Shown here in pieces: positions 1-64,000 of a stretch of DNA of 64,000 bases. The position numbers and the translations under genes are program-made. Positions within the stretch are counted from its first letter, which is position 1; each line of letters begins with the position of its first letter. The notes under the pieces are model-generated. The model did not search any database. It was not told the DNA's origin and saw only the letters and a program-made list of their open reading frames with translations. Source of the DNA: Bacteroidota bacterium (lineage in GTDB: Bacteria > Bacteroidota > Bacteroidia > Bacteroidales > UBA4417); the NCBI GenBank assembly GCA_022711175.1, contig JAKLFM010000005.1, forward strand, positions 1-64,000, in the 5' to 3' direction.

Positions 1-1
1 T

Positions 2-1999
2 TGGGAAGCCGATGATGTAACGAAACAGAAAGAAATGCTGAGCACCGACGGATTTGTCCTATCGACAAGAAACCATAACATTTTTATTGAAAGCGGCGGC
101 GGCAAAGGCTCCATTTACGGCGTAGTTGAGTTTCTTGAACGATACCTCGGTTGCAGGATGTATGCACCCGGCGTTGAGAAGGTTCCAAAATCAGCAAGCA
201 TCATCATTCCACCCATGTATATGGTTGATAATCCGGCAAATAGTTTCAGGGTAGTACATGGCACTTTTAATCAGGATTCGCTTTACCGCGACTGGCAGCG
301 GCTGAATTCTCTTGATGAAATGTTTGCCAAAGGTTATTATGTGCACACATTCAACAGGTTAGTACCCTGGGAAACCTATTTTTCTGCACATCCCGAGTAT
401 TATTCATTTATGAACGGCAAGAGGATAAAGGACCAGCTATGCCTCACCAATGAAAATGTTTACAATATCGTCCTGGAGAAACTGAAGACTGAGATGGCTT
501 TGCAGCCTGATAAAAAAGTCTGGTCAGTTAGCCAGAACGACAACTTTTCTTACTGCCAGTGCGAAAATTGCATGAAGATCATCAGGGAAGAAGGCTCACC
601 TGCCGGACCTGTCATACGGTTTGTAAACAGGCTCGCCGCCGAGTTTCCCGATAAGGTAATATCAACACTTGCCTACCAGTTTTCGCGACAAGCACCGAAA
701 GTCACGAAACCCTTACAAAACGTTCAGATTATGCTGTGTACCATCGAACTTAACCGCAGCAAGCCAATTGAACAAGATCCAACCAGCACTTCATTTTTAA
801 AAGACATTGAGGACTGGGGTAAAATAGCATCTAACATCTACCTGTGGGATTACACGGTAAATTTTTCACATTCCACATCCCCGTTCCCTAATCTTCATGT
901 ACTTCAGCCGAATATTCAATTCCTCACCCGCAACGGTGCCCATCAGCACTTTCAGCAATCGAATACGGGAGTAGGACACGAAATGTCGGAACTGAAAAGT
1001 TACCTGATTTCGAGGCTTTTATGGAATCCAAATATCAATACTGATTCCGTTATCAGCGACTTTGTAAACGGATATTTCGAAGAAGCTGCACCCTCTATTC
1101 TTCAGTATATCCAAAGGCTTACTGCAGAGATACAGAAAACCGGTGAATGGCTTGATATATATGGCCATCCGGTTGCTCATGCAAAAACTTTCCTGTCAGA
1201 CTCGAATATGGTGATCTACAACCGCCTTTTCGACGACGCTGAAGCATCAGTGGTTGAAAAACCGGACATTCTGCAGCGAGTCAAAATATATAGGTTGCCT
1301 ATCCAATATGCCGCGATTGAGATTGGCAAAAATGATATGTTTGGTCCACGGGGCTTTTATGCTGAGAAGAACGGATTATTTGAGCTGCGTGCCGGAATGA
1401 AGAAACTGGTTGACGACTTTTATGGAACCTGTAAGAATAACAAAGTCAGTCCATTGAATGAGTCGGGCTTAACGGCCGAAGAGTATTATAACTCTACAAA
1501 GCGATTCATCGAAGTGCAGGTAGAGGGCAACCATGCCTTTCGGAAAAAGGTCACTTCACAGCCGTTGCCAGCTGCCAAATACGGCGAAGGCGATTTGACA
1601 CTGCTTACCAATGGCGTAAAAGGGGCAAACGATTATAAGGCGCACTGGCTTGGCTGGGAAGCAAAAGATTTTACACTCACACTCGATCTCGGCGAGATAA
1701 CCGAAGCAAAAGATATATCAATAAGCACATTATACGATCCAAAGAGCTGGATTTTACATCCAACGGCCGTTAACTGCTTTGTTTCGGCTGACGGTACTAA
1801 ATTTCAGGAAATCGGTAAACAGCTTGTTACAGGTGATCAGAAAAGCGAAGATGTGACCCGTGATTTTCATTTTATAAATCGCACGGGTAAAACTCGGTTT
1901 GTGAAGTTCAACATTACCGCCACGAAAACGCTCCCGGCCTGGCATCCTTCAGCAGGTGGCGATTCATGGGTATTTGTTGATGAAATTGTCGTCAGGTAA
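2..1999 (+). CDS. DUF4838 domain protein (5' end missing)
   Basis: The reading frame is open to the left window edge (it begins W-E-A-D-D-V before the first ATG at 35), so the true start lies outside and at least 665 residues are visible. The first ~60 residues (SGGGKGSIYGV, then a conserved RYLGCRMY segment) resemble the small alpha/beta domain that precedes catalytic domains in GH20- and GH67-like glycosidases. The middle, roughly residues 120-390 of the fragment, matches my recollection of DUF4838, including the CxCxxC-like segment YCQCENC. The last ~130 residues look like a discoidin/F5-8C-type beta-sandwich carbohydrate-binding module. Such proteins are usually exported and sit in polysaccharide-use loci. 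No such neighbours are visible here, so substrate and activity are unknown. The 3' end overlaps the convergent RNase Z gene by 8 bp. Confidence 0.85.
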   Translation, partial: WEADDVTKQKEMLSTDGFVLSTRNHNIFIESGGGKGSIYGVVEFLERYLGCRMYAPGVEKVPKSASIIIPPMYMVDNPANSFRVVHGTFNQDSLYRDWQRLNSLDEMFAKGYYVHTFNRLVPWETYFSAHPEYYSFMNGKRIKDQLCLTNENVYNIVLEKLKTEMALQPDKKVWSVSQNDNFSYCQCENCMKIIREEGSPAGPVIRFVNRLAAEFPDKVISTLAYQFSRQAPKVTKPLQNVQIMLCTIELNRSKPIEQDPTSTSFLKDIEDWGKIASNIYLWDYTVNFSHSTSPFPNLHVLQPNIQFLTRNGAHQHFQQSNTGVGHEMSELKSYLISRLLWNPNINTDSVISDFVNGYFEEAAPSILQYIQRLTAEIQKTGEWLDIYGHPVAHAKTFLSDSNMVIYNRLFDDAEASVVEKPDILQRVKIYRLPIQYAAIEIGKNDMFGPRGFYAEKNGLFELRAGMKKLVDDFYGTCKNNKVSPLNESGLTAEEYYNSTKRFIEVQVEGNHAFRKKVTSQPLPAAKYGEGDLTLLTNGVKGANDYKAHWLGWEAKDFTLTLDLGEITEAKDISISTLYDPKSWILHPTAVNCFVSADGTKFQEIGKQLVTGDQKSEDVTRDFHFINRTGKTRFVKFNITATKTLPAWHPSAGGDSWVFVDEIVVR

Positions 2000-2918
2000 G
2001 CTGCGGAATCGAAAACGTCATTCCTTCCTCAGCAAGGTATGATTCGCCGAATTCATCTTTTGCTTCATTAAGAATAGGTTCGAGTTCATCATAACGGGCT
2101 GAAAAATGGCCAATTAAAAGTTTTTTTGCTCCGGCTAACCGGGCAATTCTCGCTGCCTGTGCTGCCGTACTGTGGAACTTCTCTTTCGCATTGGCTTCGC
2201 GATCGTTCATGAAAGTAGCTTCATGATAAAGTAAATCAGCATCTTTAATGGTCTGAATTACAGGTTCATAATAGGCAGTATCTGAACAATAGGCATAACT
2301 CCTCGGTGGTGGCGGATCGAAGGTGAGTTCGCTGTTCTGATAAATGCTTCCATCTTCGGCAACAAAGTCCTCCCCTTTTCTGATTTTTTCATAAGCCCAT
2401 GCCGGAACCTTGATTTCGAGCGCTTTATCTTTATTCACTTTTCTTAATGCGGGTTTCTCGCGGAAGAGGAAACCCGTAGTTGCAATGCGGTGGTTCAAAG
2501 GGAACGAAAGCACTTCCATGTGATTGTTTTCAAATATCAATTCCGGCTTTTCACATTGGGTGGCATGAAAATTTAAAGGATAAACCAGGGTAGTTTGCGA
2601 CACTTTGAGCTGTAAATCAATCACTTCCTGCAATTCAGGCGGGCCATAAACATGCAGTTCGTGGTCGCGGCCAAGCAGGTGCATGGAGGATATCAACCCG
2701 ATTAGCCCATAAAAGTGATCACCATGAAGATGGCTGATAAATATATGATTGATCCGCTGGAAATGGATTTTCATTTTGCGAAGCGTCACCTGTGTACCTT
2801 CACCACAATCGATCATAAACAACTTGTCGCGGTGGTTAACTAATTGCGACGTTGGATTGCGTTCGCTTGTAGGGGTCGCTGAACTGCTTCCAAGTATGGT
2901 TACGGAGAATCGAATCAT
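1992..2918 (-). CDS. rnz: Ribonuclease Z
   Basis: This gene encodes a 308-aa metallo-beta-lactamase-fold endonuclease that trims the 3' trailer of tRNA precursors. The metal site HxHxDH is visible as HLHGDH (H63, H65, D67, H68), followed by further metal-ligand regions (SDTAYYEP, HEATF and IGHFSARY near the C-terminus). The length matches bacterial RNase Z (about 305-310 aa). I chose the ATG at 2918 because the protein then begins MIRFSVTILGSSSATP, the family N-terminus; the frame extends 32 codons further upstream but that part reads as noise. The gene lies downstream of rpsA on the same strand, separated from it by the rpsA terminator, and converges on the DUF4838 gene with an 8-bp overlap. 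Confidence 0.95.
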   Translation of the reverse strand: MIRFSVTILGSSSATPTSERNPTSQLVNHRDKLFMIDCGEGTQVTLRKMKIHFQRINHIFISHLHGDHFYGLIGLISSMHLLGRDHELHVYGPPELQEVIDLQLKVSQTTLVYPLNFHATQCEKPELIFENNHMEVLSFPLNHRIATTGFLFREKPALRKVNKDKALEIKVPAWAYEKIRKGEDFVAEDGSIYQNSELTFDPPPPRSYAYCSDTAYYEPVIQTIKDADLLYHEATFMNDREANAKEKFHSTAAQAARIARLAGAKKLLIGHFSARYDELEPILNEAKDEFGESYLAEEGMTFSIPQLT

Positions 2919-2972
2919 AACAGTGCAAATATCGCAAAGTAGAGGAAATAAGCTAATGATAGAATCAGGAAT

Positions 2973-3003
2973 AAAAAAACCGGATTGTTGCCAACCCGGT
3001 TTT
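2973..3003 (-). terminator. rpsA intrinsic terminator
   Basis: On the minus strand, AAAACCGG (positions 3003-2996) pairs with CCGGTTTT (2983-2976) across a 12-nt loop and runs into a tract of seven T (2979-2973). It lies 22 bp after the rpsA stop codon and upstream of rnz, so it should separate the two genes. Confidence 0.75.
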
Positions 3004-3024
3004 GTATTTATCAAAAGAATCGGA

Positions 3025-5031
3025 TTATTTCTTCTCTCCTTCTTTCTTTTCGAGGGATGCTTTCAGGTTAGCAAGTGCATCAAGGTCGCCGAGGGTGGTC
3101 TTTTCAAGATTATCCTTGATCTTTTTCACGGCACGTTTGGTGCTCATTTCAGCGCTTTCCTTTTCGTTTTCTTCTTTCACCTTTTCAGCCTGCTTGGCAT
3201 CCTGGTGCATACGCGAATGCGAAAGGATGATTTTCTTGTTTTCCTTTGAAAATTCGATCACCTTGAAATCGAGGGTATCGTCGATTTTCGCCTGGCTGCC
3301 GTCTTCCTTCTGGGTGTGGCGGGAAGGAGCAAAACCTTCAACACCGTAAGGCAGTGAAACCACAACACCTTTCTCGGCGTTGCTTACAACTGTTCCTTTA
3401 TGTACCGATCCTACTGTGAAAATGCTTTCGAATACATCCCAGGGATTCTCTTCCAGTTGTTTATGTCCGAGGCTCAGGCGGCGGTTTTCAACGTCAACAT
3501 CCAGAACAACAACATCAATTTTTTCTCCAACCTTGGTAAATTCAGCCGGATGCTTGATTTTTTTGCTCCATGAGAGATCGCTGATATGGATGAGGCCGTC
3601 AACGCCTTCTTCCAGTTCAACAAAAATACCGAAGTTGGTAAAGTTGCGAACGGTGGCCGTATGTTTCGAACCAACGGGGTATTTCTTGAGGATATCAGTC
3701 CAGGGATCAGGAATGAGTTGTTTAACGCCGAGCGACATTTTGCGTTCTTCACGGTCGAGGGTGAGAACAACAGCTTCGATTTCGTCGCCAACTTTGAGGA
3801 AATCCTGGGCTGTGCGAAGATGCTGGCTCCACGACATTTCCGAAACATGGATCAAACCTTCAACGCCGGCAGCGATTTCAACAAATGCGCCATAATCGGC
3901 GATCACAACTACACGGCCTTTCACCTTGTCGCCAACCTTGAGGTCTGCGCTGAGCGAATCCCATGGATGAGCCGATAATTGTTTGAGGCCGAGGGCAATA
4001 CGTTTCTTGTTTTCATCAAAATCGAGGATAACCACCTTGAGTTTCTGATCAAGCTGAACAAATTCTTCGGGATGGTTGATGCGTCCCCACGAAAGGTCGG
4101 TAATGTGGATAAGTCCGTCAACACCGCCCAGGTCGATGAATACGCCATAGGAAGTGATGTTTTTAACGGTACCTTCGAGCACCTGACCTTTTTCGAGCTT
4201 GCTGATGATTTCGGTTTTCTGGGCTTCAAGTTCATCTTCGATGAGCGCCTTGTGCGAAACAACCACGTTTTTGTATTCCTGGTTGATTTTCACAATTTTG
4301 AATTCCATTACCTTCTCAACAAACTGGTCGTAATCGCGAATAGGTTTCACATCAATTTGCGAACCGGGGAGGAAAGCCTCAATACCGAAAATATCAACGA
4401 TAAGCCCGCCTTTTGTGCGACATTTAACGAATCCGTTGATGATTTCAGCTTTTTCGTAAGCTTCGTTCACGCGTTCCCACGAGCGCAGGATACGTGCCTT
4501 TTTGTGCGACAACTGCAATTGTCCGCCCATATCTTCCTGGTTCTCAACATATACTTCAAGAGTATCGCCTACTTTCAGGTCAGGATTATAACGAACTTCG
4601 GAAACAGGAATTACACCATCAGATTTAAAACCGATGTTCACAACAACTTCGCGATTGGTAAGGCCAACAACAAGTCCGTCAACCACTTCGTGGTCGCCGA
4701 TTGAACTCATGGTTTTATCGTAAATGGCTTCGAGGCGCGAACGTTCGGAAGCCGGATAGGCTTCGTGTTTTTTGCCTATTGAATTCCAGTCGAATTCGGC
4801 AGGAGCTTCAGGTTTCGGAGTCTCGACCTTTACAGGTTCAACAACTGCCGGTTCTTCAACAACTGCTTCAGCTACTTCTTCTGCTTTGGCTTCAACGGTT
4901 TCAGCAACTTCAGGCACTTCGTTTGCAACAGTTTCAGTTACTTCCTGTGTGGCTTCAACATTTTCCTTAGCGGTGTTTTCAACCTCAGTTTCGTTCTTCA
5001 GTTCGTCGTTGACGTTAACGTCATTATTCAT
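3025..5031 (-). CDS. rpsA: 30S ribosomal protein S1
   Basis: This 668-aa protein is ribosomal S1, the RNA-binding protein that brings mRNA to the 30S subunit. Six S1/OB-fold repeats can be read in order from about residue 110 to 620; repeats 3-5 are the most regular (for example G-x-V-x-x-I/F-x-x-[YF]-G-x-F-V-E then D-G-L-I-H-[IV]-S-[DE]-[LM]-S-W). The N-terminal ~85 residues are an acidic, Glu/Val/Pro/Ala-rich extension without an S1 fold, which makes the protein longer than E. coli S1 (557 aa). The tail is Lys/Glu-rich. I chose ATG 5031 (MNNDVNVN) because the upstream part of the open frame crosses the promoter at 5153-5179 and reads as non-coding. S1 matters particularly in Bacteroidetes, where Shine-Dalgarno pairing is little used. 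Confidence 0.96.
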   Translation of the reverse strand: MNNDVNVNDELKNETEVENTAKENVEATQEVTETVANEVPEVAETVEAKAEEVAEAVVEEPAVVEPVKVETPKPEAPAEFDWNSIGKKHEAYPASERSRLEAIYDKTMSSIGDHEVVDGLVVGLTNREVVVNIGFKSDGVIPVSEVRYNPDLKVGDTLEVYVENQEDMGGQLQLSHKKARILRSWERVNEAYEKAEIINGFVKCRTKGGLIVDIFGIEAFLPGSQIDVKPIRDYDQFVEKVMEFKIVKINQEYKNVVVSHKALIEDELEAQKTEIISKLEKGQVLEGTVKNITSYGVFIDLGGVDGLIHITDLSWGRINHPEEFVQLDQKLKVVILDFDENKKRIALGLKQLSAHPWDSLSADLKVGDKVKGRVVVIADYGAFVEIAAGVEGLIHVSEMSWSQHLRTAQDFLKVGDEIEAVVLTLDREERKMSLGVKQLIPDPWTDILKKYPVGSKHTATVRNFTNFGIFVELEEGVDGLIHISDLSWSKKIKHPAEFTKVGEKIDVVVLDVDVENRRLSLGHKQLEENPWDVFESIFTVGSVHKGTVVSNAEKGVVVSLPYGVEGFAPSRHTQKEDGSQAKIDDTLDFKVIEFSKENKKIILSHSRMHQDAKQAEKVKEENEKESAEMSTKRAVKKIKDNLEKTTLGDLDALANLKASLEKKEGEKK

Positions 5032-5052
5032 AAAAATGGTAGAAATTAATGT

Positions 5053-5068
5053 GGCTCTCCGGAAAGCC
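5053..5068 (-). promoter_or_regulatory. Hairpin in the rpsA leader
   Basis: The minus strand carries GGCTTT-CCGG-AGAGCC, a six-pair stem (one G.U) with a four-base loop, 22-37 nt before the rpsA start codon. It lies inside a predicted leader of about 115 nt. Autoregulation of S1 by its own leader is known in E. coli; a similar role here is inference. Confidence 0.35.
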
Positions 5069-5152
5069 GGTTTAACATATTGTTGGTTTACAAACAGATA
5101 GGGTATAATTATTTTCCGGAAAACAAGTACAGCCGCTCTGTAAATTGGGGTG

Positions 5153-5179
5153 CAAAGGTAGTAATTAATTTCAAAACAA
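5153..5179 (-). promoter_or_regulatory. rpsA promoter (Bacteroidetes type)
   Basis: The minus strand has TACCTTTG (5160-5153), an exact match to the Bacteroidetes -7 element TAnnTTTG. A TTG is placed 16 bp upstream (5179-5177), slightly closer than the ideal 19. The predicted start of transcription near 5147 gives a leader of about 115 nt. Confidence 0.6.
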
Positions 5180-5272
5180 TTAGTTATTGATTCACAATAA
5201 AATAAGAGGAAAAGTCGGCAGCTTTTTATTTCAACCTGCCGCATGTTGCTATATTTCCTTAATTTCGGAACC

Positions 5273-6025
5273 ATGAAACCTATACGAATTACAGCAGTTA
5301 AGTATTACAATACGCTTCCATTTATTTACGGTTTAACCCAATCGGGATTATTGACCAATTACGAATTAAGCCTTGACGTTCCTTCGGAATGTGCCCGTAA
5401 ACTCATTGCCGGAGAAGCTGATCTCGGCCTTATCCCGGTAGGCGCTCTTCACAGTATTCCTGATTACAGGGTTGTGAGTGATTTATGTATTGGCGCCATC
5501 AGTAATGTGCAGTCCGTTATTCTGTTATCCGACAGCAAATTAGGAGAAATCAGAAAGATTTACCTCGACAGCGATAGCCGTACTTCAGTAAACCTCGTAA
5601 AGATTCTGGCCCGGGAGTTCTGGAAAATAGATGTAGAATGGATTAACAGCAGCAACATGCTGAAGCCACTTGAAGCCGGTGAGGCAATGGTAGCTATTGG
5701 GGATAAGACTTTTAACCTGCGGCTGAAATATTTGAATTGCTGGGATCTTGCCGGAGAGTGGATAAAATTCACAGGGCTCCCATTTGTATTTGCGGTTTGG
5801 GCTGCCATGCATGAATTGCCGGCTGATTTTCTGAAACAGTTTAATGCAGCATTACAGTGGGGCGTTGATCATAAACAGGAATCTGTAAGTATTGCTACCA
5901 ATCTGATCATACGAGAAGAAGTGCTACACTTTTATCTTGAGAAAGCCATCCATTACCCATTGGATGATAAGAAGCGAATGGGAATGGAATTATTCCTGAC
6001 TAAGCAAAAAGAAATCAGCCGGTGA
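5273..6025 (+). CDS. mqnA: Menaquinone biosynthesis protein MqnA/MqnD family (probable chorismate dehydratase)
   Basis: This 250-aa protein matches the MqnA/MqnD family of the futalosine route to menaquinone. It begins with the typical strand KPIRITAVKYYNTLP and has the family segment GEADLGLIPVGAL. MqnA converts chorismate to 3-enolpyruvyl-benzoate; MqnD acts later in the same route. The N-terminus and the ADLGLIPV segment favour MqnA, but a search would be needed to separate the two. I chose ATG 5273 because it begins at the conserved strand; ten earlier codons lie in the promoter region. The gene is divergent from rpsA, and its stop codon lies inside the following bidirectional terminator. 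No other menaquinone gene is visible in the window. Confidence 0.88.
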   Translation: MKPIRITAVKYYNTLPFIYGLTQSGLLTNYELSLDVPSECARKLIAGEADLGLIPVGALHSIPDYRVVSDLCIGAISNVQSVILLSDSKLGEIRKIYLDSDSRTSVNLVKILAREFWKIDVEWINSSNMLKPLEAGEAMVAIGDKTFNLRLKYLNCWDLAGEWIKFTGLPFVFAVWAAMHELPADFLKQFNAALQWGVDHKQESVSIATNLIIREEVLHFYLEKAIHYPLDDKKRMGMELFLTKQKEISR

Positions 6026-6042
6026 CCGGCTGATTTCTTTTT
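6006..6042. terminator. Bidirectional terminator shared by mqnA and yidC
   Basis: The 13-bp arms 6011-6023 and 6025-6037 are perfect inverted repeats around one base, so about 11-12 pairs can form with a small loop. The plus strand then has TTTTT (6038-6042), and the minus strand has a matching T-run from AAAAA at 6006-6010. It can therefore stop both convergent transcripts. The mqnA stop codon (6023-6025) sits at the centre of the dyad. Confidence 0.9.
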
Positions 6043-6052
6043 GTTATCAATA

Positions 6053-7969
6053 TTACTTTTTCCTGGTATTATATCCCTGCTGTTTGGCCATATCCTCAAG
6101 CCTTTGCTGGAAGGATGATTTTTTTACCGGCTTAGCCTTGTTTTCCTGAATTCGGGCATGCAGCTTGGCTTCATCAACAAAACGCCTCATCAGCCACATT
6201 TGAGCAAATGTAAACAGGTTGGCTAGCAAATAATAATAACTAAGGCCTGCCGAATAATTGTTGAAGAACCCGAGAAACATAACAGGCATAAGGTACATCA
6301 TGGTCTTCATACCGGGCATTTGCTGTGTTGACCCCATCATGTCGTTGTTAATTTTCGTGTAAATGATGGTTGAAATCGTCATGAGCAGTGTAAATAAGCT
6401 TACATGGTCGCCGTAAAAAGGAATGTTGAATGGCAGGTTCCAGATGCTGTCGTAACTTGACAGGTCGTGAGCCCACAGGAACGATTGCTGCCTCAGTTCG
6501 ATAGAGGCCGGGAAAAACCTGAACATAGCCAGCAATATAGGAAACTGCAGCAGCATAGGAACGCAGCCCGACATAGGATTAGCCCCGGCCTTCTTGTATA
6601 AGGTCATGGTTGCCTGCTGCTTCTTCATGGCATCTTCCTGCTTGGGATATTTTGCATTGATTTCGTCAACCTCGGGTTTGAGAATGCGCATTTTTGCTGA
6701 CGACATATATGTTTTGTAAGCAACCGGGAACAAAACAATTTTCAGCATAACGGTCATAATGAGGATAATGATACCGTAATTAATACCGTATTTCTCGAGC
6801 CAATTGAAAATAAGGACAACAACATACTTATTAAACCACGCAATAGGTGCAAAACTCCATCCCAGCGGAATTTGCCGTTCCAGATTCAGGTCGTATTTTT
6901 TGAGTGTACGGAACTTGTTGGGGCCTAGGTAAAACTGCATGTCGTAGGATTGATCTTTTGCAGGATCATATGCGAGCAGGTAATCCGATTTCATATTTTT
7001 TAGCAGCCTGCCATCGGTTTCTTTGAATGAAGCTGTTGCTACATCCGCACTGCTGAATGCATCGCCTGCAATGAGCGAGGCAGAGAAAAACTGTGTTTTA
7101 TACGATACCCATTTCACCGCAGATGTAATACGCTCTTCAGAGTCTTTCGTTTCCTTGAGGTTATCAACTTCGCCGGTTTTATCCATGTAATAAATGGTTG
7201 CCTGGCTAAGTTCAGTTTTGAAACTTTTTTCCTGCCTGAGCATATCTGTTTTCCAGGCTATTGCAATATCGCGTGTATTGCGGGCAACAATGTTACCCAT
7301 ACCAACAAACCGAACCTGGTAACCGATCATATAATCGTTTTTGCGCAGGGTGTAGATATATTCAATGTATCCCTGGCCGGCATCACCATTTGCAACCGAA
7401 GTGTTCAACCGAAGTGCAAATTGCAATGAATCCCTGCCTGCAATGGCGAGTGAGTCACCTTTTGACTCATTAGACACCGAAGGTGTAAAATACAAGTCAC
7501 CCGTATTGATGCTTTTCAAATCCTCGGTATTGAATTCAAGGTCAAAACGGTTTGAATCGCCTTGAAAAAGTACCAGCGGCAGGGTGTCGTGTGTTTTATA
7601 ATTCTTCAGTTCGGCTGACCAGATGCGGCCGCCACGCGACGAGATTTTTAATTTAAGAACCTCGTTTTCAATGGTATAGAATTTATTTTCTCCGTTCGAA
7701 ACCGAAGCGAAACTTCCATACTTCTTTCCTGCAGTGGCTGTATCGTTTGTTGCGACTACGACTGTTTCCCGGGCAGCCATTTTCGAAATCGAATCTTTGG
7801 CGGCTTGCAGCTGAGCTTGCACGACGGAATCGTTTTTTTGCACCAATGCAATTGAATCAGCCCTTTGTTTCGATTTCTGAATTTCCTCTTTCGACGGTGA
7901 CATCCATATGCTGTACCCGATAACAAGGGCGAAAATGATGACCAGTCCGATGATATTGTTTTTACTCAT
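6053..7969 (-). CDS. yidC: Membrane protein insertase YidC
   Basis: This 638-aa protein is YidC, which inserts and folds inner-membrane proteins alone or with SecYEG. It has an N-terminal membrane anchor (residues 6-22), a long periplasmic beta-domain (about 60-350) and the conserved 60KD_IMP core (about 370-590) with five hydrophobic segments. The start of the core (NYGIIILIMTV, VAYKTYMSSAKMR, KAGANPMSGCVPML, QFPILLAMFRFFP) is unmistakable. The C-terminus is basic, as expected for ribosome contact. The gene lies downstream of pyrG with a 115-bp gap that contains its own -7 element. Confidence 0.97.
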   Translation of the reverse strand: MSKNNIIGLVIIFALVIGYSIWMSPSKEEIQKSKQRADSIALVQKNDSVVQAQLQAAKDSISKMAARETVVVATNDTATAGKKYGSFASVSNGENKFYTIENEVLKLKISSRGGRIWSAELKNYKTHDTLPLVLFQGDSNRFDLEFNTEDLKSINTGDLYFTPSVSNESKGDSLAIAGRDSLQFALRLNTSVANGDAGQGYIEYIYTLRKNDYMIGYQVRFVGMGNIVARNTRDIAIAWKTDMLRQEKSFKTELSQATIYYMDKTGEVDNLKETKDSEERITSAVKWVSYKTQFFSASLIAGDAFSSADVATASFKETDGRLLKNMKSDYLLAYDPAKDQSYDMQFYLGPNKFRTLKKYDLNLERQIPLGWSFAPIAWFNKYVVVLIFNWLEKYGINYGIIILIMTVMLKIVLFPVAYKTYMSSAKMRILKPEVDEINAKYPKQEDAMKKQQATMTLYKKAGANPMSGCVPMLLQFPILLAMFRFFPASIELRQQSFLWAHDLSSYDSIWNLPFNIPFYGDHVSLFTLLMTISTIIYTKINNDMMGSTQQMPGMKTMMYLMPVMFLGFFNNYSAGLSYYYLLANLFTFAQMWLMRRFVDEAKLHARIQENKAKPVKKSSFQQRLEDMAKQQGYNTRKK

Positions 7970-8001
7970 TTTTAAATATTCTCCATGGTAATTTGAGGGC
8001 G

Positions 8002-8009
8002 CAAAGATA
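8002..8009 (-). promoter_or_regulatory. Probable yidC promoter -7 element
   Basis: TATCTTTG on the minus strand (8009-8002) matches TAnnTTTG and lies 32 bp before the yidC ATG. I see no convincing -33 TTTG, so yidC may also depend on read-through from pyrG. Confidence 0.45.
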
Positions 8010-8084
8010 CAGGAATTATCGTTGCCGGATTCCTCTGATAAGGTGCAAGTTTAGAAATGCTTAGCTGCCGGATTCGCGGTGAGC

Positions 8085-9722
<1,638 letters not shown>

Positions 9723-9777
9723 TTATTAATGGATTATGTTATTCTGCTGATGCCGCTGCTATCAGAAAGTAATGGTT

Positions 9778-10227
9778 TTATTTTTCAGTTTTATCCTTTC
9801 TTTCATCTTCTTCTTTCCAGGGAAGTTTAAATCCTCCGGCTTTTTTCAACATATAGTAACCGGCAGCCAAAGCAATGAAAAGAAATCCGATGGCGGCAAT
9901 TTTTAATTCCGATAATGAACCCGAGTCCATTACAACAACTTTTCGTGCTAAGGCTATGATGGCAGCCAGTACAACAATCTCGGCGTGAACAACATCTTCT
10001 TTCAGGTACGCCTTTATAGTTTCTAAAAGTTCAAGGCCAATGAGCACTACCATTACCATACCGAATAACCCAATGAGTTGGTCGTTACTGAAATAAAGGA
10101 ATTGTGCTCCATGAAGGATTTTAATGAAGTTGTAAGCAAGATCAATGAGAGAAAAAGCGATGATGAGGCAGGTGAATATCAGAAGAACCACCACGGTCGC
10201 TGCTTCGAAATTCTTGATGAGCTTCAT
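9778..10227 (-). CDS. PsiE-like membrane protein
   Basis: This 149-aa protein has four predicted membrane helices (about residues 9-32, 47-65, 81-97 and 104-126) and a charged Lys/Glu-rich tail. The hydrophobic pattern and the segments GLELLETIKAYL and VHAEIVVLAAIIALARKVVV match the PsiE family (phosphate-starvation-inducible E). The biochemical role of PsiE is not established, so no function is assigned. It lies 73 bp upstream of pyrG on the same strand and could be co-transcribed with it. Confidence 0.8.
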   Translation of the reverse strand: MKLIKNFEAATVVVLLIFTCLIIAFSLIDLAYNFIKILHGAQFLYFSNDQLIGLFGMVMVVLIGLELLETIKAYLKEDVVHAEIVVLAAIIALARKVVVMDSGSLSELKIAAIGFLFIALAAGYYMLKKAGGFKLPWKEEDERKDKTEK

Positions 10228-10248
10228 CTGTTCATTTTACCGTAGCGG

Positions 10249-10256
10249 CAAAGTTA
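10249..10256 (-). promoter_or_regulatory. Probable -7 element of the PsiE-like gene
   Basis: TAACTTTG on the minus strand (10256-10249) matches TAnnTTTG and lies 21 bp before the ATG at 10227. The nearest TTTG elements are at non-ideal distances (14 and 24 bp). Confidence 0.4.
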
Positions 10257-10394
10257 CAAATACGCTTTTGCAAAACGAAACAAAATCATCTGAGACCATA
10301 AATTATGATGTAATATGCTAGGCAGTAAAAACAGAAATGCCTGTAATGTTCATACAGGCAAAGAAATAATTATCAAATAAGGATTATGGGTAGG

Positions 10395-10784
10395 TCAGGC
10401 TACACGAACTTCATCATTTTGTTCGAGTTTGGAAGGAACAAGATCGGAAATCACGGCAACAATCTGATCCTTGGCAATTGGCTTTGAAAGAAACCTGTCC
10501 ATACCAGCTTCGTAGCACCGGCCACGTGTTACTTCATCAGTAAAGGCTGTAACCGCAACAATAGGGGTTGTGCCATCGAATGTCCTGATGCAACCGGTGG
10601 CCTCAATTCCATCCATGCCTGGCATGTCCACATCCATCAATACAATGTCGAACGTTCCTGCTTTACAGGCATCAACTGCTCCAAATCCGTCACTCACAAT
10701 GGTATATCTCCAGCCAAATCTTTTCATGAAGAGTGCCATCAACTGCTGGTTAAGGTGGTTGTCTTCGGCAATAAGTACGTTCAT
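10395..10784 (-). CDS. Single-domain response regulator
   Basis: This 129-aa protein consists only of a CheY-like receiver domain. The acid pocket (E7, D8), phosphoacceptor aspartate in LMDVDMP (D51), the conserved threonine in VTAF (T79) and the lysine in SKPI (K101) are all present, so it should be phosphorylatable. There is no output domain. Proteins of this shape usually act by protein-protein contact or as phosphorelay intermediates; the sequence resembles REC domains cut from hybrid kinases. No kinase is adjacent; the nearest in the window is at 52.9 kb. It follows the rpoD terminator and so probably has its own promoter. Confidence 0.93.
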   Translation of the reverse strand: MNVLIAEDNHLNQQLMALFMKRFGWRYTIVSDGFGAVDACKAGTFDIVLMDVDMPGMDGIEATGCIRTFDGTTPIVAVTAFTDEVTRGRCYEAGMDRFLSKPIAKDQIVAVISDLVPSKLEQNDEVRVA

Positions 10785-10867
10785 AACCTACAAGTTAAAA
10801 CAGAAAAAGTAACTCCCTGTTGGAGAGAAGTAATAGTTAATCCAGAAAACCGAAATAGGTAATACGT

Positions 10868-10897
10868 TATTAACAATTTTTTTTCACATTGTTAATA
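10868..10897. repeat. 10-bp inverted repeat upstream of the response-regulator gene
   Basis: TATTAACAAT (10868-10877) and ATTGTTAATA (10888-10897) form a perfect dyad around ten bases, 84 bp before the response-regulator start. The arms are AT-rich and no T-run suits a terminator, so an operator-like site is possible but unproven. Confidence 0.4.
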
Positions 10898-10951
10898 GTC
10901 ATTCATACAGATACTTATAACTCAATTATAAAAAAATGTCAGAGTGATAAC

Positions 10952-10977
10952 AAAAAAAACCACCTAAAGGTGGTTTT
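10952..10977 (-). terminator. rpoD intrinsic terminator
   Basis: On the minus strand AAAACCACCT pairs with AGGTGGTTTT (10977-10968 with 10965-10956) and is followed by an unbroken T-run through 10952 (eight T in all). It is 20 bp beyond the rpoD stop codon. Confidence 0.9.
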
Positions 10978-10996
10978 AATAATGTAATAAATACAC

Positions 10997-11863
10997 TTAT
11001 TGACCAAGATAAGCTTTCAGCAACTTACTCCTTGAGTTGTGCTTCAATCTTCTTATGGCTTTTTCCTTTATCTGTCTCACACGCTCACGCGTAAGGTCGA
11101 ACCTCGCTCCTATTTCTTCGAGGGTGAGGCCATGTGGAACACCAATTCCATAATATAAGTTAATGACATCACGCTCCTTATCGGTTAAGGTAGAAAGCGA
11201 ACGCTGTATTTCCTGGGCTAGTGATTCACGCATAAGACCGGCATCTGTATAGGGAGCGTCTTCATCAACAAACACATCAATGAATTTAGTTTCCTCGTCT
11301 TCTGCAAGCGGGGCATCCATTGAGATGTACTTGGTTGCGATTTTCAAAGCAGCATCAATTTTGTATTCAGGAATTTCGAGGGCTGCAGCAATCTCATCAG
11401 CTGATGGCGTACGTTCAAATTTTTGTTCCAGTCGCGAGGTTTCCTTTTTGATTTTGTTGAGCGAACCCACCTGGTTCAATGGTAATCTCACTATACGCGA
11501 CTGCTCTGCCAGGGCTTGTAAGATGCTTTGCCTGATCCACCACACAGCGTATGATATGAACTTAAAACCTCGGGTTTCGTCGAAACGCTGAGCTGCTTTT
11601 ATTAAACCGAGGTTGCCTTCGTTGATCAGGTCGGGAAGGCTAAGACCTTGGTTTTGATATTGTTTTGCAACCGAAACCACAAACCTCAGGTTAGCACGGC
11701 ACAGTTTGTCGAGGGCGCGCTGGTCGCCCGAACGAATTTTACGTGCCAGTTCAACCTCCTCTTCTGCTGTGATAAGTTCCTCTTTACCTATATCCTGTAA
11801 ATACTTATCTAGCGAGGCGGTTTCCCTGTTGGTGATTGATTTCGATATTTTTAACTGTCTCAT
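10997..11863 (-). CDS. rpoD: Primary sigma factor RpoD/SigA, short Bacteroidetes form
   Basis: This 288-aa protein is the group 1 sigma factor of RNA polymerase. Regions 1.2 (residues ~15-50), 2 (about 51-125, with the -10-binding segment [15 protein letters not shown]), 3 (about 130-205) and 4 (about 220-285, with the helix-turn-helix [20 protein letters not shown]) are complete. The large 1.1 and non-conserved domains of E. coli RpoD are absent, as is usual in Bacteroidetes. This factor is the expected reader of the TTTG/TAnnTTTG promoters seen throughout the window. The gene is single, bounded by its own terminator downstream and by degP upstream. Confidence 0.97.
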
Positions 11864-11880
11864 CTGAATGTTTTAATTAC

Positions 11881-11919
11881 GGAGAATCCTACAATTATTA
11901 TCTTCTTCAGCAATTCTCC
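11881..11919 (-). repeat. Inverted repeat in the rpoD leader
   Basis: GGAGAAT (11881-11887) and ATTCTCC (11913-11919) are perfect 7-bp complements 25 bp apart, 18-56 nt before the rpoD ATG. The dyad could fold in the leader RNA. No promoter with a good match was found nearby. Confidence 0.3.
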
Positions 11920-12010
11920 TTAATCATTTGCTAAATTACGAAATTTGATGCCGGATTCCTAATTTGTTTTTAACTAAGTATCAAAAATTCAGGGATTTCC
12001 GGTTCATTGT

Positions 12011-13459
12011 TTACAATCCGAACCCATAATAGGCGCGGGTACGGTTGGGATAGATTCCTTCGATCAGGACTCCGCCTCTCTTGTTTTCAAGGGCATTTTC
12101 TATATCCTTGGTGCTTCGTACAGGCTTATTGTCAATTTCAGTAATGATATAGCCTTCTTTAATTCCTGCTTCCCTCAGTATTCCATCACCTATTGAGGTA
12201 ACCTGAACACCACCTGCAATGCCGAGCTTTGCTTTTATTTCGGCCGATACAGGGGAGAATGTTGCTCCGAGCCGTGCTATATTATCCTGGTCTTCTTTTG
12301 TAATAACAGATGTAGTGCCTCCTTTGTTTTTAAGCGTCACCATATAATCCTTTTCGGAGCCATTTCGTAATACTGAAATTTTTGCTTTATCACCCGGACG
12401 GTACTGGCCGATCTGTTCGAGCAGCTCCGAAGTGCTGTTTACCTTTATTCCGTCAATGGCGGTTATCACATCGCCCTTCTGAATTCCGGCTTCCTTGGCA
12501 GAGCTATTGTCGGTTACATCTGACAGATAAACTCCGCGAAGCTCCTTTATATTGTTTTCGGAGGCAAATTTGTTGTCAATATCCCTGATGCTTACCCCCA
12601 GGAATGCCCTTTGTACATCACCGAATTCAATTAAATCGGCAACTACTTTTTTGGCAATGTTAACAGGAATTGCAAATGAGTACCCGGCATAATACCCTGT
12701 GCCCGAAGCAATAGCAGCATTAATACCGACGAGTTCACCGCGTGTATTTACAAGTGCGCCGCCACTGTTGCCGCGGTTTACGGCGGCGTCGGTTTGTATG
12801 TAAGACTCAATTGCCGATCCGTCGGGTGTACCCAGGATATTGATGTTACGTGCTTTGGCACTCACAATACCGGCTGTTACAGTAGAAGTCAGGTTGAAAG
12901 GATTTCCTACGGCAAGTACCCACTCGCCTATTTTCAGTTCATCTGAATTGCCATAAACAATGTAGGGAAGATTGCTATCCTTGATTTTTACCACTGCGAT
13001 GTCGGTCGAAGGGTCGGTACCGATAATATCGGCTTCAAATTCCCTTTTGTCGTTAAGCACTACCGAAACCTTTGTAGCGTCCTGAACCACGTGATTATTG
13101 GTTACAATATATCCGTCGGGCGATATGATAACACCTGAACCCGAACCTTCGAGCGGTTGCTGCATACCCGGCTGACGGTTATTGAAGAAATCATGAAGGT
13201 CAAAAAAATCATCATAGTACATGTTTTTTCGCGAGTACTCAGTCTTGATATGTACTACTGCATGAATTGACATATTGGCAGCTGTTGTGAAATCAGGCAA
13301 AATTGCATCGGAACCTGCCATACTGGCATATGTTACCGGAATGGGCGATTGCGGGACACCCTGAAGCTTATCTGATTTCTTTTGTATTAACGCGTATGAA
13401 CCCAGTGAAATAAAACCGCCCAGAATTGCTACAACGAGGTAGCCTGCATACTTTTTCAT
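12011..13459 (-). CDS. degP: DegP/HtrA family serine protease
   Basis: This protein (482 aa from ATG 13459, 491 aa from ATG 13486) is a periplasmic protease-chaperone of the Do/HtrA family. It has an N-terminal signal anchor (AGYLVVAILGGFISLGSYAL), a trypsin-like domain with the triad histidine in TNNHVV, aspartate in STDIAVVK and serine in GNSGGAL, then two PDZ domains (about residues 280-370 and 390-482). I prefer ATG 13459 because MKKYAGYL gives a normal n-region; the nine extra codons upstream cannot be excluded. Expected role: degradation of misfolded envelope proteins. It is transcribed alone, divergent from dapF. Confidence 0.95.
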   Translation of the reverse strand: MKKYAGYLVVAILGGFISLGSYALIQKKSDKLQGVPQSPIPVTYASMAGSDAILPDFTTAANMSIHAVVHIKTEYSRKNMYYDDFFDLHDFFNNRQPGMQQPLEGSGSGVIISPDGYIVTNNHVVQDATKVSVVLNDKREFEADIIGTDPSTDIAVVKIKDSNLPYIVYGNSDELKIGEWVLAVGNPFNLTSTVTAGIVSAKARNINILGTPDGSAIESYIQTDAAVNRGNSGGALVNTRGELVGINAAIASGTGYYAGYSFAIPVNIAKKVVADLIEFGDVQRAFLGVSIRDIDNKFASENNIKELRGVYLSDVTDNSSAKEAGIQKGDVITAIDGIKVNSTSELLEQIGQYRPGDKAKISVLRNGSEKDYMVTLKNKGGTTSVITKEDQDNIARLGATFSPVSAEIKAKLGIAGGVQVTSIGDGILREAGIKEGYIITEIDNKPVRSTKDIENALENKRGGVLIEGIYPNRTRAYYGFGL

Positions 13460-13653
13460 TGCTTTGAGTTTAGTTTGATTAATCATTTAATTACTGATCG
13501 TTTTAACTGATGTTAAATTACGTTTCGAAATTGTTAACGCAATATTAGTACCATTAGTTTGGCATGTCATGTTAATAATTGTTAAGACTTTTCTTGTCGT
13601 AAGTGTTGAAAACAGGGCTTCTGAGCGCATTTTCGGGCTGATGCTGCTGCCGC

Positions 13654-13685
13654 TTGATTCACAGTCGGTGTTTTTATTACTTTTG
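13654..13685 (+). promoter_or_regulatory. dapF promoter
   Basis: TTG (13654-13656), 21 bp, then TACTTTTG (13678-13685), an exact TAnnTTTG. Transcription would start near 13691, about 27 nt before the dapF ATG. Confidence 0.65.
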
Positions 13686-13717
13686 TCAATTATCCTGTTT
13701 CAGGTAGTTTTCACGCA

Positions 13718-14509
13718 ATGGAAGGTAAAACCCTGAATTTTCAGAAATACCAAGGCACGGGCAACGATTTTATCCTTGTCGATGACAGGGCTATGCAATT
13801 TGATTATAGCCAGGCACTCATCGCGCAATTGTGTGACCGCAGGTTTGGCATCGGTTCCGACGGGTTGCTTCTGCTCAGGAATAAAACAGGTGTTGATTTT
13901 GAGATGTTATTCTTTAATCCTGACGGCAGCCGGGCGACCTTTTGTGGCAACGGTGCAAGGTGCATAGTTGCGTTCGCAGCTTCGCTCGGAATCGGTGACA
14001 GCGAGTTCACTTTTCAGGCTGCTGACGGGCTTCACAAGGCGTTGTTAACCAGGATATCAGGTAGCGAAAGCATTGTCAGGGTAAGCATGATTGACCCCTT
14101 GATATACAGCCATAGTGATGATTTCACTTTTCTGAATTCAGGAACTTATCATTATGTGACTTTCGTTCCTGATCCGGATGTTGTTGATATAATGACGGAT
14201 GCCCCCAAAATCAGGTACAGGAGGCAATTTGAACCTGCCGGAACAAATGTGAATTATGCTGCAATTCAGGATGATGGGATCTATGTAAGAACCTATGAAA
14301 AAGGAGTTGAAGCTGAAACCCTTTCGTGCGGAACCGGTGTTACTGCCACAGCCATTGCCGCCTCACTGCATACCGGCAGAACTGATCAAAGGATAAGGAC
14401 TAAAGGTGGTATTTTGAGGGTTACTTTTAAGAATGAAGCCTGCAGTTTTACGGATGTTCGGCTCGAAGGCCCTGCCGTTAAAGTATTTGAAGGGAAAATC
14501 AACCTCTAA
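13718..14509 (+). CDS. dapF: Diaminopimelate epimerase
   Basis: This 263-aa enzyme interconverts LL- and meso-diaminopimelate for lysine and murein synthesis. The two catalytic cysteines are in FCGNGARC (C76) and LSCGTG (C204), each in one of the two mirror-image lobes; the N-terminal GTGNDF motif is also present. The length is typical. It is the first gene of a tight rightward cluster, followed after 4 bp by a GNAT gene and then mltG. That grouping fits cell-wall metabolism. The dapD gene at 43.7 kb belongs to the same pathway. Confidence 0.97.
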   Translation: MEGKTLNFQKYQGTGNDFILVDDRAMQFDYSQALIAQLCDRRFGIGSDGLLLLRNKTGVDFEMLFFNPDGSRATFCGNGARCIVAFAASLGIGDSEFTFQAADGLHKALLTRISGSESIVRVSMIDPLIYSHSDDFTFLNSGTYHYVTFVPDPDVVDIMTDAPKIRYRRQFEPAGTNVNYAAIQDDGIYVRTYEKGVEAETLSCGTGVTATAIAASLHTGRTDQRIRTKGGILRVTFKNEACSFTDVRLEGPAVKVFEGKINL

Positions 14510-14513
14510 GCCT

Positions 14514-15044
14514 ATGGAAGAAGCTACCATTTCAATCAGGGCACTTGAACCAACCGACATTGACCTCTTATATAAATGGGAGAACGATCCTGAAGTCTGG
14601 CATCTCGGAAATACCCTCGCTCCATTTTCGAGGTTTGTTCTGGAACAGTATCTCGTAAATTCGCACGAAGACATTTTCTCGTCGAAACAACTCAGGCTGA
14701 TGATTGAGTTTATCGATGGTAAAACTGATGCCGTTGCCGTAGGTAGCATAGACCTGTTTGATTTTGAGCCGCTGCACAGGCGCGTGGGCATCGGCATACT
14801 CATTGCAAGGGAACACAGGCGCAAAGGCTATGCAAAACAGGCACTCAGACTTATGCTTGATTATTGTTACAATACGCTCAACATTCACCAGGTGTTTTGC
14901 AATATTGAAGCTGATAACGCCGAAAGCATCCGCCTGTTCACCAAACTTGGGTTTGCAGAATGCGGACATAAAAAACAATGGCTTTGGCGAAATCATGCCT
15001 GGGTGGATGAGCTGATGTATCAGCATTTAAACGATCACAAGTAG
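14514..15044 (+). CDS. GNAT family N-acetyltransferase (RimJ/RimL-like)
   Basis: This 176-aa protein has the GNAT fold of the Acetyltransf_3 type: an N-terminal segment IRALEPTDIDLLYKWEND, the acetyl-CoA-binding turn RRKGYAKQAL and the end motif NAESIRLFTKLGF. ATG 14514 lies four bases after the dapF stop, whereas the longer open frame would overlap dapF deeply, so I took the short form. Substrate unknown; relatives acetylate ribosomal protein N-termini or small amines. Its position between dapF and mltG suggests co-transcription, not necessarily a shared pathway. Confidence 0.9.
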   Translation: MEEATISIRALEPTDIDLLYKWENDPEVWHLGNTLAPFSRFVLEQYLVNSHEDIFSSKQLRLMIEFIDGKTDAVAVGSIDLFDFEPLHRRVGIGILIAREHRRKGYAKQALRLMLDYCYNTLNIHQVFCNIEADNAESIRLFTKLGFAECGHKKQWLWRNHAWVDELMYQHLNDHK

Positions 15045-15078
15045 CACAAAACCTGGTATTTACTGAAATATATCACAC

Positions 15079-16161
15079 ATGGCCGACTACTATTCGTCAG
15101 TACGAAGGAAAGAAAGGCTCAAAGCCCGAAACCGAAGGGTTATTTCCTGGTTTATCATTGTTCTGGTTTTTGCCGGTGGATCAGCAGCCTTTCTCGGATA
15201 CAGATCATTGTATAAATCGAACGTTTGGCTTAACGGGCAAAAAGAAGCCTCTGTTATTATACCCACAGGCACAAACTGGGAGGGCGTTAAGCAGATTTTG
15301 TATAAGAACGGTGCTATCATCCACAGGGAATCTTTCGAGTGGCTTGCCAAATTCATGAAATATCCTGAGCACATCAAAGCTGGTCATTACATCATCAGGG
15401 ATGGTATGAACAATCGGACCCTTATCACCAAGTTGAGGGCCGGGCAGCAGGATCCGGTTAAACTGATTTTCAATAATATACGAACAAAAGAAGACCTTGC
15501 CGGAAAACTCGGCGAACAACTCGAAACTGATTCAGCCAGGCTTATCGCCCTGCTGAACGATACTTCGGTTATTCGGAAATGGGGGTTTACGCCTTTTACC
15601 ATTCTCACCATGTTTATTCCGAACACTTACGAAGTGTACTGGAATATTGCCCCCGAAAAGCTTCTTGACAGGATGCACAAGGAATATGACCGATTTTGGA
15701 ATGAAAGCAGGCAGCAAAAGCTTGTTGAGATTGGCTTAAACCGACTGCAAACTATGACATTGGCCTCAATTGTGGAGAAAGAAAGCAATATGAACGACGA
15801 AAAGCCTGATATTGCAGGTGTTTATATGAACAGGCTCAAGCAGGGATGGCTGCTGCAAGCCGACCCAACCCTTGTATTCGCCCTCGGAGATTTCACAATC
15901 AAAAGAGTGTTAAACGTCTATAAAAAAATTGATTCTCCATACAATACTTATCTTTATTACGGTTTGCCTCCCGGGCCAATCTGTTTACCCTCAATTTCAT
16001 CAATTGATGCAGTACTTAATTATAACAGGCACAATTACATGTATTTCTGTGCCCGCGAGGATTTTTCGGGGTATCACAATTTTGCCTCAACCATGCAACA
16101 GCACGAACTGAATGCCGCGCGCTATCAACAGGCTCTCAACAGGCAGGGAATCATGAAATAG
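15079..16161 (+). CDS. mltG: Endolytic transglycosylase MltG
   Basis: This 360-aa protein is a YceG/MltG-type lytic transglycosylase that cuts nascent glycan strands and so sets their length. It has a basic cytoplasmic N-terminus, one membrane helix (about residues 21-43), a LysM-like segment (about 55-110) and the catalytic domain. The catalytic glutamate is in ASIVEKES; the conserved LKQGWLLQADPT segment and the NTYLYYGLPPGPI segment are intact. Third gene of the dapF cluster. Confidence 0.96.
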   Translation: MADYYSSVRRKERLKARNRRVISWFIIVLVFAGGSAAFLGYRSLYKSNVWLNGQKEASVIIPTGTNWEGVKQILYKNGAIIHRESFEWLAKFMKYPEHIKAGHYIIRDGMNNRTLITKLRAGQQDPVKLIFNNIRTKEDLAGKLGEQLETDSARLIALLNDTSVIRKWGFTPFTILTMFIPNTYEVYWNIAPEKLLDRMHKEYDRFWNESRQQKLVEIGLNRLQTMTLASIVEKESNMNDEKPDIAGVYMNRLKQGWLLQADPTLVFALGDFTIKRVLNVYKKIDSPYNTYLYYGLPPGPICLPSISSIDAVLNYNRHNYMYFCAREDFSGYHNFASTMQQHELNAARYQQALNRQGIMK

Positions 16162-16168
16162 CTCTGGC

Positions 16169-17101
16169 ATGGCAGGCAGCACACAATCAAGGCTTTCGGC
16201 ATCAATCCTGCTCATCCTGATGCTCTGGAGCATTTCAGCAGTTGCCATTCAACCGTCCGATACCTTAGCTCCAACAGCAATAAACAAAAAAAGATTATCA
16301 ACCTTAGTTATTGGAGGGTCAGCTCTTTATGTTACCGGCATGACGGGGCTTTACAATATCTGGTATAAAAATTATCCTCAGTCGTCGTTTCACTTTTTCA
16401 ACGACAGTAAAGAATGGCTTCAGGTGGACAAGGTTGGTCACACAACAACTGCCTATTATGTCGGATATATAGGTTTCGGAGCGCTTCGTTACTCAGGTTT
16501 GAACGAAAGAAAGTCGGTGCTGCTTGGCTCGCTTGCTTCTTGGCTTTTCCTCACCACTATTGAGACATTCGATGGTTTTTCGAAACATTGGGGCGCATCG
16601 GCAACGGATATGGTTGCAAACACCTTTGGTTGCGGCCTGTTTGCCGGTCAACAGTTATTGTGGCACGATCAGCGGATCAAACTGAAATGGTCGTATCATC
16701 AGACCGATTTTGCACATTACCGCCCGGATTTGCTCGGTGAAACATTTGCTGAAAAAATGCTGAAGGATTATAACGGTCAGACTTACTGGCTTTCCGTAAA
16801 TATTAAATCCTTCCTTACAAAGAATTCAAATTTTCCGGCATGGTTGAATGTTTCCTTTGGATATGGAGCCGAAGGAATGACGGGAGCATCGGTTAATTCA
16901 ATAACCTACCTTGGCAATGAAATACCTGCATTCGACCGCTACAGGCAGTTTTATTTCGGCCCCGATATTGATCTTTCCCGTATAAAAACACGGTCGGTAT
17001 TATTGAAAGGATTGTTTAAAACATTCGGATTCATAAGGTTGCCGCTGCCTGTATTGGAATTCGGCACTCAAGGCATGAGATTTCATCCTTTGTATTTTTG
17101 A
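16169..17101 (+). CDS. DUF2279 family protein
   Basis: This 310-aa protein begins with a signal-like hydrophobic segment (residues 10-27). The body matches my memory of DUF2279: a conserved DKVGHTTTAYY stretch with a histidine near a membrane segment, then GASATDMVANTFGC, and a beta-rich C-terminal half. It probably resides in the envelope; its function is unknown. It starts 7 bp after the mltG stop codon, so it belongs to the same transcript. Confidence 0.8.
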   Translation: MAGSTQSRLSASILLILMLWSISAVAIQPSDTLAPTAINKKRLSTLVIGGSALYVTGMTGLYNIWYKNYPQSSFHFFNDSKEWLQVDKVGHTTTAYYVGYIGFGALRYSGLNERKSVLLGSLASWLFLTTIETFDGFSKHWGASATDMVANTFGCGLFAGQQLLWHDQRIKLKWSYHQTDFAHYRPDLLGETFAEKMLKDYNGQTYWLSVNIKSFLTKNSNFPAWLNVSFGYGAEGMTGASVNSITYLGNEIPAFDRYRQFYFGPDIDLSRIKTRSVLLKGLFKTFGFIRLPLPVLEFGTQGMRFHPLYF

Positions 17102-17135
17102 TTTGTTTACTTTTAAAACAAAAATTATCCCTTCT

Positions 17136-17546
17136 ATGGCTTCATCACGTATCCTGCTCATTATATGTTCATTGATGATACTTATTTCATGTAACTCATC
17201 ACATGAAAAAGCAATTGAACTCATTAAAAAGGGAAATGAATTCGAACGTAATTCAGCCTTTACCGAAGCCCAAAAAAGTTATCAGAAAGCAATAAAGGCT
17301 GATCCTGAAAATGCGGTAGCATGGTTTTTTATGGGAAATGTAAAGCGTAACCAGGGTATGATCAGAGAATCATTGGCCGATTATGATAAAGCTATTGAGC
17401 TCGACAGCACTTTTGCCGATGCATATGCCAATCGCGGTGATGCCAGGTTCTCGCTAAACGATCGTGATGGCTCGTGCAAGGATTACCTGAAGGCTGAAGC
17501 TCTCGGTAAAGAAAACATGCATGATAAAACAAAGTGGTGCAAATAA
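17136..17546 (+). CDS. TPR-repeat lipoprotein
   Basis: This 136-aa protein starts with a lipoprotein signal whose lipobox reads LISC (cysteine about residue 19), followed by three tetratricopeptide repeats (AWFFMGNVKRNQGMIRESLADY is the clearest region). It should be anchored to a membrane facing the periplasm and act as a protein-binding adaptor. A longer TTG-started form (17103) was rejected because it breaks the signal peptide. Last gene of the dapF cluster. Confidence 0.85.
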   Translation: MASSRILLIICSLMILISCNSSHEKAIELIKKGNEFERNSAFTEAQKSYQKAIKADPENAVAWFFMGNVKRNQGMIRESLADYDKAIELDSTFADAYANRGDARFSLNDRDGSCKDYLKAEALGKENMHDKTKWCK

Positions 17547-17568
17547 TGATGAAATCAATAAAACATTG

Positions 17569-18519
17569 TTAATCATTGAATTGCCGGTTGTGCTCAACAA
17601 TTATTTTTTCTAATTCGGAGGCAATGCTAAAAATATATCCGCGCTGGGCATCCGAAAGTCGTGTTGAGCTTCGTGCCCAGGAAACAATTTTATCTGTCTG
17701 GTAAAGAACGGGGGAGCCGCACGACCATAGCAGCTGCTTTATTTCGGCCATTACCGGTGCCTGTGCAGGCATGCGACCACGAAAAACGCAGGCGGCAACA
17801 CGATGCAGGTACCTTAGAAGGGTTGTAATTTCGGCAGAAGGATATGACTGTACCATTTCAGCAACAGCATGATTGAATTCATCCTCCTGGTTGGCAATAA
17901 TACAAAGCTCAAGCCGGGTTATTGACTCAACTGTCGAAAGCTCTTTTCCCGGTTTGCTGCCGATATCCGATTTATTACTTTCATCATCAATAACATCTGG
18001 CTCTGCAAACAATTGTGCTTCAGCACGTTCAACAGTTTCATGTTTTACCGTGGGTGTCGCAATAATTGTTTCAGGTTTTTCAACCACAGTGCCTGCAGTT
18101 TTTATACGCTGCAATTCGAATAGCAGGCTTCGTACTTCATCCCTGAGCCTGTTGTTTTCGCGGAAAAAATAAAATGGCACAAGAACCGAAACCGCAATAG
18201 CCAGGATCGCTGCCAGGCCGGCAAAAAGAGCAGTAAGGAAATTTGTACTGAGTGGTTTCTGATCATCCTTGATTTCCGGACCCTTAACTTCGGCAAATTT
18301 CGTTGCAGACTTGACCGCTGTTAGGCTGTCAACTTGCTGCTGAAGGCCGGCTATTTCCCCTTTTAGGTCAATAATTACTGAGTCATGGCTGTTTAATTTA
18401 TTTTCGAGTTGCTGAATCCATTGATGTGTTTGCGATAAGGGAGATGCTGAAAAACAATTACCTGCGAATAAAATAATCGCTATTGAAGTAATATAAATCC
18501 GCAGCAGTAATACTTTCAT
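17569..18519 (-). CDS. Unknown membrane-anchored protein with coiled coils
   Basis: I do not recognise this 316-aa protein. It has a cleavable-looking signal (residues 1-25), a coiled-coil stretch outside the membrane (about 30-68), a single membrane helix (about 94-119), a second short coiled coil (about 120-140), a low-complexity linker (140-190) and a mostly helical C-terminal domain of about 120 residues predicted to be cytoplasmic. The layout resembles a transmembrane scaffold or sensor without an enzymatic domain. It is 21 bp upstream of ychF's 3' end region, on the other side of a convergent TPR lipoprotein. It could follow ychF on one transcript. Confidence 0.75.
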   Translation of the reverse strand: MKVLLLRIYITSIAIILFAGNCFSASPLSQTHQWIQQLENKLNSHDSVIIDLKGEIAGLQQQVDSLTAVKSATKFAEVKGPEIKDDQKPLSTNFLTALFAGLAAILAIAVSVLVPFYFFRENNRLRDEVRSLLFELQRIKTAGTVVEKPETIIATPTVKHETVERAEAQLFAEPDVIDDESNKSDIGSKPGKELSTVESITRLELCIIANQEDEFNHAVAEMVQSYPSAEITTLLRYLHRVAACVFRGRMPAQAPVMAEIKQLLWSCGSPVLYQTDKIVSWARSSTRLSDAQRGYIFSIASELEKIIVEHNRQFND

Positions 18520-18540
18520 CTCGAAGTGAAAGGTGTAAAG

Positions 18541-19629
18541 CTAAACATTAAATCGTATATGAAGAATATCTCCATCGCCGACAATGTAATTTTTCCCTTC
18601 GACGAATAATTTGCCATTATCACGGCAGGCATGTTCTGACTTATATGACATGAAATCAGCATATTTCATTACTTCGGCGCGTATAAATCCCCGTTCGAGA
18701 TCGCTGTGAATAACACCTGCGGCCTGCGGCGCTGTCATGCCTTTGTGTATTGTCCAGGCTCTCACCTCTTTGGGTCCGGCAGTGAAAAACGACTGAAGAT
18801 TCAGCAGCCTGTATGCTGCTTGCACCACTTTATTCACGCCGGGTTGCGATAATCCGGCATCTTCGAGAAATGCTTTTCGGTCATCAGCATTTTCAAGCTC
18901 GGCAATTTCGGCTTCAAGTTCCGCTGCCAGGAACAGTACTTCGGCATTATCATTCTTCACTGCCGCTGTGAATTCTTCAACCCACGAATTTCCATTTACA
19001 GCCGAAGCATCATCAACGTTGCACACATAAATTACCGGTTTTTCAGTGATAAGGCTCAGTTCAGTGATGTGCTTCTTATCCTCTTCATGTACCGGAGCTG
19101 TACGTGCAGGTTTGAAATCTTCAAGATGTTTCCTGTAAACCTGAAGAATATCCATCACTTTACGGGCATCCTTCTCCCCTACTTTCACCAGCTTTTCGGT
19201 ACGCTGTATCTTACGTTCAATCAGGTTCAGGTCGCGGATACACAGTTCAAGGTCAACAATTTCCTTATCACGGACAGGATTTACCGAGCCTTCGATATGA
19301 GGCACCGTGGGACTGTCGAAGCAGCGGATAACGTGGATCAGTGCATCAGTCTGTTGTATATCAGCCAGAAACCGGCTTGCACCGCTGTCAGACTGTCCTG
19401 AACCTTTGGTTAGACCCGGAATATCAACCAGGTCAACAGTAGCATGCACAACACGTGCAGAATGTATGAGGCTGTCAATCTCGTATAGCCGGTCGTCGGG
19501 AACATCAATCTGGCCGATATTCGCCTTCTGAACTCCAGGCTGATTTTGTACCTTGGTATTGGCAACGCAATTAAAGAGTGTGGTTTTTCCTGTATTTGAC
19601 AGCCCTATAATACCGCATTTTAGTCCCAT
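18541..19629 (-). CDS. ychF: Redox-regulated ATPase YchF
   Basis: This 362-aa protein is the Obg-family P-loop ATPase YchF/OLA1. It carries the Walker A motif GLSNTGKTT (residues ~7-15), switch segment DIPGLTKGSG, a coiled helical insertion and the C-terminal TGS domain that ends in HIRFNV. Family members bind ATP in preference to GTP and associate with ribosomes; the exact role is unsettled. I chose ATG 19629 because the protein then begins MGLKCGIIG, the family N-terminus, 20 nt after the predicted transcription start. Confidence 0.96.
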   Translation of the reverse strand: MGLKCGIIGLSNTGKTTLFNCVANTKVQNQPGVQKANIGQIDVPDDRLYEIDSLIHSARVVHATVDLVDIPGLTKGSGQSDSGASRFLADIQQTDALIHVIRCFDSPTVPHIEGSVNPVRDKEIVDLELCIRDLNLIERKIQRTEKLVKVGEKDARKVMDILQVYRKHLEDFKPARTAPVHEEDKKHITELSLITEKPVIYVCNVDDASAVNGNSWVEEFTAAVKNDNAEVLFLAAELEAEIAELENADDRKAFLEDAGLSQPGVNKVVQAAYRLLNLQSFFTAGPKEVRAWTIHKGMTAPQAAGVIHSDLERGFIRAEVMKYADFMSYKSEHACRDNGKLFVEGKNYIVGDGDILHIRFNV

Positions 19630-19654
19630 ATTCGCTTCAACTATATTTATTAAG

Positions 19655-19685
19655 CAAAGATAGGGCAATTGCCGGTGCTTTCAAA
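19655..19685 (-). promoter_or_regulatory. ychF promoter
   Basis: On the minus strand, TTTG (19685-19682), exactly 19 bp, then TATCTTTG (19662-19655). Both boxes and spacing match the Bacteroidetes consensus. Confidence 0.75.
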
Positions 19686-19733
19686 AAGCAAATCACCGGA
19701 GGTGCTTCGTGATAATGAATCGCCTTATTTCTT

Positions 19734-20123
19734 TCAGTTCAATAACCTTATCGAATACCTCTCCTCGATGAATTTAAAGTACCAATACAATTTCCTGTTC
19801 ACATCAAGACCGTAATCAATGTTGTAATCGTAGTTGAGGTGGTTTTCGATGATATTCCGGTATTTACCGCGAATAAAATTATCGTTCCAGTTCATCACTG
19901 CTGTGCGGTTGTAAAGGCGGTAAACTTCGTTGCCGCGATCAAGTGCAATGGAATAACGTGTAAGGTACCATTGATCAAAATCCGGATCGAGGATGATAAT
20001 ACCGTATTCGGTGCTGTCAGATTTTGCGACTTCTTTGAGGCTGCTATTGGATGTTGATTTTCGTGTGACGGAACATGCGGTGATCATCACCACTACAGCA
20101 AGAGCGATAAGAATACTTTTCAT
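19734..20123 (-). CDS. DUF6146 family lipoprotein
   Basis: This 129-aa protein starts with a lipoprotein signal (lipobox ITAC, cysteine about residue 17). The rest, with DPDFDQWYLTRYS, YNRTAVMNWND and a Tyr/Asn-rich LNYDYNIDYGLDVN end, matches my recollection of DUF6146, a Bacteroidetes-specific lipoprotein family without known function. I chose ATG 20123 because the 22 upstream codons would destroy the signal peptide. Confidence 0.78.
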   Translation of the reverse strand: MKSILIALAVVVMITACSVTRKSTSNSSLKEVAKSDSTEYGIIILDPDFDQWYLTRYSIALDRGNEVYRLYNRTAVMNWNDNFIRGKYRNIIENHLNYDYNIDYGLDVNRKLYWYFKFIEERYSIRLLN

Positions 20124-20316
20124 GGCTGTGGTTATATAAGTTTCCTTGATCTGAGCCGCAATAAGTGTACCATCGCAGATACTTCTCATAAATTTTCAGA
20201 TTCATTTTATAAATTGATCTTCAGAGTGTTATAGTTAATATCTCAGAAAACAGCCTCTCCATTGCATTCGGGTTCATCTTTGACAGAACTTTGTTGCAAA
20301 TTACTAATACAAGACT

Positions 20317-20796
20317 ATGCCTTCCAGCAATTTCGAACGATTGGTCGCGCTGGCCAACAAAGTGTTTGATATAAAAAACGATCCATCGCAACTGAATGTA
20401 AATGAGGATGTATTGAAGCGATTGAAAAGCATTCACCCTGCGACAATTTCAGAATTTGACAACGGTAACGGACCAGTAGCCTGGTTGCTGCTAATACCTA
20501 CAACCATTGAAATTATGAACAGGTTTATAAGTGGGACGATCAATGAGCGGGAATTGTACGAGCTTACTCCAACAGGAATAAAATATGAAGCGATTTACCT
20601 TTGTTCGGCCCTGGTGCTGGAAGAATACCGCAGAAAAGGAATCATTAAAACGCTGGCGCTCAATGCAATAAAGCGAATCCAATCAAACCATCCGATCAAG
20701 GCGTTGTTTGTATGGCCATTCAGCAGCGAAGGAAACAAAGCTGCAGAAATGATTTCTACATTGGTTTCGCTTCCATTATACAGCAGGAAATCGTAA
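20317..20796 (+). CDS. GNAT-like hypothetical protein
   Basis: This 159-aa protein is not firmly recognised. The segment LCSALVLEEYRRKGIIKTLALNAI has the look of the acetyl-CoA loop of GNAT acetyltransferases (R-x-x-G-I-x-x-x-L), preceded by a helical N-terminal part (residues 1-45). The fold call is moderate and no substrate can be named. The gene stands alone between a DUF6146 gene and an MFS transporter. Confidence 0.6.
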   Translation: MPSSNFERLVALANKVFDIKNDPSQLNVNEDVLKRLKSIHPATISEFDNGNGPVAWLLLIPTTIEIMNRFISGTINERELYELTPTGIKYEAIYLCSALVLEEYRRKGIIKTLALNAIKRIQSNHPIKALFVWPFSSEGNKAAEMISTLVSLPLYSRKS

Positions 20797-20911
20797 AAAA
20801 CGGGTGGCCGAATCAGTTAAAGAACTATTTTCGCCTCATTCACCTCACCGTTTTTACTAAAACCATCAATCGAATCAACATTAAATCGCTGATAAAGAGA
20901 TAAATTCATTT

Positions 20912-22168
20912 ATGCAACAAAATCAATACAACGTGTACGGCTACCGATGGCTGATGCTGACAGCATACATGCTCATTGTCGCTGTGAATCAATGGCTTTG
21001 GATCACTTTTGCACCTATTACAAAGGAATCGGCAAGTTATTTCCAGGTTACTGACCTGCAAATCGGAATGTTGTCCATGTGCTTCATGATTGTATTCATA
21101 GTGGCTTCCATTCCAGCTTCCTGGATGATAGACAAGTTTGGAATTCGCATTGGAGTGGGCATCGGGGCTGCATTAACCGGGATTTTCGGACTTGCCCGTA
21201 GGTTTGCCGGCGATAATTACAATTTTCTGCTCGTTGCCCAAATTGGCATTGCCACCGGACAACCATTCCTGCTGAATGCAATCACCAAACTTGCTGCCCG
21301 CTGGTTTCCCATTGCCGAACAGGCAACTGCCTCGGGACTTGGAACACTTTCGATGTACATCGGGATACTCGCCGGTATGATAGCAACTCCTTTTCTCACA
21401 AATGCTTATGGCATATCTTCAATGATTTATATTCTCGGAATAGCATCCGTCACCATAGCATTACTTTTTATTGTGATTTCACGCGAACGCCCTCCCACTC
21501 CACCCTGCCCCAAAGGAATGGAAGAACGAGCACTTGTGACTGACGGATTCAGGCATATTATAAAGACACGAAACTTCAACTGGCTGATGCTGATATTTTT
21601 CATCGGGCTTGGCGTTTTCAACAGTGTTACCACCTGGATCGAAAATATATTGATTCCCAGAGGATTCACAACTGAACAAGCAGGTATAACGGGCGGCATC
21701 ATGATCGCAGGAGGAATTCTGGGGGCACTTATTCTGCCACCCTTGTCTGACAAATATCAGAAGAGAACGCCGTTCATTATACTGGCACTGGCAGGAGCAA
21801 CTGCAGGACTCATCGGGGTGACATTCACATACAGTTACATTATCTTATTGATTTCGAGTGCAGCATTGGGCTTCTTCTTGCTGAGTTCGGGGCCTATTGG
21901 TTTTCAGTATGGTGCTGAAATTACTTATCCTGCTTCCGAAGGTGCTTCAAATGGTTTGTTGCTTCAGATGGGGCAGATTTCGGGAATAGCGATGATTTTC
22001 GGCATGGATTATTTCAAGTCAGCGGCAACCGGTTCGATGACAAAGCCTTTGATATTACTCATATTTGCGATGGCTGTAAGCTTTCTGTTATCATTTAAAC
22101 TTAAGGAATCATCCCTGCTCACAAATCAACAGGTCATAACCAACGATCCTAAACCTGACAACCATTGA
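20912..22168 (+). CDS. MFS transporter, FLVCR-like
   Basis: This 418-aa protein has twelve predicted membrane helices and a central cytoplasmic loop (about residues 190-215, rich in Pro and Arg). The N-half contains the MFS loop motif DKFGIRIGVGIG, and the segment GQPFLLNAITKLAARWFP resembles the FLVCR subfamily, whose animal members move haem, choline or ethanolamine. The substrate here is unknown. Its stop codon overlaps the start of the next gene. Confidence 0.85.
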   Translation: MQQNQYNVYGYRWLMLTAYMLIVAVNQWLWITFAPITKESASYFQVTDLQIGMLSMCFMIVFIVASIPASWMIDKFGIRIGVGIGAALTGIFGLARRFAGDNYNFLLVAQIGIATGQPFLLNAITKLAARWFPIAEQATASGLGTLSMYIGILAGMIATPFLTNAYGISSMIYILGIASVTIALLFIVISRERPPTPPCPKGMEERALVTDGFRHIIKTRNFNWLMLIFFIGLGVFNSVTTWIENILIPRGFTTEQAGITGGIMIAGGILGALILPPLSDKYQKRTPFIILALAGATAGLIGVTFTYSYIILLISSAALGFFLLSSGPIGFQYGAEITYPASEGASNGLLLQMGQISGIAMIFGMDYFKSAATGSMTKPLILLIFAMAVSFLLSFKLKESSLLTNQQVITNDPKPDNH

Positions 22169-22932
22169 GAAGCAATCCGCTGGTTCATAGCACAATATCG
22201 ATACATCACACTTTCAGATGTTTTAATATCTGTCTGCTCATCTTTGTGCTTGAGCTTTCAGCTTTTCTGAGTGTTTCAGCGCAGGAACAAGTAGCATCAG
22301 ATTCAATATCCTTACAACTCACTTTTTTGAAAGCCACCCTCAAAAAAGATGAAACCCGCAGCAAAGTATGGTGGTGGGGATGGTTCAGCGGATATAGCGC
22401 TGCCACAGCGGCTCAGGTTGCTGTAGCATATACTTCAGAAAAGCAGCAGCTAAAGCAGGATATGTACCTTGGCGCAACCACTACCCTTATCGGGGCAGCG
22501 GGGCAGTTTTTATCGCCGTTGACGCCTTATAATGTGAGCGCTCATCTCGATAAAATCCCGGAAAACAATGATTTTGAGCGTGAGCAAAAACTTTTGATTG
22601 CCGAAGAAATGCTTCGAAGATGTACCCAGAATGAATTGGATGGCCGGTCATGGAAAATGCATGCAATGTCGGGAGCAGTGAACCTGAGCAGCGGTATAAT
22701 TACGTGGGTTGGATTCAGGCGGACCTGGAAAGATGGGCTCTTGAATTTTGTTCTCAATACAGCGATCACCGAAGCCCAGATTTGGACGCAACCAATGTTG
22801 GCCCGAAATGCATATCTGAAATATAACAGGAGATATCATCCTGCAGATGAATCGCTTGTCCAGCAAACCGAACGGCCAACCATCACATTTTTAGCATCAG
22901 CAAATTATATCGGGCTCATCCTGACCTTTTGA
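22165..22932 (+). CDS. Unknown exported protein, TTG start
   Basis: I do not recognise this 255-aa protein. There is no ATG or useful GTG before a signal-peptide-like segment (hydrophobic residues ~22-36 ending VSAQ), so the only plausible start is TTG 22165, which overlaps the transporter's stop codon (TTGA). After the signal there are two weakly hydrophobic stretches (about 72-90 and 175-190) and conserved-looking WKMHAMSGAVNLSSG and WTQPMLARNAYLKY segments. Coupled translation with the transporter is likely from the overlap. Confidence 0.7.
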   Translation: MRSNPLVHSTISIHHTFRCFNICLLIFVLELSAFLSVSAQEQVASDSISLQLTFLKATLKKDETRSKVWWWGWFSGYSAATAAQVAVAYTSEKQQLKQDMYLGATTTLIGAAGQFLSPLTPYNVSAHLDKIPENNDFEREQKLLIAEEMLRRCTQNELDGRSWKMHAMSGAVNLSSGIITWVGFRRTWKDGLLNFVLNTAITEAQIWTQPMLARNAYLKYNRRYHPADESLVQQTERPTITFLASANYIGLILTF

Positions 22933-23002
22933 ATTATAATCGCCTCTTATCCTTAACTCTTTATCAACAATTTAACCAGAGCTACTCCAGCTTCATGAAT
23001 AT

Positions 23003-24505
23003 TTAATGAGCTGAATCGCTATTACTTACGAAAGCTATTTTCTTACTATCGGGCGACCATGAAGGTACGTTAATGGTTCCCTGGCCTCCGTATACATAGG
23101 CTATTACGCCGGGTTTGCCACCGGCCGCCGGCATCATCCTGATATAAACATGCTTGTAAAACGGATGATCATCTGCCTGAATTTCAGGGCCGAAGGATAA
23201 GAATACAATCCATTGTCCATCGGGTGAAATATGAGGGAACCAGTCGTTGTACTCGTCGAAGGTGACCTGCTCCTGTTTTGAACCATCAGGATACATCCGC
23301 CACAGTTTCATTTTTCCGCTTCGTACCGAATTGAAATAGATGTACTTACCATCCGGCGAATATTCAGGACCATCATCAAGTCCTTTTGCATCAGTCAGCC
23401 GCATTTCTTTTTTTGTCTTCAGCGACATTTTATAAATATCAAACTCTCCTTTCCGGCTTCCGGTATATACCAGGTCATTTCCATCGGGTGACCAGCCATG
23501 CAGATATGAAGGCCCGAGCGGCGTCACACGTTTCGGATTTCCGCCTTTAAGCGGCACGGTGAAAACAATTGAATTATTGGATTCTGATTCAACATGGTGA
23601 CTTATACCTATGGATTTACCATCGAAGGAAAGCACATGGTCGTTATTGTTGTTTGTTGCGTAACCGGTATATATTTTTTCTGCCTTTTGATGCTCAATAT
23701 CAAACCTGTATAACGATCCTTCGCTGTTATAAATGAGGTATTTACAATCAGGTGTCCAGTTGGGAGCCTGGATCGAAACCGGTGATTGCATGACCATCCG
23801 GCGGTTTCCTGTTTCGAGATCCAGTATTTCGAGGTTACTGCCGATATAATCACGATAAGGAATAAAATTATCCGGAGCCGGTTTTATGATCCTGACGTTA
23901 TAAAAAACTGCTTTTTCGAGCACCTTGTTATCATGCGAGCAGATAAATATTCCGGCATACACATTGTCGTCAAATTTAGCATCCTCCGGGAGACCAACTG
24001 TGCTGAACGGCTCGCCCGGCACAGCAACCGAAAAGTATATCTTTCCATTTTTTCGTTCTAGCTGGATAATACCTGGTGAAGTGACTCCGGATTTTATTTC
24101 TGCCAGATTTTCGCCCACATTCAACCTGTATTGCAGTGAGGTGAGGCCATCGCCATGCACGGTAGCGGCAATGAGCGGCGATGTTGTGTCGAGCGATTTC
24201 CGTAACATCCAGCCGATTTTCCGGTGAGCGTGGCTGCCTCCTCCCACAAACCTGATGTTAGCTTGCAAAATAAAGTCACCGCTCAGTTTTTTCCATGCAA
24301 AATGAAACTGGTCATGGCCCGACCAAATATTTTCGCCTGATCCGGCAATTGTATATGACTGGTTTTCCGAATCATAAGATAAACTACCGGCAATTCCACA
24401 ACTGCCAATATCCGTATTCCCGGTGAAAAGATTTTGTTTATAGTTCTGGGCGTATGTCATCATCAATAAGCCTGCAAAGACCGACAGCAGGAATATCCTT
24501 TTCAT
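23003..24505 (-). CDS. Secreted TolB-like beta-propeller protein with N-terminal jelly-roll domain
   Basis: This 500-aa protein has a signal peptide (residues 1-20, ending TYAQ). Residues ~25-205 look like a DUF1349-type concanavalin-like sandwich (FHFAWKKLSGDFILQANI, RKIGWMLRKSLD). Residues ~225-500 contain PD40/WD40-like propeller blades, each with the W-S/T-P-D-G/S-K signature (WSPDGNDLVY, YSPDGKYIYF, ISPDGQWIVF, WSPDSKKIAF). Such proteins are typically periplasmic or surface binders of sugar or protein; ligand unknown. I chose ATG 24505 for the signal peptide. The gene is single and divergent from pckA. Confidence 0.85.
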   Translation of the reverse strand: MKRIFLLSVFAGLLMMTYAQNYKQNLFTGNTDIGSCGIAGSLSYDSENQSYTIAGSGENIWSGHDQFHFAWKKLSGDFILQANIRFVGGGSHAHRKIGWMLRKSLDTTSPLIAATVHGDGLTSLQYRLNVGENLAEIKSGVTSPGIIQLERKNGKIYFSVAVPGEPFSTVGLPEDAKFDDNVYAGIFICSHDNKVLEKAVFYNVRIIKPAPDNFIPYRDYIGSNLEILDLETGNRRMVMQSPVSIQAPNWTPDCKYLIYNSEGSLYRFDIEHQKAEKIYTGYATNNNNDHVLSFDGKSIGISHHVESESNNSIVFTVPLKGGNPKRVTPLGPSYLHGWSPDGNDLVYTGSRKGEFDIYKMSLKTKKEMRLTDAKGLDDGPEYSPDGKYIYFNSVRSGKMKLWRMYPDGSKQEQVTFDEYNDWFPHISPDGQWIVFLSFGPEIQADDHPFYKHVYIRMMPAAGGKPGVIAYVYGGQGTINVPSWSPDSKKIAFVSNSDSAH

Positions 24506-24629
24506 GTTATGGAATGATTTACAAGTATTTAATGATTTTGAAATCATGCAAATATAGAGACATTGGCATGAAAAAGTACGACCTTATCATGGATATGGAA
24601 GAAGACAATTTTCTTTTCAAGCGTTTCAC

Positions 24630-24646
24630 TAAATTTGATAAATTTG
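24630..24646 (+). promoter_or_regulatory. Tandem -7 elements upstream of pckA
   Basis: Two exact TAnnTTTG boxes, both TAAATTTG, follow each other with a one-base gap (24630-24637 and 24639-24646). Neither has a clear TTTG 19 bp upstream. Transcripts would begin near 24644 or 24652, leaving a leader of about 75-85 nt before the pckA ATG. Confidence 0.5.
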
Positions 24647-24728
24647 CTTGCACAACCAAACATAAATGCATCTATATAGGTGTTTGTTTAGTATTTCTGA
24701 TTAGTCAAAAATTATCAATCAAATCGTT

Positions 24729-26351
24729 ATGGTTAAAGCACTCAACATGCCGGGTTTTGAAATCAACCTGGAGCAGTATGGCATTACGGATGTAGCAGGA
24801 GTATACTACAATCTCTCTTATGAAGAACTCTTCAGGCATGAGACTGATCCAAACCTTCAGGGTTACGAACGCGGAACACTCACCACGCTTGATGCAATAA
24901 ATGTTGACACGGGCATTTTCACCGGCCGTTCGCCCAAGGATAAGTATATAGTTCGTGATGAAGTGAGCGAAAACACGGTATGGTGGTCAACCATCGGCAA
25001 AAACGATAACAAGCCCATTACCCCGGATATATGGAATCATTTACATGGCTTGGTGACCAGGCAGTTTGCCGGAAAAAAGCTTTACGTGGTTGATGCATAT
25101 TGCGGCGCCAATGCCGATACCCGCCTCAAAGTGCGTTTTATTATGGAGGTGGCTTGGCAAGCCCATTTTGTAAAGAATATGTTTATCAGGCCTACCGAAG
25201 AGGAACTACAAAATTTTGTACCTGATTTTGTTGTGCTAAATGCATCAAAAGCTACCAATCCCGATTGGAAGGAACAAGGCCTCAACTCGGAGAATTTCGT
25301 AGCTTTTAATCTTACTGAACGTATGGCATTTATAGGTGGCACCTGGTACGGCGGCGAAATGAAAAAAGGCATCTTCTCAATGATGAACTATTTCCTCCCT
25401 CTCAAGGAAATTGCATCAATGCATTGCTCGGCAAACATGGGCAAAGATGGTGATGTAGCTATTTTCTTCGGCCTTTCGGGAACCGGCAAAACCACTCTAT
25501 CGGCCGATCCAAAAAGGCAACTTATCGGCGACGACGAGCATGGCTGGGACGATGACGGTGTTTTTAACTTCGAAGGCGGCTGCTACGCTAAGTGTATCAA
25601 CCTGAGCGAGGAGAACGAACCCGATATTTACCATGCCATTCGCAGGGATGCGCTGCTCGAAAATGTGGTGGTGAAACCTGACGGCACTCCCGATTTTGCC
25701 GATGCATCAAAGACCGAAAACACCCGCGTCTCTTACCCTATTTACCATATTGACAATATTGTTAAACCGGTTTCAAAAGGCGGTCATGCCACTAAAGTCA
25801 TTTTCCTCACGGCTGATGCTTTCGGAGTACTACCGCCGGTTGCAAAGCTTACTCCTGATCAAACCAAGTACCATTTTCTTTCGGGTTTTACAGCTAAACT
25901 TGCCGGCACCGAACGAGGTGTAACTACTCCTCAACCTACATTTTCAGCCTGTTTTGGCAACGCTTTCCTCACGCTTCACCCAACCAAATATGCCGTGGAA
26001 CTTGTTAAGCGCATGGAAAAAGTGAATGCCAAAGCCTACCTCGTTAATACCGGCTGGAACGGTACAGGCAAACGTATTTCAATCAAGGATACAAGGGCCA
26101 TTATTGACGCCATTCTTGATGGTTCAATTGACAAAGCTACCACCCATATTCTGCCTTACTTCAACCTCGAAATTCCCAATGAACTCATCGGCGTAAATAC
26201 ATCAGTTCTTGATCCGAGAAACACCTACCCCTCCATTGAGGACTGGAATGTTAAAGCTGCTGACCTGGCAAAACGGTTCATCGACAATTTCGTAAAATAC
26301 ACTGATAACGACGAAGGAAAAAGGCTTATTGCTGCCGGTCCTTCATTGTAG
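24729..26351 (+). CDS. pckA: Phosphoenolpyruvate carboxykinase (ATP)
   Basis: This 540-aa enzyme is ATP-dependent PEP carboxykinase, interconverting oxaloacetate + ATP and PEP + CO2 + ADP. In Bacteroidetes it often runs in the carboxylating direction during fermentation to succinate. The kinase P-loop GLSGTGKTT (about residue 250), the metal/substrate segment [13 protein letters not shown] and the arginine-containing TGRSPKDKY near the N-terminus are intact. The length matches E. coli Pck (540 aa). It is a single gene, bounded by tandem -7 boxes and a strong terminator. Confidence 0.98.
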
Positions 26352-26381
26352 ATACGCGGTAAATTATTCAATTTCAACACG

Positions 26382-26409
26382 GGCTTCTCCATACAGGGGA
26401 AGCCTTTTT
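26382..26409 (+). terminator. pckA intrinsic terminator
   Basis: GGCTTCTCC (26382-26390) pairs with GGGGAAGCC (26396-26404), nine pairs with one G.U, five-base loop ATACA, then TTTTT (26405-26409). It lies 31 bp after the pckA stop codon. Confidence 0.92.
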
Positions 26410-26679
26410 AATTCGCATTCAGCGGACAAACGAATGAACCAGGATCTTAAAAATCAGGCTTCAGAATAAAAAACCACTCCTTTAAATAGATTGTCACCGC
26501 TATGTTGACATGAATCCACTCAGTGAACTACCTAATTTATAATCATCCCAATTAACATAATAGTTTGTCTATCAACTACATAAAAAGTGTTTTTCGTACA
26601 ATTAATTAATTTAAGCAGAAAACTTGTAGTACTTTTCCGAAAAAAAACGATCAATTATAAAAACCGAACCATTTATTGT

Positions 26680-26687
26680 TACCTTTG
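26680..26687 (+). promoter_or_regulatory. Cold-shock gene -7 element
   Basis: TACCTTTG matches TAnnTTTG. The predicted start near 26693 gives a leader of only about 18 nt, much shorter than the long structured leader of E. coli cspA. No good -33 box is seen. Confidence 0.55.
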
Positions 26688-26710
26688 CGCTGTTTAATAA
26701 TTACAATACC

Positions 26711-26902
26711 ATGTCAACCGGAAAAGTTAAATTTTTCAATCAACAAAAAGGCTTTGGTTTTATCGTTGACGATGAAACCGGAACCGAAGTTTTCGTTCAC
26801 GTAACCGGCGTTACTGACCGTATCAATGACAACGACAAAGTCTCCTTCGATATCGTTGAAGACCGTCGTGGAAAAAAGGCTATCAATGTCAAACTTATAT
26901 AA
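26711..26902 (+). CDS. Cold-shock domain protein
   Basis: This 63-aa protein is a single cold-shock OB-fold. RNP1 is KGFGFI (residues ~13-18) and RNP2 is VFVHV (about 27-31); the start GKVKFFN is typical. It should bind single-stranded RNA or DNA and remodel RNA structure at low temperature or generally. The length is close to the family's usual 65-70 aa. The gene is transcribed alone between pckA and uup, with a clear terminator. Confidence 0.95.
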   Translation: MSTGKVKFFNQQKGFGFIVDDETGTEVFVHVTGVTDRINDNDKVSFDIVEDRRGKKAINVKLI

Positions 26903-26922
26903 GTAATGCATTGTACTACCTT

Positions 26923-26950
26923 AAAAGGCTTCCTTCGGGAAGCTTTTTTT
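26923..26950 (+). terminator. Cold-shock gene terminator overlapping the uup promoter
   Basis: The arm 26923-26933 (AAAAGGCTTCC) pairs with 26938-26948 across a stable TTCG loop, followed by T. The right side ends in seven T (26944-26950). The last three T, with the next G, form the -33 box of the uup promoter. Confidence 0.9.
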
Positions 26951-26978
26951 GTGCCAGTACTCTAATCGCTTACTTTTG
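26948..26978 (+). promoter_or_regulatory. uup promoter
   Basis: TTTG (26948-26951), exactly 19 bp, then TACTTTTG (26971-26978): a full match to the Bacteroidetes consensus. Transcription would start near 26985, about 15 nt before the ATG at 27000. Confidence 0.8.
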
Positions 26979-26999
26979 CCTGATCAACATTATTGTCGC

Positions 27000-28892
27000 A
27001 TGAACATCCTCCAGGTCGAACATCTGTCAAAAAGCTATGGCGAGAAAATGCTTTTTAACGACATAAGCCTGGGAATAAGCAAAGGACAGAAAACCGCGCT
27101 CATTGCCCGCAATGGTACCGGCAAGACCACGCTCATGAATATTATTGCCGGGGTTGATGCTGCCGATTCAGGCCAAATCACCATACGCCGCGACACCCGT
27201 ATTGCATACCTCAGGCAGAACCCGCAGTACGAAGCTCATATGAGTGTGCTTGACATCCTGTTTACAGGCGACAACGAGTTCATGGCTGCCATCCGCGATT
27301 ATGAAGCAGCGCTTGAGCATTTCCGGCTCGAACACAATACCGCCAACCAGCATGCACTTGATACAGGGATTGCGCGTATGAATGTGCTGCAGGCGTGGGA
27401 TTACGAAACGAGGGTGCGCGAAATCCTCGGACGGTTTGGAATTACTGACTTGTCGAAACCAGCGGGTGAGCATTCAGGTGGACAGATTAAAAAAATAGCC
27501 CTTGCCGCCGCCCTGATCGGCAATCCTGATTTGTTGCTGCTTGATGAGCCTACCAACCACCTCGATTTTGAGATGATAGAATGGCTCGAAGATTATCTTT
27601 CACGCGAATCACTTACCTTGCTGCTTATCACCCACGATCGCTATTTTCTTGATAATGTCTGTGATACTATTGTTGAGCTGGAAAATGACTCATTGTGGCA
27701 ATATAGAGGAAACTATTCATATTACCTTGAAAAGAAAGCTGAGCGGCAGGCAGCTGATGAACAGTCGCTCGAAAAAAGCACAAACCTTTACCGCACCGAA
27801 CTTGAGTGGATACGCAGGATGCCAAAGGCCCGCGGAACCAAAAGCCGGGCCCGGATCGAGGCTTTTAACAACCTGGAAAACAAGCTAAACCGGAGAACCG
27901 AAGAAAAATCAATCCGCTTCAATGTAAACGCAAATCCTCTTGGTGGAAAGATCATTGAAGTGAACAACATCTGCAAAAATTTTGGACAAAGCACCATTAT
28001 CGACGATTTCTCCTACATCTTTAAGAAAGGTGAGAAAATTGGTGTTGTAGGGTTAAACGGTGCAGGAAAATCAACGCTGCTGAACCTGATAAGCGGTAAA
28101 CTGCGTCCCGACAAGGGAAACATAGTCACAGGCCAGACCGTAGTATTGGGTTATTATACACAGGAAGGATTACAACCTGTTGAAGACAAGCGTGTTATCG
28201 ATATTGTGAAGGATGTGGCCGAAGAAATTTCGCTGAAAAAAGGAAGCATGTCGGCGGCGCAGTTTCTCTATCATTTTAACTTTTCATATGTTGTTCAGCA
28301 TGCGTATTTCAGCGCTCTAAGCGGCGGCGAAAAGCGCAGGCTTTACCTGTTGCTGCAACTCATCCGCAACCCAAATTTCCTTATTCTCGATGAGCCGACC
28401 AATGATCTGGACATATACACGCTGCAGGTTCTTGAGGAGTTCCTTGCCGATTTCCCCGGCTGCCTGCTCATTGTATCGCACGACCGGTTCCTGCTGGACA
28501 AGCTTTGCGATCATGTATTTGTGTTTGAAGGAGAAGGCCGGATAAAAGATTTTTATGGCAATTATACGGCTTATTATCAGCATCGTACACACGAAATCAG
28601 GAAAATACAGATAGGCAGGAGCCGGATGCGCGAAAATGAAACACAAACCGTAAAAGAGAATAAAGGCACTTCCAAACCAACTTATCGTCAGAAACTGGAG
28701 TTCGGGAATCTGGAGGCCGAAATCAATAACCTCGAACTTGAAAAATCGCAGTTAATTCAGCAACTCAATGCCGGTGGCACTGATGCCAATGCGTTGAACC
28801 GGTTATCGTTGAGGTATGCCGAACTTGAGCAACTTATCGAGGATAAAACGCTCCGCTGGATGGAACTCAGCGAATTGATAGATCCCTCATAA
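27000..28892 (+). CDS. uup: ABC-F ATPase, Uup type
   Basis: This 630-aa soluble protein has two ABC ATPase domains without membrane segments. Walker A motifs are ARNGTGKTT (about residue 36) and GLNGAGKST (about 350); signatures are SGGQIKKIA and SGGEKRRLY; both have the LLLDEPTNHLD / LILDEPTNDLD Walker B. A ~90-residue linker with basic residues joins the domains, and the C-terminal coiled coil (about 560-630) is the Uup hallmark. ABC-F proteins act on the ribosome; Uup is also linked to DNA-structure tolerance in E. coli. ATG 27000 was chosen because it starts MNILQVEHLSKSYG and follows the promoter correctly. Confidence 0.95.
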   Translation: MNILQVEHLSKSYGEKMLFNDISLGISKGQKTALIARNGTGKTTLMNIIAGVDAADSGQITIRRDTRIAYLRQNPQYEAHMSVLDILFTGDNEFMAAIRDYEAALEHFRLEHNTANQHALDTGIARMNVLQAWDYETRVREILGRFGITDLSKPAGEHSGGQIKKIALAAALIGNPDLLLLDEPTNHLDFEMIEWLEDYLSRESLTLLLITHDRYFLDNVCDTIVELENDSLWQYRGNYSYYLEKKAERQAADEQSLEKSTNLYRTELEWIRRMPKARGTKSRARIEAFNNLENKLNRRTEEKSIRFNVNANPLGGKIIEVNNICKNFGQSTIIDDFSYIFKKGEKIGVVGLNGAGKSTLLNLISGKLRPDKGNIVTGQTVVLGYYTQEGLQPVEDKRVIDIVKDVAEEISLKKGSMSAAQFLYHFNFSYVVQHAYFSALSGGEKRRLYLLLQLIRNPNFLILDEPTNDLDIYTLQVLEEFLADFPGCLLIVSHDRFLLDKLCDHVFVFEGEGRIKDFYGNYTAYYQHRTHEIRKIQIGRSRMRENETQTVKENKGTSKPTYRQKLEFGNLEAEINNLELEKSQLIQQLNAGGTDANALNRLSLRYAELEQLIEDKTLRWMELSELIDPS

Positions 28893-28893
28893 T

Positions 28894-28916
28894 AAATGCC
28901 GGACTTGCCGGCATTT
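28894..28916. terminator. Possible terminator between uup and dnaN
   Basis: AAATGCCGG (28894-28902) and CCGGCATTT (28908-28916) form nine pairs with a five-base loop between the convergent gene ends. The T-run after it is short on both strands, so strength is uncertain. Confidence 0.5.
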
Positions 28917-28942
28917 CTCATTCATAATCCTTTGGAAAATTA

Positions 28943-30070
28943 TCAGCCCTGGGCAAGCATAACGGGCATAACGAGCATAAGAATATCTTCATCCTTATTT
29001 TCGTTATTTACCGGTAGTATGATACCAGCCCTGGTTGGTCCGGCAAGGTTAAAACAGATTTCATCGGTTTCGAGGTTAGTGACCATGTCGAGCAGGAACT
29101 TTGAATTGAACCCGATTTCCATATCTTCGCCTTCGTAAGTGCAGTTAAGCCTTTCGGAACCTTCGTTTGAGTAATCAATGTCCTCAGCAGTCATCTGCAG
29201 TTCCTGTCCGCTGATTCTGAGCCTGATCTGGTGTGTACTTTGGTTGGCAAATGGCGAAAGACGTTTCACTGAGTTAATGAAAATCTGCCGGTCAACGGTC
29301 AGGCGGTTTTGGTTATCGCGCGGAATCACGGCTTCGTATGCCGGGTAACGTCCTTCAATAAGGCGGCAGTATAGTTTTACATTCTGCAAACTGAAGGCGG
29401 CATTGGTTATATTATATTCAACCGAAACAATAGTGTCATCAGCAATCAGCAGGTTCTTCAGAACATTCAACGGCTTGCGGGGCACAATGAAACTCGTTGA
29501 TTCTTCGGCTTTTGCATCGGTACGGCGATACCTCACCAGTTTGTGGGCATCGGTTGCAACAAACGTGAGATAATCGGGAGTGAGCTCGAAGAAAACTCCG
29601 CCCATAGCCGGACGCAGTTCATCGTTGCCGGTTGCAAATACAGTTTTATTGATGCCTGATGCCAGCAAACCCGATGATATTTCGATTTTTGCTGTGTCGG
29701 CAAGCTGCGGCAATTTGGGATAATCTTCGGCATTGTGACCAGTAAGATGATATTTGCCATCACTCGAAGTGATTTCAACAGCAAGAGAGTTCAGGTCAAT
29801 ACTGAAAGTGAGGGGAACATCGGGCAGGTATTTAAGGAAGTCGAGCAGAAGCTTTGCAGGAATAGTAATGGCTCCTGGTTCCTCAAGCATGCTGGGTTCC
29901 AGGGTTATCACCATTGTTGTTTCGAGGTCGGTGGCAGTAATGTTGAGAACCGTATCGGTGAGTTCGAACATGAAGTCATCGAGAATGGGTAGTGTATTGC
30001 TGCTGTTCAAAACGCCACTAAGCGACTGAAGTCTCCTCAATAAGGTCTGGCTATTGATAATAAATTTCAT
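28943..30070 (-). CDS. dnaN: DNA polymerase III beta subunit (sliding clamp)
   Basis: This 375-aa protein is the ring-shaped clamp that tethers DNA polymerase III to DNA. Three beta-clamp domains of about 120 residues can be followed, with conserved segments NTLPILDDF (domain 1), NDELRPAMGGVFFE (domain 2) and the C-terminal LVMPVMLAQG, equivalent to the family end (MPMRL). The length is typical. It is not beside dnaA or recF here; it follows plsY on the same strand after a 270-bp gap containing a small tandem repeat. Confidence 0.97.
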   Translation of the reverse strand: MKFIINSQTLLRRLQSLSGVLNSSNTLPILDDFMFELTDTVLNITATDLETTMVITLEPSMLEEPGAITIPAKLLLDFLKYLPDVPLTFSIDLNSLAVEITSSDGKYHLTGHNAEDYPKLPQLADTAKIEISSGLLASGINKTVFATGNDELRPAMGGVFFELTPDYLTFVATDAHKLVRYRRTDAKAEESTSFIVPRKPLNVLKNLLIADDTIVSVEYNITNAAFSLQNVKLYCRLIEGRYPAYEAVIPRDNQNRLTVDRQIFINSVKRLSPFANQSTHQIRLRISGQELQMTAEDIDYSNEGSERLNCTYEGEDMEIGFNSKFLLDMVTNLETDEICFNLAGPTRAGIILPVNNENKDEDILMLVMPVMLAQG

Positions 30071-30281
30071 AACCTATTTATTTTCAGTTAATTAAATCAA
30101 TCTGAGTTACACAGGTAAAAGTATGAATCTTAAATGAGAAATAAAACAGCGAAAGAACGATTTTTCAACAGGTTAATGAACAAAGGTTTGGGATTGGCAA
30201 AAGGGTGAATGGTTATTAGGAAAACAGAGGGATAAAGATTCGGGAAATTTTGTAATCGTCAGATAAGTAAATATGATTGAT

Positions 30282-30309
30282 GTGCCGGGTGCCGGGTGCC
30301 GGGTGTCGA
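30282..30309 (+). repeat. Short tandem repeat GTGCCGG
   Basis: Three exact copies of the heptamer GTGCCGG (30282-30302) are followed by a degenerate fourth, GTGTCGA. The repeat lies in the gap between plsY and dnaN. Confidence 0.85.
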
Positions 30310-30340
30310 GTTACATGTGTCACGTCTTGCAAGAGCATTC

Positions 30341-30970
30341 CTACTTCCGTAATTTCAGCTTCTTTTCCTCGCCTCTGATCAACCTTCGGATGTTCTTATG
30401 GTGGGTAATGGGTATAAAAACAGCAATCATAATGGACAATATGATGAGCGCCACCGACTTTTCATGAAAAAGAAAGACTGTAATAAATGGAAAGAGTATT
30501 GCACTGGTGATTGAAGCCAGTGAGACGAAGCCCGAAATGGCAAATACGGTAAAAAACCAAACCAGTACTACCCAGAAAGCCTTTGGAAACAGGGCAATGA
30601 CCACTCCGACCAGCGTAGCGACACCTTTCCCACCCCTGAAACCGGTAAAAACCGGAAAAACATGTCCTGATACAGCCAACACACCCAAAACTATCTGGTA
30701 ATGAACCAGTTGATTGTCATTATAGATACCGGCAGCAAACAGCGGAGCAAGTGCCACAGCACCCCAGCCTTTCAATGCATCGAGCAGCAGGACGATAATC
30801 CCGGCTTTGATTCCCAGTACACGTATCGTATTGGTAGCTCCGGCGTTATGACTTCCCTCGTTGCGCACATCCACACTGTAAAATGCCCTCCCTACCCACA
30901 CTGAAGAGGAAAAAGAACCAAGGAGGTAAGCGATGATGGCACCGGCGAAAATTGGTAGGTAACTGATCAT
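30341..30970 (-). CDS. plsY: Glycerol-3-phosphate acyltransferase PlsY
   Basis: This 209-aa polytopic protein transfers an acyl group from acyl-phosphate to glycerol-3-phosphate, the first step of phospholipid synthesis. The family motifs GSFSSSVWVGR, SHNAGATNTIRVLG and FRGGKGVAT are present in order among about five to six membrane segments. I chose ATG 30970; a TTG five codons earlier is less likely. It closes the leftward series that contains prmA and the 1498-aa gene. Confidence 0.95.
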   Translation of the reverse strand: MISYLPIFAGAIIAYLLGSFSSSVWVGRAFYSVDVRNEGSHNAGATNTIRVLGIKAGIIVLLLDALKGWGAVALAPLFAAGIYNDNQLVHYQIVLGVLAVSGHVFPVFTGFRGGKGVATLVGVVIALFPKAFWVVLVWFFTVFAISGFVSLASITSAILFPFITVFLFHEKSVALIILSIMIAVFIPITHHKNIRRLIRGEEKKLKLRK

Positions 30971-31019
30971 ATTAATGTTTGGCAATCCTAAACGGTTATA
31001 AGATTATTGGAAATGGCTA

Positions 31020-34000
31020 TCACTCCCCGAACGCCTGCTTCATCTTCCTGAGGAACGATGCTTTCTTTTCGTTATTCGATACGATGTACTGGTAGCTCCG
31101 TAATCCGCCACCTGATTTGATGGTACGATCCTTCTCGCTAAGACCTACAAGCTTTTCATTGAAATCCTTATTCGACGAAATGGCCTGCATCACCCCGTTT
31201 GCATAACTGAAATAGTACCAGTGTTTGTCCTCAAGCTCAAAGTAGAATGTGAACTGGTCGCCGGTGCGACGTTTACCAATTTCGAGGTACGAATTCACAT
31301 AACGGTTTAGCATCTCCTTACCAATGCTCATAATACCAACCGGTTCCTTGCTCACAAATGAACGCAACTCAGGATTCCAGGTGAGTTTCATTTCGGCCAG
31401 CATAAGCGTGTGGTTGAGTTCTTCAGGAAACCTCCTGAACTGCCCAAAAGTGCTCAATTCCGACAGTAGTTTTTCAGCGGTCGTAGTATCAAGGAATTCA
31501 GCCAGAGGATAGTTAAACGAAGGCTGCGAAACATCTATTCCTTTCAGGTCGGTAACCTTCAGATCGGTGGCAAACACTTTGAGCGCTTCTTCGGAGAACA
31601 GGAAATCAAATGCGGTGGTAACCCGGAAATCAGCCGAATCGGGAATCATATAGTAATTGGCGCTCCCTGCCGACTTCATAGTGAGCCTTCCCATGTCGTT
31701 TACCATGTTCAGTTTGCCGCTGCCACTTAGTATGCATTGCGATGTATTGAAAGCAAGTGTATTTCCGGGTTTGGACGGATACTGGAACTTTTCCTTAGGT
31801 GCGATTTTATATCCTCCCCTCAGTGTATCGTACATTATAAAACCTGTAGCAGCTATAATATCCTGGTCATTAATATTTTCGGGCTTCACAAAAAACGCCG
31901 GCAGCAAGCCCTGTTTTGTGGTTGAATAGAGAATAGACGTTCTGAGGTTACCGTTGCCCCTGTTTTCCATATCGCTGGTAACCGGTATCATTATGTTTCG
32001 CGGATCAAGGCGGGCATTAAGTTTAATCCATTCGTGGCCTATTGCTTCACAGTCGTGCACCAGGTTGAAGGTTCCCTGGAAACGCAGCATCTCGTCAGCG
32101 GCATTAATCTCAATATCGCCTTCAAAACCAAAATGGTCACTTAGTTTGAACTGGTCTGCTTCACTTACAGTTGTCAGCGCATAGGTTTGTTTGTTTTCAT
32201 CAACGCCGATCTTGTTCATCTGGAGCGTCTGTATCTCGCCATCACCAGGTTTATAATCATAGAGTCCTTTACCGCCGAAGTGCGTCCTCGAGCTGATCAT
32301 TACATCGGCATTGTACAATTCGTGAAACCGGGTGTTGGTATTCGCGATGATGGATGTACCTTTCAGTTCATGCATAAGACCGTCCCTGCCAATAGTCACC
32401 TCACCGTTAACCGGGAAAATAGCTGCATCGGCCACTCTTATTATCCTTGCATCCAGTACTTTAAGAACATTTTCATTGAGGTCGTAATTTGCCCGCATGG
32501 CGAAGAACCCTAACGAATCCTGCTGAGGGTCGCTCGAGATGAAGCGGTTCTCTTTTTCAGGAATCTTTAAGAGTTGCTCCTTGTTCATGCGTTGGTATGC
32601 CTCTTCGGTAAAGGTGGTTTTTGCCTGCAACTGCAATGTTTTCTTATCCATCATCCAGTCAAAAGCATCCACGAGGCTGATATACCGGTTAACCGGGAAT
32701 TCCATTTTCGATCCCTTGCCCGAAGCGGTGAAATGTCCAAGTCGCGTGTTGAAATCAACTTCGCTGCGATAAACATGCACACTTAACACTGTTGATTTAT
32801 GATCAGGTGTGAACAAAGTGAAGTCCGAGATTTCAGAAGTAAAATCATTGGTTCCGAAATCGAACGAATTTGAACTCACCAGGGCATCTTCAAAGGTCAT
32901 ATTGCCGCGGCCTTTCAACGCAGCAGGTGTGAGTTCGAGTGCCCCGCTCAGTTTCGCATGGTTGTGAAAAAGGTTAATGCTGTCGCCAGGCAGGTTGCTT
33001 ACGGTCATAACATCTTTGCCCGGTAACCATTTCACTTTTGATTCGTTAATGGCAACTTCGGGATAGTCGGCAGCGGCGGCAGTTTCTTTGAGATTGAAGT
33101 TTTTGAGCGTTGCGGTGGTGGAATCGGGAGTAAAGAGAAAGTCTTTTGAAACAGCTTTCGAGGCAAGGTAATTTAGCTTGCCTGATCCGCGAAGCCCGTT
33201 ATTGCTGAGTTTAAGCGTATCGCTGTACATACCGGAACCTGCGTACACCGGCAGGCCTCCTTCCGGAAGCTTTTTGATAAACCCGAGCGAGTAATCCTTT
33301 TGCACCCACAGAGGTTCATCAATAACCGGGAACATGCTTCCGGTATTGAGGTGCCCCTGGAATTTGAGGTTAACTGTGGGCAGGTGATTCAGGCTGTCCA
33401 TTATGTAAGGATCAACGCTGTAATAAAAGTTATCGCGCTTGTAAACCCCGTTCACAATACTTCTCTTATCGAAAAACACATACGAAATGTCTTTACTCTC
33501 GAATATCGGGTAATTTTTCAGCGATTTACTGCCCGATTTATTCGCCGGATCATCAATCTGCAGTTCGCCACTCATATCCGAAACTACGTTTTTTACCCTG
33601 ATTAAAGGCCTGTAGCCGTTTATATCAGGTTGCCAGGCGTAAACATACATCGCCATCGAATCAATGTTGGGCAGGTTCATGCGGAACTTGCTGTAGTCGA
33701 ATGTTGATTCGTTGGAATAGAACTCGAAGAAACCGGCATGAACACGTCCGGTAAAGGAGAAATCACGGTTTTTCTTCATTATAATCCTGCCGTCGCGCGG
33801 CACAACAAACACGTACTGCGAATCGCTGAGCATTACCTGCTGAACCCCGTATAGGGTGAGATTCAGGGACTTAAGATCGAGAATCGCATTGCTGCCCTTT
33901 TCAACTGTTGAGTAGAATTGTATGATGTCGTAATCTTTAAACCCGCCACGGGCAGCGAGAAATTCATTAAGCCTTGGTTTTACTTTAACAAAATCATTAT

Positions 34001-35516
34001 CAAAATCGTAGATGATAAAACCGGCGTTTGCTAGCCTTATCAGCTGCACCCTTACCTGTTCAAGCGGCATTTTTATGTATTCGGCATATTCGTCGGCATA
34101 AAACCGGTCAATTCCATGTTTCCGCACATAGGTAGAGACAAGGTTAGCAGGATTAACTTCATCCATTCCCTGCATCCGGTCGTAGCGGTATCGCGAAAAA
34201 TAGTCGGCAGACTCAAACAACGCATCACTTTTATCCCTGGGACCCCTTACAGCTTCAAGGCTGAGTATGTCATCGTTCATTCTCCAGTAGATCGCTTCGG
34301 GATACATGTCAACCAGGTGATAGCTGTTGAAAAAAGGGCTTTGTTGCAACCCTTCTTCAAGCCGTGTAAAAGCAAACTCGTTGGTTGATTTATTGTACCT
34401 CACCTGCAAACCGGGATGATAGATTGAGTCGTTACCGATATAAATAGTGGTATTGGAACGTGCTGCAACGAATCGGTCGGGCCTGATAACAAACTCATTG
34501 GAGCTGAGTTCGATAAACGGCAGATTATTTCTTTTTACATGAATTATGGCTGTTGATTGGTTTATCCCTGTTCCCAGCATGCGCGCACCTTCGATGGCGA
34601 AACTACCTTCATAATCAATATTGTTGAAAAGGTTGTGAATGAAAAGATCGCCGCTGTATGCCGAAAATCGCGGATACGTTGCCCTGTCGGGATCTACATC
34701 GGTAATCACACGTTCCTCGAAATGTCCGGCAAGGGCATTTCCGAAATAACCTTTATGAACAAAAGCCACTGTGTCAGCCGTATAAGAGGTAAGTCTCATG
34801 TTTATCCGGTACGAGGAAAGCGTTACAAAGACGCTGTCGCGTTTGAGGCCTACCCTATCCCAGAATACTTTTCCGCCGGTTCCCGTCCATTGCTGTGTTA
34901 AAGGAAAGTACAAGCCTTTGGAACCGTATATGCCGGTGCTGTCGCCACGCCCGATACAGGCAAGGGTAACTGAGGAAAACCTGAATACCGGAACCGTATC
35001 AAAGGCGAATTCGAACTCGCCGTTTCGGGCGTACCAGGCTTCGGTTTTTGTTTGGAAGAATGCCCTTTCGGCCAACAGCAGATTAGTCTGTGAGAAGTAG
35101 GTACTTAGTTTCTGTGCACTGTTTTTTCCTTCGAGACAATAATTTATGCTGAAATAGTGCGTATCAAAAGCCTTTGCGGGCATATTGCGACGGACCATCA
35201 GCGCAATGCTTCGCAGATAACCAATGAAGTGCGGCGACACTTTGAGTTTCTGTTCTGCCATGCCGTTGCACACAGCCATGGCCTGCTTCTTCTGAACGGG
35301 AGTGAGCAGATTGGCAGTCCACTGATAAGTAAAATCCGACAGTACTTCGCGGGCTTCTTTGGCATCGTTGTCACCCACATTCTTAAAAAACTCGGTAAGG
35401 TCAGCAATGAAAAGAGTTGAGTCGGCTGAGAATGGTTGCTTTGCATCCTGCTGAGCAAAGATTACTTCGGAAACCAGCAACAGAATTAACAATCCGATCA
35501 ACCGATAAGGTTTCAT
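31020..35516 (-). CDS. Very large secreted protein of unknown function
   Basis: This 1498-aa protein is the largest in the window and I cannot assign a function. It has a clear signal peptide (residues 1-22, ending IFAQ). A helical N-terminal domain (~25-160) is followed by hundreds of residues with the alternating pattern of beta-strands, punctuated by phrases such as GNDSIYHPGLQVRYN and DFSFTGRVHAGFFEFY that recall stacked OstA/LptA- or AsmA-like repeats. Around residues 450-540 lies a compact helical segment (MPLEQVRVQLIRLANAGFII region) resembling a winged helix, odd for an exported protein. There is no membrane barrel-type final phenylalanine. It starts 2 bp after prmA, so translation is probably coupled. 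I infer an envelope role. Confidence 0.85.
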   Translation of the reverse strand: MKPYRLIGLLILLLVSEVIFAQQDAKQPFSADSTLFIADLTEFFKNVGDNDAKEAREVLSDFTYQWTANLLTPVQKKQAMAVCNGMAEQKLKVSPHFIGYLRSIALMVRRNMPAKAFDTHYFSINYCLEGKNSAQKLSTYFSQTNLLLAERAFFQTKTEAWYARNGEFEFAFDTVPVFRFSSVTLACIGRGDSTGIYGSKGLYFPLTQQWTGTGGKVFWDRVGLKRDSVFVTLSSYRINMRLTSYTADTVAFVHKGYFGNALAGHFEERVITDVDPDRATYPRFSAYSGDLFIHNLFNNIDYEGSFAIEGARMLGTGINQSTAIIHVKRNNLPFIELSSNEFVIRPDRFVAARSNTTIYIGNDSIYHPGLQVRYNKSTNEFAFTRLEEGLQQSPFFNSYHLVDMYPEAIYWRMNDDILSLEAVRGPRDKSDALFESADYFSRYRYDRMQGMDEVNPANLVSTYVRKHGIDRFYADEYAEYIKMPLEQVRVQLIRLANAGFIIYDFDNDFVKVKPRLNEFLAARGGFKDYDIIQFYSTVEKGSNAILDLKSLNLTLYGVQQVMLSDSQYVFVVPRDGRIIMKKNRDFSFTGRVHAGFFEFYSNESTFDYSKFRMNLPNIDSMAMYVYAWQPDINGYRPLIRVKNVVSDMSGELQIDDPANKSGSKSLKNYPIFESKDISYVFFDKRSIVNGVYKRDNFYYSVDPYIMDSLNHLPTVNLKFQGHLNTGSMFPVIDEPLWVQKDYSLGFIKKLPEGGLPVYAGSGMYSDTLKLSNNGLRGSGKLNYLASKAVSKDFLFTPDSTTATLKNFNLKETAAAADYPEVAINESKVKWLPGKDVMTVSNLPGDSINLFHNHAKLSGALELTPAALKGRGNMTFEDALVSSNSFDFGTNDFTSEISDFTLFTPDHKSTVLSVHVYRSEVDFNTRLGHFTASGKGSKMEFPVNRYISLVDAFDWMMDKKTLQLQAKTTFTEEAYQRMNKEQLLKIPEKENRFISSDPQQDSLGFFAMRANYDLNENVLKVLDARIIRVADAAIFPVNGEVTIGRDGLMHELKGTSIIANTNTRFHELYNADVMISSRTHFGGKGLYDYKPGDGEIQTLQMNKIGVDENKQTYALTTVSEADQFKLSDHFGFEGDIEINAADEMLRFQGTFNLVHDCEAIGHEWIKLNARLDPRNIMIPVTSDMENRGNGNLRTSILYSTTKQGLLPAFFVKPENINDQDIIAATGFIMYDTLRGGYKIAPKEKFQYPSKPGNTLAFNTSQCILSGSGKLNMVNDMGRLTMKSAGSANYYMIPDSADFRVTTAFDFLFSEEALKVFATDLKVTDLKGIDVSQPSFNYPLAEFLDTTTAEKLLSELSTFGQFRRFPEELNHTLMLAEMKLTWNPELRSFVSKEPVGIMSIGKEMLNRYVNSYLEIGKRRTGDQFTFYFELEDKHWYYFSYANGVMQAISSNKDFNEKLVGLSEKDRTIKSGGGLRSYQYIVSNNEKKASFLRKMKQAFGE

Positions 35517-35518
35517 AC

Positions 35519-36361
35519 TTAGTTTCCTGATTTTTTTATGAACCTGGCTGCTACCCAGTTATTTTCTGCTTGATTGTCAAGCAATTCCAAACCCGATTTC
35601 GAGGCGCTGCCGATAATTGCAGGCAGGTCTTCGGTGTAAAAACCGCTCATGAACAGCAGTCCGCCCTCATTCAGACAAGATGAGTATGAACTGATATCGC
35701 GCTGGAGTATGTTCCTGTTGATATTGGCCATGATGATATCAAAATGCCGGCCATTGAGTAACCCGGCATCACCCAGATAAACGCTCACATCGCCTGTGTT
35801 ATTATGGGCCAGGTTTTTAATGGAATTGTTGTACGCCCATTCGTCGTTGTCAATTGCAGTTACCGGCGTGGCACCGAGTTTACGCGCGAGAATGGCAAGT
35901 GCCGCTGTTCCGCAGCCCATGTCAAGGAAACTTTTCCCTTTCAACACACTATCGAGCAAATACCTGAGCATGAGCCGTGTAGTTTCATGATGCGCAGTAC
36001 CAAACGACATTTCCGGTTCGATAACTACCTCCAGTGGAATATTGTCTGGTTTGCTGTGGAATGGTGAACGAATGATCAGCCTGTTGTCAATGATTACAGG
36101 GTCGTAATCGCTCTCCCAAACTGCGTTCCAGTTTCGGTCTCGTATCAGTTCCGATTCAAAGGAAGTATAATAGCGTGAAATTTCGCTTCCTGTTAGTTCC
36201 TTATCTGTGCTTTTGCCAAACCCGGCAGCCGGTATATAAGCTTTGAGTATTTGAGGTTCCTCAACAAAGCTTTCAAATCCTAATTCGGCGAGCATGGCAA
36301 TAAGCATATCGCCGGCCTGGGCCACATCGGCAAGCCTGAAACGCACTTCGTAGTAATCCAT
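35519..36361 (-). CDS. prmA: Ribosomal protein L11 methyltransferase
   Basis: This 280-aa enzyme uses S-adenosylmethionine to methylate ribosomal protein L11. The SAM-binding motif FLDMGCGTAALAILA lies about residues 155-170, and the substrate-site motif MANINRNIL follows at about 225; the N-terminal substrate-recognition domain is present. I chose ATG 36361 (MDYYEVRF) because the longer open frame overlaps tpiA. It sits 31 bp after tpiA and 2 bp before the 1498-aa gene. Confidence 0.95.
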   Translation of the reverse strand: MDYYEVRFRLADVAQAGDMLIAMLAELGFESFVEEPQILKAYIPAAGFGKSTDKELTGSEISRYYTSFESELIRDRNWNAVWESDYDPVIIDNRLIIRSPFHSKPDNIPLEVVIEPEMSFGTAHHETTRLMLRYLLDSVLKGKSFLDMGCGTAALAILARKLGATPVTAIDNDEWAYNNSIKNLAHNNTGDVSVYLGDAGLLNGRHFDIIMANINRNILQRDISSYSSCLNEGGLLFMSGFYTEDLPAIIGSASKSGLELLDNQAENNWVAARFIKKSGN

Positions 36362-36392
36362 TTCGATGTAAGCTTCCTGCAGGTATGAGAAT

Positions 36393-37157
36393 TTATTTCT
36401 TGAATGAGTTGAGGATGGTGACAAAATCCTCGGCTTTGAGCGAAGCGCCACCAATGAGGCCGCCATCCACGTCGGGTTGGGAGAACAATTCCGCTGCATT
36501 TTTGGCATTGCAACTTCCGCCATAAAGAATTACTGTTTCAGCCGCAACAGTTTCGCCATACTTATCGGCAACAAGGCCACGTATAAATGCGTGCATTTCC
36601 TGCGCCTGTGCAGGTGTAGCCGTAACACCGGTACCAATGGCCCAAACCGGTTCGTAGGCGATGATGATCTTACTGAAATCCTCTTTCGTAAGACTGAAGA
36701 GGGCCTCATTCACCTGGTTACGCACGACTTCGAAATGGTTCGATTTTTCGCGTTCGGCCAGAACCTCGCCACAGCAATAGATAGGTACAAGCTCATGTTT
36801 GAGTGCCAGGGCAACCTTGCTTTTTATGATGGTATCGGTTTCACCAAAATAGGTTCTGCGTTCTGAATGGCCCAGTATCACGTGGGTGATGCCCATGGAG
36901 CCGATCATGGCCGCTGAAACTTCGCCTGTATAGGCTCCTGATTCATGGTCGTTAACATTCTGCGCACCTACAAAGAAATCGTTTTCAACGCCGATATCGC
37001 TGGCCATTTCAAGGAAAGGCGATGGTGGGCAAATGATAACAGTTGTATCGCCTTTGCCACGCTCATTCATCAGGTCGGCTATTTCGTAGAGTAAATCTTC
37101 AGCTTCCTGAAAAGTGGTGTTCATTTTCCAGTTTCCGGCAACAATTTTGCTTCTCAT
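36393..37157 (-). CDS. tpiA: Triose-phosphate isomerase
   Basis: This 254-aa TIM-barrel enzyme interconverts dihydroxyacetone phosphate and glyceraldehyde-3-phosphate. The catalytic residues are visible: K11 in NWKMN, H97 in LGHSERR and E169 in [11 protein letters not shown]. The phosphate-binding loop YGGSCNAKN and GLIGGASL are intact. It is part of the leftward series between the permease gene and prmA. Confidence 0.98.
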
Positions 37158-37209
37158 ATTAGTTGTATTTATTTAGATGATGTTACTTAATTGTTTATTA
37201 ATTAAATTT

Positions 37210-38292
37210 TTACCTGAATTCGAGCCTGGGATCGAGCAGGCCATATACAAGGTCAATCAGCAGGTTAATGATTACCAAAAATACGCTGATGAACAATACG
37301 GCACCAATCACAACGGGAAAATCGAATTTCTCGAGTGCATCCACAATCACCACGCCTATTCCTTTCCAATCGAACACATATTCAATGAATACCGCACCCG
37401 CCAGCAAAGATGCAAACCAACCCGAAACAGCAGTAACAACGGGATTCATTGCATTCTTCAACGCGTGATGCATTACGATTTTACGCATATTCAGTCCCTT
37501 AGCGCGGGCGGTACGGATATAATCCTGCTGCAAAACATCGAGCATCGAACTCCGGGTGAGCTCAACTATGATGGCCAGCGGGCGGATAGCAAGCGTTAAA
37601 GCGGGTAATACAAGGTTTTTGAGGTTAATGTATTCGCCACGGCCAAAATCATCAACACTGTACAGACTGCCGAACATGCTCAGCCCGGTATAATCGGCCA
37701 GCACGAAGGCAAACAGCCAGGCTATGAGGATGGCAGCAAAAAATGATGGAAGCGACATCCCGAGTACCGACAAAAAAAGAGCCAGTTTGTCGAACCAGGT
37801 ATCTTTAAATAATGCGCTGAAAATGCCAATGACAATACCGGCCAGGGTGGCAAAGGCCATGGCTACCGTGGCAAGAATGATTGTAGGCACAAATGCATCG
37901 GCAAGTATTTGGGCAACAGGCCTTTTGCTTTGAAAAGAGCGTCGCAGGTAGGGCGCTTTCAATACCAATTTGTGCGAAGCTCCTATGCTGAAGAGGCTAA
38001 AAGCTGAAGAATATTTTTCAGGGTCAAGGAAGAAATAACTGCCCGAATTCTTCACATTATGTATTGAAAAAGGAGATATATCATTCAGAAAACCAATATA
38101 TTGTGTGAATAAAGGCTTATCGCGTCCGAGGTCTTTGTTAATAGCATCCACCGAAGCCTGGTCGGCACGCTGACCAAGCATCATGCGTGCAGGATCGCCC
38201 GGCAACGTATTGAACAACACAAAGATAAGCGTCACAACACCCAGCATGACCAGGATTCCGTACAAGAGACGCTTAACCATGTATCGAAGCAT
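37210..38292 (-). CDS. DppB-like ABC transporter permease
   Basis: This 360-aa membrane protein matches the BPD_transp_1 permease of peptide/nickel ABC importers. It starts with the DppB-type MLRYMVKRLLYGI and RDKPLFTQYIGFL, has six membrane segments and the EAA loop DYIRTARAKGLNMRKIVMHHA that docks on the ATPase. An insertion of about 40 residues between helices 1 and 2 is periplasmic. No second permease, ATPase or binding protein is nearby, so its partners must be encoded elsewhere. Substrate unknown, possibly oligopeptides. Confidence 0.9.
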   Translation of the reverse strand: MLRYMVKRLLYGILVMLGVVTLIFVLFNTLPGDPARMMLGQRADQASVDAINKDLGRDKPLFTQYIGFLNDISPFSIHNVKNSGSYFFLDPEKYSSAFSLFSIGASHKLVLKAPYLRRSFQSKRPVAQILADAFVPTIILATVAMAFATLAGIVIGIFSALFKDTWFDKLALFLSVLGMSLPSFFAAILIAWLFAFVLADYTGLSMFGSLYSVDDFGRGEYINLKNLVLPALTLAIRPLAIIVELTRSSMLDVLQQDYIRTARAKGLNMRKIVMHHALKNAMNPVVTAVSGWFASLLAGAVFIEYVFDWKGIGVVIVDALEKFDFPVVIGAVLFISVFLVIINLLIDLVYGLLDPRLEFR

Positions 38293-38323
38293 ATTTCAGT
38301 GGTAATCAGGTTTGCCGATGCGA

Positions 38324-39433
38324 CTATTGAACGGGAAACATTTTCTTAAACTGCTGATAATCCGGTATATCGCGCCAGTGCCATTTATCAATCACTACTC
38401 CACCTTTCAGCAGCATTATCCCCGGGTTCGACCGGACCATCGTTTTCAAAATAATATCATCGCCCTGGTAAAATGGAATCGAAAGGTCATTTACCCTGGC
38501 AAATTCAGCAATCACTGCCGATTCGTCAGGTACTATTGCTGCTGTTGCATATCCATCATCTGCGGCAGCGCGGCAAAAATCATCGGCCATTTTAAATGCC
38601 CTGGCATTTGTGAGTTTGAGGCTTGCAGAATTCACAATGATCTGGTAGCCGGGATTGCGGATGATTTCATCGGTGTGTATATCTCCAATGGTATCGGTTA
38701 TAACCAGCGACTTCCCATAGTATGTATTTGGATCATCAACCCGCTGCGATTTAAATTCCCATTGCGCCATCCAAATGCTGTCGTTAAAGGGGTAATTGGG
38801 CGAAAGGTACTCTTTCTCCTCACCGGTGGCCTTGTTGCGGTATGTAAGATAATATCTAACCGGCGAAGGGTTTTCGGCATACAGTTTATGGCCTTTTTTC
38901 CACTCGGTAAAATCAATCAACGGCAGGTGTCTGTAGCAATATAAGGAGAATGCCATCATTGCGGCAGTAAAACCAAAGGTTACAAGCCATTGTAACGATA
39001 GTGAAACACTGTTCCTGTATTTTTTGCGGTAGCCGAAAATAATGATGGTTGGCACCAATAAAACGATGTTCTTGTAAAAAGTCTGCCAGTTGGTGAGTTT
39101 AATGGCGTCGCCGAAACAGCCGCAATCGGGTACCGGGTTGTAAAGGGCATCATAAAAGGTGAGTCCGGTGAAGTACATCATCATGAGCAGCAGCAACCAG
39201 GCGGCAACTTTCATTCTCAGGTTTAACAGCAACATCACGCCGATTGAAAATTCGAGGGCACACATGATGACAGCTATTATCAAAGCCATCGGAATTGCCC
39301 AATCCAGGTGATAGGCAATAAAATAATCTTCAATTTTATAGGCAAATCCAAGGGGATCAACACCTTTTACGAACCCGGAAAACAGGAAAACAAGCGATAC
39401 CAGTATCCGGCTTATATTGGCCAATGCTTTCAT
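38324..39433 (-). CDS. BT_3928-like protein: DoxX/MauE-type membrane domain plus thioredoxin-like domain
   Basis: This 369-aa protein starts with four membrane helices of the DoxX/MauE type (residues 8-140) containing the loop PDCGCFGD. The C-terminal half (about 190-369), predicted outside the membrane, looks like a thioredoxin fold with the cis-proline segment RSNPGIMLL but no CxxC. The architecture matches the Bacteroidetes BT_3928 family as I recall it. A role in envelope thiol redox is plausible but not shown. It follows DUF1599 after 10 bp. Confidence 0.85.
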   Translation of the reverse strand: MKALANISRILVSLVFLFSGFVKGVDPLGFAYKIEDYFIAYHLDWAIPMALIIAVIMCALEFSIGVMLLLNLRMKVAAWLLLLMMMYFTGLTFYDALYNPVPDCGCFGDAIKLTNWQTFYKNIVLLVPTIIIFGYRKKYRNSVSLSLQWLVTFGFTAAMMAFSLYCYRHLPLIDFTEWKKGHKLYAENPSPVRYYLTYRNKATGEEKEYLSPNYPFNDSIWMAQWEFKSQRVDDPNTYYGKSLVITDTIGDIHTDEIIRNPGYQIIVNSASLKLTNARAFKMADDFCRAAADDGYATAAIVPDESAVIAEFARVNDLSIPFYQGDDIILKTMVRSNPGIMLLKGGVVIDKWHWRDIPDYQQFKKMFPVQ

Positions 39434-39443
39434 TTATAGCAAT

Positions 39444-39995
39444 TTAGATTGAATTATGTTCACTAAGTTGAATGAGGGCAAAAACCGAATAATTGATGAT
39501 GTCTAGATAATTGGCATCAAGGCCTTCGCTTATGAGTGTCACCCCGTTGTTGTCTTCTATCTGTTTTATTCTCAGCAGCTTCATAAGGATAATATCGGTA
39601 AGCGAACTTACACGCATATGCCTCCATGCTTCATCATAGTCATGGTTCTTATTGTCCATCAGCGATTTAGCTTTTGCCGCAAAAATATCGTACTTGCCGG
39701 TTACCTCTTCAGGTTGCATTTGTACCTCACCTGATGATCCGAGTTCGAGCTGAATGAGTGCCATGATGGAGTAATTGATAATTCCCTGGAATTCAGGTAT
39801 AATCCCTTCTCCCACCCTGCTGTGGCCTTTTTCCTGCAGGCTGCGGATACGACTGGCTTTAATGTAAATCTGGTCGGTAAGCGACGACGGGCGCAAAATA
39901 CGCCATGCCGTCCCGTAATCGTTCATCTTCCTGAAAAAGATATTCCGGCAGGCTGCTATCACTTCATCATACTGACCTGAGGTTGCATTTGCCAT
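39444..39995 (-). CDS. DUF1599 protein with an internal duplication
   Basis: This 183-aa protein contains two copies of the DUF1599 unit: residues ~5-80 (MNDYGTAWRILRPSSLTDQI, later GIINYSIMALIQL) and ~95-180 (HDYDEAWRHMRVSSLTDIIL, later DIINYSVFALIQL). The shared pattern is H/N-D-Y-x-x-A-W-R-x-x-R-x-S-S-L-T-D-x-I. I believe this family was associated with nucleotide modification in a computational study, but recall it only loosely. I chose ATG 39995 (MANATSGQYDEV), not ATG 40022, because the predicted transcription start is close to 40019. It heads the leftward tpiA series. Confidence 0.85.
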   Translation of the reverse strand: MANATSGQYDEVIAACRNIFFRKMNDYGTAWRILRPSSLTDQIYIKASRIRSLQEKGHSRVGEGIIPEFQGIINYSIMALIQLELGSSGEVQMQPEEVTGKYDIFAAKAKSLMDNKNHDYDEAWRHMRVSSLTDIILMKLLRIKQIEDNNGVTLISEGLDANYLDIINYSVFALIQLSEHNSI

Positions 39996-40011
39996 AGAAT
40001 CAGTACTTTTG
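39983..40011 (+). promoter_or_regulatory. folP promoter
   Basis: TTG (39983-39985), 18 bp, then TACTTTTG (40004-40011), an exact TAnnTTTG. It overlaps the start of the divergent DUF1599 gene. Expected leader about 19 nt. Confidence 0.6.
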
Positions 40012-40025
40012 TATTTGGTCATAAA

Positions 40026-40033
40026 CAAATGTA
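40026..40033 (-). promoter_or_regulatory. DUF1599-series -7 element
   Basis: TACATTTG on the minus strand (40033-40026) matches TAnnTTTG, 31 bp before the chosen start at 39995. No clear -33 box is seen because that DNA lies inside folP. Confidence 0.45.
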
Positions 40034-40036
40034 TGA

Positions 40037-40912
40037 ATGCTCGATTTAACCTCTAAAAATACAGCTTTTTCTCAATCCGGAACGCTGCAATGTGGCGATA
40101 AGTTGCTCAGCCTCGAACAACCTGTTGTGATGGGCATCTTAAATATAACCCCCGATTCGTTTTACGACGGAGGGCATATCACTAACGTGGAAGCAGCCGT
40201 AAAACGTGCCGGGCAGATGATAAGCGAAGGGGCATCTATTATTGATATTGGCGCCGTTTCTACCCGTCCGGGTGCAACATATGTTCCTGAAAACGAGGAA
40301 ACCGACCGGCTGCTGCCTGTCCTCAAAGCGCTGACTGCCGCTTTTGCCGGAACAATAATTTCGGTAGATACTTACCGCGCTTCGGTTGCTGCTGCCGCAG
40401 TTGCAAACGGTGCAGGCATTGTAAACGACATCTCGGGCGGAGAACTTGATAACGAGATGTTTAAAACCATGGCAAGGTTGCGGGCTGCCTATGTGCTTAT
40501 GCACATGAAGGGCACACCTGCCAATATGCAGGCCAATCCTCAATATGCTGATGTCACTGCCGAAGTATTTGAATATCTGAACAATAAGGTTTCAATCCTG
40601 CGAAACAATGGTATCGAAAATATTATCATTGACCCGGGATTTGGCTTTGGCAAGACCATTGAACATAATTACAGGCTTCTGCAAAATCTCGATAGGTTTA
40701 AGGAGCTTCAAGCGCCTATACTGGCCGGTGTATCACGCAAATCAATGATTTACAAACTTTTGAATATTGATGCTCATGCCGCGCTAAACGGTACAAGCGT
40801 TGTGAATACACTCGCGCTGCTGAAAGGCGCAAAAATACTCAGGGTGCACGATGTTAAAGAGGCGGTACAAACCATTCGCATTGTAAAAGAATACCTGCTT
40901 GCCGGTAATTAG
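40037..40912 (+). CDS. folP: Dihydropteroate synthase
   Basis: This 291-aa TIM-barrel enzyme joins p-aminobenzoate to the pterin pyrophosphate in folate synthesis and is the sulfonamide target. The signatures MGILNITPDSFYDGG, DIGAVSTRPGA, the pterin-site IVNDISGG and the C-terminal RVHDV are present. The length is at the upper end of the family. It is followed 34 bp later by cdaA, a pairing common in Bacteroidetes. Confidence 0.97.
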   Translation: MLDLTSKNTAFSQSGTLQCGDKLLSLEQPVVMGILNITPDSFYDGGHITNVEAAVKRAGQMISEGASIIDIGAVSTRPGATYVPENEETDRLLPVLKALTAAFAGTIISVDTYRASVAAAAVANGAGIVNDISGGELDNEMFKTMARLRAAYVLMHMKGTPANMQANPQYADVTAEVFEYLNNKVSILRNNGIENIIIDPGFGFGKTIEHNYRLLQNLDRFKELQAPILAGVSRKSMIYKLLNIDAHAALNGTSVVNTLALLKGAKILRVHDVKEAVQTIRIVKEYLLAGN

Positions 40913-40920
40913 TATATTTG
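40913..40920 (+). promoter_or_regulatory. Possible internal -7 element for cdaA
   Basis: TATATTTG begins immediately after the folP stop and matches TAnnTTTG, 27 bp before the cdaA start. No -33 box at the right distance was found, so cdaA may rely mainly on the folP promoter. Confidence 0.35.
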
Positions 40921-40946
40921 CATTGAATACCTGAATCCTGAACTCC

Positions 40947-41735
40947 ATGTTGCTTTTCCTCACAATACGTGTTTTAGATGTTATTGATATTCTGCTGGTT
41001 GCACTATTGCTATACTCGCTGTACCATCTCCTGAAAGGAACGGCGGCAGTGAATATTTTCCTCGGAATACTGGCAATTTTTGCATTATGGCGCATTGTAA
41101 AGGCATTGGGAATGGATTTGCTCAGCGATTTGCTGGGAGCTTTCATCAGCGTGGGCTTCATTGCATTCATTGTGGTGTTTCAGCCCGAAATACGCAAATT
41201 TCTGCTCGCCATCGGTTCGCCGGGATTTTTCAAGAAAACAAGCCGGCGTTTTCTGTTCTGGAAAATTAAGCTTGAAGATGAAAACCTTTCCGATATTGAA
41301 CCGGTTGTGCAGGCCTGTCAGCGCATGGCCATGTCGAAAACCGGCGCCCTGATTGTGGTTGCCAGGAAAAACGACCTCTCAGAATTTTCGGAAACCGGGA
41401 TATCCGTCGATGCTGAAATCACCGACCAGCTTATCGAGAGCATTTTCTACAAAAACAATCCCCTGCACGATGGCGCTATGATTATCGTATTAAACCGGGT
41501 GAAATCGGTAAGGTGCATCCTGCCTGTTTCGTCGAGCATCGACCTTCCCTCCGAGGTAGGACTGAGGCACAGAGCGGCACTGGGAATTGCCGAACGCACC
41601 GATTGCATTGCCATTGTGGTTTCGGAACAAACAGGAAAGATTTCTTATTGCAAGGATGGACAGATATCGGTTGACATCAAGGCGGCGGGGCTCAAGAGCA
41701 TGCTGATGAATGATTTCAACCCGGCTGTAAAGTAA
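40947..41735 (+). CDS. cdaA: Diadenylate cyclase CdaA
   Basis: This 262-aa protein makes the second messenger c-di-AMP from two ATP. Three N-terminal membrane helices (about residues 10-85) precede the DisA_N catalytic domain. The catalytic motifs are present: DGA in NPLHDGAMII and RHR in GLRHRAALG. CdaA generally responds to cell-wall and osmotic state. No CdaR or glmM partner is adjacent here; folP is upstream. Confidence 0.96.
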   Translation: MLLFLTIRVLDVIDILLVALLLYSLYHLLKGTAAVNIFLGILAIFALWRIVKALGMDLLSDLLGAFISVGFIAFIVVFQPEIRKFLLAIGSPGFFKKTSRRFLFWKIKLEDENLSDIEPVVQACQRMAMSKTGALIVVARKNDLSEFSETGISVDAEITDQLIESIFYKNNPLHDGAMIIVLNRVKSVRCILPVSSSIDLPSEVGLRHRAALGIAERTDCIAIVVSEQTGKISYCKDGQISVDIKAAGLKSMLMNDFNPAVK

Positions 41736-41755
41736 GCGATTTCCCTCAGTTTAGT

Positions 41756-42292
41756 TTATTTTATTGCACCGGACGTGCTGTCGGCGGCCTGCAATTCCAT
41801 ATCCCTGAGAATTGCTTCGGCAGGTTTTCCGAGGTATTTGAGCGAAAGTTCCGCATCATCGGCCAGCGGATGTCCGGGGTATTTCGTGATAAACTCGCGG
41901 TAGATTTTTCCTGCATTGTCATAATCACCCAGAGCATTCTCAAAAACAAAGGCCTGCATAAAGAGGCATTCGCCGGCACGCTTGTATTGCGGATAATTCC
42001 TGCACACGCGGCGGAAAATTTCGAGCGAACGGCTTGGCTTATTGAAACTCAGGCACATCCCGCCTGCCCTGAACAGGTATTCGGGCGACAGCGTATCTTT
42101 CGGAAATTCCGATGCATACTGCTCATAAACAGCTATTAACTCATTCACTTTGGCAGTATCGGCAGGCGAAACGGCCTTGATCTCCTGTTCGAGTCCGGCG
42201 ATTTGTTTATTCATTGAAGCCGGTGATTTGCCACAGGAGGTAAAAAATGCAATACAGCCCATTACAAGAATGGCAGCCAGAATTCTTTTCAT
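41756..42292 (-). CDS. TPR-type lipoprotein
   Basis: This 178-aa protein starts with a lipoprotein signal (lipobox FTSC, cysteine about residue 20). The remainder has two to three TPR/YbgF-like repeats (YLFRAGGMCLSFNKPSRSLEIF, then GDYDNAGKIYREFITKYPGHP). I chose ATG 42292 for a normal signal; an ATG at 42316 overlaps the def stop codon (TGATG) and would add eight residues, so coupled translation from there is possible. It is the last gene after ruvX and def. Confidence 0.85.
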   Translation of the reverse strand: MKRILAAILVMGCIAFFTSCGKSPASMNKQIAGLEQEIKAVSPADTAKVNELIAVYEQYASEFPKDTLSPEYLFRAGGMCLSFNKPSRSLEIFRRVCRNYPQYKRAGECLFMQAFVFENALGDYDNAGKIYREFITKYPGHPLADDAELSLKYLGKPAEAILRDMELQAADSTSGAIK

Positions 42293-42315
42293 ACCGGGAT
42301 AGTTGGAGGTTAACA

Positions 42316-42882
42316 TCAGAATTTTTTGCGCAAAGGGAAAATCATCTTGTAGGCAACTTCAATTTCGCCCCTGCTGATGTCGCTGAGTTTGCGCTTGAGC
42401 ATCATTTTCCTGAGCGGATGCACTTTATCAACGAAAAGTTTGCCTTCGAGGTGATCGTATTCATGCTGTATGATCCTGGCAATGATACCGTCGTACCACT
42501 CGTCGTGCTCCAAAAACTGTTCGTCGCGGTAAACAATGTGCACCTGTTCAGGCCGCATCACATCTTCATGTATATCGGGAATACTCAGGCAGCCTTCGTT
42601 AAACGCCCATTCTTCGCCTTTCTCTTCAACAATATGCGGGTTGATGAACGCTTTCTTAAATCCCTCTGTTTCGGGATGTTCTTTTATATAAGGCGTGGCA
42701 TCCACCACAAACAGCCTGATCTGCCTGTTTACCTGCGGGGCTGCAAGCCCTACGCCGCTCGAATAATACATGGTTTCCCACATATTCGCTATCAGGTCGT
42801 TAAGTCCATCGTAATCAGGTGTTATATCCTGCGAAATTTTCCGGAGATTGGGATGCCCGTAGGCTACAATCGGTAATATCAT
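42316..42882 (-). CDS. def: Peptide deformylase
   Basis: This 188-aa metalloenzyme removes the formyl group from new proteins. All three motifs are present: GVGLAAPQ, EGCLSIP (metal cysteine) and QHEYDH (metal histidines and catalytic glutamate). It begins MILPIVAYG, a common Bacteroidetes start. It lies between ruvX and the TPR lipoprotein in a leftward cluster. Confidence 0.97.
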   Translation of the reverse strand: MILPIVAYGHPNLRKISQDITPDYDGLNDLIANMWETMYYSSGVGLAAPQVNRQIRLFVVDATPYIKEHPETEGFKKAFINPHIVEEKGEEWAFNEGCLSIPDIHEDVMRPEQVHIVYRDEQFLEHDEWYDGIIARIIQHEYDHLEGKLFVDKVHPLRKMMLKRKLSDISRGEIEVAYKMIFPLRKKF

Positions 42883-42936
42883 TTCAGTAACAGTTTCTTT
42901 TTCAATATTTAACAGAAGTCAAGGCTTAAGGTTCAG

Positions 42937-43356
42937 TTAGTATGGAGATATCTTTTCGAGGTATGTTTGAAGGATGATGGCGGCACTCACCATGTCAACG
43001 AGGCCTTTGTCCTGCCGGTCCTTTTTCTTTGCGCCCGACTGCAGTATCGCCTGGCTGGCCATTTTGCTGGTAAAGCGTTCGTCAACTCTCTCGACCGGTA
43101 TGCCGGGAAATGTTTTTGCCAGCAATTTCACGAAAGGCTCTATAAATTCAGCCGACTGCGAAGGCTGTCCGTTCATCTGCAGCGACTCCCCTACCACCAG
43201 CGCATCCACCTTTTCGCGCGTGGTGTAATCCTTCAGGTAGGCAATAAGTTCTCCTGAAGACACGGTGCAATGCGGCGAAGCAATAATGCGCAGTTCATCC
43301 GTCACGGCAATGCCGCTGCGCTTGCGACCATAATCTATGGCTAATATACGTCCCAT
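42937..43356 (-). CDS. ruvX: Putative pre-16S rRNA nuclease / Holliday junction resolvase-like RuvX (YqgF)
   Basis: This 139-aa protein has the RNase H-like YqgF fold: the N-terminal strand ILAIDYGRKRSGIA with its catalytic aspartate, the middle glutamate-bearing VVGESLQMNGQ, and DERFTSK followed by a C-terminal aspartate in GLVDMVSAAIIL. E. coli YqgF is implicated in 16S rRNA 5'-end processing. The length is normal. First gene of the ruvX-def-lipoprotein cluster. Confidence 0.95.
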   Translation of the reverse strand: MGRILAIDYGRKRSGIAVTDELRIIASPHCTVSSGELIAYLKDYTTREKVDALVVGESLQMNGQPSQSAEFIEPFVKLLAKTFPGIPVERVDERFTSKMASQAILQSGAKKKDRQDKGLVDMVSAAIILQTYLEKISPY

Positions 43357-43364
43357 TCAGGCCG

Positions 43365-43372
43365 CAAAGGTA
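43365..43372 (-). promoter_or_regulatory. ruvX -7 element, nearly leaderless
   Basis: TACCTTTG on the minus strand (43372-43365) matches TAnnTTTG. It ends only 8 bp before the ruvX ATG, so the transcript would have almost no leader. Confidence 0.5.
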
Positions 43373-43648
43373 TCCAGAAAATTAATTCGGGCATAATACA
43401 GCGGAAAGGCAGATTTTGGAATTGAATCGCAGATTGCGGATGGTGGGTTGGGTGGCAGGGATTATTCGGCTATGCCTCATGAGACCGCTTCGCTAAGTTA
43501 CAAATCCGCGCTAGCATGGGCTAGCAAGGGGAAATTGTATTAATTTTATCTGCAATCTAATATATAAATATTCTTTATATCTGCATCAACTTCCTACATA
43601 AATTATCAGCCTCCTTCAGTATGCAACCTCTCATTCCCTTTTCTTGTT

Positions 43649-43656
43649 TATCTTTG
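43649..43656 (+). promoter_or_regulatory. dapD -7 element
   Basis: TATCTTTG matches TAnnTTTG, 20 bp before the dapD ATG. The following GGAGG overlaps the element's end and is too far from the ATG (16 bp) to act as a ribosome binding site. Confidence 0.5.
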
Positions 43657-43676
43657 GAGGTAAAGACATACTGCGG

Positions 43677-44492
43677 ATGGACGATCTTAAATCATTGATT
43701 GACAGCGCCTGGCTCGACAGGGCTTTGCTTAAGAACAACGAGGTACAACAGGCAGTTTTCGCTGTGGTGGAAATGCTGGATAAGGGTCAACTGCGCGTGG
43801 CCTCGCCCGTCGGCGATGGCTGGCAGGTAAACGACTGGGTAAAAAAAGCCGTTATCCTCTATTTCCCGCTGCGGCAAATGGAAACGCTCGAAGCCGGCCC
43901 GCTGGAATTCCACGATAAAATCCCCCTCAAGCACAACTACAAAGAGCTTGGCATCCGCGTGGTTCCCCATGCCGTAGCCCGCTATGGCTCCTACATTTCG
44001 CCGGGCGTTATCATGATGCCCTCGTATGTAAACATTGGCGCGTGGATAGGCCCCGGCACCATGGTGGACACCTGGGCTACCGTGGGCAGTTGCGCACAGG
44101 TGGGCGCCCATGTGCACCTGAGCGGCGGCGTGGGCATAGGCGGCGTGCTGGAACCCGTACAGGCAGCCCCCGTCATCATCGAGGATAACTGCTTCCTCGG
44201 ATCACGCAGCATTGTGGTGGAAGGCGCACGCATAGGCGCCGAAGCGGTGCTGGGCGCCAACGTGGTGATTACCGGCTCCACCCGCATCATTGATGTGTCG
44301 GGCAACGAACCGGTTGAATACAAGGGATTTGTACCGCCAAGATCGGTGGTGATACCCGGCTCCATCGAAAAAAACTTCCCCGCCGGCAAGTACAATGTTG
44401 CCTGTGCACTCATCATCGGAAAACGCAAACCTTCTACTGACCTGAAAACATCGCTCAACGATGCCCTCAGGGAATACAATGTTGACTTCTGA
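43677..44492 (+). CDS. dapD: Tetrahydrodipicolinate N-succinyltransferase
   Basis: This 271-aa enzyme adds a succinyl group to tetrahydrodipicolinate in the succinylase branch of lysine/DAP synthesis. The C-terminal two-thirds is a left-handed beta-helix of hexapeptide repeats (GPGTMVDTWATVGSCAQVG, then LSGGVGIGGVLEP), and the N-terminal helical domain (MDDLKSLIDSAW) is present; E. coli DapD has 274 aa. I chose ATG 43677 because the longer frame runs through the promoter. The coding sequence is visibly richer in G and C than its neighbours. It overlaps the next gene by 14 bp. Confidence 0.96.
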   Translation: MDDLKSLIDSAWLDRALLKNNEVQQAVFAVVEMLDKGQLRVASPVGDGWQVNDWVKKAVILYFPLRQMETLEAGPLEFHDKIPLKHNYKELGIRVVPHAVARYGSYISPGVIMMPSYVNIGAWIGPGTMVDTWATVGSCAQVGAHVHLSGGVGIGGVLEPVQAAPVIIEDNCFLGSRSIVVEGARIGAEAVLGANVVITGSTRIIDVSGNEPVEYKGFVPPRSVVIPGSIEKNFPAGKYNVACALIIGKRKPSTDLKTSLNDALREYNVDF

Positions 44493-45507
44493 TACTGATA
44501 CCATAGCCTTGCAACGCTTCCTCGTCATACAAACCGCCTCCATAGGCGATGTGATCCTGGCCACTGCCGTGATCGAAAAGCTGCACAACCACTTCCCCGG
44601 CGCAGCCATCGATTTCATGACGAAGAAAGGAAACGAAGCGCTGTTTGCAGGACATCCCTTTCTGAACAAGCTGCTCCTGTGGGATAAGTCGAAACACAAG
44701 TACCGCAACCTGCTACACCTGCTCAAAGAGGTGCGCAGCACGCGCTACGATTACCTTATCAACCTGCAGCGTTTTGCCGCAACAGGTTTATTCACGGTGC
44801 TTTCGAAAGCCGAATACACCTCCGGTTTCGACAAGAATCCCTTTTCACACAGGTTTACTTACAGGGCTGTGCACAGGATTTCGGCTGAGGACAACATACA
44901 TGAAATCCAACGCAACCAGGCGCTCATCAGTCCATTTACCGATGATATGCCTGCCCGGCCGCGGCTTTATCCCACCGCTGACGACTTTAAAGCGTTTGAC
45001 TCCTTCAAGACGAAAGCGTATCTTTGTATTGCACCTGCATCGCTCTGGTTCACCAAACAATTACCTGAACGTCAATGGATTTCGCTTATCAGGGCAATTC
45101 CCCCGGAGTTCAGGGTCATGTTGCTTGGTTCGCAACAAGACCACGGCCTTAGCGAGCGCATCATGAAAGAATCAGGTTCCGAACGGTGCATGAACCTTGC
45201 CGGCAGGCTCAGCCTGTTGCAGTCGGCAGCGCTGATGCAGGATGCAGTGATGAACTATGTGAACGATTCGTCGCCCATGCACCTGGCTTCGGCAGTGAAT
45301 GCCAGGACTACGGCAGTGTTTTGCAGCACCGTGCCCCAGTTTGGTTTCGGCCCGCTGAGCGATCACGCCGTAGTGGTCGAAAGCACTGAAAAACTCACCT
45401 GCCGGCCCTGCGGACTGCACGGCCACCAAGAATGTCCCGAAATACATTTTAAATGTGCAACAACAATAACCACTCAACAACTACTTGCCACTTTGAAGTA
45501 TGAATGA
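44479..45507 (+). CDS. Glycosyltransferase family 9 (heptosyltransferase-like)
   Basis: This 342-aa protein matches family GT9, enzymes that add heptose to the lipopolysaccharide core. It starts with the donor-domain strand FLVIQTASIGDVILATAV and carries the C-terminal VNDSSPMHLASAV motif that binds the nucleotide sugar. I chose ATG 44479; an ATG at 44461 would also work but deepens the overlap with dapD. The end overlaps the Sua5/TsaC gene by 8 bp, indicating one transcript from dapD onward. The precise sugar is unknown. Confidence 0.92.
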   Translation: MLTSDTDTIALQRFLVIQTASIGDVILATAVIEKLHNHFPGAAIDFMTKKGNEALFAGHPFLNKLLLWDKSKHKYRNLLHLLKEVRSTRYDYLINLQRFAATGLFTVLSKAEYTSGFDKNPFSHRFTYRAVHRISAEDNIHEIQRNQALISPFTDDMPARPRLYPTADDFKAFDSFKTKAYLCIAPASLWFTKQLPERQWISLIRAIPPEFRVMLLGSQQDHGLSERIMKESGSERCMNLAGRLSLLQSAALMQDAVMNYVNDSSPMHLASAVNARTTAVFCSTVPQFGFGPLSDHAVVVESTEKLTCRPCGLHGHQECPEIHFKCATTITTQQLLATLKYE

Positions 45508-46078
45508 CACTGATTATCATGATGATTTGCTGAAAGCCCTCGAAGTGCTGCGATCGGGCGGGAGCATCCTCTACCCCACCGACACCATCTGGGGACTTGG
45601 CTGCGATGCTACCAACACGAAGGCTGTTGACAACATTTACCGCATAAAGCAAAGGATTGAATCCAAAAGCCTCATTATTCTCGTCAGCGATTTTGAACAC
45701 ATCAGTAACTGGGTTGAGGAAATACCCGAAGTCGCCGCCGACCTTATCAGGCTTATCGAAAACCCGCTGACCATTATATACAGCAACGCGAAAAACCTGC
45801 CTGAAAACGTGATCGCATCCGATGGCACCATCGGCATAAGGGTGGTGAAAGAGCCTTTCTGTATCGAACTGATCAGGCTGTTCGGCAAACCAATTATCTC
45901 CACTTCCGCCAATATTTCGGGAGAACCGGCGCCGGTGACCTTCAGCCATATTTCTAACCAGATACTCGGCAGTGTTGACTATATTGTGAAGTATAAACAG
46001 CAACTGCTCACACAGTCGAAGGCTTCAACCATCATCCGGCTCATGGAAACCGGTGAATACGTGATCCTGCGGCAATAA
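45500..46078 (+). CDS. L-threonylcarbamoyladenylate synthase (Sua5/TsaC family)
   Basis: This 192-aa protein has the YrdC-type fold that makes threonylcarbamoyl-AMP for the t6A modification of tRNA. The N-terminal nucleotide site SILYPTDTIWGLGCDA, the lysine-containing KQRIESKSLIILV and STSANISGEPAP are intact. The C-terminal Sua5 domain is missing, so it is the short TsaC/YrdC-like form. It overlaps the upstream glycosyltransferase by 8 bp. Confidence 0.93.
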   Translation: MNDTDYHDDLLKALEVLRSGGSILYPTDTIWGLGCDATNTKAVDNIYRIKQRIESKSLIILVSDFEHISNWVEEIPEVAADLIRLIENPLTIIYSNAKNLPENVIASDGTIGIRVVKEPFCIELIRLFGKPIISTSANISGEPAPVTFSHISNQILGSVDYIVKYKQQLLTQSKASTIIRLMETGEYVILRQ

Positions 46079-46084
46079 TGAACA

Positions 46085-46117
46085 TTTGTGCCGTGCAGAT
46101 GTTATAATCCAATTTTG
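46085..46117 (+). promoter_or_regulatory. Probable promoter of the 2-oxoacid dehydrogenase gene
   Basis: TTTG (46085-46088), 21 bp, then CAATTTTG (46110-46117), which differs from TAnnTTTG at one position. The expected leader is about 8 nt. Confidence 0.45.
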
Positions 46118-46130
46118 TAAACAGGAATTT

Positions 46131-48176
46131 ATGAGCAGTAAAACAATCTACCGACTAGACACTACCGAAAAAGAAACACTTAAGCACTGGTACTACCTGT
46201 TAACCCTGGGGCGCAAGCTTGATGAGCGTGCCCCGAACTATCTGAAACAAGCCCTCGGATGGTCATATCATGCTCCGTATGCGGGTCACGACGGCATACA
46301 ACTTGCCATCGGACAGGTATTTGAAAAAGGCGTTGACCATCTTTTTCCATACTATCGCGATATGCTTACCGTGATCTCTGCCGGCCTCACTGCCGAGGAA
46401 ATCATTCTCAACGGCATCTCGAAAGCCACCGACCTGGCTTCGGGTGGCAGGCATATGTCGAACCATTTTGCCAAACCGGAATGGAATATCCACAATGTAT
46501 CATCGTGCACGGGCAACCATACGCAACATGCTGCCGGCGTGGCACGTGCCATCAAGCGATACAGCGCCAAAGCAGTAGCCATCAGCTCGCAGGGCGAATC
46601 ATCCACCTCCGAAGGCTACGTTTACGAAGCGATCAATGGCGCCAGTAACGAAAAGCTGCCGGTCATTTTTGTGTTTCAGGATAACCGTTACGGCATTTCG
46701 GTTCCCAAGCGCGACCAGACGGCCAATGCCTTTGCAGCCGATAATTTCAAGGGATTTAAAAACCTGAGGATCATCCACTGCGACGGTAAAAACATCTTCA
46801 GTTCGATGACTGCCATGGCCGAAGCGCGCCGCCATGCGATTGAAAACCAGGAACCTGTGATCGTGCATGCAAGCACGGTGCGCATTCATTCCCATTCAAA
46901 TTCTGATAAGCACGAACTCTATCGCGACGATAACGAACGGCATTGTGCCAAAGCAAGCGACCCTCTCGACAGGTTCAGGATTCAGCTTCTGCATTCTGAG
47001 AAATTTACCGAAGCCGAGCTCAACGAAATGGACGAGCAGGCGCAAAAAGAAGTGCTGGCAGCACATCGCAAGGCGATTATGGCTCCTGACCCTGCTCCCG
47101 AATCCATTCATAATTTTGTTTTTACTGAAGCCTACGTGCCCACCAAATTCCCTGATGGCATCCACAACGAAACCGGAGGCCGTAAATTAAAACTCATACA
47201 GGCACTTAACGAAACGCTGAAGGAGGAATTCAGGCTCAATCCTGACACGTTTATATGGGGACAGGATGTTGCAAACAAGGAGAAAGGCGGCATTTTTAAT
47301 GTAACCAAAGGCATGCAGCAGGAATTTGGCCCGCTGCGCGTCTTTAACGGCCCTATTGCCGAGGATTACATCCTGGGCACAGCCGAGGGCATGAGCCGCT
47401 ACAGCGACAAAATCCGCATCGTGGTCGAAGGCGCCGAATTTGCCGATTACTTCTGGCCTGCCATGGAACAATACGTTGAAATATCACACGACTACTGGCG
47501 CAGTAATGGCCGTTTTGTTCCGAATATTACCATCAGGCTGGCTTCGGGCGGATATATCGGCGGCGGGCTTTACCATTCGCAAAACATCGAAGGTGCTCTG
47601 GCCACTTTGCCCGGTGTGCGCATCGTATATCCTTCGTTTGCCGACGACGCCGCAGGATTGCTACGTACTTCGATGCGTTCAAAAGGCCCTACCCTCTTCC
47701 TCGAGCCAAAAGCGCTCTATAATGACCCCGCTGCCGAAACCATTGTCCCCGAAGGATTTGAAGTTCCTTTCGGTAAAGCCCGTATCCGCCGCCAGGGCTC
47801 AGAGTTGAGCATTATAACTTATGGCAACACTACGCACATGTGCCTTTCGGCTGCCGAAAAAGTAATGAACGAAACCGGTAAAAGCATCGAAGTGGTTGAC
47901 ATCAGGTCACTTATACCTCTTGACAAGGACACCATACTGAACAGCGTACACAAAACCGGCAGGGCTCTGGTTGTGCACGAAGACAAGGTTTTTGCAGGAT
48001 TCGGAGGCGAAATTGCAGCCCTTATTGCCGACGAAGCCTTTGAATTCCTTGATGCTCCTGTCCGCCGTGTAGGCAGCACGTTTACCCCGGTTGGTTTTAA
48101 CAGGATTCTGGAAAAAGCGGTCCTTCCTAATGAGGAAAAAATCCTCGCAGCCATCAAAGAACTGCTTGCATTCTGA
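46131..48176 (+). CDS. 2-oxoacid dehydrogenase E1, alpha and beta subunits fused
   Basis: This 681-aa protein joins both halves of a thiamine-diphosphate-dependent E1. Residues ~1-330 form the alpha part, with the cofactor segment SSQGESSTSEG and the family segment FVFQDNRYGISVP. Residues ~355-681 form the beta part, with ALNETLKEEF, GPIAEDYILGTAEGM and the C-terminal TPP-binding/transketolase-C domain (DIRSLIPLDKDTI). It decarboxylates a 2-oxoacid (branched-chain or pyruvate-type) for transfer to a lipoyl E2. No E2 or E3 lies next to it. I chose ATG 46131 because it follows the promoter and yields the conserved start. Confidence 0.93.
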   Translation: MSSKTIYRLDTTEKETLKHWYYLLTLGRKLDERAPNYLKQALGWSYHAPYAGHDGIQLAIGQVFEKGVDHLFPYYRDMLTVISAGLTAEEIILNGISKATDLASGGRHMSNHFAKPEWNIHNVSSCTGNHTQHAAGVARAIKRYSAKAVAISSQGESSTSEGYVYEAINGASNEKLPVIFVFQDNRYGISVPKRDQTANAFAADNFKGFKNLRIIHCDGKNIFSSMTAMAEARRHAIENQEPVIVHASTVRIHSHSNSDKHELYRDDNERHCAKASDPLDRFRIQLLHSEKFTEAELNEMDEQAQKEVLAAHRKAIMAPDPAPESIHNFVFTEAYVPTKFPDGIHNETGGRKLKLIQALNETLKEEFRLNPDTFIWGQDVANKEKGGIFNVTKGMQQEFGPLRVFNGPIAEDYILGTAEGMSRYSDKIRIVVEGAEFADYFWPAMEQYVEISHDYWRSNGRFVPNITIRLASGGYIGGGLYHSQNIEGALATLPGVRIVYPSFADDAAGLLRTSMRSKGPTLFLEPKALYNDPAAETIVPEGFEVPFGKARIRRQGSELSIITYGNTTHMCLSAAEKVMNETGKSIEVVDIRSLIPLDKDTILNSVHKTGRALVVHEDKVFAGFGGEIAALIADEAFEFLDAPVRRVGSTFTPVGFNRILEKAVLPNEEKILAAIKELLAF

Positions 48177-48193
48177 GTAGCTGATCATTCATC

Positions 48194-48348
48194 AGGGGCT
48201 GTCTCAAAAGTGGAGATTTGATGAATTCCTTCTCTGTAGTTCTCTTTGCCTCCTCTGTGAAATCTATGTGTAACAATAATTTAAGAATTACATAGAGTTC
48301 CACTGAGAAAAATGAAAAAGTTTCACAGAGACTTTTGAGACAGCCTCT
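48194..48348. mobile_element. MITE-like element with 18-bp terminal inverted repeats
   Basis: The ends AGGGGCTGTCTCAAAAGT (48194-48211) and ACTTTTGAGACAGCCTCT (48331-48348) are inverted repeats with one mismatch. The GGCTGTCTCAAAA type of end is, from memory, shared by several transposase families. A second internal inverted pair (CTCTGTGAAA, 48253-48262; TTTCACAGAG, 48321-48330) is present. The 155-bp element has no gene and I see no target-site duplication. Confidence 0.7.
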
Positions 48349-48394
48349 TTCTTTATTAAATACCGGCGGAATTTCACCTGCAAAGCAGGTTTCA

Positions 48395-48402
48395 TATATT
48401 TG
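48395..48402 (+). promoter_or_regulatory. -7 element of the HerA/DUF853 gene
   Basis: TATATTTG matches TAnnTTTG. It covers the GTG at 48402 that would otherwise be a start, so translation must begin downstream, at ATG 48438. A small hairpin (ACCTGC-AAA-GCAGGT, 48376-48390) lies just upstream. Confidence 0.5.
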
Positions 48403-48437
48403 TGGATTATTCATCAGGATCAAATTTTCGACCCATT

Positions 48438-49958
48438 ATGATTACAAGCGACGGTAATATGCTGATTGCCAAATCGGGCAGCCTCAAAGAGTTATGCATC
48501 AACCCAAAAATGGCCAACCGACACGGCCTCATTGCCGGTGCAACCGGCACAGGGAAAACCGTAACCTTGCAGGTATTAGCCGAAGCATTCAGCATGAAAG
48601 GTGTACCGGTTTTTATGGCCGATATAAAAGGCGACCTCTCAGGGGTAAGCAAGGCAGGAGCCGATAATGCAAAAATCCTCGAAAGGGTGCAAAACCTGCA
48701 ACTGAATGATTACTCGCACAGGGGTTTCCCTGTTACCTTCTGGGATATGTACGGCGAAACCGGCCATCCGATGCGCACTACCATCAGTGAAATGGGGCCA
48801 TTGCTGCTGAGCCGCCTGCTCAACTTAAACGACATACAAAGCAGTGTGCTTACCATCGTGTTCAAGATTGCCGACGACAACAACCTGTTACTGCTCGACA
48901 TGAAAGACTTGAAAAAAATGTGCGAGTATGTCGGCAACAACCGCGATCAGTTCATTACTTCGTACGGGAACATTTCGGTTGCCAGTATCGGCGCCATCCA
49001 ACGCGAGCTCATTAGCCTTGAACAGCAAGGCGCCGACAGGTTTTTCGGCGAACCGGCCATCGACATCTTTGATTTCATGCAAACCGACTCCAACGGCCAC
49101 GGACAAATTAACATTCTGGCTGCCGACAAACTCATGATGCAGCCCCGCGCCTATTCTACCCTGCTGCTTTACCTGCTTTCGGAGTTGTTCGAACGGTTGC
49201 CCGAAGCCGGCGATCTTGATAAGCCCAAATTGGTCTTTTTCTTCGACGAAGCCCACCTCCTTTTCAATGAAGCCCCCAAAGTGCTGCTCGAAAAAATTGA
49301 ACAGGTTGTGCGCCTCATCCGCTCCAAAGGAGTTGGCATCTATTTCTGCACCCAAAATCCCATTGATGTGCCTGATGTGGTGCTGGGGCAACTAGGTAAC
49401 AAAGTGCAGCATGCCCTGCGCGCATTCACTCCCCGCGACCAGAAAGCCGTTAACACCGCTGCCGAAACCTTCAGGCCGAACCCTGCATTAAATGTTGAGC
49501 AGGTAATCACTGAATTGGGCGTGGGCGAAGCGCTTATTTCGTTTCTTGACGAAAAAGGCATTCCTGCACCCGTTGAAAGGGCTAAAGTGCTTCCGCCACA
49601 GGCGCAGATTGGCCCAATCACACCCGACGAACGCCTGCAAACCATCCGCTCGTCGATGATAGCCGGAGTATATGAAAAGGAGATTGACCGTGAATCGGCA
49701 TTTGAAATCCTGCAATCGCGAATTAACAAAGAGCATGAGAAAGTAAAGGCTGAAGAAGAACGCGAACGTGAAGAGAAGGAAAGTAAGCAGGCCGAAAAAG
49801 ACAGGGCTGCTGAAGAGAGGCGTAAAAAGCGGGAAGGCGGTGGAATATGGGGCGACATTACCAAGTATGTGGGGCGGTCGGCTACTTCCACCATTGGCAG
49901 GGAAATAGGCAGGACCCTGATACGGGGTTTGCTTGGCGGACTTACTAAAAGGCGCTGA
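48438..49958 (+). CDS. HerA-like ATPase, DUF853 (YjgR) family
   Basis: This 506-aa P-loop ATPase matches the DUF853/YjgR branch of the HerA/FtsK superfamily. Walker A is GATGTGKTV (about residue 33-41), with the family segment [10 protein letters not shown] after it; Walker B is [13 protein letters not shown] (about 270), and the sensor-like [11 protein letters not shown] follows. The C-terminal ~100 residues are Glu/Lys/Arg-rich coiled coil, then a basic tail. DNA- or protein-translocating motor activity is presumed from the superfamily; the physiological role is unknown. I chose ATG 48438 because of the promoter position. Confidence 0.9.
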
Positions 49959-50120
49959 GCTATTCAAATGGTGGAAATCAAAAATTAACATTCGTTGTAA
50001 TTCCGGCTTCCGGAATAAGTTATTGGGCTTTGTTACCATTTTATTAACAAAGTGAAGACAAAATCATACGCTTTATGGTATTTTCGCAATTCAATTCATC
50101 CAAATCCCAACGTAAGAAAT

Positions 50121-50768
50121 ATGAAACTCGACAGAATATTCAGCTTCCTGGTTCCAAAGGACAAGAAGTTCTTCCCGCTGTTTATCGAAGCTGCTGAAAA
50201 CCTTGTACTTACGTCAGAGCTACTAGTGAAGCTCATCCGTGAAAACGACCTTCAGAAACGGGAAGAATACATCATCGCCATCAAGAAAGCCGAAAAAAAC
50301 GGCGACAACATCACCCATGCGCTGATGGATGAACTGAACAGCACATTTATCACACCTTTCGACCGTGAAGACATACACGAGTTGGCCTCTACGCTTGACG
50401 GAGTCGTGGATTTCATCCATTCCACTTCCAAACGTATCTATTTCTACAAGTTGCGATCGTTCCCGAACGAATTTGTAAAAATTGCCGACCTGATACATGA
50501 TGCCAATAAGGAAATCCTCATTGTGATGAGAGGTATGAAAGATACCGCAAGCCTTATTAAACATAAAGATTCGTGCATCAGGATAAGTGAAATTGAGAGC
50601 GAGGTTGATGATATCTACCAGGCATATCTTGCCGATCTATTTGATAATGAGACCAATGCCATTGACCTCATCAAAAAGCGCGACATCCTGGCCTCGCTTG
50701 AAAAAGCAATTGATAAATGCGATGATGTAGGCAATGTATTCTCTGCGATAATGATTAAAATGTCGTAA
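50121..50768 (+). CDS. DUF47 (PhoU-like) phosphate-transport accessory protein
   Basis: This 215-aa protein is a DUF47/PhoU-like helical-bundle protein. It has the family segments DKKFFPLFIEAAENL, ADDITHALMDELN-type GDNITHALMDELN, FDREDIHELAS and the acidic metal-site end EKAIDKCDDVGN. Such proteins pair with Pit transporters and are thought to modulate them. It lies 59 bp upstream of pit on the same strand. I chose ATG 50121 (MKLDRIFSF) because the longer frame uses GTG in a non-conserved part. Confidence 0.93.
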   Translation: MKLDRIFSFLVPKDKKFFPLFIEAAENLVLTSELLVKLIRENDLQKREEYIIAIKKAEKNGDNITHALMDELNSTFITPFDREDIHELASTLDGVVDFIHSTSKRIYFYKLRSFPNEFVKIADLIHDANKEILIVMRGMKDTASLIKHKDSCIRISEIESEVDDIYQAYLADLFDNETNAIDLIKKRDILASLEKAIDKCDDVGNVFSAIMIKMS

Positions 50769-50827
50769 TAACCTGACTGTCAATTATCCTTACACATTCA
50801 ATTAATCCAATAAAAATAAGTAAGCAG

Positions 50828-51877
50828 ATGTCAGGTTTCACTTTGTTAGTCATTATTGTCGTACTTGCATTCGCTTTCGACTTTATCAATGGTTTCCATG
50901 ATGCCGCAAATTCAATTGCCACCATTGTTTCAACTAAAGTTCTTACACCTTTCCAGGCTGTACTCTGGGCAGCTTTCTTCAATGTGCTGGCTTATGCAGT
51001 GTTTGAACTTCATATTGCTGATACCATTGCCAAAGTTGTTGACACAAGCCACATTGACTTGTATGTGATACTGGCAGGCATTATTGCAGCAATCATCTGG
51101 AATCTGCTTACCTGGTATCTGGGCATTCCGTCGAGTTCGTCCCATACGTTGGTTGGGGGATTTGCCGGAGCTGCGATTGCCCATGCAGGCTGGGGTGTTG
51201 TCCATGGCGAGAAAATACTTAAAATCGGTGCATTTATTTTCCTTGCTCCTTTGCTTGGTATGCTGATGTCGTATATCATTTCTCTATTGCTGCTGAATAT
51301 TCTGAAGAAAGCAAATCCATACAGGCTCGAGAAGTACTTTAAACGGGTACAGCTATTTTCTTCTGCCCTCTTCAGCCTTGGACATGGTGGTAATGATGCA
51401 CAAAAAGTCATGGGTATTATTGCCGCTACCTTGCTTGTCTATTTCAATGGCGTGGATCCATCACAAGTTCCTACATGGGCGCATATTACTTTAGTCAATG
51501 GCAAGATTCATGCAATCCCGCATTGGATAGTGCTGGGCTGTTATGTGGCGATTGGAGGCGGAACGCTCATGGGAGGCTGGCGCATCGTAAAAACGATGGG
51601 AAGCAAGATTACCAAATTAACGCCATTCGAAGGGGTGGCAGCCGAATTAGCCGGAGCATCATTGCTCTTTGGCACCGAAGCTGCCGGTATCCCGGTTAGT
51701 ACAACCCACACCATTACCGGCGCCATTATGGGAGTCGGGCTTACAAAACGCTTGTCAGCCGTGCGTTGGGGTGTTACCATCAACCTGTTGTGGGCATGGA
51801 TACTCACCATCCCCGTTTCGATGGCTCTATCGGCGGCTATCTACTACCTGTTTATTTTCCTGCACTGGGCGAGTTAA
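50828..51877 (+). CDS. pit: Inorganic phosphate transporter, Pit family
   Basis: This 349-aa membrane protein has ten or so hydrophobic helices and the duplicated Pit signature: FDFINGFHDAANSIAT near the N-terminus and SLGHGGNDAQKVMG in the middle. GIPSSSSHTLVGGFAG and GIPVSTTHTITGAIMG are the paired internal repeats. Pit proteins take up metal-phosphate with protons, or sodium in some phyla. It is co-directional with the DUF47 partner, and its stop is 5 bp from convergent yggS. Confidence 0.96.
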   Translation: MSGFTLLVIIVVLAFAFDFINGFHDAANSIATIVSTKVLTPFQAVLWAAFFNVLAYAVFELHIADTIAKVVDTSHIDLYVILAGIIAAIIWNLLTWYLGIPSSSSHTLVGGFAGAAIAHAGWGVVHGEKILKIGAFIFLAPLLGMLMSYIISLLLLNILKKANPYRLEKYFKRVQLFSSALFSLGHGGNDAQKVMGIIAATLLVYFNGVDPSQVPTWAHITLVNGKIHAIPHWIVLGCYVAIGGGTLMGGWRIVKTMGSKITKLTPFEGVAAELAGASLLFGTEAAGIPVSTTHTITGAIMGVGLTKRLSAVRWGVTINLLWAWILTIPVSMALSAAIYYLFIFLHWAS

Positions 51878-51882
51878 TGTAA

Positions 51883-52545
51883 TTATCTTTCGCCAAAAAT
51901 CAAAGAGCCAATTCTTAACATGGTGCTTCCTTCTGCTAAGGCAATCTGGTAGTCGCCCGACATTCCCATGGAGATTTCACTGAATTCGGGGTTTGCCTGA
52001 AAATAATCCGACTTCAATCGGTCGAAATATTCGCGCAACTGCCTGAATTCGCTGCTGACAATATCATCATTGTCAGTAAAGGTCGCCATGCCCATAACGC
52101 CGCAAATGCTTACATTCCTCATGCTTTTAAACGCGGCGCTGGTGATCAGTTCAACCGTTTCGTCATACGAAAGACCGAATTTTGTTTCTTCGGTTGCTAT
52201 GTGAAATTGCAGCAGGCATTTTATTACCCGCTCGTTTTTAAGGGCTTGCTGATTTATCTCGGCCAGAAGCTTCAGGCTGTCAACGCTGTGAATCATTTCG
52301 ACAAACGGTGCAATGAATTTCACTTTGTTGGTTTGCAGGTGCCCGATCAGATGCCACCTGATGTCGGCGGGTGCTGCACCGGCCTTGGATACGAGTTCCT
52401 GAGCCCGGTTCTCGCCAAAATCCCGCTGGCCGACTTCATATAATTCTACAATCTGTGACAGCGGTCTGGTTTTTGAAACAGCGACCAGCGTCACTTTTGT
52501 CCCGATTTTATCCAGCAATATCCTGTAATTTTCAACTATACCCAT
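51883..52545 (-). CDS. yggS: YggS family PLP-homeostasis protein
   Basis: This 220-aa protein is a TIM-barrel PLP-binding protein of the YggS/PROSC family, which manages free pyridoxal phosphate rather than catalysing a metabolic step. The Schiff-base lysine is in LVAVSKTRP; the segments FGENRAQEL, WHLIGHLQTNK and SMGMSGDYQIAL are conserved. I chose ATG 52545 for a normal N-terminus. It is a single gene, convergent with pit. Confidence 0.95.
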   Translation of the reverse strand: MGIVENYRILLDKIGTKVTLVAVSKTRPLSQIVELYEVGQRDFGENRAQELVSKAGAAPADIRWHLIGHLQTNKVKFIAPFVEMIHSVDSLKLLAEINQQALKNERVIKCLLQFHIATEETKFGLSYDETVELITSAAFKSMRNVSICGVMGMATFTDNDDIVSSEFRQLREYFDRLKSDYFQANPEFSEISMGMSGDYQIALAEGSTMLRIGSLIFGER

Positions 52546-52867
52546 TATGTATTCATTAGCAACTAAGTACAAACAAGGAGAAAAGCAAATATATTTCAAA
52601 TTTAAACAAACTTTTTCGACCTATGCTTGTTCAATCATAAACGAAAAATATTGCTGTAATTAGCTTTATTTCATCGAATTGCGATCTCATCTTATAAAAA
52701 TCCATCCCCAGTATCACAGTGTAAATCCTGAAAATTCCTCAAACCAATCTTCATGTTGATGTAATAGGTCTCACGTGTGCTTTTCACTAATCAATACTTT
52801 TTGTTACGAACAATCAAATATTATGAGAAATATACGTAAATTTAAACATTTGAAATTTTAGCCTGCA
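52546..52867 (+). other. Intergenic region yggS-histidine kinase
   Basis: This 322-bp divergent spacer holds -7-like boxes for yggS at the left and is otherwise AT-rich. No tRNA, terminator or convincing small gene is visible. The kinase promoter was not identified with confidence. Confidence 0.5.
52586..52604 (-). promoter_or_regulatory. Two possible yggS -7 elements
   Basis: On the minus strand TAAATTTG (52604-52597) and TATATTTG (52593-52586) both match TAnnTTTG. The nearer would give a leader of about 35 nt. Neither has an ideally spaced TTTG. Confidence 0.4.
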
Positions 52868-55684
52868 ATGCCAGCACTTAGCCCTATTGACCTGATGAAG
52901 AAACCTCGTCGTTACAGCCTTACGAACCTGTTCTTCATTGTTTTAATGCTGATCATCACATTCTCATTTCTAGCTATGGGCTCCTATATTGTTATCAGGA
53001 AAATAGCAGCATACCGGGCCGAGGTAAAGCAATTGAAGATTGATTTTCCGGTGCAGCAGAAACGCGAACTGAATCTCAGGGTTTTGGAAGCAAAAGAATA
53101 TATTGACTGGGTTAGTTCTTATCCCGATGCTAGTCTCAAAAAACATCTCATATCGCTTACCCGGCGTTATGTTGGCATGTTGAAACAATCAAATATTGCA
53201 AGCGGCAACAACCTCATCATCCTGCCCGAACGGATACAGGATAGCCTTGATGGTGTAAACAGGCAGACTGTTATAAAAGTTGCCGTGTTTAATTCGAATT
53301 TCAACCCGGTTTATGTTCCAAAACTCAATGATGTCCCGGATAGTGCAAAGCGTTATAAAACATTGATTAACAAGATGTTATCGCCTGGTATTACGAACAA
53401 AGCAGCTCAGGAACCAAACCATGCAACCTATTACATTAGCAGTGATGGTGTTGGGCATGCAGCATTGTATCCGTCGCAAGATAAAGGCTTTTGGGTGATG
53501 GCGGTATATGCAGGCATTGATGATGATCGTGCCCTGCAGGAAATTGTGCTCGACAGCCTCAGCCGGGTAAAGTTCGAGGACAACGAATATTATATCATCA
53601 ATACTTTTAATGGTGACGCACTGCTAACGCGTACAATCTGGGACCGAAATCCCGGCAATATACTCGAAGGCTCGGACGAAAACTGGAAAGCCATATTCAT
53701 GAAGGAGGTTGAAATGGCTCAAAAACCGGGTGGAGGATATATCAACTATACCTGGAACCGGAAGCCAACTGACCCGCGCTCGGAAAAAATATCATACTTT
53801 ACCGGCATAAGTAAATGGAAATGGGTGATTGGCACCGGTAAACATACCGATGCGATCCTTCCTTTACTCGAAAAACAAAAAAAAGCCTTACAGGCCGAAA
53901 TCAATTCCGATATAATCAGCAGGCTGGTATTCATGCTTGCTATCTATCTGGTAATCTTTCTGATAGGTCAATTCCTGGCGCGCAAACTCAATCATAACTT
54001 AAAAATATTCAATACATTCTTCGCACAGGCAGTGCACAGCAACCAGTTTATCGAAGAAAAGAATATAAATTTCAAGGAGTTTGCCACAATGGCGCGTTCG
54101 GCAAACCTCATGGTCGAAGAACGTGAACGAATCAAAGCCATTCTTGCAGAACAGCAGGCCCGACTGCGCAATATTATCGATTCGGTGCCCGACCTTATCT
54201 TTTTCAAAGATACCAACAGCCGCTTTCTGGGTTGTAACAAAGCGTTTGAGCGGTTTATAAATCACACGGAGGCAGAAATCCTCGGCTTAACCGAATACGA
54301 TCTTTTTACACCTGCACAGGCTGAAATCTACCTCGCATCGGACAAGCACCTGCTGCTCACCGGTGAACCGGTCCGAACCAAAGAATGGACAACCGTTAAA
54401 GAAGGTGAAAGCCTGCTATTCGACACGCTCAAAACAACCTATTGCGATGAAGAAGGCAACGTGCTGGGAATCATCGCCATAAGCCGTGATGTTACCGAAA
54501 TGGAAGAAACCCGTCAGCGGCTGCTCATGGCAAAAGACAAAGCCGAGGAATCGGATAGGTTAAAGACCGCCTTTCTTGCCAATATGTCGCACGAAATCCG
54601 CACACCGATGAACGCAATCATCGGATTTTCGGATCTGTTATCAGAAGATGGCCTGACACGTGAAGAAAAGGACGAATACATTGATAAGATCAAACTCTCG
54701 GGTGAAAACCTCATGGGACTGATCAATGATATAATTGACATTGCAAAAATTGAAGCCGGGCAGCTTAAGGTCATTGAAGCGTCCTGCAATATCGAAATGT
54801 TGCTTAACGAGGTTTACGGCACATTTTCCGAAATCAAAAAGCAGCAAAAAAAGCAGAGTATAGAATTGTTGCTGGTATCGGGCAACCAGGGATCAGAACT
54901 GGTCACCGTTACCGATCCCATGAGGCTTCAGCAGGTGATTACCAATTTGTTGGGTAATGCCATGAAATTCACCGAACAGGGAAGGATTGAGTTTGGATAT
55001 ACTCAAAAAGATGGCTACCTCGAATTCTTTGTCCGCGATACCGGTATTGGTATCCCAATCAGCAAACAGGAAATGCTCTTTCAGCGCTTCAGCCAGGTTG
55101 ACGCTTCCACAACACGAAAATTTGGCGGTACCGGTTTGGGTCTGGCTATTTCGAAAAATATTGTTGAACTTCTTGGAGGAAGTATTTGGGTTGAATCAAC
55201 ACCAGGACAGGGTTCATGTTTTTACTTTACTTTGCCTTACAAGGCGCCTGACGGCAAAACGTCCGAATCAGGCAGCAGAAAGAAAAACGATTTTGACTGG
55301 TCGAAATTTACCATACTCATTGCCGAAGATGTCGACGAGAACTACATGCTGATCGAAGCTGCGTTTCGCCGGACAGGAGTTAACCTGATTCATGTTACCG
55401 ATGGTTTGTCAGTAGTTAATGAGGCAAAAAACAATGATAACATCAACCTGATTCTGATGGATATCCAGTTGCCTGTGATGACCGGTTACGAGGCTATTCA
55501 CAATATTTTGATGATGAAACCCGATATGCCGATCATCAGCTATACGGCCTATGCACTTCCAAATGAAAGGGAGAAGAGCATTGCCGCAGGTTGCGTTGAT
55601 TACATCACCAAGCCTATTAAAGCAGAAGTTCTGCTCCCGCTCATCGACAAGTACCTGCATGCGGATGAAAAATTTTCTTCATGA
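52868..55684 (+). CDS. Hybrid sensor histidine kinase (Cache-PAS-HisKA-HATPase-REC)
   Basis: This 938-aa protein is a membrane sensor. A first helix (about residues 22-43) and a second (about 355-375) bracket an extracytoplasmic Cache-like domain. Then come a linker, a PAS domain (about 435-550), the dimerisation domain with the phosphorylated histidine (H575 in MSHEIRTPMN), an ATPase domain (NLLGNAMKFTEQG; DTGIGI; GGTGLGLAI) and a C-terminal receiver with phosphoacceptor D865 in LMDIQLP. It may feed a phosphorelay; no DNA-binding response regulator is adjacent. The lone receiver protein at 10.4 kb is a possible but unproven partner. Confidence 0.95.
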   Translation: MPALSPIDLMKKPRRYSLTNLFFIVLMLIITFSFLAMGSYIVIRKIAAYRAEVKQLKIDFPVQQKRELNLRVLEAKEYIDWVSSYPDASLKKHLISLTRRYVGMLKQSNIASGNNLIILPERIQDSLDGVNRQTVIKVAVFNSNFNPVYVPKLNDVPDSAKRYKTLINKMLSPGITNKAAQEPNHATYYISSDGVGHAALYPSQDKGFWVMAVYAGIDDDRALQEIVLDSLSRVKFEDNEYYIINTFNGDALLTRTIWDRNPGNILEGSDENWKAIFMKEVEMAQKPGGGYINYTWNRKPTDPRSEKISYFTGISKWKWVIGTGKHTDAILPLLEKQKKALQAEINSDIISRLVFMLAIYLVIFLIGQFLARKLNHNLKIFNTFFAQAVHSNQFIEEKNINFKEFATMARSANLMVEERERIKAILAEQQARLRNIIDSVPDLIFFKDTNSRFLGCNKAFERFINHTEAEILGLTEYDLFTPAQAEIYLASDKHLLLTGEPVRTKEWTTVKEGESLLFDTLKTTYCDEEGNVLGIIAISRDVTEMEETRQRLLMAKDKAEESDRLKTAFLANMSHEIRTPMNAIIGFSDLLSEDGLTREEKDEYIDKIKLSGENLMGLINDIIDIAKIEAGQLKVIEASCNIEMLLNEVYGTFSEIKKQQKKQSIELLLVSGNQGSELVTVTDPMRLQQVITNLLGNAMKFTEQGRIEFGYTQKDGYLEFFVRDTGIGIPISKQEMLFQRFSQVDASTTRKFGGTGLGLAISKNIVELLGGSIWVESTPGQGSCFYFTLPYKAPDGKTSESGSRKKNDFDWSKFTILIAEDVDENYMLIEAAFRRTGVNLIHVTDGLSVVNEAKNNDNINLILMDIQLPVMTGYEAIHNILMMKPDMPIISYTAYALPNEREKSIAAGCVDYITKPIKAEVLLPLIDKYLHADEKFSS

Positions 55685-55841
55685 CAAGGCGAACTGCAGG
55701 TTGTTGTAAGTAACCGGTTATCAGACCGTTATTGAAATAACTTAGCGGTAAGCAGGCTCACGACGGGACAAGATTCTGCAGCCGTTAAATGGCCTGAGAA
55801 ATCCAGGGTAAATAGAAATCACGAAGAAAAATCCTAAGACA

Positions 55842-57092
55842 TCAGTCGAGCAAATGGACAACCAACCCGCTCCTGAGTTTAGGTTCGAACCAGGTTGTTT
55901 TGGGCGGCATGATGTTTCCGGAATCAGCAATGTCAATAAGTTGCTGCATTGATACCGGGAAAAGTGCAAAGGCAGCCTTCATCTCACCACTGTCAACCCG
56001 TGATTTTAATTCGCCGAGTCCCCGTATGCCACCGATAAAATCAATACGCTTTGAAGTGCGCAAATCAGTAATATTGAGAACAGGTCCAAGGATCAGGTTT
56101 GAAAGTATGGTAACATCGAGCACACCAATGGGGTCATTGTTATTGTAAAAGCCTTCTTTCGCGGTGAGCGAATACCAGTTTCCACCAAGATAAAGGCTGA
56201 AGTTATGGAGGCAGCAAGGTTTATATATCTCACTTCCTTTGTTTTGGATATTAAATGTTTCTGACAGTTTCGCAAGGAATTCTATGTCCGACAGGCCATT
56301 CAGGTCTTTCACAACCCTGTTATAATCAATAATTTTCAATTGGTTATCGGGAAAGATCACTGCCATGAAATAGTTGTACTCTTCGGTGCCGTTGTGCATC
56401 GGATTGTTGCTTTTCTTTTCGAGCCCAACCCTGGCAGCAGCGGCTGTACGGTGATGCCCGTCAGCAACATACAGCCCGGGAATATCGTCCCTGAATATTT
56501 CCACAATCCTGTTAATCAAAACCTTATCATCAATAATCCAGAAATGATGCCCAAAACCATCTTCTGCTACAAAGTCGTACACAGGGTCGTGAAGGCTCAC
56601 ATAACTGCTTATTATCCCATCGAGTTCGTTATTTGACGGATATGAGAAAAATACCGGTTCAACATTTGCATTGGTTATTCTCACATGAATCATCCGGTCA
56701 TCTTCCTTGTCTTTTCGCGTGAGTTCATGCTTTTTAATCACATTGTTGAAATAATCATCAATGTGGCAGCAACCAACAATTCCGTATTGTGTTCGCCCCT
56801 GCATGGTCTGGGCATAGATGTAAAGTTTTTCGACATCATCCTGCTTGAGCCACCCGTTATTTCTAAAGAGGTTAAAATTCTCGACAACTTTTTGATAAAC
56901 CGCCTCGCTGTGTTCGTCAATTCCCTGTTCAAGGTCAATCTCAGCCTTGGTTACATGCAACAGCGAATATGGATTACCCTTTGCTTCGCTGCGTGCTTCG
57001 GTAGAATTGAGCACATCATAAGGCCGTGATGCAAGTTGTTTTACAATTTCCTTTGGGGGGCGTAATCCCCTGAACGGTTTTACAATTGCCAT
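55842..57092 (-). CDS. DUF1015 family protein
   Basis: This 416-aa protein matches DUF1015. The start MAIVKPFRGLRPP and ASRPYDVLN, and the motif YVADGHHRTAAA, are characteristic. The DGHHR segment suggests a nucleotide- or metal-handling active site, but no activity is established. In Bacteroidetes it often accompanies serC and serA, as here, where it lies downstream on the same strand, after the four-helix-bundle gene. It could be linked to serine synthesis. Confidence 0.88.
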   Translation of the reverse strand: MAIVKPFRGLRPPKEIVKQLASRPYDVLNSTEARSEAKGNPYSLLHVTKAEIDLEQGIDEHSEAVYQKVVENFNLFRNNGWLKQDDVEKLYIYAQTMQGRTQYGIVGCCHIDDYFNNVIKKHELTRKDKEDDRMIHVRITNANVEPVFFSYPSNNELDGIISSYVSLHDPVYDFVAEDGFGHHFWIIDDKVLINRIVEIFRDDIPGLYVADGHHRTAAAARVGLEKKSNNPMHNGTEEYNYFMAVIFPDNQLKIIDYNRVVKDLNGLSDIEFLAKLSETFNIQNKGSEIYKPCCLHNFSLYLGGNWYSLTAKEGFYNNNDPIGVLDVTILSNLILGPVLNITDLRTSKRIDFIGGIRGLGELKSRVDSGEMKAAFALFPVSMQQLIDIADSGNIMPPKTTWFEPKLRSGLVVHLLD

Positions 57093-57273
57093 GGTGTTTT
57101 ACTCTTTAAGTTCAACAGTTTAAATTTACCGGTATAAATGCTTCAAAAGCTACTGAGAGTTTCTCTGTTTAGCTGATTATCAGCATATTGTTATAAATAA
57201 CGGGGGGTGTCGTTATTGCTGCTAATTGCTGGCAAAGAAAACAAAAATGTGCGAGCGATTAGGTGTTTTACGT

Positions 57274-57308
57274 AAAAAAACCTTGCTGCATAAGGCTCAG
57301 CAAGGTTT
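57274..57308 (-). terminator. Terminator of the four-helix-bundle gene
   Basis: On the minus strand AAACCTTGCTG (57308-57298) pairs with CAGCAAGGTTT (57288-57278) over a nine-base loop, followed by a T-run through 57274 (seven T in all). It lies 24 bp beyond the stop codon. Confidence 0.88.
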
Positions 57309-57331
57309 CTACGGTATGTCTGGCTAAATGG

Positions 57332-57742
57332 TTAATCTTCGTCTGTTTCGATAATTCCGGCTGACCGCTGTAATGAACCAATTAATGCACCTAGCATTTT
57401 TGTCATTTCCATGAGCTGGTTTCGCGATTCATCCTGCTCCTGCTGGCTTAGTAATCCTCTTTTGCCAGCGAGTGCGGTATGAACAACACATTCACGAACC
57501 GAACTTTTCGCCATTTTGAGATAATAGATAAACTGGCTTTTATTGCGGGCCGAACCCTCGGCAATGTGGAGCGCAATGGATTGTGCCGAATCGGCAAATC
57601 TTCGTCCCATGGCCGAAATGCCATCATGGGAGAAATTGTTTACCTTATTGTACACCCATTCAATGTAGTCAAGTGATTTGTGATAGACCCTGAGGTCTTC
57701 AAAGCGGAAGAACGTAGTTATTTTTTCGAGTTCCGAGTCCAT
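57332..57742 (-). CDS. Four-helix-bundle protein (S23/23S rRNA intervening-sequence family)
   Basis: This 136-aa protein matches the four-helix-bundle family originally found inside 23S rRNA intervening sequences. It opens with FRFEDLRVYHKSLDYIEWVY, has the segment RRFADSAQSIALHIAEGSAR, and then the helices SSVRECVVHTALAGKRG and MLGALIGSLQRS. Function unknown; many relatives are scattered as small solitary genes. Here it stands alone inside the serine block, between a structured region and its own terminator. Confidence 0.88.
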   Translation of the reverse strand: MDSELEKITTFFRFEDLRVYHKSLDYIEWVYNKVNNFSHDGISAMGRRFADSAQSIALHIAEGSARNKSQFIYYLKMAKSSVRECVVHTALAGKRGLLSQQEQDESRNQLMEMTKMLGALIGSLQRSAGIIETDED

Positions 57743-57845
57743 AATGCAAACTATTGGTTGATTGGTTAGCGATTGGTCTATGGTTCAATAATATCAGCGA
57801 AAATTTTAGCTAATATAGTGACAGATAGAACAAAATAACAAAAAT

Positions 57846-57947
57846 ATGCCTGATATTTCCTCACCGCCACGAAAAAAAGTTGTTTTTTTTCGGTCTGATC
57901 TGCGACTTAAGCAGGAACAGACAATCAATGAGCTAAATATCAGGCAT
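57846..57947 (-). other. Fold-back element downstream of serA (three-way-junction-like)
   Basis: A 13-bp perfect outer stem joins 57846-57858 (ATGCCTGATATTT) and 57935-57947 (AAATATCAGGCAT). Inside it are two further stems: 57870-57878 with 57884-57892 (CGAAAAAAA/TTTTTTTCG), and 57893-57903 with 57911-57922 (GTCTG..CTGC/GCAG..CAGAC). On the minus strand the outer stem is followed by TATTTTTG, so it may act as a terminator or a stabilising 3' end for serA. Confidence 0.55.
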
Positions 57948-57985
57948 TTATAAACTGTAATAGGATTTGGCCTTTTGAGCGTTTC

Positions 57986-58909
57986 TTACTTATTTACCTG
58001 GAAAGTTTTATCGCCGGTTGAAAAGAATGCTACAATTTGCATTGCAGCTGCCAGCCCGGCATTGTTATTGGCTTCCGATGTCTGAGCACCCATTTTTTTG
58101 GGTGTGAAGAAAAAGCGTCCCTGGTATTTATCTGCAAATTCCGACTTGCAATCGGGTTCAACATCCGACATATACTTAAAATCGGGCCGTTCAGCAAAGA
58201 CCTTGAGTAAACCTTCCTCGTCAACGACTTCTTTGCGTGCGGTGTTGATAAGTGTTGCACCTTTAGGCATATGGGCTAGCATATCATAATTCACCGATTT
58301 CCTGGTTTGTACTGTAGCCGGCATATGCAACGAAACATACTGGCAGGTGGCATATAGCTGCGCTGCATCGGCAACCGGCGTCACACCTTCATCGAGCATA
58401 AGCCGGCTATCAACAAATGGATCGAAAGCAAACACTTCCATTCCAAAACCTTTGGCAATAGCTGCAACCGCTTTGCTCACATAACCATAGGCATGCAATC
58501 CCAGTTTTTTCCCTTTCAGTTCGGTGCCCGACGAACCATTGAAATTATTACGAGCCGCGAAAACCATGAGCGCAACGGCCAGTTCGGCCACTGCATTGGA
58601 ATTCTGGCCGGGTGTATTCATAGCAACCACACCAGCAGCAGTGGCAGCATCAAGGTCAATATTGTCGTAACCCGCACCTGCACGTACCACAATTTTAAGA
58701 TTCTTTGATGCTTCAAGTACTTCTTTATCAACAATATCGCTCCTGATGATCATTGCATCGGCAGTAGCAGCAGCGGTAAGAAGTTCAGATTTTGTGGTGT
58801 AATTCTCGAGCAACGCCATCCCAAAGCCAGCATCTTCAATGATTTTTTTTATGCCTTCGACGGCAGCTTTTGCAAACGGTTTTTCAGTGGCAACCAGTAT
58901 AGTTTTCAT
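57986..58909 (-). CDS. serA: D-3-phosphoglycerate dehydrogenase, short lysine-type form
   Basis: This 307-aa enzyme oxidises 3-phosphoglycerate to phosphohydroxypyruvate, the first step of serine synthesis. The substrate and NAD domains are complete but there is no C-terminal ACT domain, so feedback inhibition by serine through ACT is not expected. R225 (TARKEV) and E251 (DVEPD) are the usual catalytic pair, but the position normally filled by histidine reads lysine (TPKK, K271), as in the type IIIK enzymes of Bacteroidales and Entamoeba. The Rossmann turn is altered to HAYGYVSK. It follows serC by 17 bp. Confidence 0.96.
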   Translation of the reverse strand: MKTILVATEKPFAKAAVEGIKKIIEDAGFGMALLENYTTKSELLTAAATADAMIIRSDIVDKEVLEASKNLKIVVRAGAGYDNIDLDAATAAGVVAMNTPGQNSNAVAELAVALMVFAARNNFNGSSGTELKGKKLGLHAYGYVSKAVAAIAKGFGMEVFAFDPFVDSRLMLDEGVTPVADAAQLYATCQYVSLHMPATVQTRKSVNYDMLAHMPKGATLINTARKEVVDEEGLLKVFAERPDFKYMSDVEPDCKSEFADKYQGRFFFTPKKMGAQTSEANNNAGLAAAMQIVAFFSTGDKTFQVNK

Positions 58910-58926
58910 AGTCCCGGTATTTATGA

Positions 58927-59997
58927 TTAAGCATTATCCCTTTCAAAATCAATCATGCAATCAATCAATGCCTGCACACTTTCAATGGGTAGTGCGTTAT
59001 AGGTTGATGCGCGGAAACCTCCGACCGACCTATGGCCTTTGATGCCGACCATGCCGCGCGATTTTGCAAATTCCATGAATGCGTCTTCCTTGTCCTTATA
59101 TTGCTCCTTCATTACAAAGCATATATTCATAATTGAACGGGAATCCTTTTCGGTGGTGCCCACAAACATTTTACTGTTATCGATGGCATCATACAGCAGT
59201 TTTGCCTTGGCGAGGTCGAGTTCTTCCATCTTCTTCACGCCACCCATTTCTTTCACCCATTTGAGGGTTTCCTTGAGCGTGTATATGTTCACACAGGGAG
59301 GAGTGTTAAACATCGATCCTTCCTTAATGTGGGTGCGGTAATCAAGCATGGTGGGTATGACGCGTTCAACTTTGCCGAGCATATCTTCTTTAACAATCAC
59401 AAATGTGACACCTGCCGGGCCGGCATTTTTCTGGGCTCCGCCATAAATCATCGCGTACTTTGAAACATCAACCGGGCGGCTCAGAATATCACTCGACATA
59501 TCGGCGATCAGTGGAACTTTACAGTCGAAATCTTCACGTATTTCGGTTCCGTAGATTGTATTGTTTGTTGTAATATGCAGATAATCAGCATCCTCAGGAA
59601 CAGTCCATCCCTTAGGGATATACGTATAGTTTTTATCGCCTGAAGAGGCCACTGTAACCACCTCACCAAAAAGTTTAGCTTCTTTCAGGGCTTTTTTTGC
59701 CCATACACCTGTTTCTAAGTAAGCTGCTTTTTTGTTGAGGAAATTAAAAGGTACCATGCAGAACTGCAGGCTCGCCCCGCCTCCCAGGAAGAGTACCTGA
59801 TAACCTTCCGGTATCGCCAGAACTTCTTTGAAAAGAGCAACGGCTTCATCAATTACAGCCTGAAAATCCTTACTGCGGTGTGAAATTTCAAGAATTGACA
59901 TTCCGATACCGTTGAAATCGAGAACGGCTTTTGCCGTATTCTCAATGGCGATGCGCGGCAGTATGCAGGGGCCGGCATTAAAATTGTGTTTCTTCAT
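58927..59997 (-). CDS. serC: Phosphoserine aminotransferase
   Basis: This 356-aa PLP enzyme transfers an amino group from glutamate to phosphohydroxypyruvate. The N-terminal [10 protein letters not shown], substrate-site EISHRSKDF, phosphate-site [11 protein letters not shown] and the PLP-lysine motif [12 protein letters not shown] are all present. The length is normal. It is the first gene of the serC-serA transcript and has the best-defined promoter in this part of the window. Confidence 0.97.
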
Positions 59998-60052
59998 GAC
60001 TAACGTTTTATGTTTTGTATTGAAACTTAACCTTTTACGCGAATGATAAAAC

Positions 60053-60071
60053 TACCTCACCAAAGGAGGTA
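60053..60071 (-). promoter_or_regulatory. 5'-end hairpin of the serC transcript
   Basis: TACCTC (60053-60058) and GAGGTA (60066-60071) form a perfect six-pair stem with a seven-base loop, starting within a base or two of the predicted transcription start. The minus-strand stem includes ACCTCCTTT, identical to the 3' end of 16S rRNA. Confidence 0.4.
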
Positions 60072-60078
60072 TTTGTTA

Positions 60079-60109
60079 CAAAGGTAAAAAAGCGGGTGCT
60101 GGTTTCAAA
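60079..60109 (-). promoter_or_regulatory. serC promoter
   Basis: On the minus strand, TTTG (60109-60106), exactly 19 bp, then TACCTTTG (60086-60079). Predicted start near 60073 leaves a leader of about 75 nt. Confidence 0.78.
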
Positions 60110-60124
60110 GAAAATGATAAAAAA

Positions 60125-61057
60125 TCATTTTGGAGGAAAAAGATTATAATTCAGCGGTTTACGTTCCTCCTGTTTGTTTCCGGTTGGAGGATTGTTGGCT
60201 TCGACACCTTCGGCGAAGAGCCACTTCCCCTTGCGGAAAATAAATGCGTCATAGGTGTTGCCAACCGGGACGTAATACTCATACTGGCCTTCAAACCTCG
60301 CATCCAAAGGAACCAGGTGGTCGGTTACTATCATCCACATTTGTTTGCGTTTCACCCCTTTACCTTTTGGTACCAGTAAGGTCTGATAATCATACCGCAG
60401 CACAAGCGAGGCATCTTCAGCATATTCAATAACAACACGCGGCACTACACCTTTGGCCGTATGAAAAACGGGCATGCCAAACAAAGGAGAACCGTCGGGC
60501 GAAAAGCTCAATACCTCAATAAGTTTGCTGTTCGAATGGTTATCAATGCCGTCCCATCCAAGCAGCAGGTAAACCGTTTGCTTACCGATTTTACAGGGAA
60601 TTATTTTGTAATAAAGAGCGCCGTACCAATCGGAAGGTGTAAGCGCCTGATTTTTAACAATGGCCGGCTTGTTTTTCGAATCCGACAACACGTAAATGCG
60701 GGGATTAGGACCACCGGTCATCACAATACCGAAATACGAGAATCTGCCGCTGGATTCATGGATGTTCCAGGTAAAAATCCTGAACCGTTTGTCGTCGGAT
60801 GTGAGCTTGCCAATACCTTTTATTGAATCAAAAGGATAATCGAAACTTCCCGGCAAGGCAAGCACCTGCTGAAACGCTTTAGAAAAGTCTGCACTGCAGG
60901 CTATCATCGAAGCATCATCCTTTTGTTGCCAGACGCGCTCGCTCATCCTTTGCAATGAATCTTCAAGCAGCCTGAAATCAGCCTGTTGTGAAAATAATCC
61001 GGGGTGAAACGCAATACTTAACAGCGCAATCAAGGCAAGGATGACACCTTTTTTCAT
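60125..61057 (-). CDS. Unknown exported protein
   Basis: I do not recognise this 310-aa protein family by name. It has a signal peptide (residues 1-24, ending LFSQ), a short helical part (25-70) and a long beta-rich body with GIVMTGGPNPRIYVLSD, ALYYKIIPCKIGKQTVYLLLGWDG and a C-terminal Pro/Asn-rich tail. It is probably periplasmic or outer-membrane-facing. It precedes serC on the same strand, 127 bp away, but serC has its own promoter, so the two need not be functionally linked. Confidence 0.8.
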   Translation of the reverse strand: MKKGVILALIALLSIAFHPGLFSQQADFRLLEDSLQRMSERVWQQKDDASMIACSADFSKAFQQVLALPGSFDYPFDSIKGIGKLTSDDKRFRIFTWNIHESSGRFSYFGIVMTGGPNPRIYVLSDSKNKPAIVKNQALTPSDWYGALYYKIIPCKIGKQTVYLLLGWDGIDNHSNSKLIEVLSFSPDGSPLFGMPVFHTAKGVVPRVVIEYAEDASLVLRYDYQTLLVPKGKGVKRKQMWMIVTDHLVPLDARFEGQYEYYVPVGNTYDAFIFRKGKWLFAEGVEANNPPTGNKQEERKPLNYNLFPPK

Positions 61058-61106
61058 GGTAAACCGGTAGTAACTTTAATCAATCCTGATCAAACGAAAA
61101 TCATGG

Positions 61107-61136
61107 CAAACTTAGTATTTAGCTTCAGTTATGCAA
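61107..61136 (-). promoter_or_regulatory. Promoter of the unknown exported-protein gene
   Basis: On the minus strand, TTG (61136-61134), 19 bp, then TAAGTTTG (61114-61107), an exact TAnnTTTG. Expected leader about 44 nt. Confidence 0.65.
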
Positions 61137-61146
61137 CGATAAACTT

Positions 61147-61154
61147 TAATTTTG
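61147..61154 (+). promoter_or_regulatory. -7 element of the acyl-CoA reductase gene
   Basis: TAATTTTG matches TAnnTTTG and implies a start near 61160, so ATG 61187, not the earlier ATG at 61103, should begin translation. It is back-to-back with the divergent promoter at 61107-61136. Confidence 0.5.
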
Positions 61155-61186
61155 CCCGGAAAATAAACGCAATCAATATTTCAGGA

Positions 61187-62308
61187 ATGGATATGAGGAT
61201 CATCCCGCTGCAGCAAAGAACTGAAGCATTTGTGAGACTTGGCCGGTACTTCGCGATAGCAGCAGGCGGCAATATTCCTGATGGTAGAACGGATCATGCG
61301 AAGCTGCTCCAAAACCTCATTGAATCCAAATCCGTTGCTTCGTTGCATAATCCGTGGTTCGTTACCGATAACATCGATTATTCTCTCCAGACCTGGGCTG
61401 ATGCTCTCACTGAAAAGAACCTGCAGCGGTGGCTGGCGCGATATGCTGACGGACTTAAATCAATAAAAGAGCCCCGCACGGTTGCCGTGGTGATGGCTGG
61501 AAATATCCCGCTGGTGGGGTTTCATGATTTCCTGAGTGTGCTGGTTTCGGGCAATCGTTTCCTGGGGAAACTCTCTGCTGACGATGCTTATCTTCTTCCG
61601 GCAGCCGCAAGATTGCTCACAGCCATTGAACCATTGTTTGCACCCTTTATCAGCTTCACAACGGATAAACTGACATCATTTGATGCAGTCATTGCCACCG
61701 GCAGTAACAATACATCAAGGTATTTTGAATATTACTTCGGCAGGTACCCGCACATCATACGCCGCAACAGAAACGGAATTGCTGTGCTCACCGGTAATGA
61801 AAGCACAGCAGAATTGGAGAGCCTGTCGCACGATATTTTCCACTATTTCGGACTAGGATGCCGCAATGTTTCAATGATATATGTTCCCCGTAATTACAAC
61901 TTTACATCGCTTGCCGAAGCCTGCAGGCAACAGTACGGACACCTGGACATGCATCATAAATATATGAACAATTACACCTATCAGCGGGCGATTTTTATGA
62001 TGAACAACATTGCGTTTATCGACAACGGTTTTTTCCTAATCACGGAAAATGTATCATTTATCTCTCCCGTTTCCGTAATCCACTATCAGACTTACGATTC
62101 CATTGAATCACTTCACAAACAGATTGAAAGTGAAGATGATAACATCCAGTGTATTGTAAGCAATCCATCGGATTTTAAACGCAATGTACCTTTCGGTAAA
62201 AGCCAGCAACCCGAATTGCGGGATTATGCTGATGGGATTGATACTATAAATTTTCTTACCGGGATGGGGAAACAGAATTCAGATTATGAACAAAACGCTG
62301 TTAAATAA
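61187..62308 (+). CDS. Acyl-CoA reductase, LuxC family
   Basis: This 373-aa protein matches LuxC, which reduces an acyl thioester (in luciferase operons, myristoyl) to an aldehyde with NADPH. The aldehyde-dehydrogenase-like active site is GLGCRNVS (C225), preceded by a nucleotide-binding segment VVMAGNIPLVGFHDFLSV and VIATGSNNTSRYFEYYF. No luxD, luxE or luciferase gene is near; the neighbours are serine-synthesis genes and rpmE2. In Bacteroidetes such genes occur without bioluminescence and their substrate is not known to me. I chose ATG 61187 from the promoter position; ATG 61193 is also possible. Confidence 0.88.
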   Translation: MDMRIIPLQQRTEAFVRLGRYFAIAAGGNIPDGRTDHAKLLQNLIESKSVASLHNPWFVTDNIDYSLQTWADALTEKNLQRWLARYADGLKSIKEPRTVAVVMAGNIPLVGFHDFLSVLVSGNRFLGKLSADDAYLLPAAARLLTAIEPLFAPFISFTTDKLTSFDAVIATGSNNTSRYFEYYFGRYPHIIRRNRNGIAVLTGNESTAELESLSHDIFHYFGLGCRNVSMIYVPRNYNFTSLAEACRQQYGHLDMHHKYMNNYTYQRAIFMMNNIAFIDNGFFLITENVSFISPVSVIHYQTYDSIESLHKQIESEDDNIQCIVSNPSDFKRNVPFGKSQQPELRDYADGIDTINFLTGMGKQNSDYEQNAVK

Positions 62309-62321
62309 TTATTCCCCGGTA

Positions 62322-62352
62322 TTTGCTTGTATTGAAATTATTACTAATTTTG
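62322..62352 (+). promoter_or_regulatory. rpmE2 promoter
   Basis: TTTG (62322-62325), exactly 19 bp, then TAATTTTG (62345-62352): full match to the Bacteroidetes consensus. The leader would be about 23 nt. Confidence 0.75.
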
Positions 62353-62380
62353 CACCCTCTTAAATAAAGCCTTCATTGCC

Positions 62381-62653
62381 ATGAGAAAAGACATTCATCC
62401 CAAAGAATACCGGCTGGTAGTTTTCAAAGATATATCGAACGACTACGCTTTCATGACCCGATCAACCGTTGCAACCAAAGAAACCATCAAATGGGAAGAT
62501 GGTAAAGAGTATCCTTTGGTAAAGCTTGAAATATCAAACACATCGCATCCTTTCTATACAGGTAAGATCAAGCTGGTCGACACTGCCGGCCGTGTTGACA
62601 AGTTCCGCCAGAAATACGAAAAATACCAGCAGCTTCGCAATCAGTCGAAATAA
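62381..62653 (+). CDS. rpmE2: 50S ribosomal protein L31 type B
   Basis: This 90-aa protein is the zinc-independent type B form of L31: it begins [17 protein letters not shown] and has [11 protein letters not shown] and [16 protein letters not shown], without the CxxC cysteines of type A. It binds the ribosome at the 50S-30S interface. The gene has its own promoter and a strong terminator, so it is an independent unit between luxC-like and lon. Confidence 0.97.
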
Positions 62654-62673
62654 AGCTGATAATAAATATACCG

Positions 62674-62706
62674 AAAGGCTGTGTGCTCAGGCGCACAGCC
62701 TTTTTT
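62674..62706 (+). terminator. rpmE2 intrinsic terminator
   Basis: GGCTGTGTGC (62677-62686) pairs with GCGCACAGCC (62691-62700), one G.U, four-base loop TCAG, with flanking A-T pairs, and then TTTTTT (62701-62706). Confidence 0.95.
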
Positions 62707-62867
62707 CGTTATTATTGCAATATCGCCTATTTTTATTGTTCCGTAAATAAACTGTCAACATAACGCCTTATACCTTGTTTTTATATAATCGTTGCACTTG
62801 GCATAATAATTGACTTAAAGGCAACGCTAAACCACCGCTTAATTTACTGACAACCTGTCATACCTGC

Positions 62868-64000
62868 ATGAAATCCGACAACAAATACCCGATACTGCTT
62901 TCGAACCTTATCGAAGACGAAACCGAATTCATTCCTTTACTTTCGGCCCAGGACGAAGAGCTCATCAATGCCGAAAAACTGCCCGAAGTCCTTCCCATCC
63001 TTCCTTTGCGAAATACTGTGCTGTTCCCAGGTGTGGTCATTCCAATCACCGTAGGACGCGATAAGTCCATCAAACTTATCAAGGAACATTACAAGGGAGA
63101 GCGTATTGTAGGCGTTGTAACGCAAAAGGATGCAGAAACCGAGGATCCCGGTTTCGATGATCTTCATCAGGTGGGAACTGTTGCCTACATCATCAAAATC
63201 CTGCAGATGCCTGATGGCAGTACCACTGTCATTATCCAGGGTAAAAAACGCTTTGAACTTGGTGCGTTGCTTCAAACCGAGCCTTATTTCAAGGCAATGG
63301 TAAAACCATATGGTATGCCCGGCAAAGGGAACAAGAAAGACAAAGCTTTCGAAGCACTTATGGCTTCGATTAAGGATATTGCGATTCAGATCGTTCAGCA
63401 GTCGCCAAACCTGCCGTCCGAAGCAGGTTTTGCCATAAAAAACATTGAAAGCCCTGCTTTCCTTGTGAATTTTGTTGCTTCAAACCTTTCGGTTGATATT
63501 GCTGAAAAGCAGAAGCTGTTAGCCATTCCCGAATTTAAGGAACAGGCCAGCACGGTTCTGGGATTGCTGACGCGAGAACTGCAAATGCTTGAACTGAAGA
63601 ACCAGATTCAGAACAAGGTAAAGATTGACATGGACAAGCAGCAGCGCGATTACCTCCTGAATCAGCAGCTCAGGCTCATACAGGAGGAATTGGGGAACAA
63701 TCCGCATGAACAGCAGATCAATGAGCTGAAGAGCAAAGCATCACAAAAAAAATGGCCTGAGAGTGTAGCCCAGGTATTTGAGAAGGAAATTGCCAAACTC
63801 AGCCGTATGAACCCGGCAGCCATGGAATATTCCATACAGATGAACTACCTCGAAGTGATGACCGACCTGCCCTGGGATGAGGTTACCAGCGACAATTTCG
63901 ACCTTAGGAATGCCCAGGATGTGCTTGATCATGACCATTTCGGCATGGAAAAAATCAAGGAGCGGATTGTTGAGTACCTGGCCGTTCTGAAACTCAAAAA
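62868..64000 (+). CDS. lon: ATP-dependent protease Lon (3' end missing)
   Basis: The frame from ATG 62868 runs to the window edge, 377 codons visible. It begins MKSDNKYPILLSNLIEDE, then the Lon substrate-binding domain with LPILPLRNTVLFPGVVIPI (about residues 42-60) and ends in the helical linker and the start of the AAA+ part (EVMTDLPWDEVT; HFGMEKIKERIVEYLAVLKLK). Lon degrades misfolded and regulatory proteins. The acidic N-terminal ~35 residues are an extension compared with E. coli Lon. The remaining AAA+ and protease domains lie outside the window. Confidence 0.97.
   Translation, partial: MKSDNKYPILLSNLIEDETEFIPLLSAQDEELINAEKLPEVLPILPLRNTVLFPGVVIPITVGRDKSIKLIKEHYKGERIVGVVTQKDAETEDPGFDDLHQVGTVAYIIKILQMPDGSTTVIIQGKKRFELGALLQTEPYFKAMVKPYGMPGKGNKKDKAFEALMASIKDIAIQIVQQSPNLPSEAGFAIKNIESPAFLVNFVASNLSVDIAEKQKLLAIPEFKEQASTVLGLLTRELQMLELKNQIQNKVKIDMDKQQRDYLLNQQLRLIQEELGNNPHEQQINELKSKASQKKWPESVAQVFEKEIAKLSRMNPAAMEYSIQMNYLEVMTDLPWDEVTSDNFDLRNAQDVLDHDHFGMEKIKERIVEYLAVLKLK

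Follow-up and report, generated by a model that had tools for sequence, protein, structure and literature searches.

Locus and neighboring genes

The window, the whole 64,000-nucleotide stretch of DNA analyzed here, carries on its minus strand an open reading frame (ORF; 31020 to 35516) that runs from an ATG at 35516 to a stop at 31020 and encodes a 1498-amino-acid (aa) exported protein whose family has no Pfam or NCBIfam model; the matching register of the opposite strand holds many stops. All features described below lie on the minus strand. Directly upstream is prmA (35519 to 36361), whose ORF as listed begins at 36523 and overlaps tpiA; we reset its start to an internal ATG at 36361. Just 2 bp separate the end of the prmA stop codon (35519) from the ATG of the 1498-aa gene, and the plsY ORF (30341 to 30985) follows directly on the same strand, 34 bp downstream. 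Both neighbors are where a preliminary description of this DNA had put them, with the start 2 bp behind prmA and plsY next in line.

In the family at large, 71 named loci extend far enough upstream to show prmA, and 57 of them have it on the same strand no more than 1 kb away (in 54 of these, within 200 bp). Of the 72 loci that extend far enough downstream, 42 have plsY at a distance of up to 1 kb. Matches in 45 of 60 genomes and this recurrent prmA context argue that the ORF is not a chance frame. Among the nearest genes, to which the comparison was confined, no ABC transporter or outer membrane partner gene consistently adjoins the family gene. A dppB-like ABC permease gene is present three genes upstream in some loci. 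Downstream, large proteins of two clusters (10 members and 5 members across 80 loci) are encoded nearby, and the members scanned have TPR, or PD40 plus SPOR, domains.

Family distribution and sequence searches

The family is single copy and was detected in 45 of the 60 genomes searched, including that of the window. A contig scan confirmed at least 491 places, and 80 were retained among the matches listed, titled Bacteroidota or just uncultured bacterium; loci without a frame of >1400 aa were dropped (L013 of one 40-locus set; L047, L073, L087, and L113 of the 80-locus set). Homologs are widespread rather than absent among relatives, which leaves standing the conserved role that the preliminary description had proposed. 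The gene is missing in 12 of 53 high-quality genomes (a subset of the 60) and in 378 of the 392 genomes of a phylum draw and is therefore not universally required. On a quick SprA tree, three changes explain its presence; trait counts on this tree omit six genomes that are <80% complete (G007, G009, G015, G026, G028, and G032, with G026 on a long, unsure branch) and G023, which lacks SprA. As judged from this distribution (45 of 60 genomes, three changes), the family is conserved vertically.

Sequence searches placed the family nowhere. Pfam yielded nothing significant for 32 members, the best weak match being DUF2204 at 0.0061 in one of the 32, and only a weak INT_rpt match (0.068) for the window protein; the OstA, LptA, and LptC profiles had no match among the 32 at an E value of 0.1, nor did TamB/AsmA-type profiles, including PF04357, match the window protein or the members scanned. 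NCBIfam gave no match for the window protein or 13 members. Against PDB sequences, the single protein and profiles returned weak or chance-level matches (sialidase, 0.047; antibody chains; a U-box protein, 0.076) and a weak winged-helix profile match to TFE (0.0091). In hhalign, the family had no profile-profile similarity to 25 OstA_2 proteins (E value of 0.093, probability of 0.6%) or to 25 TamB sequences (E value of 0.3); a control comparison of OstA_2 with TamB was equally negative, and the test may be blind to relations so remote. Among the titles and abstract openings listed by literature searches, none describes the family, most subscription papers and all of bioRxiv lying outside this scope. 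Alignment A1 consisted of the window protein and 31 of 39 full-length proteins, A2 of 13 rows, and A5 to A7 of the window protein and 38 of 76 orthologs.

Export signal and conserved cysteines

Residues 1 to 21 (35454 to 35516) have the shape of a signal peptide, with cleavage probably before Gln22. The signal peptide, already recognized in the preliminary description, is further borne out by conservation: of 77 aligned sequences, 76 have Gln at residue 22 and 73 have A, S, or G just before it. A Gln after the cleavage site corresponds to the Bacteroidetes "Q-rule" for signal peptidase I substrates, as given in part of one report (PMC10653852). The conserved Gln22 indicates that the signal is probably a Sec/signal peptidase I signal that is cleaved, and not the uncleaved N-terminal anchor of TamB/AsmA proteins, although cleavage here is read from sequence. 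A later strongly hydrophobic segment appears in only 2 of the 77 sequences. Export of the 1498-aa protein is well supported. Two cysteines are invariant, Cys1156 (32049 to 32051; 77 of 77 aligned sequences and 32 of 32 in A1) and Cys1261 (31734 to 31736), and may pair in a disulfide.

Predicted fold and similarity to Lpt proteins

AlphaFold2, run on two halves with 77-row alignments, gave confident models (pLDDT of 91.3 and 89.6), with pTM values of 0.63 to 0.72 that leave the arrangement of the domains open. The predicted fold is well supported. The models agree with the earlier reading of beta-rich repeats, as does scoring of internal repeats: residues 756 to 795 with 848 to 887 scored 20.5, against at most 9.5 in five column shuffles. 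At the N terminus, a predicted domain of six helices (residues 33 to 150; 35067 to 35420) has no relative by PDB sequence profile; matches split near residue 172 in some relatives, which suggests insertions behind this domain. The first OstA/LptC-like beta-jellyroll (residues 284 to 439; 34200 to 34667) precedes a winged-helix module (residues 442 to 525; 33942 to 34193), which in the model is apparently inserted close to the jellyroll's end; LptD alignments of this jellyroll extend past the winged helix to about residue 548.

A middle beta region (residues 549 to 751; 33264 to 33872) was delimited by AlphaFold2 and alignment entropy, and residues 526 to 740 have the lowest mean entropy (1.62) among eight regions compared. 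It contains a loop (residues 655 to 670; 33507 to 33554) with a nearly invariant NKSG motif, modeled mostly without strand or helix. We rejected disorder of this loop: pLDDT falls below 50 at residues 660 to 663 in the C-half model alone, close to where that model is truncated, and the N-half blocks there stand at 83 to 89. The second OstA-like beta stack (residues 752 to 1079; 32280 to 33263) matches the LptD N-terminal domain, LptA, and LptC in overlapping registers. A mixed domain (residues 1309 to 1498; 31023 to 31592), without a credible PDB sequence-profile relative, ends the protein, the final element of the C-half model being a helix.

In structure comparison, both predicted halves are most like the OstA beta-jellyroll of LptD, LptC, and LptA (VIA-align Z of 8 to 11.6). 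For the N half, the top 14 VIA-align rows are all Lpt proteins (LptD, LptC, and LptH; Z of 9.3 to 11.6): the first jellyroll aligns with LptC 6mit_C (Z of 10.7; 131 residues at 3.1 Å) and LptD 9fz5_A (Z of 10.8; 139 residues at 3.0 Å), and LptH is matched with a Z of 10.2 (123 residues at 3.9 Å). For the C half, 15 of the top 16 rows are Lpt proteins (Z of 6.6 to 10.7), eight of them with rmsd values of 34 to 37 Å. Within the second stack, the matches are LptD 9a39, itself a model entry (residues 752 to 928; Z of 10.7; 155 aligned at 3.5 Å), LptD 5iv9_A (Z of 8.7; 148 aligned at 3.8 Å), LptC 6mit_C (residues 816 to 1079; Z of 8.8), and LptA 2r1a_G (residues 851 to 995; Z of 8.3; 118 aligned at 3.0 Å). 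Rows beyond the Lpt and winged-helix groups mostly have a Z of 3 to 6, except the CPAP TCP10 domain (Z of 6.8 to 8.5; rmsd of 6.1 to 7.5 Å). TamB structures are not among the rows of either half, which does not by itself speak against a repeating-beta-groove fold.

Foldseek supports the Lpt likeness of the N half, and that of the C half less cleanly. All eight N-half matches with an E value of <0.001 are LptD entries (best, 8h1s_A at 2.2e-5), as are four of five for the C half; these counts include 4q35, present once in each list under the title "Structure of a membrane protein," which we take to be LptD. Over whole halves, the LptD rows have a TM score of <0.2 and an rmsd of >30 Å, and therefore only single domains match. 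The first C-half row is teneurin-3 (E value of 1.2e-4, probability of 0.09, TM of 0.06), and no known enzyme or receptor fold was credibly matched. The predicted models thus have the OstA-type fold, through matches to LptC, LptH, and LptA, and Pfam and hhalign found no membership in the OstA sequence family. As for an LptD-style outer membrane barrel, the fold of the LptD N-terminal domain is matched, the C-half rows that enter the LptD barrel are those at 34 to 37 Å, and the model closes with a helix. The LptA/OstA-like repeats and the winged helix suggested earlier are both backed by these comparisons.

Winged-helix module

The preliminary description had placed a winged helix near residues 450 to 540; in the model, residues 442 to 525 adopt this fold and match the MarR-family protein OhrR 2pex_A (Z of 9.0; 68 residues at 2.1 Å). 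The module is near neutral (mean charge of +0.47), and its putative recognition helix (residues 485 to 500) has a mean charge of +0.36 and many variable positions. The MarR-like fold would be accounted for by an envelope sensor or regulator that contacts nucleic acid through its winged helix, perhaps once released by proteolysis; we consider it extremely improbable, as the protein has an export signal rather than a cytoplasmic location, and a variable helix with a charge of about +0.4 is unlike that of a specific DNA binder.

The near-neutral module and the multidomain build would also suit a periplasmic scaffold or assembly factor, in which the jellyrolls bind proteins and the winged helix and N- and C-terminal domains dock envelope partners, such as large outer membrane machines, and so would the downstream clusters with TPR, or PD40 plus SPOR, domains. 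We hold this to be rather unlikely, since both beta stacks are closer to the lipid-carrying Lpt jellyroll than to other folds among the chains compared.

Co-occurrence with other genes

SprA, a marker of the type IX secretion system (T9SS), is present in 59 of the 60 genomes, including that of the window, and its co-occurrence is uninformative. The presence of SprA would fit an adhesin or enzyme, secreted or on the cell surface, whose beta fold resembles OstA by chance, which is nonetheless very improbable: adhesins would not be expected to be single copy, to change so rarely on the tree, or to keep a stable housekeeping context, and the model ends in a helix.

Of the 45 genomes that have the family, 37 have PlsY, versus 3 of the 15 that lack the family. 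On the SprA tree, PlsY changes six times, and the independent pairs (three, or five taken conversely) are not concordant, their number being too small to allow a test; we rejected the link, and a single old split can explain the pattern. G047 and G049 lack the family gene although they fall inside clades that have it; both retain plsY, which overlaps prmA by 4 bp.

Two or more TamB copies occur in 11 of 15 genomes without the family versus 8 of 45 with it (close relatives, hand count). In a wider sample, hand-counted from the listed order and class rows with two matches taken as two copies, the figures are 65 of 91 and 7 of 13, so that the pattern fails, and the tree offers only three independent pairs; this link was rejected as well. 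Once phylogeny is considered, co-occurrence with plsY and with TamB number has no support. The copy pattern among close relatives and a length of about 1500 aa, like that of TamB in the same genome, would favor a divergent AsmA/TamB-type lipid bridge with a repeating beta groove. Such a bridge is improbable given the wider sample, the lack of a TamB match in Pfam or by hhalign (which also missed OstA_2 versus TamB), the apparently cleaved signal peptide in place of an anchor, and a TamB elsewhere in the genome; the AsmA-like repeats considered in the preliminary description accordingly found no backing.

Proposed function

The route that phospholipids and other lipids take to the outer membrane is a long-standing question, and one that has received little attention in Bacteroidota. 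The predicted fold would favor lipid handling, although a beta-jellyroll need not bind lipid and the groove in the model is hypothetical. By analogy with LptC-LptA-LptD, we see about an even chance that the protein is a soluble, periplasmic, single-chain lipid conduit or chaperone resembling the Lpt bridge. Sec would export it, with cleavage before Gln22. At least two OstA/LptA-type jellyroll stacks, joined by the highly conserved middle beta region and flanked by the helical N-terminal and mixed C-terminal domains, would accommodate the acyl chains of a lipid and keep it shielded in transit between the membranes; this lipid could be a phospholipid, LPS/lipid A, or some other lipid of the envelope. 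In this view, the winged helix would dock other proteins or act as a gate, because DNA contact is implausible in the periplasm, and would be an unusual use of the fold in such a protein. That the protein binds lipid and spans the periplasm is putative, as are its cargo, direction, and partners and the role of the winged helix. More tentatively, the family may form a second Lpt-like trans-envelope conduit beside Lpt and TAM, a single chain whose stacked jellyrolls make an unbroken groove for lipid, with the winged helix for gating or docking. A single-copy family of 1500 aa, in hundreds of Bacteroidota places and with scanned members that gave no Pfam or NCBIfam match, is a concrete candidate in which the LPS-bridge fold is predicted with high confidence; if the proposal is true, the protein may be an unrecognized lipid bridge to the outer membrane.

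Comparison with known envelope systems

The MarR-family winged helices of OhrR and YusO share the fold of residues 442 to 525 (Z of 8 to 9), but here the module is inserted in an exported beta protein and its recognition-helix region is near neutral and variable. TamB/AsmA-like proteins are likewise large, beta-rich envelope proteins, and TamB is also about 1500 aa long; the inner membrane anchor of these proteins and the PF04357 domain of TamB were not found in the 1498-aa family. Part of one report (PMC12045153) describes AsmA-like and TamB proteins as thought to pass lipids and names AsmA-like proteins of F. johnsoniae; LptA and OstA do not occur in its main text. The OstA-like protein of Bacteroidota (OstA_2, PF13100) is OstA type and is found in these organisms too (in 57 of the 60 genomes, including that of the window), with frames mostly of about 480 to 660 aa (one of 872) and without profile-profile similarity to the 1498-aa family. 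The genome of the window encodes separate OstA_2 (C27) and TamB proteins, both distinct from the 1498-aa protein. LptA, LptC, and the LptD N-terminal domain are small subunits, whereas here one chain of 1500 aa has an inserted winged helix, added helical N-terminal and mixed C-terminal domains, a prmA/plsY gene context, and no sequence-family match. What the 1498-aa protein appears to share with them is export, an architecture of beta stacks, and, in both predicted halves, the best fold match by VIA-align.

Gene and conserved neighborhood

The 1,498-aa exported protein is encoded on the minus strand of the window (35516 to 31020) by an ORF that starts with ATG and is uninterrupted by stops; the opposite strand of this ORF, in the same register, has many stops. 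The ORF begins 2 bp after the end of prmA, and plsY starts 34 bp downstream of it, all three on the same strand. The window is a piece of a 104.9-kb contig from a 3.6-Mb genome in 222 contigs, in which the family (this protein and its homologues) is single-copy. The prmA ORF as listed (35519 to 36523) overlaps tpiA; its true start is likely an internal ATG at 36361, giving a 31-bp gap after tpiA.

Among 80 named loci, prmA lies no more than 1 kb upstream, in the same orientation, at 57 of the 71 loci with room for it (≤200 bp in 54), and plsY lies within the same distance downstream at 42 of 72 (≤200 bp in 40). At a minority of loci, large proteins are found in place of plsY or after it, and the four downstream large proteins that were scanned have either TPR or PD40 plus SPOR domains. 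Five loci (L096 to L099 and L108) have a protein of ∼2,000 to 2,340 aa after the family gene or after plsY; the L108 copy, the sole one scanned in that group, gave weak PD40 and SPOR matches. In L105 and L098, scans of proteins from neighboring clusters identified a ClpS-like protein and an M48 peptidase. The context of the family gene is housekeeping and stable, and it points to no named pathway.

On a tree of the T9SS marker SprA, co-occurrence of PlsY with the family has no phylogeny-independent support; the tendency of close relatives without the family to have two or more TamB copies has no support on this tree and also fails in a wider sample. PlsY was not found in 20 of 60 related genomes (E value of 1e-15); roughly half of the 20 belong to a single lineage, and some are incomplete. 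In the other genomes without a match, glycerol-3-phosphate must be acylated another way, or PlsY must be divergent. The window's genome has a second, divergent PlsY-like match (contig C212, 48170 to 48616; E = 3.7e-18).

Distribution of the family

Single-sequence and profile searches agree in finding the family in 45 of 60 genomes, including the window's own. Within the close set it is present in 41 of 53 high-quality genomes and missing from 12, and aligned full-length members are as little as 26% identical. Some copies in metagenome-assembled genomes (MAGs) are broken or truncated at contig ends. Scanning named genomes with two conserved peptides revealed at least 491 places; the best 80 carry Bacteroidota titles (Bacteroidales, Flavobacteriales, Vicingaceae, Marinifilum, Rikenellaceae, and others), except two titled only “uncultured bacterium.” The closest named relative among the matches listed, at 82% identity, is a MAG titled Lentimicrobiaceae bacterium. 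In a draw across the phylum, the family was matched in 14 of 392 genomes, including the window's own, and missing from 378; thus, it is scattered beyond its core lineages.

For the 53 sufficiently complete genomes counted, a quick tree of SprA requires three changes in presence of the family: one deep split and the single genomes G047 and G049. Absence from these two is most simply explained by loss. At their empty sites (L258 and L259, respectively), which lack the 1,500-aa gene, the ORFs of prmA and plsY share 4 bp.

Export and predicted architecture

Of 77 aligned sequences, 76 have Gln at position 22, and 73 have Ala, Ser, or Gly immediately before it. Glutamine directly after the putative cleavage site follows the Bacteroidetes Q-rule, which applies to substrates of Sec and signal peptidase I (PMC10653852; PMC5837995). 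Because this site is common, whereas only 1 of the 77 sequences has a lipobox-like motif and only 2 have a strongly hydrophobic segment farther on, the mature protein should, judging from its sequence, be a soluble periplasmic protein or a peripheral one at the outer membrane.

AlphaFold2 was run on 77-row alignments (the window and 76 relatives) as two overlapping pieces, residues 22 to 960 (N half) and 620 to 1498 (C half), with mean pLDDT values of 91.3 and 89.6; the pTM values of 0.72 and 0.63 leave the relative placement of domains uncertain. Following the N-terminal signal peptide, the models contain a six-helix domain (residues 33 to 150), a beta region with a first jellyroll (284 to 439), a winged helix (442 to 525), a conserved middle beta region up to about residue 751, a long second beta stack from residue 752, and a mixed C-terminal domain (1309 to 1498). 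Loci L124 to L145 in class-level relatives (G131, G225, G426, and others) have longer open frames of the family, about 1,575 to 1,857 aa, and at several of them the match breaks in two near residue 172, past the helical N-domain and ahead of the beta part.

Conservation is highest in residues 526 to 740, which have the lowest mean entropy (1.62) of eight compared regions; a nearly invariant NKSG motif lies in the loop 655 to 670. Cys1156 and Cys1261 are both invariant (77/77) and likely form a putative structural disulfide in the periplasm.

Fold comparison with Lpt proteins

With Foldseek, all eight matches of the N half with E values of <0.001, and four of five for the C half, are LptD entries, with low whole-chain TM-scores in both halves; 4q35, which appears in both lists, we take to be LptD. 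The C-half list is headed by teneurin-3 (probability 0.09, TM 0.06), an unrelated protein. With VIA-align, rows 1 to 14 for the N half are all LptD, LptC, or LptH, including LptD 9fz5 (Z 10.8, 139 residues at 3.0 Å) and LptC (Z 10.7, 131 residues at 3.1 Å). Lpt proteins likewise fill 15 of the top 16 rows for the C half: LptD 9a39, a model entry (Z 10.7, 155 residues at 3.5 Å), LptD 5iv9 (Z 8.7, 148 residues at 3.8 Å), LptC (Z 8.8), and LptA (Z 8.3). Eight of these 15 rows have rmsd values of 34 to 37 Å because the alignments stretch over separate parts. Most rows that belong to neither the Lpt nor the winged-helix group score Z 3 to 6; an exception is the CPAP TCP10 domain (Z 6.8 to 8.5, rmsd 6.1 to 7.5 Å), which is a single-layer beta protein.

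In the second stack, overlapping alignment registers suggest a repetitive jellyroll that, as modeled, would exceed one LptA unit. An internal sequence repeat there (756 to 795 and 848 to 887) scored 20.5, versus a maximum of 9.5 in five column shuffles. An OstA-type architecture is highly probable for at least the first stack.

Winged helix

Residues 448 to 524 of the predicted model align with OhrR (VIA-align Z 9.0, 68 residues, 2.1 Å), and YusO and other MarR proteins score just below. Searching the PDB with a profile restricted to this segment gave weak matches (E values from 0.0091), most of them to winged-helix proteins. LptD alignments reach about residue 548, yet mostly only about 130 to 160 residues are aligned; this implies that they skip the winged helix, which in the model seems to be inserted close to the end of the first jellyroll.

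P456 and G499 are invariant, and hydrophobic residues including L492 and L495 almost so, but many other positions vary, and mean net charge is near zero (+0.47 for the domain, +0.36 for the putative recognition helix, residues 485 to 500). A protein-interaction module therefore fits better than a specific DNA binder.

Relation to known systems

Profile-profile comparison of the family with OstA_2 (the Pfam domain of the Bacteroidota OstA-like protein) and TamB found no sequence relation, and the window's genome encodes an OstA_2 protein and TamB elsewhere. These separate genes, together with the Lpt-unlike profile, context, and size, rule out assigning the family to LptA, LptD, or TamB. Our best reading is a one-chain Lpt-like protein that would handle lipids and carry an inserted interaction module; the chances that it serves as a lipid conduit or lipid chaperone are about even. 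Weighing against this reading are the family's absence from part of the close set and most of the phylum draw, the negative profile-profile comparison, the unrelated protein heading the C-half Foldseek list, and the two correlations (PlsY and TamB number) that found no backing on the SprA tree. The family shares its predicted fold with the Lpt bridge but differs from it in sequence profile, gene context, and size.
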